64,000 bases of DNA, from assembly GCA_016867975.1 (NCBI GenBank), contig VGIC01000002.1, positions 1 through 64,000 of the forward strand. The letters are read 5' to 3'. The notes beneath the pieces are model-generated. The model did not search any database. It was given only the letters and a program-made list of their open reading frames with translations, and was not told the origin of the DNA. Source of the stretch: Betaproteobacteria bacterium (GTDB taxonomy: Bacteria; Pseudomonadota; Gammaproteobacteria; Burkholderiales; Methylophilaceae). Numbering within the stretch: position 1 is the stretch's first letter; the number at the start of each line of letters is the position of its first letter. Shown here in pieces: positions 1 to 64,000 of this stretch. The position numbers and the translations under genes were made by a program.

Positions 1-62
1 CCCGCTTCACCTTCCTTCAAGAAACCAATAATCTGCTCTTCTGTAAATCGACTCTTCTTCAT
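1..62 (-). mobile_element. IS3-family element, N-terminus of OrfA transposase (rest lies outside the window)
   Basis: Minus strand reads MKKSRFTEEQIIGFLKEGEAG from 62 to 1, a typical IS3-family OrfA start, preceded by AGGAG. The IS end probably lies near 100-130. Confidence 0.8.
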
Positions 63-100
63 TTCATCCACTCCTAAAAGTGGACTTTACTAACTTTTAA

Positions 101-385
101 TTGGTACGGCAAATAGGGAGCAGGTCAATTGATACAATTCTTCTGAAAGGCTATGCAGCAGTAATTGGTACCGGATTCTGGATTGGGACTTTGATGTTGG
201 TCAATCTTTGGCTGGTGTTGTGGCCACATCAGAAGAAAGTACTTGGCTTCGTTCCCGCAACGCTGGAGGAGCGTGTGCGCTGCGCTCGTATCACCTTCTT
301 GTCCTCGCGCACGAACACCATGCTGTCCATTCCACTTTTGTTCTTTATGGCCGCCGGTTCGCATGGGGTAGCGTTGTTTGCCTGA
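101..385 (+). pseudogene. 5'-truncated PuuD-like (urate hydroxylase / urate_ox_N-like) membrane protein
   Basis: ORF starts with TTG inside the IS edge; residues NLWLVLWPHQKKVL...SRTNTMLSIPLLFFMAAGSH match the C-terminal pattern of the PuuD/urate_ox_N family. The N-terminal membrane part is missing. Confidence 0.6.
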
Positions 386-1478
386 AACGTCTGAGAAGGT
401 ATTCAACTTCGCCGCCGGCCCCGGCGTCATGCCGCATGAGGTGCTCCGGCAAGCCAAGCAGGAGTTTCTTGACTGGGACGGTAGTGGATTCTCCATGCTG
501 GAAACTCCGTTTACCGGAGATGCCTTCAAAAAAGTTCTACATCAGGCACGCGATGATTTGCGTGAACTACTGAACATCCCAGACAACTATCGTATTTTGT
601 TCATGCACGGCGGTGCCTCAGCACAGTTCTCACTAGTGCCGCTCAATCTACTTGGTTCTGCGAGATCAGTTGATCACATCGATACGGGCTACTGGTCGTC
701 CAAGAGTCTACGAGAAGCGCGCCGTTACTGCAAAGTTCACGTTGCGGCTAGCAGTGCAGATAGCCAGTACGATCACATGCCGGAAAATTGGAAACTAAGC
801 CCGGAATCCGCCTATTGCCACTTCACTAGCAACGAAACTGCCAACGGCGTGCAGTTCCACCAGATTCCTGAAACTGGGGGCGTGCCATTGGTGGTGGACA
901 TGACCTCGGATTTCCTAAGTCGCCCGCTCGATGTGTCACGCTATGGACTGATCTACGCAAGCGCGCAGAAGAACGTTGGGCCGGCTGGCGTGACGGTCGT
1001 CATCGTACGAGATGATCTGCTTGGGAAAGCTCATCCGGCCACGCCCACTGTATTCAACTATGCCGCACAGGCAGAAGCAGACTCCATGCTGCAAACACCA
1101 GTCACATTCTCAGTTTATCTGGCCGGTTTAGTGTTTCGCTGGCTACGCCAACAGGGCGGTATAGCCACAATGGAGCAGAACAGCTTGCGGCGCAGCTCCA
1201 GTCTTTATCAGGTGATAGATGATAGCAATGGCTTTTATTGTTGCCCAATACAACATGGTCATCGTTCACACATGAACATCTGCTTTAGTACGACCAATGA
1301 TACCCTAGCCCCAGTATTTCTGTCTGAAGCAACTTCAGAAGGTCTTATGTACCTCAAAGGTCATCCCGTGATGGGAGGTATGCGTGCCAGCTTGTATAAC
1401 GCCATGCCAGATACTGGAGTCATGGCGCTAATTGAATTCATGCGGAGCTTCGCAGAAGCGCATCGCTATGATATATAA
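378..1478 (+). CDS. SerC-like (phosphoserine aminotransferase family) PLP-dependent aminotransferase, divergent paralog
   Basis: NFAAGPGVMPHEVL, SAQKNVGPAG (PLP lysine) and GGMRASLYNAMP are SerC family motifs. The substrate phosphate-binding residues are changed. TTG start. Confidence 0.85.
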   Translation: MPETSEKVFNFAAGPGVMPHEVLRQAKQEFLDWDGSGFSMLETPFTGDAFKKVLHQARDDLRELLNIPDNYRILFMHGGASAQFSLVPLNLLGSARSVDHIDTGYWSSKSLREARRYCKVHVAASSADSQYDHMPENWKLSPESAYCHFTSNETANGVQFHQIPETGGVPLVVDMTSDFLSRPLDVSRYGLIYASAQKNVGPAGVTVVIVRDDLLGKAHPATPTVFNYAAQAEADSMLQTPVTFSVYLAGLVFRWLRQQGGIATMEQNSLRRSSSLYQVIDDSNGFYCCPIQHGHRSHMNICFSTTNDTLAPVFLSEATSEGLMYLKGHPVMGGMRASLYNAMPDTGVMALIEFMRSFAEAHRYDI

Positions 1479-2367
1479 GTGTTTTTCGACCATTGTCTCG
1501 AACTTCGGGGCACCTCATGTCAGAAGATTGGCAGTTAAGGCTATTCGGATAGCCGCGCTCATGACGCCTGCGGAACCACCTTCATCACTTCGTCGCGAGG
1601 TCATGGGGCTGACGTTCCCAAGCCCAGTCGGTCTTGCTGCCGGATTCGACAAGCATGGCGAGCTCTATTCATCTCTCCCACCACTGGGCTTAGGTTTCGT
1701 CGAAGTCGGTTCTGTCATCCCGCGCCCAGAACCTCAACGTAGTCAGGGAGTCGATGAAGTCGTTGCAATCCTGTCGCAAATCCCGCGGCCACATCCGATT
1801 CCCATCGGGGTCAGTATCAGCATGAACCGTAACACCCACCCAGATCAGATGGTTGATGATTATTTGGCCTGCCTCGAAAAACTCTGGAAATATGCGGACT
1901 ATTTTGCGATAAATCTCGGTGTGCGAACGGGTCCTGATTTGCATATGGAAGAACATGCCGGCACGTTGCGTAAAGTACTGACGGCTGCAAAAGCCTCACG
2001 AACTGACCTTGCCCGTATTACAGGTCTGAGGCGTCCAATGGCAGTCAAGATAGACTGCAACCGTGGTGACACGACATCGCTAGTGGCCTGTGTTCAGGAG
2101 TATGCGTTCGACAGTTTGATATTGAGTGGATATGTAGAACGTGGCAAAGAGCGCCACGCTCTTGAAGGGTTGGAGCAAGTGATAAAAAGTCTTGATGGTC
2201 AGATGCCGGTGATTTCGGTTGGGGGTATACGCACCCCGCAGGACGCCGTTGATCGGCTGTCTGCCGGAGCCACACTGATACAACTTTACAGCGGTATTGT
2301 TGAATCTGGCCCCCTTTTACCACGACGTATTAACTCACATTTGTCGAGCCAATTGGTAGGTTCATGA
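1468..2367 (+). CDS. Dihydroorotate dehydrogenase-like flavoprotein, divergent
   Basis: MGLTFPSPVGLAAGFDKHGE and VISVGGIRTPQDAVDRLSAGATLIQLYSG match class 2 PyrD. NISSPNTPGLR and the NxxGxN segment are not conserved. Start chosen at MIYKC, overlapping the upstream stop. Confidence 0.75.
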   Translation: MIYKCFSTIVSNFGAPHVRRLAVKAIRIAALMTPAEPPSSLRREVMGLTFPSPVGLAAGFDKHGELYSSLPPLGLGFVEVGSVIPRPEPQRSQGVDEVVAILSQIPRPHPIPIGVSISMNRNTHPDQMVDDYLACLEKLWKYADYFAINLGVRTGPDLHMEEHAGTLRKVLTAAKASRTDLARITGLRRPMAVKIDCNRGDTTSLVACVQEYAFDSLILSGYVERGKERHALEGLEQVIKSLDGQMPVISVGGIRTPQDAVDRLSAGATLIQLYSGIVESGPLLPRRINSHLSSQLVGS

Positions 2368-2455
2368 ATTTTTGAAGGTGATGTAAGTACGTTGCCTGTG
2401 AAGATGGGGGATGACAGTATCCACCTTAAAGTTTAGAGAAAGTAGTCAAATAACC

Positions 2456-3370
2456 TTAGGTCCGACAACCTTGACGGGTGCCACGTCGGCGGAGCTCCCG
2501 TTCTATTCCATTAAGTACCTTCCATTTTTTAGAGCACCAGTCAGGCGCAAGCAGAACATCGCTAGCAGCAGTAGCTGTTACTCTGTGAAATATAATATGC
2601 TCTGGAGTGCGTTCAATCATATCTGCTGAAATTCTTATATAGTCATCCATGGACAAGGGGGAGTACTCACCGCGTTTCCATTGGTATGCTAACAAGGTGT
2701 TTTTTACCACATGAAGAGGATGAAGTTTGAGTCCATCGACACCAAGTTCAAGTACCTTGTCGAGCGTTGTATGACACTGTTCTTCACCTTCTCCTGGTAA
2801 TCCAATAATCAAATGGGTGCATACTGGTATACCACGCGCTCTGGCTGCCAATAAAGTTTCTTTATACTCTGAGAAACCATGCCCTCGGTTAACGCGTACA
2901 AGGGTTTCATCAAATGCAGATTGCAACCCAAGTTCCAGCCAAACTTCCCAGCCTTCATTTTGTAAGGTATCCAATAATTCAAGTACTTCAATAGGTACGC
3001 AGTCAGGTCTGGTGCCCACCGAAATTCCAATGATGTCAGGTTGTAACAAAGCTTCACGATAAAGGTTCTCTAGCAACGTTACGTCAGCATAGGTGTTTGT
3101 GTAAGCCTGAAAATATGCTAAAAAACGTTTCGCTCCGGTGCGTTTGGAAATGGCTATTTTTGCTTTGGCCATTTGACCATGTAAATCAAGATTTGAGTCA
3201 GCATCCGGGCTAAAAGACACATTATTGCAAAAGGTACAGCCACCATAACCTTTTGAGCCATCCCGGTTTGGGCAAGTGAATCCGACATCAAGTGCGATTT
3301 TATGCACGCGTTTTCGGTGTCGCTTGAGCAAGTGTTGTCCAAAAGTGTTTATTTTGTCTGAAAGTACCAT
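2456..3370 (-). CDS. yhcC: TIGR01212/YhcC-family radical SAM protein
   Basis: CPNRDGSKGYGGCTFCNN radical SAM cysteine motif and overall YhcC-like sequence (HRKRVHKIALDVGFTCPNRDG). Confidence 0.8.
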   Translation of the reverse strand: MVLSDKINTFGQHLLKRHRKRVHKIALDVGFTCPNRDGSKGYGGCTFCNNVSFSPDADSNLDLHGQMAKAKIAISKRTGAKRFLAYFQAYTNTYADVTLLENLYREALLQPDIIGISVGTRPDCVPIEVLELLDTLQNEGWEVWLELGLQSAFDETLVRVNRGHGFSEYKETLLAARARGIPVCTHLIIGLPGEGEEQCHTTLDKVLELGVDGLKLHPLHVVKNTLLAYQWKRGEYSPLSMDDYIRISADMIERTPEHIIFHRVTATAASDVLLAPDWCSKKWKVLNGIERELRRRGTRQGCRT

Positions 3371-3588
3371 TTGTATGCTCCACTCTATGTATTGTCACCA
3401 TTCATCACCACAATACTCACCCCTGACATTGACAGACCCTTAAATCCAGCAAAAATAACCATCACTTAAGCTTTGGCTGTCAGTCATGCCCTAATCAAAT
3501 CAGGTCTTTTGGGTTGACATAGTGCGCATTGTTTTATCGTGAGCTGGGGTAGGGTTGTTTCTTGTTCGATATCACTAATTAAAAAAGT

Positions 3589-4518
3589 TTATCTGCTCAA
3601 TGCATGGGTATGATTGCGCCATTCATACCCGGCAGCATGACTGTAAAATCCGTTAAAGCAAGGCACATCGCCCAATAAAGATTGGATAATCAAAGTGGCT
3701 TGTTCTCCGGTAATACGTCCATGCAATATTGAGTGGGCAGTTTCAATGATGGTGTCTGTATGTAAACTATGAGGTGATATACGAAAATTAGTAATGCCCA
3801 TCTCCATTAATTCCGGAATCTGGGGGAGAAGGTTAAGGTAACCATAAGACATGGTTTGTATGCCGTTTATACAAAGAAAACTCTGGTCTGTCAGGGTTTT
3901 TAATGGCATGCCATCAGGATCGTGTTCACAAACGTATTGACAGTTATCTTTGACTCGGCCGTACGAACGGGCGTGATAGCATCTCGCTGACAGCGCAAGG
4001 CCAACCCGTCCGGAAACCTGCACTTCAAGGCTGACGTCAAGCGTTTTGGCAGCTTTTCCCATAATATATATGGTGTTACGTGGTAGTTCCGCGGGCAGCA
4101 CTACATGATGAGCGCCATTTAAGGCCAGATATCTTAAAGTTTCCTCATTATAGACATTGCAGTATTGGCCGATTCGATGTGGTTTTTTTCGTAAATGATA
4201 GATTGCAGAGGTGTCATTTGCCTCAACCTCATATTTTTCGTCGTGACAAAGTGCCTCAGTCATTTTACGTTCACGCGGTGTCATGATTTCTGCCAGTGAG
4301 GAAAAAACTACTTTCTTACCTGCACGTGTCAGGCGATCAGTAACCTCGGCATAATAAGGCATCATAAAAGGCGATCGCTTCGAGCACACGACCTCTCCAA
4401 GGTAGACCGTATTGATAGGTGACTCATCAGCAATTTTTAAATAAAAGTCTCGCTTTGTTTCAGCAGACCAATGAAACAATATCGGTCCCAGCGTTAGATT
4501 ACCTTGTGCTGTATCCAT
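3589..4518 (-). CDS. ubiV: U32 peptidase family protein UbiV, O2-independent ubiquinone biosynthesis
   Basis: LGPILFHWSAETKRDFYLKIADESPINTVYLGEVVCSKR; Cys residues typical of the family; adjacent to ubiU/ubiT. Start chosen at MDTAQG. Confidence 0.85.
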   Translation of the reverse strand: MDTAQGNLTLGPILFHWSAETKRDFYLKIADESPINTVYLGEVVCSKRSPFMMPYYAEVTDRLTRAGKKVVFSSLAEIMTPRERKMTEALCHDEKYEVEANDTSAIYHLRKKPHRIGQYCNVYNEETLRYLALNGAHHVVLPAELPRNTIYIMGKAAKTLDVSLEVQVSGRVGLALSARCYHARSYGRVKDNCQYVCEHDPDGMPLKTLTDQSFLCINGIQTMSYGYLNLLPQIPELMEMGITNFRISPHSLHTDTIIETAHSILHGRITGEQATLIIQSLLGDVPCFNGFYSHAAGYEWRNHTHALSR

Positions 4519-4519
4519 G

Positions 4520-5533
4520 CTATCTCCAGCGTTTTGTTTCATAGGCCCCCAACGTTTGTTTGTGGCCTTCAGTCAATGATAAAAGATGGTCCATATTCAC
4601 GGATCCACCCTCCAGAACACTATCGATAGCCTTTCTCCACGAAGAGACGACACTCTGTATATAAGCTTTTGAACGCTGGCGTCCTTCTATCTTAAAGGCG
4701 TCAACCCCTGCAGCAATTAATTCGGGGAGAAGAGACGCAAGATTCAGGCTTAATGGTTCTTCAAAAGCATAGTAAGGGTCATCCCTGTGAGCGACCGTGT
4801 AACGGCCCTTGCATATGGTCGGATAACCAGGGTTCTGCGAGCAGGAGAAGCTATCTATCGTAAATCTATTGAGCTCAGTACGAAGATTTCGATTGGCATC
4901 TACTTGATAACTTACAAAGTTAGCAGGTGAGCATATGCCATCCATGTTCGTTGATAAACCTGTTGCATAATTCGTAAGGCTACAGCGACCTTCAGCCATC
5001 AACCCATGGTTCCCGAAAATAAAGCATTCGATCTCACATGGTATTTCTTGCTTCAATGATTTTATTTCTGTAATAGTTAAAATACGTGGCAGTACAACAC
5101 GTTTGACATCAAATTCTTCACAATAAAATTTAATGGCTTCAATGGATGGAGCGCCCGCCTGCACTGAAAGGTGAAGCCGCAAATCCGAATGTTTGTTTTT
5201 TGCGTAGAGCGCCACGCCTATGTCTGCAACTATGATCGCATCAGCCCCCAGGTTATAAGCCAAATCAACGGCATTAGCCCACAACGGAAACTGCCCTGCG
5301 GGAGGAAAGGTGTTAAGCGCAACAAGTACCTGAGCTTTATGCGCATGCGCATAGGCAATCGACTCTTCCAATTCGGCAGGCGTAAAATTCAGACCGGGAA
5401 AGTTGCGGGCGTTGGTGGCATTTTGAAATCCACAATAGACTGTATCTGCTCCTGAATCGACCGCTGTGCGCAAAGAGGCTGGTGTACCTGCTGGGCATAC
5501 AAGTTCTGGTTTATGTTGAGTATTGATGTTCAT
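4520..5533 (-). CDS. ubiU: U32 peptidase family protein UbiU, O2-independent ubiquinone biosynthesis
   Basis: ELVCPAGTPASLRTAVDSGADTVYCGF and FGNHGLMAEGRCSLTNYATG motifs; between ubiV and ubiT. Confidence 0.88.
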   Translation of the reverse strand: MNINTQHKPELVCPAGTPASLRTAVDSGADTVYCGFQNATNARNFPGLNFTPAELEESIAYAHAHKAQVLVALNTFPPAGQFPLWANAVDLAYNLGADAIIVADIGVALYAKNKHSDLRLHLSVQAGAPSIEAIKFYCEEFDVKRVVLPRILTITEIKSLKQEIPCEIECFIFGNHGLMAEGRCSLTNYATGLSTNMDGICSPANFVSYQVDANRNLRTELNRFTIDSFSCSQNPGYPTICKGRYTVAHRDDPYYAFEEPLSLNLASLLPELIAAGVDAFKIEGRQRSKAYIQSVVSSWRKAIDSVLEGGSVNMDHLLSLTEGHKQTLGAYETKRWR

Positions 5534-6053
5534 TAGCCATTTTTATAAGTATTGTTAAGAACAGCATGCCGATTGGTCCAAAATAGGAAGCAGCTTCACT
5601 CGCTACGCTCCCTTCTACATCGTCCAGCGCGTTACGCAAACAGACAATTGCTTCTGTATCGCCAGATATTTGTAAATCACGCGTAAAAAAAAGTGCATCT
5701 CCATCAAGGCGTCCGTCTACCATTCCAATGAGAGCAAGAAATGAACCGGAAATTGTGGCGTCAGCGTGAAATCCAGTTTTTTTACGTATTGCAAGCAGAT
5801 GAGGGGATGCTGGGTTGGGGCAAAGTATTAAGTCAAAGGATAAGTTTGTAATTTCAATGAGAAAGGTTTTATGGTGGTGCCCTGACAGCCTGTTAAACAG
5901 AGTGGGATATTTCTTCGTGATTTTTACAATTGTGCGGTCTAGAACGTAATTAATCAGCGGCAATGGTATAGGACGGGCTAATAAACCCAGAAATTCTGCC
6001 TTGTGCGCAGGATTTTTTCTGAAACGTTGAGCCCGTATTGATAACATATTCAT
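5511..6053 (-). CDS. ubiT: SCP2-domain protein UbiT
   Basis: SCP2-like region (LSFDLILCPNPASPHLLAIRKKTGFHADATISGSFLALIGMVDGRLDGDALFFTRDLQISGDTEAIVCLRNALD) immediately upstream of ubiU. Confidence 0.8.
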   Translation of the reverse strand: MNMLSIRAQRFRKNPAHKAEFLGLLARPIPLPLINYVLDRTIVKITKKYPTLFNRLSGHHHKTFLIEITNLSFDLILCPNPASPHLLAIRKKTGFHADATISGSFLALIGMVDGRLDGDALFFTRDLQISGDTEAIVCLRNALDDVEGSVASEAASYFGPIGMLFLTILIKMANEHQYST

Positions 6054-6089
6054 GGCAACAGACTGTATCGTCTATAAAAATAAAAAACG

Positions 6090-6103
6090 TTGATTTTGGT
6101 CAA
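6090..6103 (-). promoter_or_regulatory. FNR/Dnr-type box TTGATTTTGGTCAA upstream of ubiT
   Basis: 9/10 match to TTGAT-N4-ATCAA. On the minus strand TACAGT (6067-6062) sits at the class II -10 distance. Confidence 0.6.
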
Positions 6104-6284
6104 GTAGTACTACATATATTTTTTATGTTTAGCTTGCTTCAAGCTTCACCGAAACTTTGAAATTAAGTATAAATTAGGCTTTAGTGTTAAAATGCAGTGG
6201 CGATTCAGGAAAGATTTAATCGCATAGTCGGTTATTGCGTAAGTTTTCAACTTACTACATAGGTCGAAATACAGGCGCGGGTAG

Positions 6285-6420
6285 CTCTATTCTATCTACG
6301 GCATCCACGAGTGGAGCGAGCGGATAGAATGTAGTCGACATAGTTACGCTAATCGGCTTTCTCCAGTAGAAATTGAAAGGCGTATTTCTCGAGGCTGGAA
6401 AGTGTCTAGTCAAGACGGGC
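6285..6420 (+). pseudogene. Degraded IS3-family OrfB C-terminal remnant
   Basis: One frame reads SRHSYANRLSPVEIERR, resembling the RRHSYANGLSPVEFER end of IS3 integrase-type transposases; no intact ORF. Confidence 0.5.
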
Positions 6421-6453
6421 GATTCAATGTTCGTAAAATATCTCTCCCAATTC

Positions 6454-6467
6454 TTGATTAGAATCAA
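6454..6467 (+). promoter_or_regulatory. Perfect FNR/Dnr-type box TTGATTAGAATCAA upstream of crp-pdxST
   Basis: 10/10 match to TTGAT-N4-ATCAA. TTTAAT at 6490-6495 lies at the class II -10 distance (29.5 bp from box centre to the first -10 base). Confidence 0.7.
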
Positions 6468-6577
6468 TTGAGAAACTCTTGCTAGATGTTTTAATTTCTC
6501 GCAGATTACTTGCTGGATTCTCTACCACTAAACTAGTGTAAAAGGTGGGCGTCTGGTTTAGACGGAAAGAGCAGTTT

Positions 6578-7270
6578 ATGTCTCCTAAGATTATTTCACA
6601 AACGCTAGCGAATTTTTCTTTATTTAAAGAGCTTGGCTCAGATCAAATTGAGAAAATCGCAGAGCAGTCACGTGTGATTAACTTTCAAAAAGGACAAAGC
6701 GTTTTTAATTGTGGAGATCAAGCCATTGGCTTGTATATCTTGGTTGAAGGGCAGCTAAAGCTTGGGTTGATCTCCTCGCAGGGTACAGAAAGAATCCTCA
6801 GGATTATTTCTCCTAGTGAGAGTTTTGGTGAGGCGATTTTATATCTTGAACGTCAGTTTCCTGTTTACGCAAAAGCGATTATAGATTCGAAGGTTTTATT
6901 AGTTCCCAAAAATCTCATTTTTTCTATGCTTGATGCTAATCCTCACTACGCTCGCAAAATGCTGGCTGGCTTATCAATTAGAATGCATCAGCTAATTCAA
7001 AACATTGAAATGCTGTCGTTACAATCATCTACCCAGCGATTTATAACTTATTTGTTGCAAATCAGTGCCGAGGTCAAAGATGGGACGAAAATTAGGCTTC
7101 CTGCTAGCAAGGCAACAATTGCATCTTTATTGAATTTAAAGCCGGAAACTCTGTCCCGGATTCTCGCGAAACTACAAAAATTGGAGCTAATAGATGTGAG
7201 GGGAAGTAGCCTGACGATTATAGCTTTGAAAAAGCTCAGAAGCTATGATTTGAGTGTTTGTGAGGTATAA
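6578..7270 (+). CDS. CRP/FNR-family transcriptional regulator
   Basis: cNMP-binding-like fold ([22 protein letters not shown]) and [21 protein letters not shown] with the E-xx-SR recognition motif; lacks an N-terminal FNR cysteine cluster. Confidence 0.88.
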
Positions 7271-7272
7271 CT

Positions 7273-8193
7273 ATGCAATCAGATAAAGAAAATGATGCCG
7301 TTCGCCTAAAAGTTGGGCTTGCAGAGATGCTTAAAGGAGGCGTCATTATGGATGTCACCGATGCACGTCAAGCCGAAATTGCACAATCTGCAGGGGCTGT
7401 GGCTGTAATGGCCTTGGAACGGGTTCCAGCACAAATTCGGAGTGAAGGTGGCGTCGCGCGGATGGCTGCCCCGCAAAAAATTCGAGAAATTATGTCGGCC
7501 GTCAGCATTCCTGTAATGGCCAAATGCCGTATCGGACACTTTGCTGAAGCACAAATTTTGCAGGTTTTAGGTGTAGATTACATCGATGAATCAGAGGTGC
7601 TTACTCCTGCAGATGATGAATATCATGTGGATAAAAGTGCCTTCAGAGTGCCATTTGTTTGTGGAGCAAAAAATCTAGGGGAGGCCTTAAGGCGGATCAA
7701 TGAGGGTGCAGCGATGATTCGTACAAAAGGAGAAGCGGGAACTGGAGATATTGTGCATGCAGTAAAGCATTTGCGAAATATCCGTCGAGAGATTAGATCG
7801 TTAACACTCCTTGAAGATGCTGAGCTTTACTCCTACGCTAAGAATCTACAGGCACCCTATCATTTGGTTCATTTAGTGGCAAAATCTGGGAAGCTGCCAG
7901 TTCCAAATTTTTCTGCAGGAGGTGTTGCTACGCCTGCAGATGCTGCATTGGTCCGTCAACTTGGTGCCGAATCTGTATTTGTTGGTTCGGGTATCTTTAT
8001 GAAAGATTCAGTAACGTTCTGTTCCGAAGCCGAGGCTGAATCAAGAGCAAAAGCGATTGTGCGAGCCACAGTTTATTTTGAAGATCCTAAAATTCTCCTT
8101 GAAACTGCTGCTGAATTACTTGGCACCATGAAGGGTCTGGCTACATCACAGCTGGTTACTGGCGATTTACTTCAATATCGTGGGGCATCGTGA
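7273..8193 (+). CDS. pdxS: Pyridoxal 5'-phosphate synthase lyase subunit PdxS
   Basis: [42 protein letters not shown] and [19 protein letters not shown] are PdxS signatures. Confidence 0.97.
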
Positions 8194-8792
8194 TTTCTTC
8201 TTTATCGATAGGTGTTTTAGCGCTCCAAGGTAGTTACGACGCCCATCTGCAAAGCCTTAAAAGATTCTCCGTAAATGCCAGGTTAATTCACCATGCAGAG
8301 GACTTGGCATCCATCGATGCGTTGATTGTTCCTGGCGGAGAATCAACAACCATGTTGGAGCTTCTTAAAAAAACTGGTTACTTTTGGGAAGAGTTGCAGC
8401 AATTTGTTCATAAAAAGCCATCTTTAGGAACATGCGCTGGTGCAATATTACTGGCATCAAATGTGGAAAATCCCACTCAAGACTGTTTGGGTGCGCTCGA
8501 TATCACTGTTCAGCGAAATGCTTACGGTCGACAATTACAAAGTTCAATTCATGATGGTAGGTGCAAGTTTGATGATAGTGACATTGAACTTGTATTCATA
8601 CGTGCGCCTAAAATTGTCAGAACTGGATCTGCAGTTGAAGTGCTGGCCGAACATGATGGAAGCCCGATTTGGGTGAAGCAGGGCCAAACGATGGCAGCAA
8701 CCTTTCATCCAGAGCTAACTTCGAACGCCATCGTGTATGAAAAGTGGTTAGAAAACATTAAGCCTGATATCACTGCATTGCTGAAATTTTAG
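8190..8792 (+). CDS. pdxT: Pyridoxal 5'-phosphate synthase glutaminase subunit PdxT
   Basis: [26 protein letters not shown] and [11 protein letters not shown]; overlaps the pdxS stop. Confidence 0.95.
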
Positions 8793-8991
8793 ACACGTGT
8801 CATAGGCTTAAACCTTTGCGGAAATTGCATCTAATTTAAGGAGAGATAATGGCGCGTTTCCAAGCCCGGGATGGTGGTAGCCAAGACCTCGACCTAATCG
8901 CTTGCGTATCGATCAACGTGCATCGGTGTTGAGCGCTTTTGCAGCTAAATAATCGTATTTGAGTCGGTATATATGCATAACCTACAGACAT

Positions 8992-9018
8992 AAAAAAAGC
9001 CCACATTACTGTGAGCTT
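8992..9018 (-). terminator. Intrinsic terminator downstream of tRNA-Phe
   Basis: Minus strand AAGCTCAC-AGTAAT-GTGGGCTT followed by a T run. Confidence 0.65.
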
Positions 9019-9026
9019 AATTTTAC

Positions 9027-9102
<76 letters not shown>

Positions 9103-9264
9103 GACATGCAAACGCTGGTGCGTTGTTTGCAAGTCGCGCATTATAGCAAATTTCATCACGGTGTGATAAAAATTTTGCTGGCGACATTGGGATATCGTCT
9201 TTTATACGATTTTTAAGTTCGTTCTGTGTTCATATTCGTTTGCGCGTTGTAGAATCCTTTTCCT

Positions 9265-10308
9265 ATGAAATTCAATATTGATCCGCCACAACAGGCGCTT
9301 AGAACAGCATTGCTGGATAAGGTGAACAAAAAAACCAAGCCTCTTGGTGCTTTGGGTTTGTTGGAGGAGGTGGCCATTCAAGTAGGGTTGATTCAACAAA
9401 CCTTGTCACCTCAATTGTCAAATCCTGCCATGTTGGTCTTTGCCGCGGATCATGGCATTGCGATTTCTGGCGTGAGTCCTTATCCACAAGCGGTGACTGC
9501 CCAGATGGTATATAACTTTCTGCAAGGTGGGGCAGCCATCAATGTGTTTGCGCATCAACATGGCATGCATTTGCGTGTGATCGATGCCGGTGTTAACCAT
9601 GATTTTGGGGTGAGTCCTGATTTGATTGATGCAAAAATTGCACGGGGGACAGCTAACTTCCTGTATGAGCCGGCCATGTCGAAAGCCCAATGCGAGCAGG
9701 CAATAATGGTGGGTGCGGCGATAGCAAGAAAGGAGTTGGCGATCGGCTGTAATGTTTTCGGTTTTGGCGAGATGGGTATAGGTAACACTTCATCTGCCAG
9801 TTGTTTGATGAGTGTGTTGTGTCAATTGCCTTTGTCTGCTTGCGTGGGACGTGGCACCGGTTTGGATGATGTAGGCTTAGCCAGAAAGTTGGCGGTACTG
9901 GAGCAAGCGGTGAGTTTGCATGCGGTTGATAACTCACAACCTATGGAGGTGCTGGCGACTTTTGGCGGCTTTGAGCTTGCTATGATGGTGGGGGCAATGT
10001 TGGGGGCTGCTGAACAAAAGGCGTTGTTGCTGGTGGATGGTTTTATTGCTACGGCTGCTTTGTTGGTTGCTAGTCAATTAGCACCGGCGATTTTGCATTA
10101 TTGTGTGTTTGCACATTGCTCAGGTGAGGCTGGGCATCGTCAATTATTACAACATTTAGGTGCGACCCCGTTACTGGATATCGGTTTGCGTCTTGGGGAG
10201 GGGACTGGTGCAGCTTTGGCCTATCCGCTCGTGCAATCAGCGGTGAATTTCTTGAATGAGATGGCTTCGTTTGAGAGCGCAGGTGTGAGCTCGCGGGGGG
10301 GGGCTTAA
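9265..10308 (+). CDS. cobT: Nicotinate-nucleotide--dimethylbenzimidazole phosphoribosyltransferase
   Basis: [53 protein letters not shown] and [14 protein letters not shown]. Confidence 0.95.
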
Positions 10309-10310
10309 TA

Positions 10311-11114
10311 GTGCAATCGCTAACAAAAGAATGGCAAAGGGTTTGCTTGGCGTTTGGATTTTTTACGCGCATTTCCGTCCCCAGCTTGGATAGTTTTAAG
10401 GAAGAGGATTTGGCTGGCGCTGCTAAGTATTTCCCCTTGGTAGGTATTGTGGTGGGGATGGTTGGTGCGGGCATGTATCTGGTTGCTACGCGCCTTTTCC
10501 CCAGCAGTATTGCAATATTGTTGAGTATGGCAGCTACGCTCTATTTGACGGGTGCTTTTCATGAGGATGGGTTGGCGGATAGTGCAGATGGCTTTGGTGG
10601 AGGATGGGGAAGAGAGCAAATACTCACTATTATGCAGGATTCCAGACTTGGCACTTATGGAGCCGTGGTGTTATGTTTGGTGTTGTTTGGTAAATATCAG
10701 GTGCTGAATGCATTGCCGGATTATTTTCTGGCATTTATCCTGGTGGTGGGGCATGCATTGAGTCGTTTAGCCGCAGTCTATGTAATGGCAAGTCTGCCTT
10801 ATGCCAAGCCTGATGGTAAGGCTAAGCCGTTGGCTACCAGGGTCGGTTGGCCGGATTTGTGCGTTGCGACGGTGTTGGCCTGTTTGCCTATACCGCTCTT
10901 CTATTGGCATTTTTCGCCATTTGTGTTTGAGGCCAAGGATTGGTTGGTGTTGGGGGGGCATTGCGTGTCACCGATGATTTTGGTTTGGATCTGGTGGCGC
11001 AATAAAATCCAACATTGGTTGGGTGGTTACACGGGTGATTGTTTAGGCGCCATGCAACAATTGACAGAGCTTGCGCTTTATATTGGGTTGCTTGCTTGGT
11101 GTCAGCAGCTATGA
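10311..11114 (+). CDS. cobS: Adenosylcobinamide-GDP ribazoletransferase
   Basis: FFTRISVP, GAFHEDGLADSADGFGGGWGREQILTIMQDSRLGTYG; GTG start. Confidence 0.93.
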   Translation: MQSLTKEWQRVCLAFGFFTRISVPSLDSFKEEDLAGAAKYFPLVGIVVGMVGAGMYLVATRLFPSSIAILLSMAATLYLTGAFHEDGLADSADGFGGGWGREQILTIMQDSRLGTYGAVVLCLVLFGKYQVLNALPDYFLAFILVVGHALSRLAAVYVMASLPYAKPDGKAKPLATRVGWPDLCVATVLACLPIPLFYWHFSPFVFEAKDWLVLGGHCVSPMILVWIWWRNKIQHWLGGYTGDCLGAMQQLTELALYIGLLAWCQQL

Positions 11115-11677
11115 ATCTGCATTTGATACGTCATACCTCGCTCAATATTCCCGCTAGCATCTGTTATGGGCAGAGCGATGTAGATGTTTCAGAAAACTTC
11201 GAGGCTGAGTGTGCCACGCTGGCGAGTAAACTGACAGCGATTAAATTTGATGCTGTTTACGCCAGCCCATTGCAGCGTTGTACCAAGTTGGCACAGGCGC
11301 TCAATTTGGGTGCGGTTCATATAGATGAGCGTTTGAAAGAGCTACATTTCGGCGATTGGGAGATGCAAGCTTGGGAGAGTATTCCGCGCAATGTGTTTGA
11401 CACGTGGGCCAATGATTATGCGAACCTTACTCCGCCTAATGGGGAGAGCTTCTCGCAGCTACACGCGCGTACAAAGAAGTTTGTAGAGGAAGTGAGCGGA
11501 CACTCTCGTGGCAAAGAGATAGCCGTAGTAACGCATGGCGGTGTGATACGTGCCATTCTTGCGGAAGTGCTGAATATGCCGTTAAAAGGCTTATTTAGAA
11601 TCGTGATTGATCATGCCAGCGTGACGCAGATTTCGTTTGGCGAAGTAGTGCCTAGAATTCACTTTGTGAATCGATAA
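11111..11677 (+). CDS. cobC: Alpha-ribazole phosphatase / histidine phosphatase family
   Basis: LHLIRHTSLNIPASICYGQSDVDVS and VTHGGVIRAIL; ATGA overlap with cobS. Confidence 0.85.
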   Translation: MNLHLIRHTSLNIPASICYGQSDVDVSENFEAECATLASKLTAIKFDAVYASPLQRCTKLAQALNLGAVHIDERLKELHFGDWEMQAWESIPRNVFDTWANDYANLTPPNGESFSQLHARTKKFVEEVSGHSRGKEIAVVTHGGVIRAILAEVLNMPLKGLFRIVIDHASVTQISFGEVVPRIHFVNR

Positions 11678-11681
11678 GCGA

Positions 11682-12653
11682 TCAGAGTGTTTTAAGCGCT
11701 TCCTCTAATCGTCCCCAGCCATTCTCATGGGGCAACCCAAAACGCAACGCTGGCGTGTCTGTGAATAGTCTTACCCATATGCCCCGAGTAGCCAGGTGAT
11801 GTTGCCATTGTATGGCTTTTGCTGTGGGAGTGTACTGAAACAACGCTGTGCCAGCTTGCGGTGCTAAATGATGTTCGCTGAGCAGTGCTACCAGGCGCTG
11901 ACTTTTATGGGCAAGAGCTAGACGTGTTTTGTCTTGCCAAGCCTTGTCAAGCAATGCCTGTTTTGCAATCAGGCGACTTGCGCCCGTGAGTGTCCATGGA
12001 CCTAGCTCTTCCTGTACCCTGGCAAGTTGCGAATCTTCGGCAAGTAAAAACCCCACCCTTGCCCCAGCCAAGCCAAAGAACTTGCCGAGAGAGCGTAATA
12101 CAAAGAGCCCTTCTAGGTGGGCATGTTGGGCAATGCTATATTCTGGTGTGGTATCCATAAAGGCTTCATCAACTATCAGCCAGCCACCACGTCGCCTCAA
12201 GTGGTTATGTAAGTCTAGCAGCTCCATTGGCGTGAATAATCTGGCCGTTGGGTTGTTTGGGTTGCAGATTAAGACGACGTCTGCCTGAGCTACTGACGTA
12301 TCGGCCAAGCTGGTAAAGCTGCTGACAGCATGCCCCTGACGTTGCCATGCATGTGCATGTTCACGATACATGGGGTTGAGCATGGCAACCTTACAAACTG
12401 GGCGAAGCCTTGGCAATACTTGTAATGCAGCTTGTGAACCCGCAGTAGGGAGTAGTGACTGGCATCCATAATAACTGCATGCGGACTTTATCAAATCATC
12501 GTCATTATCAGGAAGTCTTTGCCATACCGCGTCAGGAACCACTGTGACAGGGTAATTGTCTGGGTTAATCCCTGTCGATAGGTCTAGCCAGTCGGCAAGC
12601 GGGATACCGTACATTTTTGATGCCAAGGATAAGTTGCCGCCATGTTCAAGCAA
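11682..12653 (-). CDS. cobD: Threonine-phosphate decarboxylase-like aminotransferase
   Basis: [41 protein letters not shown] and RSLGKFFGLAGARVGF. Confidence 0.88.
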   Translation of the reverse strand: MLEHGGNLSLASKMYGIPLADWLDLSTGINPDNYPVTVVPDAVWQRLPDNDDDLIKSACSYYGCQSLLPTAGSQAALQVLPRLRPVCKVAMLNPMYREHAHAWQRQGHAVSSFTSLADTSVAQADVVLICNPNNPTARLFTPMELLDLHNHLRRRGGWLIVDEAFMDTTPEYSIAQHAHLEGLFVLRSLGKFFGLAGARVGFLLAEDSQLARVQEELGPWTLTGASRLIAKQALLDKAWQDKTRLALAHKSQRLVALLSEHHLAPQAGTALFQYTPTAKAIQWQHHLATRGIWVRLFTDTPALRFGLPHENGWGRLEEALKTL

Positions 12654-13617
12654 AATGGATGCTCCTTAGAAATTCTGTCGTGATGATGATGAGGCACCAT
12701 AATATCAGGCTGTGTTTGACCAGCTTGATTGCGTGCAGAACATGATGCAACTGGGCTGGTTCGCCCATGCCTAATGTGGGGCGCTGTTTAACCGTGCCAT
12801 GATAGCTGGCTACACCGCCCAATTTTACTCTGAGCGCGCCCGCGCCGCTCGCCATCACGGGCCCTGCATTGGGGCTATACCAGGTGTGAGCTTGGGTAAG
12901 CCAGCATTTGAGCGCACTCGCCGTGTGGCCACAAAGGGCATAGCTGAGTGCAGTGAGACGTGCGGGAATTAAATTGAGCAGGTCATCCAAGCGTGCGGCA
13001 GCCCAGCCAAAATACAAAAAGCGCGGTGTGCGGTAACCCCACATGGCATCCAGTGTGTTGGCCAATCTGAAAACAAGTGCGCCTGTGCCGCCGAATAGCA
13101 CAAACCAGAAAATCGTACCGAACACCGCATCATTGCCATTCTCGAGTACAGATTCAATCGTGGCCGTGGCGATTTGATTTTCATTTAGTTGCGATGTGTC
13201 GCGGCTGACAATCATGCTGACATGATAACGAGCCTGCTCAAGGTGATGCTGCGATAGCGGTTGATAAATCTGTTCTGCATGCTGCACCAGACTGCGCGCG
13301 CCAATGGAAAAATATAATAGCAGCACGTTAGCCAGCCATGCGATTGGGTCGTGAGTTAGTGCACTGTTGGTAACAAAATAGCTGATTGCCGCAAAAGGCA
13401 CCAATAGAGAAAACCAAGCCAGCAAGCCGGCAAGCCTGACCCTTAGGGTGGTGGCGCCTATATTCAATCGCTGTTCGATCATTGCTGCTAGATTGCCAAA
13501 CCCCACCAAAGGGTGCCAGCGTTTTGGCTCACCAAGCAAAGCATCGAGCCACACTGCAACAATGATAGCGAGCCCTGTGCTATATGGGCTGATGATGGGA
13601 TAATAGTCGAATGGCAT
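12646..13617 (-). CDS. cbiB: Adenosylcobinamide-phosphate synthase
   Basis: [24 protein letters not shown] and [21 protein letters not shown]. Confidence 0.9.
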
Positions 13618-15110
13618 TTAAATCACTTATGGTTCAGGGCACTACGTCTGATGCGGGGAAAAGCACCCTAGTCGCGGCACTGTGTCGCGTATTGTATCGC
13701 AGAGGCATGCGTGTTGCGCCGTTTAAGCCACAAAATATGGCGTTAAACTCGGCAGTGACTGTCGATGGCGGTGAAATCGGTCGTGCACAGGCAGTGCAGG
13801 CTTTTGCATGCGGTCTGGAGCCGCACACCGATATGAACCCTGTGTTGTTAAAACCTAACTCTGATACTGGCTGCCAGGTAATTGTGCACGGTAAAGTCGT
13901 CACCAACTTGGAAGCGACCAGTTATCATGCCTATAAACCAGTTGCCATGCGTGCGGTGCTGGATTCTTGGCGGCGCTTACAGGATCAATATGACTGCATC
14001 ATCGTAGAAGGCGCGGGTAGCCCAGCAGAGATCAATTTACGTGACAATGACATTGCCAATATGGGATTTGCCGAGGCGGTGGATTGCCCGGTCATTCTGA
14101 TAGCGGATATAGACCGTGGCGGGGTGTTTGCGCATATTGTTGGCACATTGGCATTGCTTTCCGAACCTGAAAAAGCGAGAGTGGTTGGTTTTGTTATCAA
14201 CCGCTTTAGGGGTGATATTGCACTGCTGCAATCGGGTTTGGATTGGTTGGAGCAGGAGACAGGAAAGCCGGTATTGGGCGTGCTGCCGTATTTGCATGGG
14301 TTGCACATTGAGGCTGAAGACTCAGTGCCGAAGCAGACGCAATTGAGCGGTAACGTTGCCGGTCATGTTCCAAATTCGAATGTGCTCGGCGCGAGAATAA
14401 AAGTCATTGTTCCGGTGCTGCCCCATATCAGCAACCACACGGATTTTGATGCACTGCGTTTGCATCCACAGGTGGATTTTCAATTCATTAATATGAATGA
14501 AGTTATCCCGCCTGCAGATTTGATTATCTTGCCTGGGAGCAAAAATGTGCGGGGTGATCTTGATTGTTTGCGGGCTAATGGTTGGGAGCAAGCACTTACT
14601 CATCATTTGCGCTATGGTGGAAAAGTAATTGGTGTGTGTGGCGGGTTCCAGATGCTTGGTCGCATGATACATGACCCGCTGGCGATAGAAGGAGATGCGG
14701 GCTCTAGCGCGGGGTTTGGTTGGTTGGAAATGGAAACGACGCTTGAAAAAACCAAGCAATTAAAGCAGGTCGTCGGGCAGATGGCTTTTGCAAGTGTAGC
14801 CATTACGGGTTATGAAATTCACATGGGCGTAAGCACTGGGGTTGCATTAGACAACCCCGCAATGTATTTAAATGAAGCATCTCAACCCAAGCAACCAGAA
14901 GGTGCAATGTCGCAGGACAATCAAATCGCGGGGACTTATTTGCATGGGCTGTTTGACCATCACGAGGCCTGCGCAGCTTGGCTACAGTGGGCCGGACTGC
15001 AAGTAGAGCAGCGTTTTGACTATGAAAAATTACGCGATGATGCGCTGAACCGCTTGGCAGACTGTGTGGAAAAGCATTTAGATTGGGATAGGGTGGCAGA
15101 ATATATTTAG
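13611..15110 (+). CDS. cobQ: Cobyric acid synthase
   Basis: [44 protein letters not shown] and [10 protein letters not shown]. Confidence 0.96.
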
Positions 15111-15218
15111 GGTGCTTCTATAAATGCCCATTTTTGCGAGCATCAGCTGCGCTGATTGCTTGTTTAAACCACTTGGTGGCATTACTGCGAGCCAGTTACG
15201 CGATGCTTCTTCTAGCGC

Positions 15219-15431
15219 TTATAAGACCTTAATTTGCTGTCCTAAACATTCTACGAGTTGCCCGCTACGTATTTTTGCAGTTTTGCGAAATTCCACTTCA
15301 CCATCCACGGTGACCAGCCCTTCAGCTACCATGGCTTTACCTTGGCCGCCACTTTCGGCGATACCTTCTGTTTTAAGTAAATCACAAAGGGCAATGTATT
15401 CGCCTTTTAATTTAAATGTCGTGATTTCCAT
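15219..15431 (-). CDS. Small S4-domain RNA-binding protein (YbcJ-like)
   Basis: FKLKGEYIALCDLLKTEGIAESGGQGKAMVAEGLVTVDGEVEFRKTAKIRSGQLVE. Confidence 0.8.
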   Translation of the reverse strand: MEITTFKLKGEYIALCDLLKTEGIAESGGQGKAMVAEGLVTVDGEVEFRKTAKIRSGQLVECLGQQIKVL

Positions 15432-15433
15432 GC

Positions 15434-15964
15434 TTATCCTTTGAGGTGAAGTGGTAGCCCGGCAGCAATAAAACTCACATTGTCTGCGATGTTGGCAATC
15501 GCTTGGTTCAGTCTACCCTGTTCATCTTGGAACTGGCGATTAATTTCGCCCAGTGGCACGATTCCCATACCCACTTCATTGCTGACCAGAAACATATGCC
15601 CTTGCACAGAAGGCAGTGCGTCAAGTAGTGTCTTACGCTCTTGATCCCAATTTAAGTGTTTTGGACGTTCGCAATCGGGGCAAATGCATTGTGCCAACCA
15701 GAGTGTGAGGCAATCTACAATGACACATTCGCCTGCTTTGGCATGCGTTAACATTGCTTCTGCCAAATTGAAAGATTGCTCAATAGTTTTCCAATGGGCG
15801 GGACGTCTGTTTTTGTGATGCGCTACGCGCTGGCCAAATTCGGCATCATAAACTTGAGCGGTGGCAATGTAGGTGACTGGCAAACCACTTTCCGTAGCCA
15901 GTTTTTCTGCAAATGCGCTTTTGCCGGAACGGGCGCCGCCTAGAATCAGGTGAATATTACGCAT
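15434..15964 (-). CDS. cobU: Bifunctional adenosylcobinamide kinase / cobinamide-phosphate guanylyltransferase
   Basis: LILGGARSGKSAFAEKLA, VIVDCLTLWLAQ and VSNEVGMGIVPLGEINRQFQDEQGRLNQ. Start set at MRNIHL, overlapping the bluB end. Confidence 0.92.
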   Translation of the reverse strand: MRNIHLILGGARSGKSAFAEKLATESGLPVTYIATAQVYDAEFGQRVAHHKNRRPAHWKTIEQSFNLAEAMLTHAKAGECVIVDCLTLWLAQCICPDCERPKHLNWDQERKTLLDALPSVQGHMFLVSNEVGMGIVPLGEINRQFQDEQGRLNQAIANIADNVSFIAAGLPLHLKG

Positions 15965-16622
15965 GCGGTTTCCAGGTGTTTTCCATGACCATGTCGGCAA
16001 GCGGTCTTGGCTGTTTCCAGCCGGTTTCCACCAACATGGGTGATTTGTAAAAAGTACTGACGTGTCCCAAACACAATACGGCAATCGGTTTGGCATCTTG
16101 CGGCATGTGCAGTAGCGCACCCAGTTTTATCGGGTCAAAAATTGACACCCAGCCCATTCCCAAGCCCTCGGCGCGTGCGGCTAGCCACATATTCTGTATC
16201 GCACAGCTCACTGAGGCGATATCCATTTCTGGTAGTGTTCTGCGCCCAAAGACGTGTGCATCACGTTTATCGCATAGCGTAGCCACCAGCAACTCACCAC
16301 ATTCTAAAATACCTTCGACTTTCAATCGCAAGAACTCCGCCATGCGGTCAGCGTTTTCATTTTCGCCAATGGCGTACGCGGTTTGAATGCGCTCTTCATC
16401 TACCAATTTGTGTATCGCTTGGCGCATGTTCGCATCAGTGATACGGATAAATCGCCATGGCTGCATCAGCCCTACGCTGGGTGCTTGGTGGGCTACTTGC
16501 AGTATGCGCGACAGCACTTCCGGAGCGACAGGGTCCGGCAAGAAGTGCCGCATGTCACGGCGTTCTGCTATCACACGATAGACAGCGGCTATTTCTTCTT
16601 CAGAATAGCGATGAGTACTCAT
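15957..16622 (-). CDS. bluB: 5,6-dimethylbenzimidazole synthase
   Basis: RRDMRHFLPDPVAPEVLSRILQVAHQAPSVGLMQPWRFIRI and EGLGMGWVSIFDP. Confidence 0.92.
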   Translation of the reverse strand: MSTHRYSEEEIAAVYRVIAERRDMRHFLPDPVAPEVLSRILQVAHQAPSVGLMQPWRFIRITDANMRQAIHKLVDEERIQTAYAIGENENADRMAEFLRLKVEGILECGELLVATLCDKRDAHVFGRRTLPEMDIASVSCAIQNMWLAARAEGLGMGWVSIFDPIKLGALLHMPQDAKPIAVLCLGHVSTFYKSPMLVETGWKQPRPLADMVMENTWKPHA

Positions 16623-17878
16623 GGTAAAAAAAGCCCTGCCGCCGCTTGTGGATTGGATGCAAAATAAAAGTGCAGGAAACTGGCATGAATCGAGCCGTGT
16701 CGATAAATGTTCTCAGGTTTACCAAAGCGCGTTTTAGCGATGGCGCAAGGCAAAATGTCGGTCTCAAAACTACCGTAATGGAAAGTGTGCGCGCCGAGTT
16801 CGCCATACGCAAGTTCGGCCTTGAGTGAGCCTAAGCCCTGTATCTTGTCATGCATCCTGCTTTTACCTGCTAACAAGCCAAAGGCAGGTTTTTCATCAAT
16901 GCTGTGCGATAGCGCCATCATGCCGCCACATTCGGCGAGTATGGGCTTGCCCGCATCTGCCGCAGCTTGTAGCGCGTATTTCATGGCGCTATTATTGCCA
17001 ATTTCGTCAAGATGCAATTCAGGATACCCGCCAGGAAGCCAATAGGCATCTGCCTCTGGCAACGGCTGGTCGTTTAATGGCGAAAAGAATTTGATGCTGG
17101 CGCCCATGTCCGTCAGCCAGTCTAAATTAGCCTGATAAATGAAACAAAATGCCGCATCACGTGCAATCGCAATCGTTTTACTAGCCAGCAGTGGAGGTTG
17201 ATTGGACTGCACAGGCGCTTTGAATGCCACCACTGGAGGCAAAGGCAAATCCGCACTGATAGTAGCGGCGGCGGCCTCGATTTTTTCTTCCAAGTCGCCA
17301 ATTTCACTGGCACGGAATAAGCCCAAATGCCTTTCTGGCAGGCTCAGTGTTTTATCTTTGGGTAGCGCACCAAACCAGTTAAGATGTGGCGGTAATGAAT
17401 TTTTTAATAATTGTGCATGACCAGTGCTACCCACCTTGTTGGCCAGCACCCCTGCCGGTTTGAGTAGAGAGTGATGGGTCAGCAGGCCAGAAGCCAGTGC
17501 ACCAAAGGTTTGCGCCATACCGCTTGCATCTATGGTGAGTAAGACGGGCAGGTTGAAACGTGCGGCGACGTCGGCGCTAGATGGGGTGCCGTCATACAAC
17601 CCCATGACGCCTTCTACGACAATCAGGTCAGAGTGCTGCGCTGCACGGTAGAGTTGAGCCTCACCATCGTTCTCGCCGCACATGGTGAAGTCGAGATTGT
17701 AAACAGGGCGGCCAGTGGCGACTTCCAATATCATTGGGTCTAGAAAATCCGGACCGCATTTAAATGCCTGTACGCGTAGCCCTTGGTTGCGCCAAGCGCG
17801 CGCCAGTGCGGCAGTAATGAGGGTTTTTCCTTGCCCGGAAGATGGGGCGGAAACCAGTACAGCATGACATTGCATCAT
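16619..17878 (-). CDS. cbiA: Cobyrinate a,c-diamide synthase
   Basis: VSAPSSGQGKTLITAALARAW, FKCGPDFLDP, VEGVMGLYDG and LPGGYPELH. Confidence 0.92.
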   Translation of the reverse strand: MMQCHAVLVSAPSSGQGKTLITAALARAWRNQGLRVQAFKCGPDFLDPMILEVATGRPVYNLDFTMCGENDGEAQLYRAAQHSDLIVVEGVMGLYDGTPSSADVAARFNLPVLLTIDASGMAQTFGALASGLLTHHSLLKPAGVLANKVGSTGHAQLLKNSLPPHLNWFGALPKDKTLSLPERHLGLFRASEIGDLEEKIEAAAATISADLPLPPVVAFKAPVQSNQPPLLASKTIAIARDAAFCFIYQANLDWLTDMGASIKFFSPLNDQPLPEADAYWLPGGYPELHLDEIGNNSAMKYALQAAADAGKPILAECGGMMALSHSIDEKPAFGLLAGKSRMHDKIQGLGSLKAELAYGELGAHTFHYGSFETDILPCAIAKTRFGKPENIYRHGSIHASFLHFYFASNPQAAAGLFLP

Positions 17879-18480
17879 AGATCGATGCCTGGCTGCGCTT
17901 TGATGCCTGCCCGCCAGGCATGCTTTATATCCATAATCTCGCTTACAGTATCTGCTGCATCGATTAAGGCTTGTGGCGCGGCGCGACCAGTTACTACCAC
18001 ATGCTGCATGGGTGGGCGGGCCGCGATATCTGCGAGGATTTGTGTCGTGTCCAGGTAGCCGTATTTCATGGTGTAGGTGAGCTCATCGAGAATGACCAGT
18101 CCGATTCCTGGGTTTTTGAGCATTTGCTGTGCGAGTTTCCAGCCAGCTTCTGCGGTGCGAATATCACGTTCGCGGTCTTGCGTTTCCCAAGTAAAGCCTT
18201 CGCCCAGTACATACCATTCCACATTTGGCTGATGGCTAAAGAAACCTTCTTCTCCGGTATCTTTACGGCTCTTGATAAACTGCGCCACACCAACCTTCAT
18301 GCCGTATCCCAGGGCACGCGCCATCATGCCAAATGCAGAGGAGCTTTTACCTTTGCCATTACCTGTGAGGACAAGAAGCAGGCCTTTTTCCTGATTAGCT
18401 TGTTTGATAGCAGCATCAATCACTGCCTTTTTGCGCACCATGCGTGCGGCATGACGCGCATTTTTGTCCTGATCCGACAT
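17875..18480 (-). CDS. cobO: Cob(I)yrinic acid a,c-diamide adenosyltransferase (CobA/CobO/BtuR)
   Basis: LLLVLTGNGKGKSSSAFGMMARALGYGMKVGVAQFIK, LDELTYTMKYGYLD and VVTGRAAPQALID. Confidence 0.95.
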   Translation of the reverse strand: MSDQDKNARHAARMVRKKAVIDAAIKQANQEKGLLLVLTGNGKGKSSSAFGMMARALGYGMKVGVAQFIKSRKDTGEEGFFSHQPNVEWYVLGEGFTWETQDRERDIRTAEAGWKLAQQMLKNPGIGLVILDELTYTMKYGYLDTTQILADIAARPPMQHVVVTGRAAPQALIDAADTVSEIMDIKHAWRAGIKAQPGIDL

Positions 18481-19049
18481 TACGCTTTAGCGTTGCTGGC
18501 TCGCTTGGTCATCACGAATGCGACATGAACCAACAATGCAACCGCCAGCCAAAAGCCGATATTTTCTAATTGATGCGGGAAATATTTCATCAGGCGCTCA
18601 CCAAATACGACCAATGTCGGGTCTGGGTAACGACCACCAAAGAAATAAAATCCACCGCTAGAGAACAGCTCACTGACTGTGGCGGCAACAGCAATGCTGC
18701 CTACGAGGGGCAACAGGGCGCTAGTGCTAAAGGTATAGCGCTTTGCAAACCAACGGCCAGCAAGCCACATTGCGCCATAGGCTGGCAACAAAAAGCCATA
18801 GGCTGGCGTTACGCAGAAGCTGCTAGTGCCAGTGAAGGTAATGGAATAAAAATCCAAACCAGCGCATAGCGCCAATAATGATGGAAATACCCAGTTAGGA
18901 CGTAAATACAGCCCTGCCAAAAAGAAAACGGCAAGTGAGGCGCTAGGTAGTGCGTTAATCGAGGCAAAGTGATTGCCCCGCGTCATCACGATAAGCAATG
19001 TGAGTGCGATACCCACGATGATTTGTTGTGTTTTAGTAAGTGACAGCAT
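18480..19049 (-). CDS. btuM: BtuM-like solitary ECF-type vitamin B12 transporter
   Basis: Polytopic ~190 aa protein with LPSASLAVFFLAGLYLRPNWVFPSLLAL, GTSSFCVTPAYGFLLPAYG and AELFSSGGFYFF-like (SELFSSGGFYFFGGRY) motifs; single Cys at about position 79; inside a cobalamin operon. Start chosen at MLSLTK. Confidence 0.75.
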   Translation of the reverse strand: MLSLTKTQQIIVGIALTLLIVMTRGNHFASINALPSASLAVFFLAGLYLRPNWVFPSLLALCAGLDFYSITFTGTSSFCVTPAYGFLLPAYGAMWLAGRWFAKRYTFSTSALLPLVGSIAVAATVSELFSSGGFYFFGGRYPDPTLVVFGERLMKYFPHQLENIGFWLAVALLVHVAFVMTKRASNAKA

Positions 19050-19143
19050 GATTGGGATAGCCTCCTGTTGAATCATTAAATTAATAGGGTACGATTTTAG
19101 CGTAAATGTGTTTTGTCTAAGTATTTATTTTGGCGAGAGATCA

Positions 19144-21054
19144 CTAGTGTTTCATATCGTAGCGTAGCCCTACAAACAAATTACTACCTGCCGTATTGTA
19201 TGGCACTGCGGTTGCGGTGTTGCCGGTGTAAGCCAAAATATAATTTTTATCGAAAATATTATTTGCGCGAGCCTCAATTTTCCACTCAGGGGAGAGTTTG
19301 TAGTTGGCGGTTAAATTGACCAGCATGTAGCCGCTCATCTTCTTGGTGTTTGCAAGATCGTTGTAGCGTGTAGATGATCCCGTTACCTCCGTACCCCATT
19401 GAAAATCGCCAAGGCTATTTAACAGACTGATAGTGCCATAGCGGTTAGCGCGTCGGATGAGTAGTTGATTAACTTCGTTGGGCTTGTTTGAGTCTTCAAC
19501 ACGTGGCGACTGTGTTGTGAAATTGCCACGTAGTATTAAATGATCGCTAACTTTCCAAGAGGCATCCAGCGTTGCGCCCTGAATCTCAGTTTTACCAACA
19601 TTTATTGGACAAAACCCTGCGAGGGTGCAAGTTGCGGTAGCAGACCCTGCATTTGCAAGCATATTTCTAATATTATTTTGGAATACGGTTAGATTGGCAT
19701 TAAAAGCAGGGGTGTTGTACTGGACGCTCGTTTCAATATTGTCTGACTTCTCCGGCTGTAAGGTCGGGGCGCCAAAATTTGGAAAGTACAATTGGTTAAA
19801 TGTTGGCACCTTGAAAGCATTGCCATAGTTTACATTTGCTCGCCATTGATGGTTGATTTGATAAGCATACCCAGCACCACCAGTGGTGTAATTGCCAAAT
19901 TGAGTGTTGTGATCTTCACGCAGAGAAAGTTGCATAGCATGGTTGCCAACCTCGGCGATATAACTCGCCAAGAAGCTGTCATCATTCCGTTCTTTCTGGA
20001 ATTTTGTTTTAACATTGCTGCGGCTGTCCACATCCTGCTCCAGCCGGTCATAAGTCAATGTCAACAAACCAATGGGCAATTTGAAGTCGTTTTGCCAGGT
20101 GAGTTGTTGCTGTTCTGTACGGATCTGACTTACCCCAGTTGGATTATAACTAGCGCTTGCTGGGCTTGTATTTGGTCTGGCATGGCTGTCTAAATCATCA
20201 ACCCCCATGCCTAGCTTGAAAGTGCTATGCCAAAAGTCTGTAAACTGATTTTTACTGGTAAAAGCATAGCTTTGCAGGACTTGTTCGTTATAGTTTTCGT
20301 AATTGCTGTCAAACTCGCCATGTCCTTTGCTTTCAAAGAACTGCAAACCCCAGCTATGTCCTGGCGCGAGTTCCAGCTCGCCAAAGGTGGATACGCTTAA
20401 ATTTCGGTAGCTGTCGTCATCTGCATCTTTGTTAGTGCGAATACGTTTAGCCGAAAAGCTTTCGGTATCCAGACTGCTCACGTTGACACCATATCTCAGC
20501 GCACCAATACCGCCACTCACGCCAGCCTCGGCGGTTTTGGTGTCATAAGTTCCCAAGCCGATGGCTGCATGTACAAGTGGTTTTTTAGAGCTGCTTTTAC
20601 GCGTAAATATTTGAATCACACCGCCAATCGCGTCTGCACCATAAAGACTAGAGGCTGATCCCCGTAGAATCTCAATCTTTTCGATTTGCGCAAGGGGGAT
20701 GTTTTCAAATGATGTGGTGCCAGTTGTGGCGGAATTGATGCGCAGACCATCTACTAATACAGCCACATGGTCTGCGTTGGTGCCACGCAGAAATACGTGG
20801 CTGGCTGTGCCGGTGCCGCCGTTGGTGTAAATCTGTACACCGGGTTGCATACGCAGGATGTCTGTAACTGAAACAGCCCCAGCTCGCTCGATTTCTTCTC
20901 GACCTATCACGGTCACATCCCCAATCACCGCTTCGCGCGGCTGAGGTACGCGACTGGCGGTAATTACGATGTCATCTAAATTTATATTTTCTGCCGAAAA
21001 AGCAGGTGGTGTGAAGACGAGCGCGATTGCGCTGGCTATGATGGTTTTTTTCAT
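19144..21054 (-). CDS. btuB: TonB-dependent vitamin B12 receptor BtuB-like
   Basis: Signal peptide, DIVITASRVPQPR TonB-box-like, plug domain (ILRGSASSLYGADAIGGVIQIFTRK), C-terminal beta-barrel; downstream of a cobalamin riboswitch. Confidence 0.9.
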   Translation of the reverse strand: MKKTIIASAIALVFTPPAFSAENINLDDIVITASRVPQPREAVIGDVTVIGREEIERAGAVSVTDILRMQPGVQIYTNGGTGTASHVFLRGTNADHVAVLVDGLRINSATTGTTSFENIPLAQIEKIEILRGSASSLYGADAIGGVIQIFTRKSSSKKPLVHAAIGLGTYDTKTAEAGVSGGIGALRYGVNVSSLDTESFSAKRIRTNKDADDDSYRNLSVSTFGELELAPGHSWGLQFFESKGHGEFDSNYENYNEQVLQSYAFTSKNQFTDFWHSTFKLGMGVDDLDSHARPNTSPASASYNPTGVSQIRTEQQQLTWQNDFKLPIGLLTLTYDRLEQDVDSRSNVKTKFQKERNDDSFLASYIAEVGNHAMQLSLREDHNTQFGNYTTGGAGYAYQINHQWRANVNYGNAFKVPTFNQLYFPNFGAPTLQPEKSDNIETSVQYNTPAFNANLTVFQNNIRNMLANAGSATATCTLAGFCPINVGKTEIQGATLDASWKVSDHLILRGNFTTQSPRVEDSNKPNEVNQLLIRRANRYGTISLLNSLGDFQWGTEVTGSSTRYNDLANTKKMSGYMLVNLTANYKLSPEWKIEARANNIFDKNYILAYTGNTATAVPYNTAGSNLFVGLRYDMKH

Positions 21055-21214
21055 TATATTTTCCCTGATTTACATGCGACCCCGCATGCGGATTCATTAA
21101 AGACTAGGGAATATGTGAAATGAAACCAAGAAAAGTAAACGCTTACCATGTTAAGTAGCGTAGCTTTTAATGACCGTCACCCCGCGGTATTCTCTAGCGC
21201 GCCTTGACATAAGG

Positions 21215-21436
21215 CTAATGTTGCGAGGCCGGTCTCCGGGCTTGTGAGGATATGGATTGCGTCTTCCCATGTTGTTCACACAGTGACATTTTGCGATCCA
21301 TTTTGCGTTTAACGCTCACTTACCGTTGCGGGGGCAGCATAGGAATTGTTGATTCTCTAAAACAGAAAATCAGCGCACCTATTTCCCAGTTTCACCTCGT
21401 TTGTGGAAAACAAACTCGGCACCTGGCAACAAGGTT
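21215..21436 (-). promoter_or_regulatory. Cobalamin riboswitch upstream of btuB
   Basis: Minus strand GGTGCCGAG...GAGGTGAAACTGGGAAATAGGTGC ... GCTGCCCCCGCAACGGTAAGTG ... AAGCCCGGAGACCGGCCT, the canonical AdoCbl riboswitch core. Confidence 0.93.
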
Positions 21437-21566
21437 GAGATTCTAACTTTTTAATGGATCTTTGCAAGGTAATTTTTCGATTTCAGAATCCATAACATCT
21501 TGTAATACTTTGAAAAGTAGATGTTACCTATTGACTATAATCATTTTTCTAAACTATAGTGACCGC

Positions 21567-21755
21567 ATGGATGAAGATTTAAAAGCGTTGGAAGATAAAT
21601 TGTCGCAATTGATTTCGTTGTGCGCAGAGTTGCGTGGCGAGAATGCCAAGTTGCGCGCTGACCTAGGTGCGATGGAATCAGACACTGTGTCTTTAAAGGC
21701 CAATATGGCGCAGGCGAGCGAGCGCATTGAGCGATTGATGCGGACTTTGCCATAA
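21567..21755 (+). CDS. Small coiled-coil ZapB-like / TIGR02449 protein
   Basis: MDEDLKALEDKLSQLISLCAELRGENAKLRADLGAMESD; directly upstream of zapA. Confidence 0.75.
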   Translation: MDEDLKALEDKLSQLISLCAELRGENAKLRADLGAMESDTVSLKANMAQASERIERLMRTLP

Positions 21756-21781
21756 CAAACCTATCCGTAAGGCGAAAAATT

Positions 21782-22087
21782 GTGAGTGAAATCAAAGCGG
21801 TAGATGTCAATATTATGGGGCGAGAGTTCACGGTTTCGTGTGCTGATGAAGAGCGCCCGGGCTTAATCAATGCCGTGAATTATCTCGATAAGAAAATGCG
21901 TGATATTCGCGACGCTGGTAAGGTGGTAGGTTTGGAGCGCATCGCCATGATGGCGGCACTTAATCTTTCTCACGAGCTTTTAAACAGCAAGAGTGGTAGC
22001 GTGGATATTGGTGACATCAAACGTCGTGTGGCGCTGATGCAGGATCAAATTGATCAGGCGTGCGCACAAAATAAATCACCGCTTTAA
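21782..22087 (+). CDS. zapA: Cell division protein ZapA
   Basis: VDVNIMGREFTVSCADEERPGLINAVNYLDKKMRDIRDAGKVVGLERIAMMAALNLSHELL; start codon GTG. Confidence 0.9.
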   Translation: MSEIKAVDVNIMGREFTVSCADEERPGLINAVNYLDKKMRDIRDAGKVVGLERIAMMAALNLSHELLNSKSGSVDIGDIKRRVALMQDQIDQACAQNKSPL

Positions 22088-22090
22088 TTT

Positions 22091-22210
22091 TTTTGGCACT
22101 TCACAGTCTGCCGCACTTACCCCCTTGTATTTACCCCAATCTTTACGCATTGAGAATTTCTAATGGAAATTTGGGATGATCACTTGGAAGGCTCAAAACT
22201 GTGTCAAATC
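22091..22210 (+). ncRNA. Candidate 6S RNA-like (ssrS) transcript
   Basis: Immediately downstream of zapA, the usual ssrS position in proteobacteria. Long irregular duplex can be drawn: TTTG/CAAA, CACAGT (22102-22107)/ACTGTG (22198-22203), CCCAA/TTGGG, AATTTC-TAATG-GAAATT. Confidence 0.35.
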
Positions 22211-22273
22211 TTCCGCCGTATCAAGCTTGCCTTAAAGTCGTAATCCAGTGGATGGGGTGGTAAGGGCGGGCCG

Positions 22274-23491
22274 TCAACCCCACGCACCGTCTACTCTGAT
22301 GCGCCATAGTATAGGGGCGTAAATCACGGTAAAAACAGAGAAACATACGATCCATAGTATGCCGGCCAATAACACCCATTCTGCGTAGAGTTGTGGTGCC
22401 AACATAGGCATCACACTCCTGAATAAGGCGCTTGCAATTAATCCAGCGAATGCGTAGATCATCCAATGTGATGGCTTTCTAATGTCACGGCCGGTGTGCC
22501 CCAAAGACACGCGAGCCATCATGCTCAATGTCACGAGCCCAATTCCGCCCACTGTAAACAGATGCATCGTTAGAATAGGTAAGAGACTGTTTTTGTCCCA
22601 CCATGCAAGCGTTTCTAGTGCGTAAAACAAAAAACCTACATTGATGAGGAAAAAAGAAAGATAGAGGCTCCATAGTAAAGGGATGCGCCACACTCCTGCT
22701 GTGTGCCAATTAAACAAGCGAGTACTGTTTAAAACAAACAGGGCGATGGCACATAGCGAAGAAGCATGAGGTATCTGGAAAAAGATCACGTTGGCGAACA
22801 GCGCCAGCAGCGCCATCATAATACTCAAGTCCAGCCATTTGAACTGCTTGAGCGTCGTCTCACCTCCCACGCCGCGCTCAATAAAAAATGGAATCACGCG
22901 GCGGCCGATGGTGAGTATCAGTCCAATGAATAACAGTACTGCCCCATTGATGGCATATAGCATGCCGTTGTTTACAAGACCAAAGCAGCCAAGATAGAAA
23001 ACAATATTGCCTATCCAAAGCATCAAGACTTTGCCCGCGACTGCTAATTGCATCCATTGCTTGACCTGAATAATTGGTTTCAATATCGCCACCAGCAACC
23101 CCAACCCAAACAGCACATCTGCTGTAGCCGCATAGGCTATTAAATCTGTCCCGAACAACAGCAGAATTCTGGCTACACACCATAGTCCGAATAATGATGC
23201 CAACGATTTTCCTTGCGCCGTTGGGACACCGGTCCAGTTTTTAACCGCGGTGAGTAAAAACCCTGCTGCCACCGCTAAGCCATAGCCATACAGCATTTCA
23301 TGTGCGTGCCATTGGCTCAGAGTGATCCCCTGTGTCTCAATGGGTAAGCCTAATGTATAAGCAGCTAACCACGTAAGCATGGAAACAATGGCAAACAGAC
23401 CGGCACCGAGAAAGAAAGGTCTAAATCCTAGATTGAATAAGGCGAACTTTTTGAGGTCTACCGGTTTTGCATTGTTAATCTGAATAAGCAT
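22274..23491 (-). CDS. nnrS: NnrS family heme-copper / NO-related membrane protein
   Basis: LFNLGFRPFFLGAGLFAIV, WHAHEMLYGYGLAVAAGFLLTAVKNWTG, HLFTVGGIGLVTLSMMARVSLGHTGR. Confidence 0.92.
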   Translation of the reverse strand: MLIQINNAKPVDLKKFALFNLGFRPFFLGAGLFAIVSMLTWLAAYTLGLPIETQGITLSQWHAHEMLYGYGLAVAAGFLLTAVKNWTGVPTAQGKSLASLFGLWCVARILLLFGTDLIAYAATADVLFGLGLLVAILKPIIQVKQWMQLAVAGKVLMLWIGNIVFYLGCFGLVNNGMLYAINGAVLLFIGLILTIGRRVIPFFIERGVGGETTLKQFKWLDLSIMMALLALFANVIFFQIPHASSLCAIALFVLNSTRLFNWHTAGVWRIPLLWSLYLSFFLINVGFLFYALETLAWWDKNSLLPILTMHLFTVGGIGLVTLSMMARVSLGHTGRDIRKPSHWMIYAFAGLIASALFRSVMPMLAPQLYAEWVLLAGILWIVCFSVFTVIYAPILWRIRVDGAWG

Positions 23492-23554
23492 GATATTTCA
23501 ATCCCAAAGTTTCTGACTAATGGGACATCATAACTTAGCTGTAGAATGGGCGTA

Positions 23555-23568
23555 TTGATTAAACGCAA
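23555..23568 (-). promoter_or_regulatory. Degenerate FNR/Dnr-type box upstream of nnrS
   Basis: TTGATTAAACGCAA (8/10); on the minus strand TATGAT (23532-23527) at class II -10 distance. Confidence 0.45.
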
Positions 23569-23576
23569 AAGATGTC

Positions 23577-24215
23577 ATGCAACCACTCATGAATCAATTC
23601 AAACAGGCGACAGAGTTTCTTGCGCAGCAGGACTCGGATTGGGCTTGGTTAATCGCCACTGTGGGGGAATGTTCTTTTTCAGCTAAGTCAGAACGTGAAC
23701 CATATGAGGCTTTGGCCAGAGCAGTTGCCTACCAGCAGCTTAGCACCAAAGTGGGCGATAAGTTGATCGACAAGTTGGTGAGTCGTTTTGGCCATTTTCC
23801 ACTCCCCCATGAGCTAGTGGCTGCTGACTTTGAAAGTCTACGCGCCATCGGCTTCTCAGTAAGAAAGATTGATACATTAAAAGCGATTGCATCTGGCGTG
23901 CTTAGCGGGTTGGTACCATCCCGTGAAGTGGCGAATCACATGAGTAATGAGGCCTTGATAGCGCGATTGGTGTCAATTAAAGGCATTGGGCAATGGACGG
24001 TGGAAATGATGCTTATCTTCACTCTTGGGCGCCTAGATATCCTACCGGTCGATGACTTTGGTATTCTCGCAGGCTATATGCGGCTAAAAAAGCTTGATGC
24101 CTTACCCAAGCGTAAAGAGATGATGAGAATAGCGCAAGCGTGGAGCCCTTGTCGTACTATCGCAAGCTGGTATCTTTGGCGTGTTCCAAAAGAACTTGAA
24201 TCAATAAAAAGTTAG
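23577..24215 (+). CDS. DNA-3-methyladenine glycosylase II (AlkA-like)
   Basis: HhH-GPD: IKGIGQWTVEMMLIFTLGRLDILPVDDFGI. Confidence 0.9.
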   Translation: MQPLMNQFKQATEFLAQQDSDWAWLIATVGECSFSAKSEREPYEALARAVAYQQLSTKVGDKLIDKLVSRFGHFPLPHELVAADFESLRAIGFSVRKIDTLKAIASGVLSGLVPSREVANHMSNEALIARLVSIKGIGQWTVEMMLIFTLGRLDILPVDDFGILAGYMRLKKLDALPKRKEMMRIAQAWSPCRTIASWYLWRVPKELESIKS

Positions 24216-24370
24216 TGCGCCCAATCTATTTCAGCAGCACCACACTAGGTCAATGGCGACTCATCGGCAACACGGTCAGCATTGCTTACTGCCTTATTCA
24301 TAGCACTAACGGTTGCATTGTAGCCCGTATCGTCAAGTGAGGCTAATTTCATCTTGGTTTTGCCCTTATA

Positions 24371-25600
24371 ATGCGGGCTATGGAACTATTGAAACAGGGT
24401 AACTTTGCCTTTGCCAAGCTACTGGCATTTCGAGTGCAACTTGTGTTGGCGTATCAGATTATGGCCGTGGTGGTGGGCTGGCACATCTATGAGATCACGC
24501 GCGATCCACTGTCGCTCGGGCTGATCGGTCTTGCCGAAGTGATCCCTTACTTTGCATCTGCGCTATTTGCCGGACATGCCGTTGATCATTATTGCTCCCG
24601 TCGTTTCTTTGCGGTGCTGGCGGGGGTTTTGTTGTTGAGCAATGCGTTCACTTTGGCTGCGTTATCGGCAGGCTGGCTTAGTGACAACATGATATTCTGG
24701 ATATATGGTTCAATTGCCTTTACCGGCTTGGCAAGAGCGTTCATTGCGCCGAGTTACAGTTCACTCTTTGCGCTCATTGTGCCTCGAGAGCACTATGTGC
24801 GCGCATCGGGGATCGGGTCGGCGTGTTTTCAGATTGGCCTGGTATTGGGTCCGGCGATTGGTGGACTGTTGGTGGGCTTCGGTAGCAAGTCGCTGGCCTA
24901 TGCAGTCACGACGCTCTTATGTTTTGGTGCAACAATCGCCATCCTCCTATTAAAGCTCAATGAGCCACCAAAGTTCGAGGGAGCAGCGGTTTTTGCCAGC
25001 ATTGCACAGGGCTTGCGTTTTGTGTTCAGTAATCAGGTCGTGCTGGGTGCCATGTCGCTGGATATGTTTGCGGTGTTATTTGGCGGTGCAGTGGCCATGT
25101 TGCCGGCCTTCATTCACGATATCTATCAGGCTGGACCGGAAGGTTTGGGTATCCTGCGTGGTGCGCCAGCGTTGGGGGCAATCGTCACCGGTTTGTGGTT
25201 GGCGCGTCATCCGATTAATCATCATGCAGGGAAATGGCTACTAGCCGTAGTCGCTGGTTTTGGGTTGTCTATCATCGGCTTTGCCTTAACTTCCAGCTTC
25301 TGGGTTGCCGCTCTGATGCTGTTGATTTCAGGGCTATTCGATGGTGTTTCGATGGTGCTAAGGCAAACCATCATGCAATTGGCAACGCCGGACCATATGC
25401 GAGGCAGAGTGTCCGCCATTAATGGTATTTTTATCGGCTCATCCAATGAGTTGGGGGCATTTGAATCGGGAGTTGCGGCCCGCCTGATGGGTTTAGTGCC
25501 TTCGGTGATTTTTGGGGGTGTCATGACCCTTTCGATTGTAGGTGTCACCGCAAAACTTGCGCCTAAACTGCGTCGTTTAGATTTGCAGCAATTGCACTGA
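24371..25600 (+). CDS. MFS transporter (EntS-like)
   Basis: Multiple TM segments; AYQIMAVVVGWHIYEITRDPLSLGLIGLAEVIPYF and similar. Confidence 0.88.
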   Translation: MRAMELLKQGNFAFAKLLAFRVQLVLAYQIMAVVVGWHIYEITRDPLSLGLIGLAEVIPYFASALFAGHAVDHYCSRRFFAVLAGVLLLSNAFTLAALSAGWLSDNMIFWIYGSIAFTGLARAFIAPSYSSLFALIVPREHYVRASGIGSACFQIGLVLGPAIGGLLVGFGSKSLAYAVTTLLCFGATIAILLLKLNEPPKFEGAAVFASIAQGLRFVFSNQVVLGAMSLDMFAVLFGGAVAMLPAFIHDIYQAGPEGLGILRGAPALGAIVTGLWLARHPINHHAGKWLLAVVAGFGLSIIGFALTSSFWVAALMLLISGLFDGVSMVLRQTIMQLATPDHMRGRVSAINGIFIGSSNELGAFESGVAARLMGLVPSVIFGGVMTLSIVGVTAKLAPKLRRLDLQQLH

Positions 25601-25604
25601 TGCC

Positions 25605-25967
25605 ATGCGAGACTTAGACGCATTGTTCAAAGCGCTGGCGCAATCGGCTTTTAGAACAAAATTTCGGCTGAGCGCCAAAGAAAAAGCATATCTCCAGTTA
25701 AAAGGGATGTCGCTTATTCTTGACCATGCAGAAGATTTCGTTCAAGAACGTCTTGCCCCAGCGGTGATTGTTAATGATGGTATGCAAACCCCGATGCGAG
25801 GACATCCGGTTTTTGTCGCCCAGCATGCAACAGCCTGTTGTTGTCGTGGATGTTTGCAACAATGGCATCACATCCCTTCAGGGCGAAAGCTTTCTCAATC
25901 TGAACAAGCCTATGTGGTTGTGGTGATTGAGCGATGGTTGAACAGGCAAATGTCACTTAGTGCTTGA
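25605..25967 (+). CDS. DUF4186 family protein
   Basis: HPVFVAQHATACCCRGCLQQWHHIPSGRKLSQSEQAYVVVVIERWL. Confidence 0.8.
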   Translation: MRDLDALFKALAQSAFRTKFRLSAKEKAYLQLKGMSLILDHAEDFVQERLAPAVIVNDGMQTPMRGHPVFVAQHATACCCRGCLQQWHHIPSGRKLSQSEQAYVVVVIERWLNRQMSLSA

Positions 25968-26198
25968 AGTGATGCTCTGGCGCAAAGGTGTTAGCAACGA
26001 TGACAGACCGTTATGGTCAATCTCGTGCATCAGTTGTAGCAATCGCCCTAGCCCCCCCTTTGGGAACCCCTCGCGCGCGAACCAATTCAGATAATTGCCG
26101 GGCAAATCTGCAAGCAAACATCCTTGGTGCTTGCCGTATGGCATCGTTGTGGTCAGTAAACGCTCTAAATCTTCAGGGTTCATATGCCTGCGAGCCAT
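25953..26198 (-). CDS. DUF3820 family protein
   Basis: TTTMPYGKHQGCLLADLPGNYLNWFAREGFPKGGLGRLLQLMHEIDHNGL; start chosen at MARRHMNPED. Confidence 0.8.
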   Translation of the reverse strand: MARRHMNPEDLERLLTTTMPYGKHQGCLLADLPGNYLNWFAREGFPKGGLGRLLQLMHEIDHNGLSSLLTPLRQSITSSTK

Positions 26199-26479
26199 CA
26201 CTCTCACTCTGCACTTTGTTAAGCGCGGGATTATATTGCATTTTTTTAGTCCCGTTTGCCATGAGTTTTGGCTTGGGGAGTCAATTGTGGGATTTTGGAG
26301 ATATGTTGGGTCTAGTTGCACTTGCCGAAAAGGTCTATTTAAGTGATAATTCGAGCTTTATAAAAGTAGTTTAATGTGCCTGCTTTCTGAGGTGGGTGAT
26401 GTGAATCATTGCAGCTTAATGTAAAGATTTTATCGTTAAGTTGTTGAAGGTTTTTAAGTTAATCATTAGGGAGAAAACA

Positions 26480-28495
26480 ATGGCAACACGTAACGACCTA
26501 TGTAACGCTATTCGTGCGTTATCTATGGATGCAGTGCAAAAAGCTAACTCAGGCCACCCAGGTGCGCCTATGGGAATGGCTGAAATCGCAGAAGTATTGT
26601 GGAACCACAATATGCGTCACAATCCAACAAATCCAAACTGGGCTGACCGTGACCGCTTTGTGCTCTCCAATGGCCACGGTTCAATGCTGATCTATTCATT
26701 GTTGCACTTGACAGGCTATGATTTGAATATGGATGACATCAAGTCATTCCGTCAGTTGCATTCACGTTGTGCTGGTCATCCAGAGTATGGTTATGCACCA
26801 GGCGTTGAAACAACGACAGGTCCGTTAGGTCAAGGGATCACCAACGCGGTTGGTTTTGCAATGGCTGAGAAATTGTTGGCCGACCAGTTTAACAAACGCG
26901 GTCATTTCGACGGTTACAATCAACCTATCGACTACGATATCGTTGATCACTACACATACTGCTTCTTGGGTGACGGCTGTATGATGGAAGGTGTATCACA
27001 TGAGGCAGCTGCTTTGGCTGGTACATGGGGCTTAGGTAAATTGGTTGCCTTCTGGGATGACAACGGTATCTCTATCGACGGTCATATCGAAGGCTGGTAT
27101 ACAGATGACACGGCTAAACGTTTTGAGTCATATGGCTGGCACGTTCAGTCAGTGGATGGTCACGACTCTGAAGCTATCGACAAAGCAATCAAGGCCGCTA
27201 AAGCAGTGACAGATAAACCATCATTGATCTGCTGTAAAACCATCATTGGTAAAGGTTCGCCAAACAAATCAGGTTCACATGACTGCCACGGTGCTGCATT
27301 AGGCGATGCAGAAGTTGCTGCAACACGTGAAGCAATCGGTTGGCCACATGCACCATTCGTGATTCCAGAAGATGTTTACGCTGGTTGGGATCAAAAAGCG
27401 AAAGGCGCTAAATTAGAAGCTGACTGGAATGCTAAGTTTGATGCTTACGCTAAGGCATTCCCAGCAGAGGCGGCGGAGTTCAAGCGTCGTATGGCGGGTG
27501 ATTTGCCAGCTAACTGGAAACAGACAACAGATGCAATGATTGCTGCAACGAACGAAAAAGCAGAGACAGTGGCAACACGTAAAGCTTCACAAAACGTGAT
27601 TGCTGCATTGGCTCCGGTATTGCCAGAGTTCTTGGGTGGTTCAGCTGACTTGACAGGTTCTAACCTGACGTCATGTAGCAGCTTTACTCACGTAGATGGC
27701 AAGAAACCAGGTAACTACATCTCTTACGGTGTGCGTGAGTTTGGTATGTATGCCATCATGAACGGTATGGCATTGCACGGTGGCTTGTTGCCATTCGGCG
27801 GTACATTCCACATGTTCTCTGACTATGCGAAGAGTGCATTGCGTATGGCCGCATTGATGAAGCAGCGTACCATTGCCGTGCTGACTCATGACTCTATCGG
27901 TCAAGGTGAAGATGGTCCTACGCACCAGCCAGTTGAAAACACATCTGGTTTGCGTTACATCCCACGTATGGATGTATGGCGTCCATCTGACTCAACAGAA
28001 ACTGCAGTGGCGTGGGTGGCCGCGGTTGAGCGTCAAGACGGTCCATCTAGCTTGGTGTTGTCACGTCAAAACGTGCCAGGCATCAAACATGACGCAGCGC
28101 ACTTGGATTTGATGCGTAAAGGTGGTTATGTATTTTCAGATGTGGTTGGTAGAGCAGATGCAATCATCATCGCTAACGGTTCAGAACTTGATTTGGCGAT
28201 TAAAGCAGCAGCTGAATTGAATGCGGCGGGGACTAAAGTGCGCGTGGTTTCAATGCCATCTACTAACGTATTTGATCGTCAAGACCAAGCATACAAAGAC
28301 AGCGTGTTGACTGCTGGTGTAAAACGTGTGGCTGTGGAAGCGGCTCATCCAGACTTCTGGCGCAAATATGTAGGTTTGGAAGGTGCTGTAGTTGGTATCA
28401 ACACATTCGGTGAGTCCGCACCAGGTGGCGTACTGATGAAAGAGTTTGGCTTTACAGTTGAGAATGTAGTTGCAACTGTTAAATCGGTGCTTTAA
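26480..28495 (+). CDS. tkt: Transketolase
   Basis: [50 protein letters not shown]; start at MATRNDL. Confidence 0.97.
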
Positions 28496-28528
28496 TCCTA
28501 CCAGTTTATTTTGATCTAGGTCAGTCTG

Positions 28529-28560
28529 AGGGGGCCCAAAAGCACAGGGCTCCCTTTTTC
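28529..28560 (+). terminator. Intrinsic terminator after tkt
   Basis: AGGGGGCCC...GGGCTCCCTTTTTC stem-loop. Confidence 0.75.
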
Positions 28561-28601
28561 TTTATGCGATAGAGCGCGTTGTTTTAAAAAGTGAAAGTTG
28601 A

Positions 28602-29609
<1,008 letters not shown>

Positions 29610-29722
29610 TTTTTTTGGTAAAGGGCTGGAGTAAATCCGGCCCTAATTGCTTGTAAGAATGTAGTTCTGTGAGTGTTGAGACTGCATGTTAAAGGCTATA
29701 ACTTTATAAATCAAAGGGAAAC

Positions 29723-30907
29723 ATGTCTGTTATCAAAATGACCGATTTGGATTTGGGCGGAAAACGTGTGTTCATCCGTGCCGACTTAAACGTGCCAGTG
29801 GCTGATGGTAAAGTGACTTCTGATGCGCGTATCATGGCTTCAATGGCAACAATCGAATATGCCTTGAAGGCGGGTGCAAAGGTGATGGTAACTTCTCATT
29901 TAGGTCGCCCGGAAGAAGGCGTTTACTCGGCTGAGAACTCATTGCAACCAGTAGTAGATGTGATTTCAGCCAAATTAGGCAAGTCCGTGCGGCTGATTAA
30001 AGACTGGGTCAATGGTGGCTTTGATGTGGCTGCTGGGGAGTTGGTGCTGCTGGAAAATTGTCGCTTCAATAAAGGCGAAAAAAAGAATGTTGATGAAACG
30101 GCACAGAACTATGCTGCTTTGTGCGATGTGTTTGTGATGGATGCGTTTGGCACGGCACACCGCGCCGAGGCTTCTACTCATGGCATCGCTAAGTTTGCAC
30201 CTGTGGCATGTGCCGGCATTTTGTTGACCGAAGAGCTGGATGCGTTGACCAAAGCATTATTAGCGCCTGCGCGACCACTGGTAGCGATTGTGGCGGGGTC
30301 TAAGGTTTCAACTAAGCTGACAGTGCTGGAAAGCTTGTCTGAAAAAGTGGATCAGATGGTAGTGGGTGGCGGTATTGCCAATACTTTCCTGAAAGCGGTT
30401 GGTCATGAGATTGGAAAGTCGTTATGCGAAGATGATCTGGTGCCTACAGCTAAAGCATTGATGGAAAAAATGCGCCAGCGTGGTGCAGCAGTACCAATTG
30501 CTGTGGACGTTGTTTGCGGTAAGAAATTTGATGCAAATGAGCCTGCGGTGAAGAAGGATGTGACAGAAGTAGCCGCTGATGACATGATTTTTGATATTGG
30601 TACGAAATCTGCTGATGAGTTAGCAGAGATTATCAAAAATGCGGGAACAGTGGTTTGGAATGGGCCCGTAGGTGTGTTTGAGTTTGACCAGTTCGGTGAG
30701 GGTACTAAAGTCATTGCAAATGCCATCGCCAACACCAAGGCATTTACGCTGGCAGGGGGTGGGGATACGATTGCGGCCATTCAAAAGTATGACATTTATG
30801 ATAAGGTAGATTACATTTCAACCGCGGGTGGCGCTTTCCTTGAGTTCTTGGAAGGCAAGAAATTGCCCGCAGTCGAGATTTTGGAGCAACGTGCTAAAGG
30901 GGCGTGA
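29723..30907 (+). CDS. pgk: Phosphoglycerate kinase
   Basis: [45 protein letters not shown]. Confidence 0.97.
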
Positions 30908-30926
30908 CCTGATTCTTTAGGACACC

Positions 30927-30951
30927 AAAATGGGGCTGACAGCCCCATTTT
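30927..30951 (+). terminator. Intrinsic terminator after pgk
   Basis: AAAATGGGGCT-GAC-AGCCCCATTTT. Confidence 0.8.
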
Positions 30952-31019
30952 ATTTTGCAGAGTATCCGAAGATATTTGCAAAGCCCCTCTATGGGCAATT
31001 TAATTGAAGGTAAAACAGT

Positions 31020-32456
31020 TTGACATTACGTAAAACAAAAATCGTGGCCACTCTAGGTCCATCCTCAAATAGCGAAGAGATGCTCGCGCGTATGATCAGT
31101 GCTGGCATGAATGTTGTGCGTCTGAATTTTTCACACGGTAGTGCCAGTGAGCATATCAGACGTGCAGAGATTATCCGTAGCATTGCAGCCAAGCTTGGTC
31201 GTCCGGTAGGGGTGTTGTGTGATCTGCAAGGGCCAAAGATCAGAATTGGCAAATTCGAGTTGGGCAAGATTACCTTGAAGATGGGTGATATTTTTATACT
31301 GGATTCAGATTGTGTATTGGGGAATCAGGATCACGTTGGCTTGGATTACAAGTCACTACCGCAGGAAGTAAAAGAAGATGATGTGCTGCTACTGGATGAT
31401 GGTCGTATCACCATGCAGGTCAATCGTGTAAAAGGCAATCAGATTCATTGTGTTGTGCTCAGTGGCGGCGTGCTATCCAACAACAAAGGCATCAACCGTC
31501 AGGGTGGGGGCTTGTCTGCAGATGCCTTGACTAAAAAAGACCGGGAAGATATCAAAACAGCCGTTGCGCTTGAGGCTGACTATATCGCAATCTCTTTTCC
31601 AAAATCTGCAGAAGATGTGACGTTAGCCAGAAACTTGGTTAAGCTGGCGGGTGGCAGTGCTAGCATTATCGCCAAGATAGAGCGTGCGGAGGCCATTGAT
31701 GATCTCGAGGCTATTATCGAGGCGGCTGATGCCATCATGGTGGCACGTGGTGATTTGGGCGTGGAAGTCGGTGATGCGGCCGTACCTGGTCTGCAAAAAC
31801 GCATGATCCGTATGGCGCGAGCTCAAAATAAACTGGTGATTACCGCCACGCAGATGATGGAGTCGATGATTACCAATCCTATTCCAACACGTGCCGAGGT
31901 GTCAGATGTTGCCAATGCAGTACTGGATGGGACTGATGCGGTGATGTTGTCGGCCGAAACCGCGGCAGGTCAGTATCCGCTCGAGACTATTGAGGCGGTA
32001 CATCGGGTGGTGATAGAGGCGGAGAAAGAGTATTTCAGGCAGCAGCATATGCGTAAGTTAGATCAGGTGTTCTCTAGGACGGATGAGGCCGTTGCGGCTG
32101 CAGCGATTTATACCACCCAGCATTTGAAAATCAAGGCGCTGGCGGCATTGACGCAATCGGGCAATGCCGCGCAGTGGTTATCGCGAGCTGACCCTGAAGT
32201 GCCTATCTATGCTTTATCACCGGACAAGTTTGCACGCAGGAAACTGACATTACACCGCGGTGTTTATCCATTCCCGATTGAGCAAGCAGGCAAGAACCGT
32301 GACGAGATTCTTAATGAGATGGAGCAAGTGCTGTTGAGGCAGCGCGTGGTCAATCATGGTGATTTAGTTGCGCTCACCTATGGCGAGCCAATAGGCAGCC
32401 TGGGTGGGACGAATACTTTAAAGATCATACGCATTGGTGATAGCTCACTCACCTAG
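31020..32456 (+). CDS. pyk: Pyruvate kinase
   Basis: RKTKIVATLGPSSNSEEML, GMNVVRLNFSHG, TATQMMESMITNPIPTRAEVSDVANAVLDGTDAVMLSAETAAG; TTG start. Confidence 0.97.
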   Translation: MTLRKTKIVATLGPSSNSEEMLARMISAGMNVVRLNFSHGSASEHIRRAEIIRSIAAKLGRPVGVLCDLQGPKIRIGKFELGKITLKMGDIFILDSDCVLGNQDHVGLDYKSLPQEVKEDDVLLLDDGRITMQVNRVKGNQIHCVVLSGGVLSNNKGINRQGGGLSADALTKKDREDIKTAVALEADYIAISFPKSAEDVTLARNLVKLAGGSASIIAKIERAEAIDDLEAIIEAADAIMVARGDLGVEVGDAAVPGLQKRMIRMARAQNKLVITATQMMESMITNPIPTRAEVSDVANAVLDGTDAVMLSAETAAGQYPLETIEAVHRVVIEAEKEYFRQQHMRKLDQVFSRTDEAVAAAAIYTTQHLKIKALAALTQSGNAAQWLSRADPEVPIYALSPDKFARRKLTLHRGVYPFPIEQAGKNRDEILNEMEQVLLRQRVVNHGDLVALTYGEPIGSLGGTNTLKIIRIGDSSLT

Positions 32457-32546
32457 CCACATGTATGATTCCTGAGATAGGCAAGAGCGTTTATAATAGA
32501 CGCTCTGTCTAATCTATCACTGATACGGCGAGTGCCGTGAACGCTT

Positions 32547-33449
32547 ATGAATACTCCATTGCTAGAAACCTCCATCAAAAGTTTGAAACGTATCCATCAA
32601 GGCAAGGTGCGCGATATTTATGATATTGATGCGAATACGATGCTACTGGTGAGTACAGATCGCCTGTCCGCATTTGATGTGATTTTGCCCACAGGGATTG
32701 CAAATAAGGGCGCCATGCTCACGCAGATGGCCAATTTCTGGTTCGAGCAGCTCAAGGATGTTGTGCCTAATCACTTGACAGGCGTGGCACCGGATACAGT
32801 GGTGACGGATGCTGTTGAAAAAGCGCAACTTGCGAATCGTTCTGTCGTGGTTAAAAAACTGAAAGCGTTGCCGATAGAAGCGATTGTACGCGGTTATCTG
32901 GTGGGGAGTGGATGGAAAGAGTATAAGGCAAAAGGCACAGTATGCGATATTGCCCTGCCTGCTGGGTTGCAAGAGGCATCGAAACTGCCTGAGCCCCTGT
33001 TTACCCCATCCAGCAAGGCTGCGGTTGGTGAGCATGATGAAAATATCAGCATTGCTCAAGTCGAAGCGTTGATAGGCAAGACATTGGCAGCACAGGTAGC
33101 TCAAGTGGCTGTCGCACTTTATACCAAGGCTGCCGAATACGCACTAACCAAAGGCATCATTATCGCCGATACCAAATTTGAGTTTGGTTTGGATGAGTGT
33201 GGGGTGTTGCATGTGATGGATGAGGTGTTGACGCCAGACTCATCACGCTTTTGGCCTGCGGCAAGTTATGCGGTAGGTAAGAATCCGCCCAGTTATGATA
33301 AGCAGTATGTGCGTGATTGGCTTGAGGCAAGTGGCTGGGATAAAACACCGCCGGCACCGGCATTACCAGAAGATGTGGCGGCAAAAACCAGTGAAAAATA
33401 TATGGAAGCGTTTGAGCGTTTAACTGGACAACCTCTACGCATTGACTAA
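32547..33449 (+). CDS. purC: Phosphoribosylaminoimidazole-succinocarboxamide synthase
   Basis: HQGKVRDIYDID, VSTDRLSAFDVILP, DEVLTPDSSRFWP. Confidence 0.96.
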   Translation: MNTPLLETSIKSLKRIHQGKVRDIYDIDANTMLLVSTDRLSAFDVILPTGIANKGAMLTQMANFWFEQLKDVVPNHLTGVAPDTVVTDAVEKAQLANRSVVVKKLKALPIEAIVRGYLVGSGWKEYKAKGTVCDIALPAGLQEASKLPEPLFTPSSKAAVGEHDENISIAQVEALIGKTLAAQVAQVAVALYTKAAEYALTKGIIIADTKFEFGLDECGVLHVMDEVLTPDSSRFWPAASYAVGKNPPSYDKQYVRDWLEASGWDKTPPAPALPEDVAAKTSEKYMEAFERLTGQPLRID

Positions 33450-33469
33450 ACCTTAAGGTATGACCAATT

Positions 33470-33760
33470 GTGTTGGATAAGTTCAAAGCGCTTACTAAAC
33501 AGCTCAAAAAGGAGTTCGACGTTTATCGCTTGGTGCTGAGGCATTCCGAAACACCTTGGATTTCCAAGTGTTTTTTAGGATTAGCGGTAGGCTACTTGCT
33601 ATTGCCATTTGATTTGATTCCTGATTTTCTCCCCGTGATTGGTCAGCTGGATGATGTGGTGATTATTCCAGTGTTGTTATATCTAGCGTTATTGTTTATC
33701 CCCAAGCAGCTCATTCAAAGCTGCCGTGAGCAGGTTGAACAGATGCGCCAAGCAAATTAG
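33470..33760 (+). CDS. DUF1232/YkvA family membrane protein
   Basis: LPFDLIPDFLPVIGQLDDVVIIPVLLYLAL. Confidence 0.88.
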   Translation: MLDKFKALTKQLKKEFDVYRLVLRHSETPWISKCFLGLAVGYLLLPFDLIPDFLPVIGQLDDVVIIPVLLYLALLFIPKQLIQSCREQVEQMRQAN

Positions 33761-33855
33761 TTACAAGTCGTTACGAAATCCTGTTCTCCGCCTTGTTATA
33801 ATCCCGCCACAAATTTAACTTCAATTAATTAGTCAATTTATTTTAGGAATAAGTC

Positions 33856-34404
33856 ATGTCATTGAATCAAGTAGCGACCGGTAAAGATGTCCCGAATGAT
33901 TTTAACGTTATCATTGAAATTCCAATGCAGGGAGACCCAGTAAAATATGAGGTCGACAAAGAAAGTGGAGCCATTTTTGTCGATCGCTTCATGGGAACTG
34001 CCATGCAATATCCCACCAACTATGGCTATGTGCCACACACATTGGCAGCAGATGGTGACCCGGTGGATGTACTGGTTATTACCCCTGTGCCGCTGATCCC
34101 TGGTGTCGTGGTGCGTTGTCGTCCTCTAGGCGTTTTGCTAATGGAGGATGAGGCGGGGCTTGACGCGAAAGTATTGGCTGTGCCAGTTGATAAGGTGTGT
34201 GGCTTGTATGGGTATTTAAAGACATATCAAGATGTGTCAGAGTGGCGTCTGAATATGATTGCTCACTTCTTTGGTCACTATAAAGACCTGGATAAAGGTA
34301 AGTGGGTGAAGATCAATGGTTGGGGTGATATTGATGCGGCCAAGAAAGAGATCCTAGATGGCGTTGCAACTTACAATAGCGCAAAGGTCAAACCAGCGTT
34401 CTAA
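33856..34404 (+). CDS. ppa: Soluble inorganic pyrophosphatase
   Basis: [59 protein letters not shown]. Confidence 0.97.
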
Positions 34405-34421
34405 TTCCACGAGATGAGAAG

Positions 34422-34443
34422 AAGGCAGCCTAGGCTGCCTTTT
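34422..34443 (+). terminator. Intrinsic terminator after ppa
   Basis: AAGGCAGCC-TA-GGCTGCCTTTT. Confidence 0.75.
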
Positions 34444-34479
34444 ATATTGATTCGGCACGAATAAATAATCTAATACACT

Positions 34480-34544
34480 GTTCGGTCTGAGTCTGTCGAG
34501 GATCATTGAATCCATTTATATTTCGACAGGCTCACTACGAACGG
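34480..34544. repeat. Imperfect inverted repeat of the GTTCGTxxTGAGCCTGTCGA type (REP/MITE-like)
   Basis: TTCGGTCTGAGTCTGTCGA ... TTTCGACAGGCTCACTACGAACGG, two arms in inverted orientation between convergent genes. Confidence 0.5.
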
Positions 34545-34567
34545 ATTGATGTTATTTATGTGCCTGA

Positions 34568-35263
34568 TCAATAAGCGGCAACAACCCCGAACAATTTGCC
34601 TATTGCGGCAGTGGCTACCATAGCCAGTGCGCCCCAGATTGCAACGCGAGAGGCGCCAGTGAATACATGAGCACCTCCTGCTCGAGCCGCTAGGCCGCCG
34701 AGTGTGGCGAGGAAGGCGAGTGAGGTGCCTGCGACAGAGGGCACGGTTGTAGATTCAGAACAAAAAACAGTGACTAAAAGCGGCAGGGACGCACCAATAG
34801 CAAACGTTGCTGCTGAGGCGAGGGCTGCCTGTATTGGGCGGGCATTCATCATTTCCGTGATGCCCAGCTCATCTCTCGCATGCGCGCCTAACGCATCATG
34901 CTGGGTAAGCTGTAAGGCGACCTGGGCTGCCAGATCGGGGCTGAGGCCGCGGCTGATATAAATTCCTTGGAGTTCCTCTAGTTCATGTTCAGGTTGTGTG
35001 GCGAGCTCCTCTGCCTCTCTGGCGAGGTCAGCCGCCTCGGTATCGGCCTGTGAGCTTACGGAAACATATTCACCTGCGGCCATCGACATGGCCCCAGATA
35101 CCAATCCTGCAATACCCGTGATGAGAATGGCATCATGGGAAATGCCTGCGGAGGCAACGCCAATCACCAGACTGGCTGTGGAAACGATGCCGTCATTTGC
35201 GCCTAGTACTGCCGCACGCAACCAACCAATGCGGTGTGCACGGTGGAATTCAGAATGTCTCAA
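34568..35263 (-). CDS. VIT1/CCC1 family metal transporter
   Basis: GWLRAAVLGANDGIVSTASLVIGVASAG and SMAAGEYVSVSSQADTE. Confidence 0.88.
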   Translation of the reverse strand: MRHSEFHRAHRIGWLRAAVLGANDGIVSTASLVIGVASAGISHDAILITGIAGLVSGAMSMAAGEYVSVSSQADTEAADLAREAEELATQPEHELEELQGIYISRGLSPDLAAQVALQLTQHDALGAHARDELGITEMMNARPIQAALASAATFAIGASLPLLVTVFCSESTTVPSVAGTSLAFLATLGGLAARAGGAHVFTGASRVAIWGALAMVATAAIGKLFGVVAAY

Positions 35264-35361
35264 GATAAGCTCTACATCTAAAATAATTGTGAACAGGGAA
35301 ATGCTGATAAAAAAGGCGACTTGAATCGTGTGACTTAAGTCGCCTTTGAGTTGATGCTAGT

Positions 35362-37389
35362 TTACAGCAAAGGTACGATCAATAATGCTACGATGTTGAT
35401 GATTTTAATCAGTGGGTTGACTGCAGGACCTGCGGTGTCTTTGTAAGGATCACCTACAGTGTCGCCGGTCACTGCCGCTTTGTGCGCATCAGAACCCTTG
35501 CCGCCATGATTGCCATCTTCAATGTATTTCTTGGCATTGTCCCATGCGCCACCACCGGTACACATTGAAATCGCCACGAATAGACCGGTAACAATCGTGC
35601 CCATCAGTAGACCGCCTAGCGCTTTTTCACCCAGCGCAAGACCAACAACAATCGGCACGGCAACGGGGAGAAGTGATGGAATCATCATTTCTTTGATGGC
35701 GGCCGACGTGAGCATGTCAACAGCTTTACCATATTCCGGCTTGCCACTGCCATCCATAATGCCTTTGATGTCACGGAATTGACGGCGTACTTCTTCGACC
35801 ACACTGCTAGCTGCACGACCTACGGCTTCCATGGCCATCGCACCAAACAGGTAGGGAATCAGACCGCCAATAAACAAGCCGATGATCACCATGGGGTCAC
35901 TCAGGCTGAAGTCCACCGATTTTCCTGCCACTTCTAACTTGTGCGTGTAGTCGGCAAACAACACCAAGGCGGCCAATCCTGCAGAACCAATGGCATAGCC
36001 TTTGGTCACAGCTTTGGTAGTGTTACCAACAGCATCTAGCGGATCGGTCACATCACGTACACTGCTTGGTAATTCGGACATTTCAGCAATGCCACCTGCG
36101 TTGTCAGTAATTGGACCGTAAGCATCCAATGCCACCACGATGCCTGCCATGCTTAGCATCGAAGTAGCTGCAATGGCAATGCCATATAGACCGCCAAGTT
36201 GATAAGCCGTTAAGATGGCGATACATACTGAAATCACTGGCCAAGCGGTTGATTTCATAGAAATACCGATGCCGGCAATGATGTTGGTGGCATGACCAGT
36301 GGTAGAGGCTTGTGCCACATGTCTTACTGGAGCATAGTCGGTTCCTGTGTAGTATTCAGTAATCCACACCAAGGCAGCAGTAAGAATAAGGCCGACTGCG
36401 CATGCACCGAATAACTGGGAAGCTGAGATAGCGCGATCACCCGCCATCAGACCTTCCGGGAACATCTTGGTTGTGACGAAATAAAATGCAGCTAAAGATA
36501 GAACACCTGCAACAGCCAAGCCTTTATAGAGTGCAGGCATCACGTTTTTCATGTCTGGGCTTGCTTTCACAAAGAAGCAACCAATGATTGAGGCTACGAT
36601 AGATACAGCACCAAGTAACAGAGGGTAAAGAATGCCATTTGCACCTGAATTTGTAATGAGTAGGCCGCCTAACACCATGGTGGCGATCAGGGTTACGGCA
36701 TAGGTTTCGAACAAGTCTGCGGCCATGCCTGCACAGTCGCCTACGTTATCGCCAACGTTGTCAGCAATTACGGCAGGATTGCGCGGATCATCCTCAGGGA
36801 TGCCGGCTTCAACTTTTCCGACCAAGTCGGCCCCAACGTCTGCGCCTTTAGTGAAGATGCCCCCACCTAAGCGAGCAAAGATAGAAATAAGAGAGGAGCC
36901 AAAAGCTAAACCAATGAGCGGGTTTAAGTCTGTAGCAGCTTCCCCGCCTAAAAAGGCATAAAAACCAGCAACACCGAGTAACCCTAGGCCAACCACTAAC
37001 ATCCCAGTGATCGCGCCACCTTTGAATGCCACATCCAGCGCGGGTGCTATACCATTGGTCGCAGCTTGCGCTGTGCGAACGTTCGCTTTGACCGACACAT
37101 TCATGCCGATAAAGCCGCATGCTCCTGAGAGAACGGCGCCGAGAACAAAGCCAATTGCTGTTGTGGTGCCGAGGAAAAGGGCGATTAAGATCGCGAGGGC
37201 GATACCGACCATCGTGATTGTTTTATATTGGCGAGCCAAGTAAGCTGCAGCTCCCTGTTGAATGGCACCGGCAATTTCTTGCATTCTCGCATTGCCGGCG
37301 GGCAGATTGGAAATCCATTTACTCATTACTACACCATACAGCACGGCTAGAATAGCAGCGCCAATGGTAATCATTAGTTCAACTGACAT
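35362..37389 (-). CDS. hppA: Membrane-bound proton-translocating pyrophosphatase
   Basis: [47 protein letters not shown] and [30 protein letters not shown]. Confidence 0.97.
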
Positions 37390-37617
37390 GATTTCTCCCT
37401 ATTAATTTTTTGTAACGTTAGTGCTCTTAGAATAATGCTTACCGTAAAGATTACGTCAAAATAAAACTGATGAAACAGGTACAAACTACATGATTTTCGA
37501 TGACTGGAAGTGGGGTGGAGGCGCTCCTTCAATTAGTGTTAGAGGTGTGATAGCTGTCTCATTATTGCACTATTGCTACATTGCGACAACATGCTCGGAT
37601 GTCCTAAAAATAGATGT

Positions 37618-38034
37618 CTAACGGCTGTTTTTTATCATCCTGTTCAGAATATCCCCCAAAGGGGTTCCAGCGAGCTGCTCACCTAGTGTTTGTATTTGTT
37701 TGGCTGCCACAGGACTTAAACATTTTAATTCTTTTGGCCTGATTCTAGGGGCAGATTTTACTTGCACTTTTACTTGAATTGAAGTAACTTCACACCCTCT
37801 GTTTTCTAAATTAATCAATAAGCTAGGTGTCACAAGTTTAATTTTTGCAGCAACTGCATTGTTGCTCGCATACACGGTGAGTTGCTGTTTCTTGATCTCG
37901 GAGGCGTGGCTGTATTGCGCCAGATGGGATGGGGCAATCGCCTCCCATATTTTTTGTGCTACCTGATGTCGCTCGTTATAAGCGTTGAGTGCTGAGAGTT
38001 CAGGCTGGCTGAGTAATGAGTTCAATCGTTGCAT
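37618..38034 (-). CDS. DUF721 / DciA-like protein
   Basis: Small protein with VAQKIWEAIAPSHLAQYSHASEIKKQQLTVYASNNAVAAKIKLVTPSLLINLENRGCEVTSIQVKVQ; next to secA and M23 peptidase. Confidence 0.6.
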   Translation of the reverse strand: MQRLNSLLSQPELSALNAYNERHQVAQKIWEAIAPSHLAQYSHASEIKKQQLTVYASNNAVAAKIKLVTPSLLINLENRGCEVTSIQVKVQVKSAPRIRPKELKCLSPVAAKQIQTLGEQLAGTPLGDILNRMIKNSR

Positions 38035-38068
38035 GCGTTACGAGATGCCTGTGATGGTTAGGGGCAAT

Positions 38069-38989
38069 ATGAATATTATCTTAGTTTCTAACAACATGGC
38101 AAAGGCGAGAACGTTGTCCTTGTTGCAGGTGAGTGTCATCGTGTTTGCGCTGGTTTTCGTACCGATATTGCTGGCATTGATGCTGATTGATCCATCTGTA
38201 TCGTCGGAACAGACGAGGGCGAGATCTTTGTTGCCCAAGCATTTACATTTTTCTTTCCATAATCCGCAGAAGCATCTTGACGCATATGCATTGCAATTGG
38301 GCGAGATGCAGGCGCGCATGATGCAATTAGATGCGCAAAGTGAGCGCCTGACAAGATTGGCAGGAGAGAAGGCGGCTGTGCGAACAAATGCTCAAGATGA
38401 GCGGTCTCGTGATGCGCAAAGAAATCGCCGTGCTGGACCCAATCTTGGAGGCCCGTTAGTGCTCACTTCCCCCATGTCTGAGAAAGAGTTACAAAAAGAA
38501 ATTGCCAATATGATGGTGCAAATTGAATATGAGACTGATTACTTAAATGATTTAGAGGCGAAGTTGTTACAACAAAGCGTGTTTAAAGACATGTTGCCTA
38601 ACAGCAGTCCGGTTGCCGCTGCTTACAATTCATCCAGTTATGGTTGGCGAATAGACCCTTTTAGTGGCAACAAGGCTTTTCATGAAGGTTTGGATTTTAC
38701 TGCATCCACAGGTGCGCCCATTTATGCAGCGGCTGAAGGGATCGTTTCTTCCGCAGAAGTGACACCCGATTATGGTAGAATCATCAAGGTTGATCATGGG
38801 GCTGGTTTGGAAACGCGCTATGCACATGCCTCAAGGTTGCTGGTGAGTGCTGGTGAGCGCGTGAAAAAAGGTCAGAAAATCGCGGAAGTAGGCAGCACAG
38901 GACGTTCCACAGGACCTCATCTGCATTATGAGATCAGATTGCATGGCAGTCCACTAGACCCAAGAAAATATCTTGGCGCGAGAAAGTAG
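38069..38989 (+). CDS. M23 family metallopeptidase (murein hydrolase activator-like)
   Basis: SSYGWRIDPFSGNKAFHEGLDFTASTGAPIYAAAEGIV ... STGRSTGPHLHYEIRLHG. Confidence 0.9.
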   Translation: MNIILVSNNMAKARTLSLLQVSVIVFALVFVPILLALMLIDPSVSSEQTRARSLLPKHLHFSFHNPQKHLDAYALQLGEMQARMMQLDAQSERLTRLAGEKAAVRTNAQDERSRDAQRNRRAGPNLGGPLVLTSPMSEKELQKEIANMMVQIEYETDYLNDLEAKLLQQSVFKDMLPNSSPVAAAYNSSSYGWRIDPFSGNKAFHEGLDFTASTGAPIYAAAEGIVSSAEVTPDYGRIIKVDHGAGLETRYAHASRLLVSAGERVKKGQKIAEVGSTGRSTGPHLHYEIRLHGSPLDPRKYLGARK

Positions 38990-39163
38990 AGTTTTTTAGT
39001 TGTTGGCATTGAAAAGTGCTATGGTAGCCCCCAATTCAGTAAAGTTTATGGATCCTTCTTGAGTATTGGCAATACGGCAGATTATTCTTCCAAGTTTATT
39101 ACATCCTCGTCCTCCATTTTTATTCAAAAGCAATTTGACCTTTAGCGGAAAGTCTTTCATTTC

Positions 39164-41890
39164 ATGATATCCACGTTGTTTAAAAAATTATTCGGTAGCC
39201 GTAATGAAAGGCTCGTTAAGCAATACATGCAAAAAGTCCAGCAGATTAATGCGCTGGAGCCATCAATGCAGATGTTGAGTGATGAGCAGTTGCGCGAGAA
39301 AACGGCAGAATTCAAGCAACGCTACACCAATGGTGAGTCGCTGGATAAGCTGTTGCCAGAAGCTTTTGCTGTAGTGCGTGAAGGTGGTATTCGCGCGCTG
39401 GGGATGCGCCATTTCGATGTGCAGCTGATTGGCGGGATGGTGCTGAATGCGGGCAAGATTTCAGAGATGCGTACCGGTGAGGGTAAGACGCTGGTTGCTA
39501 CCTTGCCGGTATATCTGAACGCGCTGACTGGCAAGGGTGTTCACGTGATTACTGTGAATGATTATCTGGCTAAGCGCGATGCGGAATGGATGGGTAAACT
39601 TTACAATTTCTTGGGCTTATCCGTTGGTATCAATCTGTCGCAAATGCAACATGAAGCCAAACGTCTTGCGTATTCAGCAGATATTACCTATGGCACTAAC
39701 AATGAGTATGGTTTCGATTATCTGCGCGACAACATGGTATACAGCCGTGAGGAGCGCGTGCAACGCGGGTTAAGTTATGCATTAATCGATGAGGTGGATT
39801 CGATCCTCATCGATGAGGCCCGCACGCCTTTGATTATTTCAGGTCAGGCTGATGACAGCGTGGCGCTCTACAAGCAGATCAACGAGGTGGCGGCAAAGTT
39901 AACGCGTCAGCAGGAAGAAGAGGGTGAAGGTGATTACTGGGTGGATGAGAAAGCCCAGAATGTTGTCATGTCAGAGCAGGGGCATGAGCATGCGGAGCAA
40001 GTGCTCATTGAGGCTGGCTTGTTGGTCGAGGGGTCAAGCCTTTATGAAGCCTCTAATATTACTTTGGTACACCATTTGTATGCCTCGTTGCGCGCACGTA
40101 ATTTGTATCAGCGTGATCAACACTATGTGGTGCGCAATGGTGAGATTGTAATCGTGGATGAGTTTACTGGCCGTATGATGGCGGGTCGCCGTTGGTCAGA
40201 TGGTTTGCATCAGGCGGTTGAAGCTAAGGAGGGTGTTGAAATTCAGAAAGAGAATCAAACACTTGCATCGATTACGTTCCAGAACTATTTCCGTATGTAC
40301 AGCAAACTGTCTGGGATGACGGGGACTGCGGATACTGAGGCCTATGAATTTAACCAGATTTATGGATTAGAGACTGTAGTGATTCCGACGCATCGCACGA
40401 TGCAGCGCGTAGATGCCATGGATAAGGTCTATAGAACTGCCCGAGAAAAGTATGAGGCAGTGATTTTAGATATTAAGGAGTGCCAGGGTCGTGGTCAGCC
40501 GGTGCTGGTGGGGACTACTTCGATCGAAAACTCTGAATTAATCTCCAACTTACTTAAAGAGGCAAAATTAGATCACCAAGTCCTAAATGCCAAGCAGCAT
40601 GAGCGTGAGGCACATATCATTGAGCAGGCAGGGCAGCCAGGAATGGTCACGATCGCAACCAATATGGCGGGGCGAGGCACGGATATTGTACTGGGCGGCA
40701 ATCCTGAATCCGATATCCACTTGGTACAGACCGATGTCGCATTGAGTGATACAGAAAAAGAATCGCGCATTGCGGCAATTAAAACGGAGTGGAAAGTGCG
40801 CCATGACGCGGTACTGGCGGCGGGAGGCTTGCATATCGTAGGTACTGAACGGCATGAGTCGCGGCGTGTCGACAATCAGTTGCGCGGTCGTTCTGGGCGT
40901 CAGGGGGATGTGGGCTCTAGTCGTTTCTATCTGTCCTTGGAAGATCAGCTGTTGCGTATATTTGCATCGGACCGTGTGTCAGTGATTATGGAAAAACTCA
41001 ATATGCCGGATGGTGAGGCTATTGAGCATCCTTGGGTGACGCGTGCAATCGAAAATGCACAACGCAAAGTTGAGGGGCGTAACTTTGATATCCGTAAACA
41101 GTTACTTGAGTTCGATGATGTGTCGAATGATCAGCGTAAGGTAGTGTACGAGCAGCGCAATGAATTGCTGGACGCGACAGATATTGGTGAGACCATCAAG
41201 GCGATGCGTGAAGATGTGCTCGTGACGATGATGGCGACACATATCCCACCTGACAGTGTTGAGGAGTTATGGGATGTGTCAGCGCTAGAGCGTGAACTGA
41301 AGTCTGAAATCGGTTTGGATATTCTGCTACAAAAAATGCTGGAAGATAATCCGGATCTGCATGAGGAAACGCTGCGTCAGCGTATTCTTGATGCAGCCAA
41401 TGCTACATATCAGGCGAAAGAGGATCTCGCCAGCGCTGATATCTTGCGTCAATTCGAGCGGTCCGTCATGTTGCAGAGCTTGGATGTCCATTGGCGTGAG
41501 CATTTGGCGGCTTTGGATCATTTGCGTCAGGGGATTCATTTGCGTTCTTACGCACAGAAGAATCCTAAACAGGAATATAAGCGTGAAGCGTTCGAGCTGT
41601 TTGAAGCGCTATTAAATACGGTGAAGCGTGAAGTCACGAAAGTGACTATGTTGGTGCAGGTGAGGACTGAGGCGGATGTAGAAGCGGTAGAGAGGCCTGC
41701 CGACGTCGAGAACGTACATTATCAACATGCAGACTATGATGAGGCCTTGGCCAACCCAACGGATGAAGAGCAAGTATTATTGGCTCAAGGTCGACCTGTT
41801 TTTCGCGAGGGAGCTAAAGTTGGCCGTAATGACCCTTGTCCGTGTGGCTCTGGCAGGAAATACAAGCAGTGCCACGGCGCTTTAAGTTAA
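39164..41890 (+). CDS. secA: Preprotein translocase subunit SecA
   Basis: [43 protein letters not shown] and C-terminal [17 protein letters not shown]. Confidence 0.98.
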
Positions 41891-42183
41891 TCAATAAATT
41901 CAATGTTATTAAGTTTTCTTAACGTGATATATTGTTGTCCAATTGTTATGCTATTGGGCAACATGGCTGGCGAGTTAGGTGGAGTTAGGCAGCGAACATA
42001 GTGAGCTGTTAGAAGGCGGTGACGTGCTGTTGTTTAGTCGTGACGGCATTTTCAGGTCCGTGGTGTAGCATTCGCTATGCTGTCCTTTACCTTGGTTGGC
42101 GCAGGTTGATTGAGCCCCTACTCCGACAGCGATGCTCGCCGCTGCTTTTGGAGTTGCGCATCAACAATTAAGGTTGCATAGCC

Positions 42184-43350
42184 TTAATCGTTATTGTTGA
42201 TAGGCTGGGGGCGTTTGCCAATGGTCACCATGATGTTGATGACTTTCTTTGTGCGAGCAATCTGTAGAGTGGCTGGTTGGTTGGGCTTCAAAGCAGCAAT
42301 CAAATTGAGCATGCTACTGCTGTCGGCGACAGTCTTCCCTTCGATGCTTAATAAAATATCGCCAGGGAGTATGCCGGCATTGTGCGCAGGTCCTCCGCGT
42401 AATACACCTGCAATCAGCGCCCCTCTCACATGACCTAGCTTGAAAGATTCAGCGAGTTCAGGCGTGATGTCTTGCGCCTCTATGCCTATCCATCCGCGCG
42501 TAACAGCGCCTTGGCTGATAATCTGCTCCATTACTTGGCGTGCCAGTGTTGCTGGAATGGCGAAACCAATGCCCATAGATCCGCCATCGCGTGAGTATAT
42601 GGCACTGTTAATTCCGACAAGGTCACCATTGACATCAATTAAAGCGCCACCTGAGTTGCCTGGGTTAATAGAAGCATCTGTCTGGATGAAGTTCTCAAAG
42701 ATATTAATGCCAAGGTGATTGCGTCCCAGAGCGCTTACGATGCCTTGCGTGACGGTCTGCCCCACACCAAATGGATTGCCGATAGCTAGCACCACATCGC
42801 CTACATTGAGTTGATCTGAGCTTGAAAAAGAAATAGCGGGCAAGTGTTCGGTCTCTACTTTGATGACAGCCAAGTCTGTATCAGGGTCGGTGCCAACAAT
42901 CTTGGCAGACAATTTTCTACCATCTGAAAGTGCGACCTCGATTTGATCGGCGGCGGCGATAACGTGGTTGTTAGTGAGTACGAATCCCTGCTCGCTGACA
43001 ATGACGCCTGAACCCAAGCTGCTCTCGGGTTGTGAGGAGGGGGTGTTATCAAACTGCTCGCCAAAGAAATGGCGAAATATCGGATCATCCCAATATTTTT
43101 GATACGGGCTGACCGTTGGTTTGTTGCTTGTGAAGATATTAACAATGGCGGGCATCGCCTTTTTTGCTGCAACACGATATGAGCCTGATGCCGATGATGT
43201 TGGGGAGGTCACTTGTTTGATGACTACAATGGACTCTTTTTTATCCAGAAAATCCGGATAAAAAATGTGTAACACGAACAGTAGCCCTAGGCAGGCAGTG
43301 GTGGCTTGGGCAAAGGTAAGCCATAATTTTTTGGGAAGTGAAAGATTCAT
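42184..43350 (-). CDS. DegQ/DegS-type trypsin-like periplasmic serine protease with PDZ domain
   Basis: SSLGSGVIVSEQGFVLTNNHVI, DTDLAVIKV, GNSGGALIDVNGDLVGIN and PDZ. Confidence 0.92.
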   Translation of the reverse strand: MNLSLPKKLWLTFAQATTACLGLLFVLHIFYPDFLDKKESIVVIKQVTSPTSSASGSYRVAAKKAMPAIVNIFTSNKPTVSPYQKYWDDPIFRHFFGEQFDNTPSSQPESSLGSGVIVSEQGFVLTNNHVIAAADQIEVALSDGRKLSAKIVGTDPDTDLAVIKVETEHLPAISFSSSDQLNVGDVVLAIGNPFGVGQTVTQGIVSALGRNHLGINIFENFIQTDASINPGNSGGALIDVNGDLVGINSAIYSRDGGSMGIGFAIPATLARQVMEQIISQGAVTRGWIGIEAQDITPELAESFKLGHVRGALIAGVLRGGPAHNAGILPGDILLSIEGKTVADSSSMLNLIAALKPNQPATLQIARTKKVINIMVTIGKRPQPINNND

Positions 43351-43490
43351 TCTGTTCAGTCAATGTGATTCAAAATTTAAATGGTCAAGCTAAAGTAAAG
43401 CCGCTTCTTATCAATTCAGTGGAAACTGATTTAATATTAAGGGTGTTAGGCAGAAATACAATGTCAGTCCATCATTAAGGTAGCAATAAA

Positions 43491-44240
43491 ATGGTAAAAA
43501 TCAATGAATTATCTCATTATACACAACAACTTATGCAGGCAGAGAGATTCAAAGATTATTGCCCGAATGGATTGCAAGTTGAGGGGCGGGAGGAGATTAG
43601 AAAAATTGTGACAGGTGTTACAGCAAGTATGGCATTGTTAGAGGCAGCCCATCGGGCAGAGGCGGATTTGATTTTGGTGCATCATGGTTATTTTTGGCGT
43701 AATGAAGACGCGAGAATCATCGGCATCAAGCGCAACAGAATTCACTTTTTGTTGAGCAATCACTTAAATCTTATGGCCTATCATCTGCCGTTGGATGCCC
43801 ATCCAGAGTTGGGAAATAATGTGCAATTCGGTCAATTGTTGGGTTTAACCCCGGTTGATTATTTGGGGGAAGCAAGCCTTGTTGCAGTCGGAGACTTGGG
43901 TCAGGCAATCCCTTTGTCTAGTTTGGTCGAAAAATTAAAAGTACAATTAGAACGTCAGCCCATGCTTATAGGGGACCCTCAGCAGATGGTTCGTCGCGTG
44001 GCTTGGTGTACAGGCGCAGCCCAAGGGTATATGGATGTGGCGATCGCATCGGGTGTGGATGTGTATATCAGTGGTGAAGTTTCAGAGCAAACGACGCATC
44101 AGGCGCTGGAGAGTGGGGTGTCGTACATCGCGGCTGGACATCACGCCACAGAGCGTTATGGTATACAGGCGCTCGGTCATCATTTAGCTGAGAGGTTTGA
44201 TTTGGAGCATGAGTTTATAGACATTAAAAATCCCGTTTAA
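43491..44240 (+). CDS. Nif3-like dinuclear metal center protein
   Basis: CPNGLQVEGREEIRKIVTGVTASMALLEAA, LILVHHGYFW, AGHHATERYGIQAL. Confidence 0.93.
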   Translation: MVKINELSHYTQQLMQAERFKDYCPNGLQVEGREEIRKIVTGVTASMALLEAAHRAEADLILVHHGYFWRNEDARIIGIKRNRIHFLLSNHLNLMAYHLPLDAHPELGNNVQFGQLLGLTPVDYLGEASLVAVGDLGQAIPLSSLVEKLKVQLERQPMLIGDPQQMVRRVAWCTGAAQGYMDVAIASGVDVYISGEVSEQTTHQALESGVSYIAAGHHATERYGIQALGHHLAERFDLEHEFIDIKNPV

Positions 44241-44379
44241 TCTTTTCATTTCAGTCACTTATAAAATAACCCTTTAATTTAACATTTGAAAATTGTATAA
44301 TTCCTGCTTTTAGAACGATGAAATTGCTCCCAAAAAAAGCGAGATCATTTTTAAATAATCCTTTATGCATGGGGAAAAC

Positions 44380-45018
44380 ATGTCAGATAAGCAGAACAGT
44401 CAGCACCAGGCGGTTTCGCCAGTATGCTGCGCCAGTCAGGTAGATTTTGAAAAGCGTAATTTTTTGATTGCGACATCGGCGGTGGGTGCTTTGGGGTGCG
44501 CGGCGGTGGCTGTGCCGTTCGTTAAGAGTATGACGCCAAGTGAGCGTGCAAAAGCGGCTGGTGCGCCGGTGGAGGTGGATATCAGCAAGCTTCAGCCAGG
44601 CACCATGATGACAGCTGAATGGCGTGGACAGCCGGTTTGGGTGATCAATCGCACCGATGAGATGACGGCGGAACTTGCTAAGCATCATGATCAGCTATCT
44701 GATCCCGCTAGCGAAGTGACTTCACAACAACCCGGATATTGTAAAAATGCCAGTCGATCAATTAAGCCGAACATTGCGGTTGTTGTGGGAATCTGCACAC
44801 ACTTGGGTTGTTCACCAACTGAAAAAATGCAACGCGGTGGTGATATGGGTGAGAGCTGGATGGGTGGGTTCTTCTGTCCGTGCCATGGCTCTAAGTTTGA
44901 TCTGGCTGGCCGAGTGTTTAAGGGGTCTCCTGCCCCGATTAATTTGGTTGTGCCACCGCATAAGTATCTGAGTGAGACTACCTTACTCATTGGCGTTGAC
45001 TCTGAAGACAAGGCTTAA
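44380..45018 (+). CDS. petA: Ubiquinol-cytochrome c reductase iron-sulfur subunit
   Basis: Rieske motifs CTHLGCSP and CPCHGSKFDLAGRVFKGSPAP. Confidence 0.97.
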   Translation: MSDKQNSQHQAVSPVCCASQVDFEKRNFLIATSAVGALGCAAVAVPFVKSMTPSERAKAAGAPVEVDISKLQPGTMMTAEWRGQPVWVINRTDEMTAELAKHHDQLSDPASEVTSQQPGYCKNASRSIKPNIAVVVGICTHLGCSPTEKMQRGGDMGESWMGGFFCPCHGSKFDLAGRVFKGSPAPINLVVPPHKYLSETTLLIGVDSEDKA

Positions 45019-45023
45019 TCATC

Positions 45024-46310
45024 ATGACGGATAAAAATCAAAACAAATTGGATTGTGTGCTGAATTGGGTGGATGAGCGTTTTCCGCTCACCAGCAATAT
45101 TAAGGCTCATCTAACGGAATATTACGCACCTAAAAACTTTAACTTTTGGTATTTCTTTGGATCACTTGCGCTATTGGTGCTGGTCTTGCAGATACTAACG
45201 GGTATTTTTCTGACGATGCACTATAAGCCAGATGCTGATTTAGCGTTCGGTTCGGTTGAGTACATCATGCGTGACGTACCTTGGGGTTGGCTCATTCGTT
45301 ATATGCACTCTACGGGGGCTTCCATGTTCTTTGTAGTGGTGTATTTGCATATGTTTCGCGGTTTGCTTTATGGGTCGTATCGTCAGCCACGAGAGTTGAT
45401 TTGGCTGTTTGGCGTGGCGATTTTCTTGGCGCTTATGGGCGAGGCGTTCTTTGGATATTTGTTGCCTTGGGGGCAAATGTCCTATTGGGGAGCTCAGGTG
45501 ATTGTGAATTTGTTTTCGACGATTCCTTTTATTGGTCCCGATGTTTCAGAGTGGCTACGAGGTGATTATCTGGTTTCTGATGCAACGTTGAACCGCTTCT
45601 TTGCGTTTCATGTGATTGCTTTGCCATTCGTTTTGGTGGGTTTGGTAGTGGCGCACTTGATTGCATTGCATGAAGTTGGCTCGAACAATCCAGATGGAAT
45701 CGAAATTAAGAAGTTAAAAGATAAGGATACGGGCATCCCATTGGATGGCATTCCTTTTCATCCATACTATACGGTGAAAGATCTGGTGGGAGTGTCAGCG
45801 TTCCTGATCGTATTCTCCGCGATTATGTTCTTTGCGCCCGAGATGGGGGGGTATTTCCTGGAAGCGAACAACTTCATTCCAGCTGATCCCCTTAAAACGC
45901 CAGCGCACATTGCGCCAGTTTGGTACTTCACGCCTTATTACTCTATATTGCGGGCTGTTCCACCGATCCTGAATTCTCAGTTTCCTGGCGTTGCGGCCAT
46001 GGGCTTGTCTGTTGTTGCATTCGCATTCTTGCCTTGGTTGGATAAGAGTCCGGTGAAGTCAATACGCTATCGTGGCACATTGTATAAAGGCTGGTTGGTT
46101 GCATTTGTAGTGAGCTTCCTTGTGCTGGGTTATTTGGGGACCGTTCCATCCAATGTTTGGGGGCAGTTTGGCCCAGTGTTGGGCGGAGCTGACCGTGCTA
46201 CAGTTGTTGCACGTACCTTTACAATTATTTACTTCTTGTTCTTTATCTTGATGCCTTGGTACACCAGGAAAGATAAAACCAAGCCAGTGCCAGAAAGAGT
46301 AACGGGGTAA
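45024..46310 (+). CDS. petB: Cytochrome b (bc1 complex)
   Basis: WGWLIRYMHSTGASMFFVVVYLHMFRGLLYGSY, PWGQMSYWGAQVI, LVAHLIALHEVGSNNPDG. Confidence 0.97.
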   Translation: MTDKNQNKLDCVLNWVDERFPLTSNIKAHLTEYYAPKNFNFWYFFGSLALLVLVLQILTGIFLTMHYKPDADLAFGSVEYIMRDVPWGWLIRYMHSTGASMFFVVVYLHMFRGLLYGSYRQPRELIWLFGVAIFLALMGEAFFGYLLPWGQMSYWGAQVIVNLFSTIPFIGPDVSEWLRGDYLVSDATLNRFFAFHVIALPFVLVGLVVAHLIALHEVGSNNPDGIEIKKLKDKDTGIPLDGIPFHPYYTVKDLVGVSAFLIVFSAIMFFAPEMGGYFLEANNFIPADPLKTPAHIAPVWYFTPYYSILRAVPPILNSQFPGVAAMGLSVVAFAFLPWLDKSPVKSIRYRGTLYKGWLVAFVVSFLVLGYLGTVPSNVWGQFGPVLGGADRATVVARTFTIIYFLFFILMPWYTRKDKTKPVPERVTG

Positions 46311-46315
46311 TTAAC

Positions 46316-47026
46316 ATGAAATCTCTAACAAAAATGAAGAAAGTTTTATGGCTTTTGGTGTTAATGCCTTTGGTCGCCTTTGCTAGCCAGGAGGTGCATC
46401 TAGATAAAGCGCCAGTGGATGCTTCGAATCATGAGTCGTTGCAGCGTGGTGCACGCACTTTTGTTAATTACTGTTTGAATTGCCATAGTGCAAACTACAT
46501 GCGTTATAACCGTTTGTTGGAAATTGGTTTGACAGAAAAGCAGATCAAGGAAAATCTGCTTTTTGCGGGTGACAAAGTAGGGGACACCATGAAGGTTGCT
46601 ATCAATAAAAAAGATGCTGCCAAATGGTTTGGTGCAGCGCCTCCTGACTTGTCAGTTGAGGTGCGCGCGCGCGGTGCTGACTGGGTTTACACCTATATGC
46701 GCGGTTTTTACCGTGACTATTCTCGCCCGTCTGGATGGAATAATACGGTGTTTGATAAAGTGGGGATGCCTCATGTGCTCTATGCGTTGCAAGGTGAGCA
46801 GGAGCTTGATCACGAAACGCACCAGTTAAAGCTGGTGAAGCCTGGCGCGCTCTCCGTTGATGAGTATGATGCCTTGGTGGCTGATTTAACTAATTTTATG
46901 GCTTATATGGCTGAGCCAGCTAAACAGCAGCGTCATCAATTGGGCTGGTTTGTTTTGGCGTTCCTGGGCTTGTTGCTTGTGCTGACATATAAACTGAAGA
47001 AAGCCTACTGGAAGGAAGTGCATTAA
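46316..47026 (+). CDS. petC: Cytochrome c1
   Basis: VNYCLNCHSANYMRYNR and C-terminal TM helix. Confidence 0.96.
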   Translation: MKSLTKMKKVLWLLVLMPLVAFASQEVHLDKAPVDASNHESLQRGARTFVNYCLNCHSANYMRYNRLLEIGLTEKQIKENLLFAGDKVGDTMKVAINKKDAAKWFGAAPPDLSVEVRARGADWVYTYMRGFYRDYSRPSGWNNTVFDKVGMPHVLYALQGEQELDHETHQLKLVKPGALSVDEYDALVADLTNFMAYMAEPAKQQRHQLGWFVLAFLGLLLVLTYKLKKAYWKEVH

Positions 47027-47028
47027 TT

Positions 47029-47628
47029 ATGATGACGTTATATTCTGGGACGACTGATCCCTATAGCCATCGTTGCCGCATCGTGTTGTTTGAGAAGGGA
47101 ATGGACTTTCAGGTCATTGACGTGGACTTGGCAAACAAGCCAGAAGATTTGGCGGTAATTAATCCGTATAACCATGTGCCAGTTTTGGTGGAGCGTGACT
47201 TGGTGTTGTCTGAGGCGAATATTATCAATGAATATATCGACGAGCGTTTCCCTCATCCTCAGTTAATGCCGCCTGATCCTGTGATGCGCGCGCGCGCGCG
47301 ATTGTTCTTGCATGGCTTTGAGAAGGATTTATTCAGTCACATTGCAGACATTGAGTCTGGTGATGAAGAGCGGGCTTCTAAAGCGCGTGTAATCATTCGT
47401 GACAACTTGACACAGCTGGTTCCGATTTTTTCCAAGCAGAATTATTTGTTAGGTGACGATTATTCGATGCTGGATGTAGCGGTGACACCGCTATTGTGGA
47501 GGCTGGGTCATTATGGGATTGAATTGCCAAATCAGGCAGCGCCCATCTTGAAGTATGCCGAGCGTCTATTTTCAAGACCTTTGTATGCTGATGCGATGAC
47601 ACCATCGGAAAAAGCAATGCGTAAATAG
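47029..47628 (+). CDS. sspA: Stringent starvation protein A (GST-like)
   Basis: LYSGTTDPYSHRCRIVLFEKGMDFQVIDVDLANKPEDLAVINPYNHVPVLVERDLVLSEANIINEYIDERFPHP. Confidence 0.93.
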   Translation: MMTLYSGTTDPYSHRCRIVLFEKGMDFQVIDVDLANKPEDLAVINPYNHVPVLVERDLVLSEANIINEYIDERFPHPQLMPPDPVMRARARLFLHGFEKDLFSHIADIESGDEERASKARVIIRDNLTQLVPIFSKQNYLLGDDYSMLDVAVTPLLWRLGHYGIELPNQAAPILKYAERLFSRPLYADAMTPSEKAMRK

Positions 47629-47665
47629 TGAATCATTGCCTGATAGTGCTCTGAATCACGCGTAA

Positions 47666-48082
47666 GTGGTCAATATGTCCAATCTGATCTCAACGAAACC
47701 TTATTTGATACGAGCCATTCATGAGTGGTGTGTAGATAACAATCTCACACCGCATTTGGTTGTGGCAGTAAATGCACAGACCATGGTGCCCATGGCTTAT
47801 GTCAAAGAAGGTGAAATCGTACTGAATATCAGTTATGGAGCAACCAAAGATTTGCATATCGACAATCAATCCATCGTGTTCTCAGCGCGATTTGGTGGAG
47901 TTTCGCAAAATTTGTTTATCCCGATGGGAGCAGTTGGGGGTATTTTTGCGCGCGAGAATGGGCAGGGGATGTTCTTTGAGGGGTCCTTGCCTGAGGAAAG
48001 TTTGCATCAGGAGCCGCTGGCAGGTGCTTCAGCAGAGAAAGTACAGGCCAGCAAGAAGCCGACTCTTACTGTCGTTAAATAA
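47666..48082 (+). CDS. sspB: ClpXP protease specificity-enhancing factor SspB
   Basis: TKPYLIRAIHEWCVDNNLTPHLVVAVNAQTMVPMAYVKEGEIVLNISYGATKDLHIDNQSIVFSARFGGV; follows sspA. Confidence 0.93.
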   Translation: MVNMSNLISTKPYLIRAIHEWCVDNNLTPHLVVAVNAQTMVPMAYVKEGEIVLNISYGATKDLHIDNQSIVFSARFGGVSQNLFIPMGAVGGIFARENGQGMFFEGSLPEESLHQEPLAGASAEKVQASKKPTLTVVK

Positions 48083-48148
48083 GTGAACTTTTTATAAAAT
48101 CACTTAACATTTTCTAAAATCTCAGTATAATACGCAACTCAATTTAAC

Positions 48149-48224
48149 GCCGGATTAGCTCAGTTGGTAGAGCAGCGCACTTGTAATGCGAAGGTCGTCA
48201 GTTCGATTCCGACATCCGGCACCA
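48149..48224 (+). tRNA. tRNA-Thr (TGT)
   Basis: GCCGGATTAGCTCAGTTGGTAGAGCAGCGCACTTGTAATGCGAAGGTCGTCAGTTCGATTCCGACATCCGGCACCA. Confidence 0.96.
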
Positions 48225-48299
48225 AATTCTTGAACTTTATCCTATTCATTTTTATTTGACGGTCTGTTGAATATTAATCAATAGACACGGGTTCGGTTT

Positions 48300-48384
48300 G
48301 GAGGGGTGGCCGAGTGGTTAAAGGCGACGGACTGTAAATCCGTTCTCTCAGAGTACGAAGGTTCGAATCCTTCCCCCTCCACCA
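48300..48384 (+). tRNA. tRNA-Tyr (GTA)
   Basis: GGAGGGGTGGCCGAGTGGTTAAAGGCGACGGACTGTAAATCCGTTCTCTCAGAGTACGAAGGTTCGAATCCTTCCCCCTCCACCA. Confidence 0.96.
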
Positions 48385-48443
48385 ATGTATTTAGTGTATT
48401 TAGTTTTGAGCTGTAAGCGTGGGCTTTAAGTTTGTATCGGTGC

Positions 48444-48519
48444 GCGGGTGTAGCTCAGCTGGTAGAGCACTTGCCTTCCAAGCAAGATGTCGCGAGTTCG
48501 AACCTCGTCGCCCGCTCCA
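48444..48519 (+). tRNA. tRNA-Gly (TCC)
   Basis: GCGGGTGTAGCTCAGCTGGTAGAGCACTTGCCTTCCAAGCAAGATGTCGCGAGTTCGAACCTCGTCGCCCGCTCCA. Confidence 0.96.
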
Positions 48520-48541
48520 ATTGGCTGGGTAGCATTTGAAT

Positions 48542-48616
<75 letters not shown>

Positions 48617-48697
48617 TAAATTTGATGGTAATTTGAGCAAGTTTTATTAATTTTAATAAAACTTATGGTTAATAAAATATTGTAAAGGACTTGAGTA

Positions 48698-49888
48698 ATG
48701 GCAAAAGGTAAATTTGAACGGACCAAGCCGCACGTTAACGTAGGCACGATTGGCCACGTAGACCACGGTAAGACAACACTGACAGCGGCGATCACCACTG
48801 TATTGACGAAGAAATTTGGCGGCGAAGCGAAAGCCTACGACCAAATTGACGCGGCTCCAGAAGAAAAGGCACGTGGTATTACCATTAACACAGCCCACGT
48901 AGAATACGAAACAGCCACCCGCCACTACGCACACGTAGACTGCCCAGGCCACGCTGACTATGTTAAAAACATGATTACTGGCGCAGCGCAAATGGACGGC
49001 GCCATCTTAGTATGTTCAGCCGCTGACGGCCCAATGCCACAAACACGTGAACACATCCTGTTAGCACGTCAAGTAGGCGTACCCTACATCGTGGTATACC
49101 TCAACAAAGCAGACCTGGTTGACGACGCAGAGCTGCTAGAACTCGTAGAAATGGAAGTGCGAGACCTGCTCAGCAAATACGACTTCCCAGGTGACGACAC
49201 CCCAATCATCAAAGGCTCAGCACGTCTAGCCCTTGAAGGCGACCAATCAGAAATCGGCGAAGCCTCAATCTTCCGATTGGCAGAAGCCCTAGACACCTAC
49301 ATCCCAATGCCAGAACGCGCCATTGACGGCACATTCCTGATGCCAGTAGAAGACGTATTCTCAATCTCAGGTCGTGGTACCGTAGTCACAGGACGTATTG
49401 AGCGCGGCATTGTCAAAGTCGGCGACGAAATTGAAATTGTAGGCATCAAACCAACCCTGAAAACCACCTGTACTGGTGTAGAAATGTTCCGCAAACTGCT
49501 CGACCAAGGTCAAGCAGGCGACAACGTAGGCGTATTACTCCGTGGTACAAAACGTGAAGAAGTAGAACGTGGTCAAGTATTGGCTAAAGCTGGCTCAATC
49601 AAACCACACACCAAATTCACAGCAGAAATCTACGTATTGGGTAAAGACGAAGGTGGACGTCACACCCCATTCTTCCAAGGCTACCGCCCACAATTCTACT
49701 TCCGTACCACAGACGTTACGGGCGCAGTAGAATTGCCGGCAGGCACAGAAATGGTAATGCCAGGTGACAACGTTTCTATCACTGTGACATTGATTGCACC
49801 GATTGCGATGGAAGAAGGCTTACGCTTTGCGATTCGTGAAGGCGGCCGTACTGTTGGTGCGGGTGTCGTAGCTAAAATTATCGAGTAA
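48698..49888 (+). CDS. tuf: Elongation factor Tu
   Basis: [32 protein letters not shown]. Confidence 0.99.
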
Positions 49889-49897
49889 TTTAGTATT

Positions 49898-49932
49898 AAA
49901 AAAGCCGCGCCAGCAACCCGGCGTGGCTTTTT
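49898..49932 (+). terminator. Intrinsic terminator after tuf
   Basis: AAAAAGCCGCGCC-AGCAACCC-GGCGTGGCTTTTT. Confidence 0.75.
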
Positions 49933-49967
49933 AACTTTAAGGTTCAGCGTATTGTTCCTTAAATGAT

Positions 49968-50043
49968 AGGCCAATAGCTCAATTGGTAGAGTATCGGTCT
50001 CCAAAACCGAGGGTTGGGGGTTCGAGACCCTCTTGGCCTGCCA
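49968..50043 (+). tRNA. tRNA-Trp (CCA)
   Basis: AGGCCAATAGCTCAATTGGTAGAGTATCGGTCTCCAAAACCGAGGGTTGGGGGTTCGAGACCCTCTTGGCCTGCCA. Confidence 0.96.
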
Positions 50044-50077
50044 AAATTATAGTAGTAAGGATCTGACTATGTGAAAT

Positions 50078-50108
50078 GACTGGAAGTTTTGAGCTTCCAG
50101 TCTTTTTT
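50078..50108 (+). terminator. Intrinsic terminator between tRNA-Trp and secE
   Basis: GACTGGAAG-TTTTGAG-CTTCCAGTC-TTTTTT. Confidence 0.85.
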
Positions 50109-50171
50109 GCTTGTTTAAAATCTATTGGAATGATAGTCACTGGTACTTCAGTGTTTATTTTTAAGTGAATT

Positions 50172-50519
50172 ATGGTCAACAAAATTAAAATGCTTGCGGC
50201 GGTGTTGCTGCTAGTGGCCGGGTTGGCAGGATTTTACCTGCTGGCAGATAAGGCGCTAGTGTTACGTATATTGGCGGTTATGGCTGGTTTGGTTGCTGCT
50301 ATTGCCGTGCTTCGCACCACGCCGTTAGGGCAGCAGGCGCTGAGTTTTGTCGGGGACGCTGTTTTAGAGGCTCGTAAAGTGGTATGGCCCACGCGCAAGG
50401 AGACGATTCAAACGACCTTAGTCGTGTTTGCGTTGGTGGTGGTGATGGCCGCATTTTTGGCTGTTGTTGATATTGGTTTTGCCTACATGGTGAAATCGTT
50501 AATGGGACGAGGCGCGTAA
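50172..50519 (+). CDS. secE: Preprotein translocase subunit SecE
   Basis: [39 protein letters not shown]. Confidence 0.95.
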
Positions 50520-51055
50520 TGAGTATGAAGTGGTACGCGGTGCAGGCTTTCTCTGGATTTGAGAAGTCCGTGCAAAAGGGTTTGGAAGAGCGTGTGGCTC
50601 GTGCGGGCTTGCAGGATCAGTTTGGTCAGATTCTGGTTCCAATCGAGGAAGTTATTGAAATGAAGGCGGGGCAGAAAACTATTTCTGAGCGCAAGTTGTA
50701 CCCAGGGTATGTGCTTGTTCAGATGAATATGTCTGATGAGACTTGGCATTTGGTTAAGAGTACGCCGCGCGTCACAGCCTTTATTGGAGGTAGTGCACAG
50801 AAGCCTACGCCAATCAAAGACAAAGAGGTGGATATTATCTTGCAGCGTATTGACGACAGCAAGAGCAACCCGACTCAGAAACTTACCTTTGATAAGGGTG
50901 AGTCTGTTCGCATCACTGATGGACCATTTAAAGATTTCTCTGGGGGTGTCGAAGAAGTTAATTACGAAAAAAGCAAGTTGCGTGTTTCCGTGGTTATATT
51001 TGGTCGTTCTACTCTGGTTGAGTTGGAGTTCAGTCAAGTAGAGAAGGAAGTTTAG
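50519..51055 (+). CDS. nusG: Transcription termination/antitermination protein NusG
   Basis: [52 protein letters not shown]. Confidence 0.98.
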
Positions 51056-51118
51056 TAGTAGTGTTTATCAACGGGGAGCTTATTTTTAAGCGTTTGGACC
51101 CATTTTAGGAGTAATAGC

Positions 51119-51550
51119 ATGGCAAAGAAAGTTATTGGCTATATCAAGCTGCAGATTCCTGCAGGTAAGGCTAATCCAAGTCCTCCAGTTGGCCCAGCGT
51201 TGGGTCAGCGTGGTTTGAATATCATGGAATTCTGTAAGGCATTTAATGCTGCGACACAGGGTGTAGAGCCAGGTCTGCCAATTCCAGTAGTGATTACAGC
51301 ATTTGCTGATAAGAGCTTCACTTTTGTGATGAAGACGCCTCCAGCCACAATTCTAATTAAGAAAGCGGCTGGTCTCACCAAGGGTTCTTCACGTCCACAT
51401 ACAGATAAAGTTGGAAAGATTACACGTAAGCAAGCTGAGGAAATCGCGACCACCAAGAAGCCTGATTTAACGGCGGCAGATATGGATGCTGCGGTACGTA
51501 CTATCGCTGGTAGCGCTCGTAGCATGGGTATTGAAGTGGAGGGGGTGTAA
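51119..51550 (+). CDS. rplK: 50S ribosomal protein L11
   Basis: [36 protein letters not shown]. Confidence 0.98.
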
Positions 51551-51551
51551 C

Positions 51552-52238
51552 ATGGCTAAAAGAATCAATGCGTTACGTGCAAAAGTAGATCGCAACAAAT
51601 TGTATCCAGTTGCCGAAGGTTTGGCGCTGGTGAAAGAGAATGCCACAGCAAAATTCAATGAATCAATTGATGCGGTTGTTAACTTAGGTATCGATGCACG
51701 TAAGTCGGATCAACTCGTGCGTGGTGCTTTGGTGTTGCCAAACGGGACTGGTAAAACAACACGTGTGGCTGTGTTCGCGCAAGGAGCCCAAGCCGAGGCG
51801 GCAAAAGCGGCGGGTGCTGACATCGTTGGTTTTGAAGACTTGGCTGAGCAAGTTAAAGCTGGTCAAATGGATTTTGATGTTGTGATTGCAACGCCAGATG
51901 CAATGCGTATTGTGGGTGCTCTAGGTCAAGTGTTGGGTCCTCGTGGTCTGATGCCAAACCCGAAGGTGGGTACTGTGACACCTGACGCAGCAACAGCGGT
52001 TAAAAACGCTAAAGCGGGTCAAGTGCAATATCGTACAGACAAGGGTGGTATCGTGCACTGTACGATTGGCCGCGCATCTTTTTCAGTAGAGCAGTTGCAA
52101 GGTAACTTGACTGCGTTGGTGGAGGCTTTGAATAAAGCGAAACCAGCTTCAAGTAAAGGGATTTATCTGAAGAAGTTGTCAGTATCTAGCACCATGGGTG
52201 CTGGTGTACGCGTAGATCAAGCGAGCTTGACTGCGTAA
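51552..52238 (+). CDS. rplA: 50S ribosomal protein L1
   Basis: [34 protein letters not shown]. Confidence 0.98.
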
Positions 52239-52247
52239 TTGGATGTT

Positions 52248-52273
52248 GAACAAGGCGGCTTGCCGCCTTGTTC
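52248..52273. other. Perfect 12-bp inverted repeat in the rplA-rplJ leader
   Basis: GAACAAGGCGGC-TT-GCCGCCTTGTTC, followed by A-rich rather than T-rich sequence on the plus strand. Confidence 0.8.
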
Positions 52274-52513
52274 AAAAAGAGCTTTGGGCTTGCTTTGCTG
52301 ATGAATGTTTAGTTTGTCCGTGAAGTGAGGTTGTCAAAGACCGTAGGTGCCGTATTGGTTTAATGTAAGTGATTTAAATGGGTAGACCGTGTTTTTCTTC
52401 TCACTTGATTCAACTTAGACCTACGCAGATGGCGTATCCCTAGACAGGATTGATTCCTGATGACAGGTCGCCGAAAAAGTGGCTTGTACGATTGATTAAT
52501 TGTATGAGCTGAT

Positions 52514-52535
52514 TCCGACTTAGCAATAAGTCGGA
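52514..52535 (+). other. 9-bp hairpin with GCAA tetraloop just upstream of rplJ RBS
   Basis: TCCGACTTA-GCAA-TAAGTCGGA, then GATTTTAACGGAGGG. Confidence 0.75.
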
Positions 52536-52559
52536 GATTTTAACGGAGGGAGAGAGACC

Positions 52560-53051
52560 TTGAGTCTAAATCTTACAGAGAAAAAAGAAGTCGTTGCTGA
52601 AGTGAGTGCGCAAGTTGCACAAGCACAGGCAATTGTTCTTGCTGAGTACCGTGGCATAGGCGTGGCTGACATGACTACACTGCGTGCAGATGCTCGAAAT
52701 GCAGGTGTTTACCTGCGTGTGTTGAAAAACACACTGGTGCGTCGTGCAGTGGAGGGCACGCCATTTTCAGCATTAGCTGACAGTATGGTAGGTCCTCTGG
52801 TGTTCGGTATTTCTACAGACCCAGTGGCAGCAGCAAAGGTAATGAATAATTTTGCAAAAGCCAATGACAAGTTTGTAATCAAAGCAGGTGCAGTGCCTAA
52901 TCAGTTGATGGATGTTGCTGGCGTTCAAGCGTTGGCATCTACATTGGGTCGTGAAGAGCTGCTCGCTAAGTTTGCGCGTACGCTCAACGAAGTGCCAACC
53001 AAGTTCGCACGTGCGATGGCGGCAATTCGTGATGCGAAAGAGGCTGCTTAA
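52560..53051 (+). CDS. rplJ: 50S ribosomal protein L10
   Basis: [40 protein letters not shown] start. Confidence 0.97.
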
Positions 53052-53096
53052 CTCAACTTAATTCAGTAACATTTTTAATTTTAGGGAATATTCAAA

Positions 53097-53471
53097 ATGG
53101 CAATTTCAAATGCAGATATTTTAGACGCAGTTGGTGCAATGTCAGTGTTAGAGCTGACAGCATTTATCAAAGAAATCGAAGAGAAGTTCGGTGTTTCAGC
53201 TGCAGCGGTAGCAGTTGCAGCTGGGGGTGCAGCGGCTCCTGCAGCGGCAGCTACTGAGCAAACAGAATTCAACGTGGTTCTGCTGAGCGCTGGCGAACAA
53301 AAAGTTGGTGTGATTAAAGCTGTGCGTGAGTTGACTGGTTTAGGCTTGAAAGAAGCTAAAGACTTGGTTGATGGCGCACCAAAAACAATCAAAGAAGGTG
53401 TTTCTAAAGCTGACGCTGATGCGGCACTGAAGAAATTGATTGAAGCTGGCGCAACTGGCGAAATCAAATAA
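53097..53471 (+). CDS. rplL: 50S ribosomal protein L7/L12
   Basis: [51 protein letters not shown]. Confidence 0.98.
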
Positions 53472-53493
53472 TACATTGACTAATGTATGAAAT

Positions 53494-53517
53494 AGGCTGA
53501 CGGGAAACCGTCAGCCT
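53494..53517 (+). other. 10-bp hairpin with GAAA loop between rplL and rpoB (attenuator/processing site candidate)
   Basis: AGGCTGACGG-GAAA-CCGTCAGCCT with no strong T run. Confidence 0.6.
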
Positions 53518-53723
53518 TATGCATTTTGTAATGCGGTGTATATGTAACGAGTTGTAATTGTTTTGTTTTTAGGGCGCCGCAAAAGAATGTATTGATAGAA
53601 GTGCCCTTGTAGTAGTTAAGACCTTCAGTGGAACGTGACTGAGGTTAGAGGTGAAAATACTTACGTAGTGGATGTAGTGCAAAAAAGTATTTTAATTTCT
53701 GCCCTCAAACATTAGGAGACGCA

Positions 53724-56700
53724 ATGAGCTATTCCTTTACCGAAAAAAAACGCCTTCGTAAAAGTTTCGCTAAACGCGAAAAAGTGCAAGACATTCCCTA
53801 TTTGCTAGCGATGCAATTGGAGTCTTACAAGGCCTTTTTACAAGCAGACATTCCTGCGGATAAACGTAAGAATGATGGTCTGCAATCAACTTTCAATTCC
53901 GTCTTTCCAATGGTTAGCCATTCAGGCAATGCGCGTTTGGATTATGTGAGCTATCAACTGGGTGCCGAACCTTTCGATGTGAAGGAATGTCAGCAACGTG
54001 GTCTTACCTATGCGGCGCCTTTGCGCGTCAAAGTGCGTTTGACCATTATGGATAAAGAAGCCTCTAAGCCGACTGTGAAAGAGGTTAAAGAGCAAGAAGT
54101 TTACATGGGCGAGTTGCCTTTGATGACAGAGAATGGCTCGTTTGTGATTAATGGTACTGAGCGTGTGATCGTATCTCAGCTACACAGAAGTCCAGGTGTT
54201 TTCTTTGAGCATGACCGCGGTAAGACTCATAGTTCAGGCAAGCTGCTGTTCTCTGCACGCATCATTCCTTATCGTGGTTCGTGGCTTGATTTTGAATTTG
54301 ATCCGAAAGATTATTTGTATTTCCGTATAGACCGTCGTCGCAAGATGCCGGTGACTATCTTGTTGAAAGCGTTGGGTTACACGCCAGAGCAGATCATCTC
54401 AACCTTTTATGATTCCGATACCTTCCATATCAGTAATAAGGGGGTTGAGTTTTCTGTGGTGCCCGAAAGGCTGCGTGGCGAAGTGGCTAAGTTTGATATT
54501 CTGGGCAAAGATGGCTCAGTGATCATAGCCAAGGACAAGCGCATCACAGTGAAGCACATACGCGACATGGAAAAAGCGGGAGTGAGTGAGGTTGCTGTAC
54601 CACAGGATTTCATTCTCGGTCGTGCGGTTGCTAATGCCATCGTCGACAAAGAATCCGGTGAAGTGCTTGCTAACGCGAACGATGAAATGACCGAATCACT
54701 GTTGGGCAAATTAATCGACGCCGGTGTTACAACGGTCAAGACGCTATACTCTAACGACTTGGACCATGGCGATTATATTTCACAGACCTTACGCATCGAT
54801 GAGATTCCTGATCAGTACAGTGCACGCGTAGCAATCTACCGTATGATGCGCCCAGGTGAGCCACCAACAGAGGAGTCAGTAGAGGCGCTGTTTCAAGGTT
54901 TGTTCTTCAGCGAAGAGCGATATGACTTGTCTCGTGTTGGACGTATGAAGTTTAACCGTCGAGCTTTCCCACAGAAAGCTGAAGAGCGTCAATCTGAGTG
55001 GATCAAGCGTTTTTATGAATCAGTGGGCGCGCAGGGCGATGAGGGCGCTAACGTGCTCTCAAATGATGACATTTTATCGGTGATTGCCGTGTTGCTCGAA
55101 TTGCGCAATGGCCGTGGCGAAATCGATGATATTGACCATTTGGGGAATCGTCGTATCCGCTCTGTAGGTGAGTTGGCAGAGAATCAATTCCGTACAGGCT
55201 TGGTGCGTGTAGAGCGTGCTGTGAAGGAGCGTCTGTCTCAGGCTGAGTCAGACAATTTGATGCCGCATGACTTGATCAATTCTAAGCCAGTATCTAGCGC
55301 GATTCGAGAGTTCTTTGGCTCGAGTCAACTGTCACAGTTTATGGATCAAACTAACCCGTTGTCAGAAATTACGCACAAACGCCGCATTTCCGCACTCGGT
55401 CCAGGGGGGCTGACTCGTGAGCGTGCTGGTTTTGAGGTGCGTGACGTTCATTCCACGCACTATGGTCGCGTATGTCCAATTGAGACTCCTGAGGGACCGA
55501 ACATTGGTTTGATCAATTCACTGGCACTGTATGCCCGTACCAATGAATATGGCTTCTTAGAAACACCATATCGTCGTGTGGCTGGCAATAAAGTGTCTGA
55601 CACGATTGACTATCTTTCTGCTATTGAAGAAAGTCAATACATGATTGCGCAGGCGAATACAGATGTAGATGCGAAGAATGTATTCGTGGATGATTTGATT
55701 TCTTCTCGTCACCACAATGAATTTATGATGACTCAGCCTGAGCGTGTTCAATACATGGACGTTGCGCCAGGTCAGATCGTATCTGTCGCGGCATCGCTAA
55801 TTCCGTTCTTGGAGCATGATGATGCAAACCGTGCGTTGATGGGTGCAAACATGCAACGTCAAGCTGTACCATGCTTGCGTGCAGAAAAACCAGTGGTGGG
55901 TACCGGTATTGAGCGTACCGTTGCGGTTGACTCCGGCACTGTAGTGATTGCCCGTCGTGGTGGTGTTGTGGATTACGTCGATTCCGGTCGTATCGTGATT
56001 CGTGTGAATGATGAAGAGGCGAAAGCTGGTGAAGTCGGTGTGGATATCTACAACCTGACCAAATACACGCGCTCTAATCAGAATACCAACATCAATCAGC
56101 GTCCTTTGGTTAAAGTGGGTGACAAGCTCTCTCGCGGTGATGTGATTGCGGATGGCGCTTCAACTGACATGGGTGAATTGGCACTCGGCCAGAATATGTT
56201 GATTGGCTTTATGCCATGGAACGGCTATAACTATGAGGACTCTGTACTAATCTCAGAGCGCGTAGTAGCGGATGACCGTTACACATCAATTCACATTGAA
56301 GAGTTGTCAGTGGTGGCGCGTGATACCAAACTCGGACCTGAAGAAATTACTCAAGATATCTCTAATCTCAGCGAGCGTATGCTGGCGCGTCTGGATGAGG
56401 TGGGTATCATTCATATCGGCGCAGAAGTGGAAGCTGGTGACGTTCTGGTAGGTAAAGTCACGCCAAAAGGCGAAACACAACTGACCCCTGAAGAAAAATT
56501 GCTGCGTGCGATTTTTGGTGAAAAAGCATCGGATGTTAAGGATACTTCACTGCGCGTGCCTTCTGGCATGAGCGGCACGGTGATTGATGTTCAAGTGTTT
56601 ACGCGTGAAGGTATCGAGCGTGATGCACGTGCGCAACAAATCATTGATGATCAATTGGCGCATTACAAGCAAGACTTGGCTGACCAGATGCGTATCGTTG

Positions 56701-57896
56701 AAGATGACGCGTTCGGTCGTATCCGTCGCTTGATTGAAGGTAAGGTGGCTACCGGTGGTCCTAACAAGCTAAAAAAAGGCGAGACATTAACTGCCGAGTA
56801 TCTAGATGCAGTAGGTCGCTATGATTGGTTTGATATTCGCTTGTCTGATGAAGAGACTGCAGTTCAACTGGAACAGTTGAAAGACAGTTTGTCACAAGCA
56901 CGTGTTGAGTTCGATACACGTTTCGAAGAGAAAAAACGTAAATTGACTCAGGGCGATGAGCTGCCACCAGGCGTACAGAAGATGGTAAAAGTGTACTTGG
57001 CAGTGAAGCGTCGTATCCAACCAGGTGACAAGATGGCGGGCCGCCATGGTAATAAAGGGGTGATTTCAAAAATCTGCCCGGTAGAAGATATGCCACACAT
57101 GGCGGATGGAACCCCATTGGATATCGTGTTGAATCCGCTGGGCGTTCCCTCTCGTATGAATATCGGTCAGATTCTGGAAGTGCACTTGGGCTGGGCGGCT
57201 AAGGGCTTGGGTCTGCGTATCGAAGAGATGTTGCGTCAAGAAGTGAAAGTGGCTGAGCTGCGTAAGTTCTTAAACAAGATTTACAACGACAGTACGGGTA
57301 AGAAAGAAGATATCAAGTCTTACTCTGATGTGGAGATTGTGGATCTGGCACAGAATTTGACCAGTGGCGTGCCATTTGCCACTCCTGTGTTTGATGGTGC
57401 GGCAGAGTCTGATATTAAAGCGATGCTTGATCTTGCGTACCCGGATGACGATGCACGTACAAAACAATTGCAGTTCCATGCAGGCAAGACACAGGTGACC
57501 TTGTTTGATGGTCGTACCGGAGAGGCGTTCGAACGTCCAGTGACAGTGGGTTACATGCACTTCTTGAAACTGCATCACTTGGTCGATGATAAGATGCATG
57601 CGCGTTCAACAGGGCCTTATTCATTGGTTACACAGCAGCCATTGGGCGGTAAAGCCCAATTTGGTGGCCAACGTTTCGGTGAGATGGAGGTTTGGGCGCT
57701 GGAAGCTTATGGTGCTTCGTATACCTTGCAAGAGATGTTGACAGTGAAGTCTGATGACGTCACTGGCCGTACCAAAGTGTATGAAAATATCGTCAAGGGC
57801 GAACACAAGATTGATGCAGGCATGCCTGAATCATTCAACGTGCTGGTGAAAGAAATCCGTTCGCTCGCTATCGACATTGACCTAGACAGAAACTAA
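53724..57896 (+). CDS. rpoB: RNA polymerase subunit beta
   Basis: Full-length RpoB, e.g. [44 protein letters not shown]. Confidence 0.99.
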
Positions 57897-57907
57897 GGAT
57901 CATTCAC

Positions 57908-60900
57908 ATGAAAGCTCTATTAGACTTATTTAAACAGGTAACGCAAGAAGAAGAGTTTGACGCGATTAAGATTGCGTTGGCTTCACCTGAAAAAATCCGT
58001 TCATGGTCATATGGCGAAGTGAAAAAGCCAGAAACCATTAACTATCGTACTTTCAAGCCAGAGCGGGATGGCTTGTTCTGTGCCAAGATCTTTGGCCCAA
58101 TCAAAGATTACGAGTGCTTATGCGGCAAATACAAACGTTTGAAACACCGTGGTGTCATTTGCGAAAAATGTGGCGTTGAAGTGACCTTGTCAAAAGTGCG
58201 TCGTGAGCGCATGGGTCACATTGATTTAGCGTCTCCAGTCGCGCATATCTGGTTCTTGAAATCATTGCCGAGTCGTCTTGGCATGGTGTTGGATATCGCC
58301 TTGCGTGATATTGAGCGTGTGCTTTACTTTGAAGCATTCATCGTAGTTGACCCGGGCATGACACCGCTGACGCGTGGTCAACTGTTGACCGAAGATGATT
58401 ATCTAGCCAAGGTTGAAGAGTACGGTGATGAATTTAACGCTGTGATGGGCGCGGAAGCGATTCGCGAGCTGTTGCGTACTATGGACATCGAGCGTGAAAT
58501 CACCAATTTACGTCAAGAGTTGGGCGCTACTGGTTCTGAAGCCAAAATCAAGAAAATTGCTAAACGTCTGAAAGTGTTGGAAGCCTTCCAGAAGTCTGGC
58601 ATCAAACCCGAGTGGATGATTTTGGAAATACTGCCAGTATTGCCACCAGAACTACGTCCATTGGTGCCATTGGATGGTGGTCGTTTTGCGACTTCCGATT
58701 TGAATGATTTGTATCGTCGTGTAATCAATCGTAACAACCGGTTGAAGCGTTTATTAGAGTTGAAAGCACCGGAAATTATCGTGCGCAATGAGAAACGTAT
58801 GCTGCAAGAGGCGGTAGACTCATTGCTGGACAATGGCCGTCGCGGCAAGGTGATGACGGGCGCAAGCAAGCGTCCATTGAAATCACTGGCTGATATGATC
58901 AAGGGTAAAGGCGGTCGTTTCCGTCAGAACCTACTCGGTAAGCGTGTGGACTACTCAGGTCGTTCGGTGATTGTGGTGGGGCCACAATTAAAGCTACATC
59001 AGTGCGGCTTGCCTAAGAAAATGGCGCTGGAATTATTCAAGCCATTCATTTTCCATAAACTGGAAGTGCTAGGTTTGGCGACCACGATTAAAGCCGCGAA
59101 GAAAAAGGTTGAAGAAGAAGGACCAGAAGTATGGGATATCCTTGAGGACGTGATTCGCGAGCATCCGGTGTTGCTGAACCGTGCGCCTACATTGCACCGC
59201 TTGGGTATTCAAGCGTTCGAACCTATCCTGATTGAAGGTAAGGCGATTCAGCTACATCCGTTGGTTTGTGCGGCGTTTAACGCCGACTTCGACGGTGACC
59301 AGATGGCGGTGCACGTCCCATTAAGTCTGGAAGCACAAATGGAAGCTCGGACCTTGATGCTGGCATCTAATAACGTGTTGTCCCCAGCGAACGGTGAACC
59401 TATCATTGTGCCCTCACAAGACATTGTGTTGGGTCTGTACTACATGACCCGCGAGAAAGTGAACGCGCGTGGTACAGGTATGCGCTTTGCTGATGTGAAA
59501 GAAGTGCAACGTGCTTACGATCAAAATCTAATCGATTTGCATGCGCGTATCACAGTGCGTATCAAAGAGTTCGACATTGACCTGAATGGCGTGAAAACGG
59601 AGAAAGTTACACGTTACGAAACGACAGTAGGTCGTGCGCTGCTGTCAGACATCTTACCAGCAGGCTTGTCATTCAGCACGATTGATAAGGCATTGAAGAA
59701 AAAAGAGATTTCCAAGTTGATCAATGCTTCATTCCGAAAAGTAGGCATTCGTGAAACCGTGATTTTTGCTGATAAGTTGATGTATACAGGGTATTCCTAC
59801 GCAACAAAAGCAGGGATCTCAATCAGTATTAACGACATGTTGGTGCCGCCAGAGAAGGAGCAATTGATTGCTGCAGCAGACGCTGAAGTGAAAGAGATTG
59901 AAGGTCAGTATGTCTCTGGTCTGGTAACGCAAGGTGAGCGCTACAATAAAGTGGTCGATATCTGGGGTCGTGCCGGTGATAAAGTGGCTGATGCCATGAT
60001 GAAGCAGCTACGCGAAGAAGCCGTACTGGATAGCGATGGTAATCCACTTAAAGGCGCTGATGGAAAAGCAGTGCGTCAAGAGTCATTCAACGCCATTTAC
60101 ATGATGGCTGACTCAGGTGCGCGTGGTTCTGCAGCGCAGGTGCGTCAGTTGGCTGGCATGCGTGGTCTGATGGCGAAACCGGATGGCTCTATCATCGAAA
60201 CGCCAATTAAGGCGAACTTCCGTGATGGCCTGAACGTGTTGCAATACTTTATTTCAACCCACGGTGCGCGTAAGGGTCTAGCTGATACGGCGTTGAAAAC
60301 AGCGAACTCTGGCTACCTGACACGTCGTCTGGTTGATGTAACACAAGACTTGGTTGTGACCGAGCATGATTGTGGCACGGCTGAGGGGTTGGTTACTAAA
60401 GCATTGGTTAAGGGCGGCGAAGTAATTGAGCCGTTGCACGATCGTATTCTAGGTCGTACGGCTGCTTTGGATATTCTGAATCCTGAAACGCAGGAAGTGA
60501 TTTACCCAGCGGGGACATTGCTGACAGAAGACGAAGTTGAGCGCATCGATGCCTTGGGTATTGATGAAGTTAAAGTGCGTACAGCGCTGACGTGTGATAC
60601 GCGTTACGGCATCTGTGCCAAGTGTTATGGTCGTGACTTGGGTCGTGGTAAATTGATTAGCCAAGGCGAGTCTGTTGGGGTGATTGCTGCGCAGTCTATC
60701 GGTGAACCAGGTACTCAGTTGACCATGCGTACATTCCACATTGGTGGTGCGGTGTCTCGTGCTGCCTCAGTGTCTCAAGTGGAAAGCAAGTCAAACGGCG
60801 TGTTGAACTTTACATCAACCATGCGTTATGTGACGAATGCGCGCAATGAACAAGTGGTGATTTCACGTAATGGTGAAGTGGTTATCGTTGATGATAATGG

Positions 60901-62164
60901 CCGTGAACGTGAGCGTCATAAAGTACCATACGGTGCGACCTTGCAAATTACTGACGGTAAAGCGGTAAAAGCGGGTCAGGCAATCGCAACGTGGGATCCG
61001 CACACTCGTCCGATCATTACGGAATATGCCGGCTTCGTTAAGTTCGAGAACGTAGAAGAAGGCGTTACCGTAGCAAAACAAATTGATGATGTGACAGGCT
61101 TGTCATCATTGGTAGTGATTGATCCTAAGCAACGTGCAGGTCAGACCAAAGGTCTGCGTCCGCAAGTTAAATTGCTGGATGCCAAGGGTGTTGAAGTGAA
61201 ACTTGCTGGCGGTGATCAGCCGGTCAATGTGACGTTCCAGATCGGTTGTATCATTACCGTGAAAGATGGTCAGGAAGTGGGCGTGGGTGAAGTTCTGGCA
61301 CGCGTACCACAAGAATCATCTAAAACACGTGATATTACCGGTGGTCTGCCACGTGTCGCCGAATTGTTCGAGGCGCGCTCACCAAAAGACGCGGGGATGC
61401 TTGCTGAGGTAACAGGTACGATCTCATTCGGTAAAGATACCAAAGGTAAACAACGTCTCGTGATTACTGACTTGGATGGTATTTCTAACGAATACCTGAT
61501 TCCAAAAGATAAACACGTGACAGCGCATGACGGTCAAGTGGTGACTAAAGGTGAGACGATTGTAGATGGTCCTGCTGATCCGCAAGACATTTTACGTCTG
61601 CAAGGCCGTGAGGCTTTGGCTCGTTATATCATCGATGAAGTGCAAGATGTTTACCGCTTACAAGGGGTTAAAATCAATGATAAGCACATTGAAGTGATTG
61701 TGCGTCAAATGTTACGTCGCGTACGCGTGACAGATGCCGGCGACACCAGCTTCATCATCGGTGAACAAGTAGAGCGTGCAGACTTGCTGGCGGAAAATGA
61801 ACAGGTAATCGCGCAAGACAAACGTCCTGCACAATTTGAGTACGTGTTGCTAGGGATCACTAAAGCGTCATTGTCCACCGATTCATTCATCTCAGCAGCA
61901 TCGTTCCAGGAAACAACTCGCGTACTGACAGAGGCGGCAATTTTAGGCAAACGTGATGATTTGCGTGGTCTGAAAGAAAATGTCATCGTGGGGCGCTTAA
62001 TCCCAGCAGGGACAGGTCTGGCCTATCACGAATCGCGTAAGCGTGCGGCAGTTGCAGATGGTGCCCCAGTAGTTGAATTGGCTGTAGCTGAAGAAGCTGA
62101 GGTGGCGGTAACGGAAGCTTCTGACGACTCATTGGAAGTGGGAAGTGATGCGGTAGCGGAATAA
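57908..62164 (+). CDS. rpoC: RNA polymerase subunit beta'
   Basis: Full-length RpoC including [16 protein letters not shown]. Confidence 0.99.
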
Positions 62165-62334
62165 AATCAAGCATTTGTGGCTTGACAATAAAAGTCGACC
62201 CAAATAGAATGCCGAGTTTTTCAGGATGGTGTTATTGTCTTCATTGACTTCGCCATCCTGGTTTATTTTGTAGCCTGTATTAAAAATTATTTAAAGAAAC
62301 ATCTTTTTAGAGACTTAAGTTAGGGGTTTGGGCA

Positions 62335-62721
62335 ATGCCAACCATCAATCAGTTAGTACGTAAACCACGCGTTAAAGTGGTTACAAAGAGCAAAGTGCCG
62401 GCACTTGAAGCTTGTCCGCAAAAACGTGGTGTATGTACACGTGTTTATACGACAACGCCTAAAAAGCCTAACTCAGCTTTGCGTAAAGTTGCAAAAGTGC
62501 GTTTAACCAATGGTTATGAAGTCATTAGCTACATCGGTGGTGAAGGCCATAACCTGCAAGAGCACAGTGTGGTTCTGTTGCGCGGCGGTCGTGTAAAAGA
62601 CTTGCCAGGTGTGCGTTACCATATGGTGCGTGGCAGTTTGGATACTGCAGGTGTTAAAGATCGTAAGCAATCACGTTCTAAATACGGTGCTAAGCGTCCT
62701 AAAGAAGCTAAAGCTAAATAA
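62335..62721 (+). CDS. rpsL: 30S ribosomal protein S12
   Basis: [11 protein letters not shown]...[24 protein letters not shown]. Confidence 0.99.
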
Positions 62722-62824
62722 TTTAGTTTTACCGAATTGTTATATAGCGGCTAACCAAAAGCCTTGCTGAGCAGTTGCTAGCAAAACATAAAAGATAATA
62801 GAGACCAAGAAAGTAGATATAAGC

Positions 62825-63295
62825 ATGCCAAGACGTAGAGAAGTCCCCAAGCGTAACATTTTGCCGGATCCAAAATTCGGTAGCCAAGAAGTTTCAAAAT
62901 TTGTAAACGTATTGATGACAGGCGGTAAAAAGTCTGTTGCAGAGCGTATTTTGTACGGTGCGTTTGATCAAATTACAAATAAAACAAGTAAAGATGCATT
63001 GGAAGTGTTTACAGTGGCGTTGCAAAACTTGCGTCCGCTGGTTGAGGTTAAGAGTCGTCGTGTGGGCGGTGCCAACTATCAAGTGCCTGTTGAAGTGCGC
63101 CCAAGTCGTCGCAGTGCGTTGGCAATGCGTTGGTTGCGTGATGCTGCGCGTAAGCGTGGTGAGAAGTCAATGGGTTTGCGTTTAGCTGCTGAATTGATCG
63201 AAGCTTCAGAAGGTCGTGGCTCAGCGATGAAGAAACGTGAAGAAGTTCATCGTATGGCAGAAGCAAATAAAGCATTCTCACACTTTAGATTTTAA
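62825..63295 (+). CDS. rpsG: 30S ribosomal protein S7
   Basis: [42 protein letters not shown]. Confidence 0.99.
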
Positions 63296-63392
63296 TAAGT
63301 AAATGTATCTTTCTAACAAAAGGTACATTTGTTTTTTTGTAAGCTGTTCTTTAAGAATTTTAAGCAATAATATTTAAGCAAAGGTAATAGTC

Positions 63393-64000
63393 GTGGCTCG
63401 TAAAACCCCTATACAACGCTATCGTAACATTGGTATTTCTGCGCATATTGATGCAGGTAAAACAACGACGACAGAGCGTATCCTCTACTACACAGGTGTG
63501 AACCACAAGATTGGTGAGGTGCATGATGGTGCAGCTACCATGGACTGGATGGAGCAAGAGCAAGAGCGTGGGATTACTATTACGTCTGCTGCAACTACCT
63601 GCTTCTGGAAGGGGATGGATAACGCTCGTCCAGAGCATCGCTTTAATATTATTGATACTCCGGGACACGTTGACTTCACGATTGAGGTTGAGCGTTCAAT
63701 GCGTGTTCTCGATGGCGCATGTATGGTTTATTGTGCTGTGGGTGGTGTGCAGCCGCAATCAGAAACCGTTTGGCGGCAAGCTACAAAATACAAGGTGCCG
63801 CGTTTGGCATTTGTAAACAAAATGGACCGTTCAGGTGCAGACTTTTTCAAAGTGGTAGATCAAATGAAGGTGCGCTTAAAAGCGAACCCTATTCCTGTCG
63901 TTATCCCTATTGGTCGTGAAGATACCTTTACCGGCGTGGTTGATCTGATTAAGATGAAATCCATCATCTGGGATGAGGCATCACAAGGTATGAAATTCAC
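63393..64000 (+). CDS. fusA: Elongation factor G (truncated by window end)
   Basis: GTG start; [35 protein letters not shown]... Confidence 0.98.

Follow-up and report, generated by a model that had tools for sequence, protein, structure and literature searches.

An FNR/DNR-type operator in a methanol-eating bacterium probably places an oxygen-independent PLP supply, made by PdxST, under Fnr/DNR control and couples it to anaerobic ubiquinone synthesis, as judged on sequence grounds. The operator stands in front of genes for O2-free vitamin B6 synthesis, beside genes for O2-free ubiquinone synthesis, in the window analysed here (the first 64,000 nucleotides of contig 2 in a Methylophilaceae assembly of 1.56 Mb). 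What we observe are two boxes, their in-register conservation, the operon layout, a recurrent, box-associated linkage of pdxST to ubiTUV, and the presence of pdxJ in the window genome. The pdxST side of the locus contains the following features:

6454–6467, + strand: FNR/DNR-type operator TTGATTAGAATCAA, an exact match centred at 6460.5, 5' of dnr-pdxS-pdxT
6490–6495, + strand: candidate −10 hexamer TTTAAT (TCTAAT in the relative G135), lacking −11A, proposed from position and conservation
6578–7270, + strand: DNR-like CRP/FNR-family regulator, 230 aa (Pfam cNMP_binding and HTH_Crp_2; PDB 3dkw)
7273–8193, + strand: pdxS, PLP synthase lyase subunit, divergent type (NF003215, 470.8 bits, cut-off 395)
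8190–8792, + strand: pdxT, PLP synthase glutaminase subunit (TIGR03800, 193.3 bits, cut-off 105.55)

Gene assignments at the locus rest on curated cut-offs, the regulator subfamily excepted. Both PdxST subunits exceed theirs, and PdxS falls narrowly below the TIGR00343 cut-off (424 versus 438.45). The catalytic motifs of PdxS are presumably intact, judging by eye from a comparison of the translation with B. subtilis PdxS. The three genes abut or overlap as the original prediction had stated: the regulator ORF runs to 7270 and pdxS begins at 7273, and the GTG at 8190 that opens pdxT gives a 4-bp overlap with the pdxS stop. The order dnr-pdxS-pdxT is kept in G135 (locus L041), a second Methylotenera with a regulator 80% identical to that of the window; among named relatives, the locus is closest to Methylotenera sp. 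MLJ.18.

The box had been described as a perfect copy of TTGAT-N4-ATCAA, which it is, and there is no other exact copy in the window. It lies 117 bp upstream of the regulator ATG. The 524-bp intergenic region between ubiT and the regulator contains only two TTGAY-N4-RTCAA words, at 6090–6103 and 6454–6467, and a dinucleotide model predicts 0.15 exact boxes per 64 kb and 0.0009–0.0012 per intergenic region of this size. The whole genome holds 11 exact boxes in 1.56 Mb, about three times the ~3.6 expected. Because most of these are intragenic, a perfect match alone is weak evidence, and it is placement and conservation that count; we accordingly rejected the genome-wide count as functional evidence, the reversed-pattern control (1 site) also underestimating the background.

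Such a scatter of perfect words, mostly inside genes, is what a chance match would belong to. In G135, however, the box (TTGACAAGAATCAA) sits in the identical register (−117 from the ATG), and when the two regions are aligned in register from the regulator ATG, 61 of 80 positions between −140 and −60 are identical (76%), whereas the remaining intergenic DNA shows ~25–30% identity, which is background. This conserved block of ~80 bp starts just before the main box and ends just past the proposed −10. On the ubiT side, a stretch that begins upstream of the box and reaches the ubiT ATG agrees at 67 of 74 positions, the palindrome being identical, and identity beyond it is at background; the footprint at the ubiT box is about 60 bp. 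In-register conservation against background-level intergenic DNA leads us to judge both boxes genuine and makes coincidence barely credible. The exact, conserved palindrome upstream of dnr-pdxST, of the type TTGAT/C-N4-A/GTCAA, thus confirms, at the level of sequence, the prediction of a real Fnr/DNR-family operator at 6454–6467.

Class II spacing calls for a box centre near −41.5 and a recognisable −10, in which −11A (hexamer position 2) is the most important base. The first base of TTTAAT at 6490–6495 does lie 29.5 bp from the box centre at 6460.5. This had been called exact class II geometry, which is plausible: the spacing fits, but the hexamer lacks −11A, is TCTAAT in G135, and has counterparts at 32.5 bp in homologous promoters. 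TTTAAT is also a weak candidate in that a score of at least 5/6 is reached at 9 of 519 positions in the intergenic region. Where other Methylophilaceae regulator genes have a box, the promoter's best hexamer is GACAAT or CACAAT and begins at 32.5 bp, 3 bp further away, and an alternative −10 at the same offset, TAATTT (6493–6498), is unchanged between the window and G135. A simple sigma-70 scan detected no sigma-70 promoter near the main box, and none would be expected for an activator-dependent promoter. Class II activation at the main box is likely, with a predicted transcription start near 6502 given the position of the −10.

FNR-type sites normally turn genes on without oxygen, and may also repress. 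CRP/FNR proteins being able to repress, and the missing −11A meaning that the start could lie elsewhere, the DNR-like protein might instead hold down its own gene and pdxST until another signal relieves it. We regard such a repressor site as very unlikely, since the box lies upstream of the candidate core promoter and not over it, activated promoters typically have a weak −10, and in five of the six f124 pdxS promoters aligned a good hexamer lies 28.5–30.5 bp from the box.

The name crp originally given to the regulator is wrong. Its nearest solved structure is P. aeruginosa DNR (3dkw, E 3.9e-31), ahead of FNR (3e-17), NtcA (3e-15) and CRP (6e-9 or weaker), which places it in the DNR subfamily. 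It lacks the N-terminal FNR cysteine cluster, having cysteines only at 45 and 228, and its recognition motif K-P-E-T-L-S-R is of the FNR type E-x-x-S-R. Self-activation had been proposed and draws support from related regulators of the family, which have a box 68–123 bp upstream in 15 of 30 loci (0.085 expected), but a true [4Fe-4S]-type Fnr with a CSNC-type cysteine cluster and the same E-x-x-S-R motif, as E-T-V-S-R, is encoded on contig 11. Feedback by the DNR-like protein is therefore plausible, with Fnr an equally good candidate. The boxes at these 15 loci also speak for a real operator upstream of dnr-pdxS-pdxT.

Related regulators without pdxST also tend to have the box, and the nearest pdxST genes, in family f215, have no such box. 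Both facts would suit a box that serves the regulator only, by DNR-type autoregulation, with pdxST either read-through passengers or transcribed from their own promoter and PLP supply not regulated by oxygen. This is nevertheless unlikely: the box of f124 and of G110 immediately precedes pdxS, without an intervening regulator gene, and in the window pdxS begins 2 bp past the regulator stop, in the order shared with G135.

The original prediction missed the divergent operon that supplies the biological meaning of the locus, namely ubiTUV with a box of its own. The two boxes lie ~360 bp apart and serve divergent units, the second of which, with its neighbours, is made up as follows:

6090–6103, − strand: second FNR-type operator TTGACCAAAATCAA (read on −), upstream of ubiT, with TACAGT (6067–6062) at 29.5 bp; kept in G135
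5511–6053, − strand: ubiT (SCP2), accessory factor of O2-independent ubiquinone synthesis (NF047962, 68.1 bits, over cut-off)
4520–5533, − strand: ubiU, O2-independent ubiquinone hydroxylation (NF047963, 447 bits, over cut-off)
3589–4542, − strand: ubiV, O2-independent ubiquinone hydroxylation (NF047965, 338.9 bits, over cut-off)
2456–3370, − strand: mnmL/ytqA-type radical SAM protein, a constant ubiUV neighbour (TIGR01212, 367 bits)
378–1478, + strand: serC paralogue, with homologues in the G135, G110, G146 and G117 islands
1432–2367, + strand: pyrD-like (quinone-type dihydroorotate dehydrogenase) paralogue, with homologues in the same four islands

All three UbiTUV proteins thus pass their curated cut-offs at one locus. 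The mnmL/ytqA gene is also found beside ubiUV in G110, G048, G146, f124 and f139. The G110 copy of the serC paralogue is a phosphoserine transaminase by TIGR01364, and the G110 copy of the pyrD-like paralogue matches DHO_dh, with scores below the equivalog cut-offs.

Several Methylophilaceae have a set of genes adjoining ubiTUV that encodes a second PqqE, a small membrane protein resembling the urate oxidase N-terminal domain, and the SerC and PyrD-like paralogues (L147:8965–12697, L148:2665–6496, L146:10857–14583, L160:459–4167; window 128–2367). An FNR-type box lies upstream of the pqqE of this set in some genomes. A cysteine-rich DGC-domain protein (PF08859) accompanies ubiTUV or is encoded divergently from dnr (L147:5863–6294, L042:4850–5239), and in G135 its gene has an FNR-type box upstream (L042:5341). 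Elsewhere on the − strand, the window contains an Rfam Methylophilales-1 RNA (24210–24311) and a cobalamin riboswitch (21210–21441).

True pdxS is present in 6 of 187 Methylophilaceae genomes, all six of them among the 13 carriers of ubiTUV (p 3e-8, uncorrected for kinship). The pdxS tree indicates that pdxST was acquired at least twice in the Methylophilaceae, and groups the window pdxS with G135 and family f215, away from other Methylophilaceae pdxS. In G135, G110, G146 and G048 pdxST lies within ~15 kb of ubiTUV, on islands that mostly also carry pqqE, serC and pyrD paralogues. Boxes stand upstream of several island units in the family, and pdxS of G110 has its own.

Class-wide, ubiTUV adjoins pdxST in 17 of 36 loci, distributed as 8/9 in f124, 1/1 in f139, 3/3 in f215 (in one of which the contig ends with only ubiT visible) and 5/6 in the Methylophilaceae; outside these groups linkage was found in 0 of 17 loci, several of them on short contigs. 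Representative proteins of the linked f124, f139 and f215 loci were verified with NCBIfam. The f124 layout is mostly pdxS-pdxT-ubiT with mnmL-ubiU-ubiV opposed, and a TTGAY-N4-RTCAA box lies within 400 bp upstream of pdxS in seven of nine cases, six of the seven at −111 to −123 from the model pdxS start (0.010 expected). We disregarded an apparent box in G457, which overlaps the pdxS coding region at its start. In f215, where no such box was found at the pdxST clusters, nrdD and nrdG (anaerobic ribonucleotide reductase and its activase) adjoin pdxS-pdxT in all three loci (L195:5578–10240, L194:5869–10369, L222:6178–10640).

FNR-type boxes accompany 10 of the 17 linked pdxST loci but only 1 of the 19 unlinked. 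Genomes bearing pdxJ likewise account for 12 of 17 linked and 2 of 19 unlinked loci, or 3/4 against 1/11 by family (p 0.03); these counts are drawn from related genomes, and the p-values are indicative only. A rule that the box occurs only with pdxJ fails, as G308 and G555 have the box and no pdxJ. G308 is a complete f124 genome, so in the absence of pdxJ its PdxST must serve in air too.

In the window genome pdxJ (G000:C7:26817–27521) coexists with pdxST, and the six Methylophilaceae genomes tested for pdxJ all have it. PdxH, the enzyme that completes the pdxJ route, reduces O2 to H2O2 (PMC8215295). Canonical PdxH (TIGR00558) is over cut-off in 0 of 187 Methylophilaceae genomes, and PF12766 was found in 0 of 12 genomes tested. 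A simple bypass of PdxH is rejected on these counts, and the O2-dependence of the pdxJ route in Methylophilaceae is an assumption.

We infer activation rather than repression, and with it the binding protein, the signal and the physiological reason, along the following lines. As O2 falls, or perhaps as NO appears, an Fnr/DNR dimer would bind the main box and activate a single transcript encoding the DNR-like regulator, PdxS and PdxT, and the second box would act likewise on the oppositely transcribed ubiT-ubiU-ubiV, possibly with mnmL. Two O2-free syntheses would thereby be switched on, that of ubiquinone via UbiTUV and that of PLP via PdxST. PdxST would make PLP from ribose-5-phosphate, glyceraldehyde-3-phosphate and glutamine, replacing the pdxJ route with its classically O2-using last oxidation. 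PdxST yields PLP directly, according to a 2023 survey (PMC9997740).

A broader proposition, which we consider evenly balanced, is that denitrifying or low-oxygen Pseudomonadota acquired PdxST horizontally as an anaerobic substitute, switched by Fnr/DNR, for the final, O2-using part of the pdxJ route, and that it travels together with UbiTUV, joined in one family by NrdDG, as a module for O2-independent cofactor synthesis. If true, this PdxST–UbiTUV module explains why a few bacteria hold both PLP pathways. To our knowledge, PLP synthesis without oxygen in bacteria with the pdxJ route is poorly explained. Genomes with both routes have so far looked like oddities, and the regulated pairing offers an answer that can be tested: of the two pathways, the second is the one for anaerobic conditions. 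It would extend the possible reach of Fnr/DNR regulators to vitamin B6 and make pdxST a possible genomic mark of anaerobic living in lineages that are otherwise of the pdxJ type. A literature search found no paper naming both ubiU and pdxS, and a search on pdxS, fnr, anaerobic and regulon returned none evidently concerned, by title and abstract, with a link between Fnr and pdxST. The pairing of pdxST and ubiTUV with FNR-type boxes, recurring in unrelated bacteria, seems to be previously undescribed.

Parts of the arrangement resemble known systems. FNR sites upstream of ubiTUV are conserved across Pseudomonadota (PMC11707229), and the box at 6090–6103 is an ordinary member of this class; words beginning with Methylophil are absent from the text of that study. 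In E. coli UbiUV and UbiT are Fnr-activated, and the ubiUV/ubiT intergenic region has, like ours, divergent promoters for O2-independent ubiquinone genes with one Fnr box each (F1 and F2) (PMC10470549), whereas the window has the DNR-like regulator-pdxS-pdxT on one side and ubiTUV as a single operon on the other. P. aeruginosa DNR (3dkw) is the best structural relative of the regulator by sequence and shares the absence of an Fe–S cluster and the FNR-type recognition motif, but the two are only ~30% identical and H139 alone of the DNR histidines is kept, so that haem/NO sensing is not transferable from DNR. In Gram-positive bacteria a transcription factor gene, that of PdxR (MocR), also adjoins pdxST, but PdxR belongs to another regulator family and responds to PLP, not to O2 or NO (PMC5320631, PMC9997740). 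The 2023 survey, in its available text, counts both PLP routes in ten of 21,105 genomes, including Methylophaga nitratireducenticrescens and Thiohalobacter, and proposes no anaerobic role for the second (PMC9997740). The window genome shares with those genomes the coexistence of pdxJ and pdxST, and differs from them, as they are described there, in having its second route tied to ubiTUV and FNR-type boxes.
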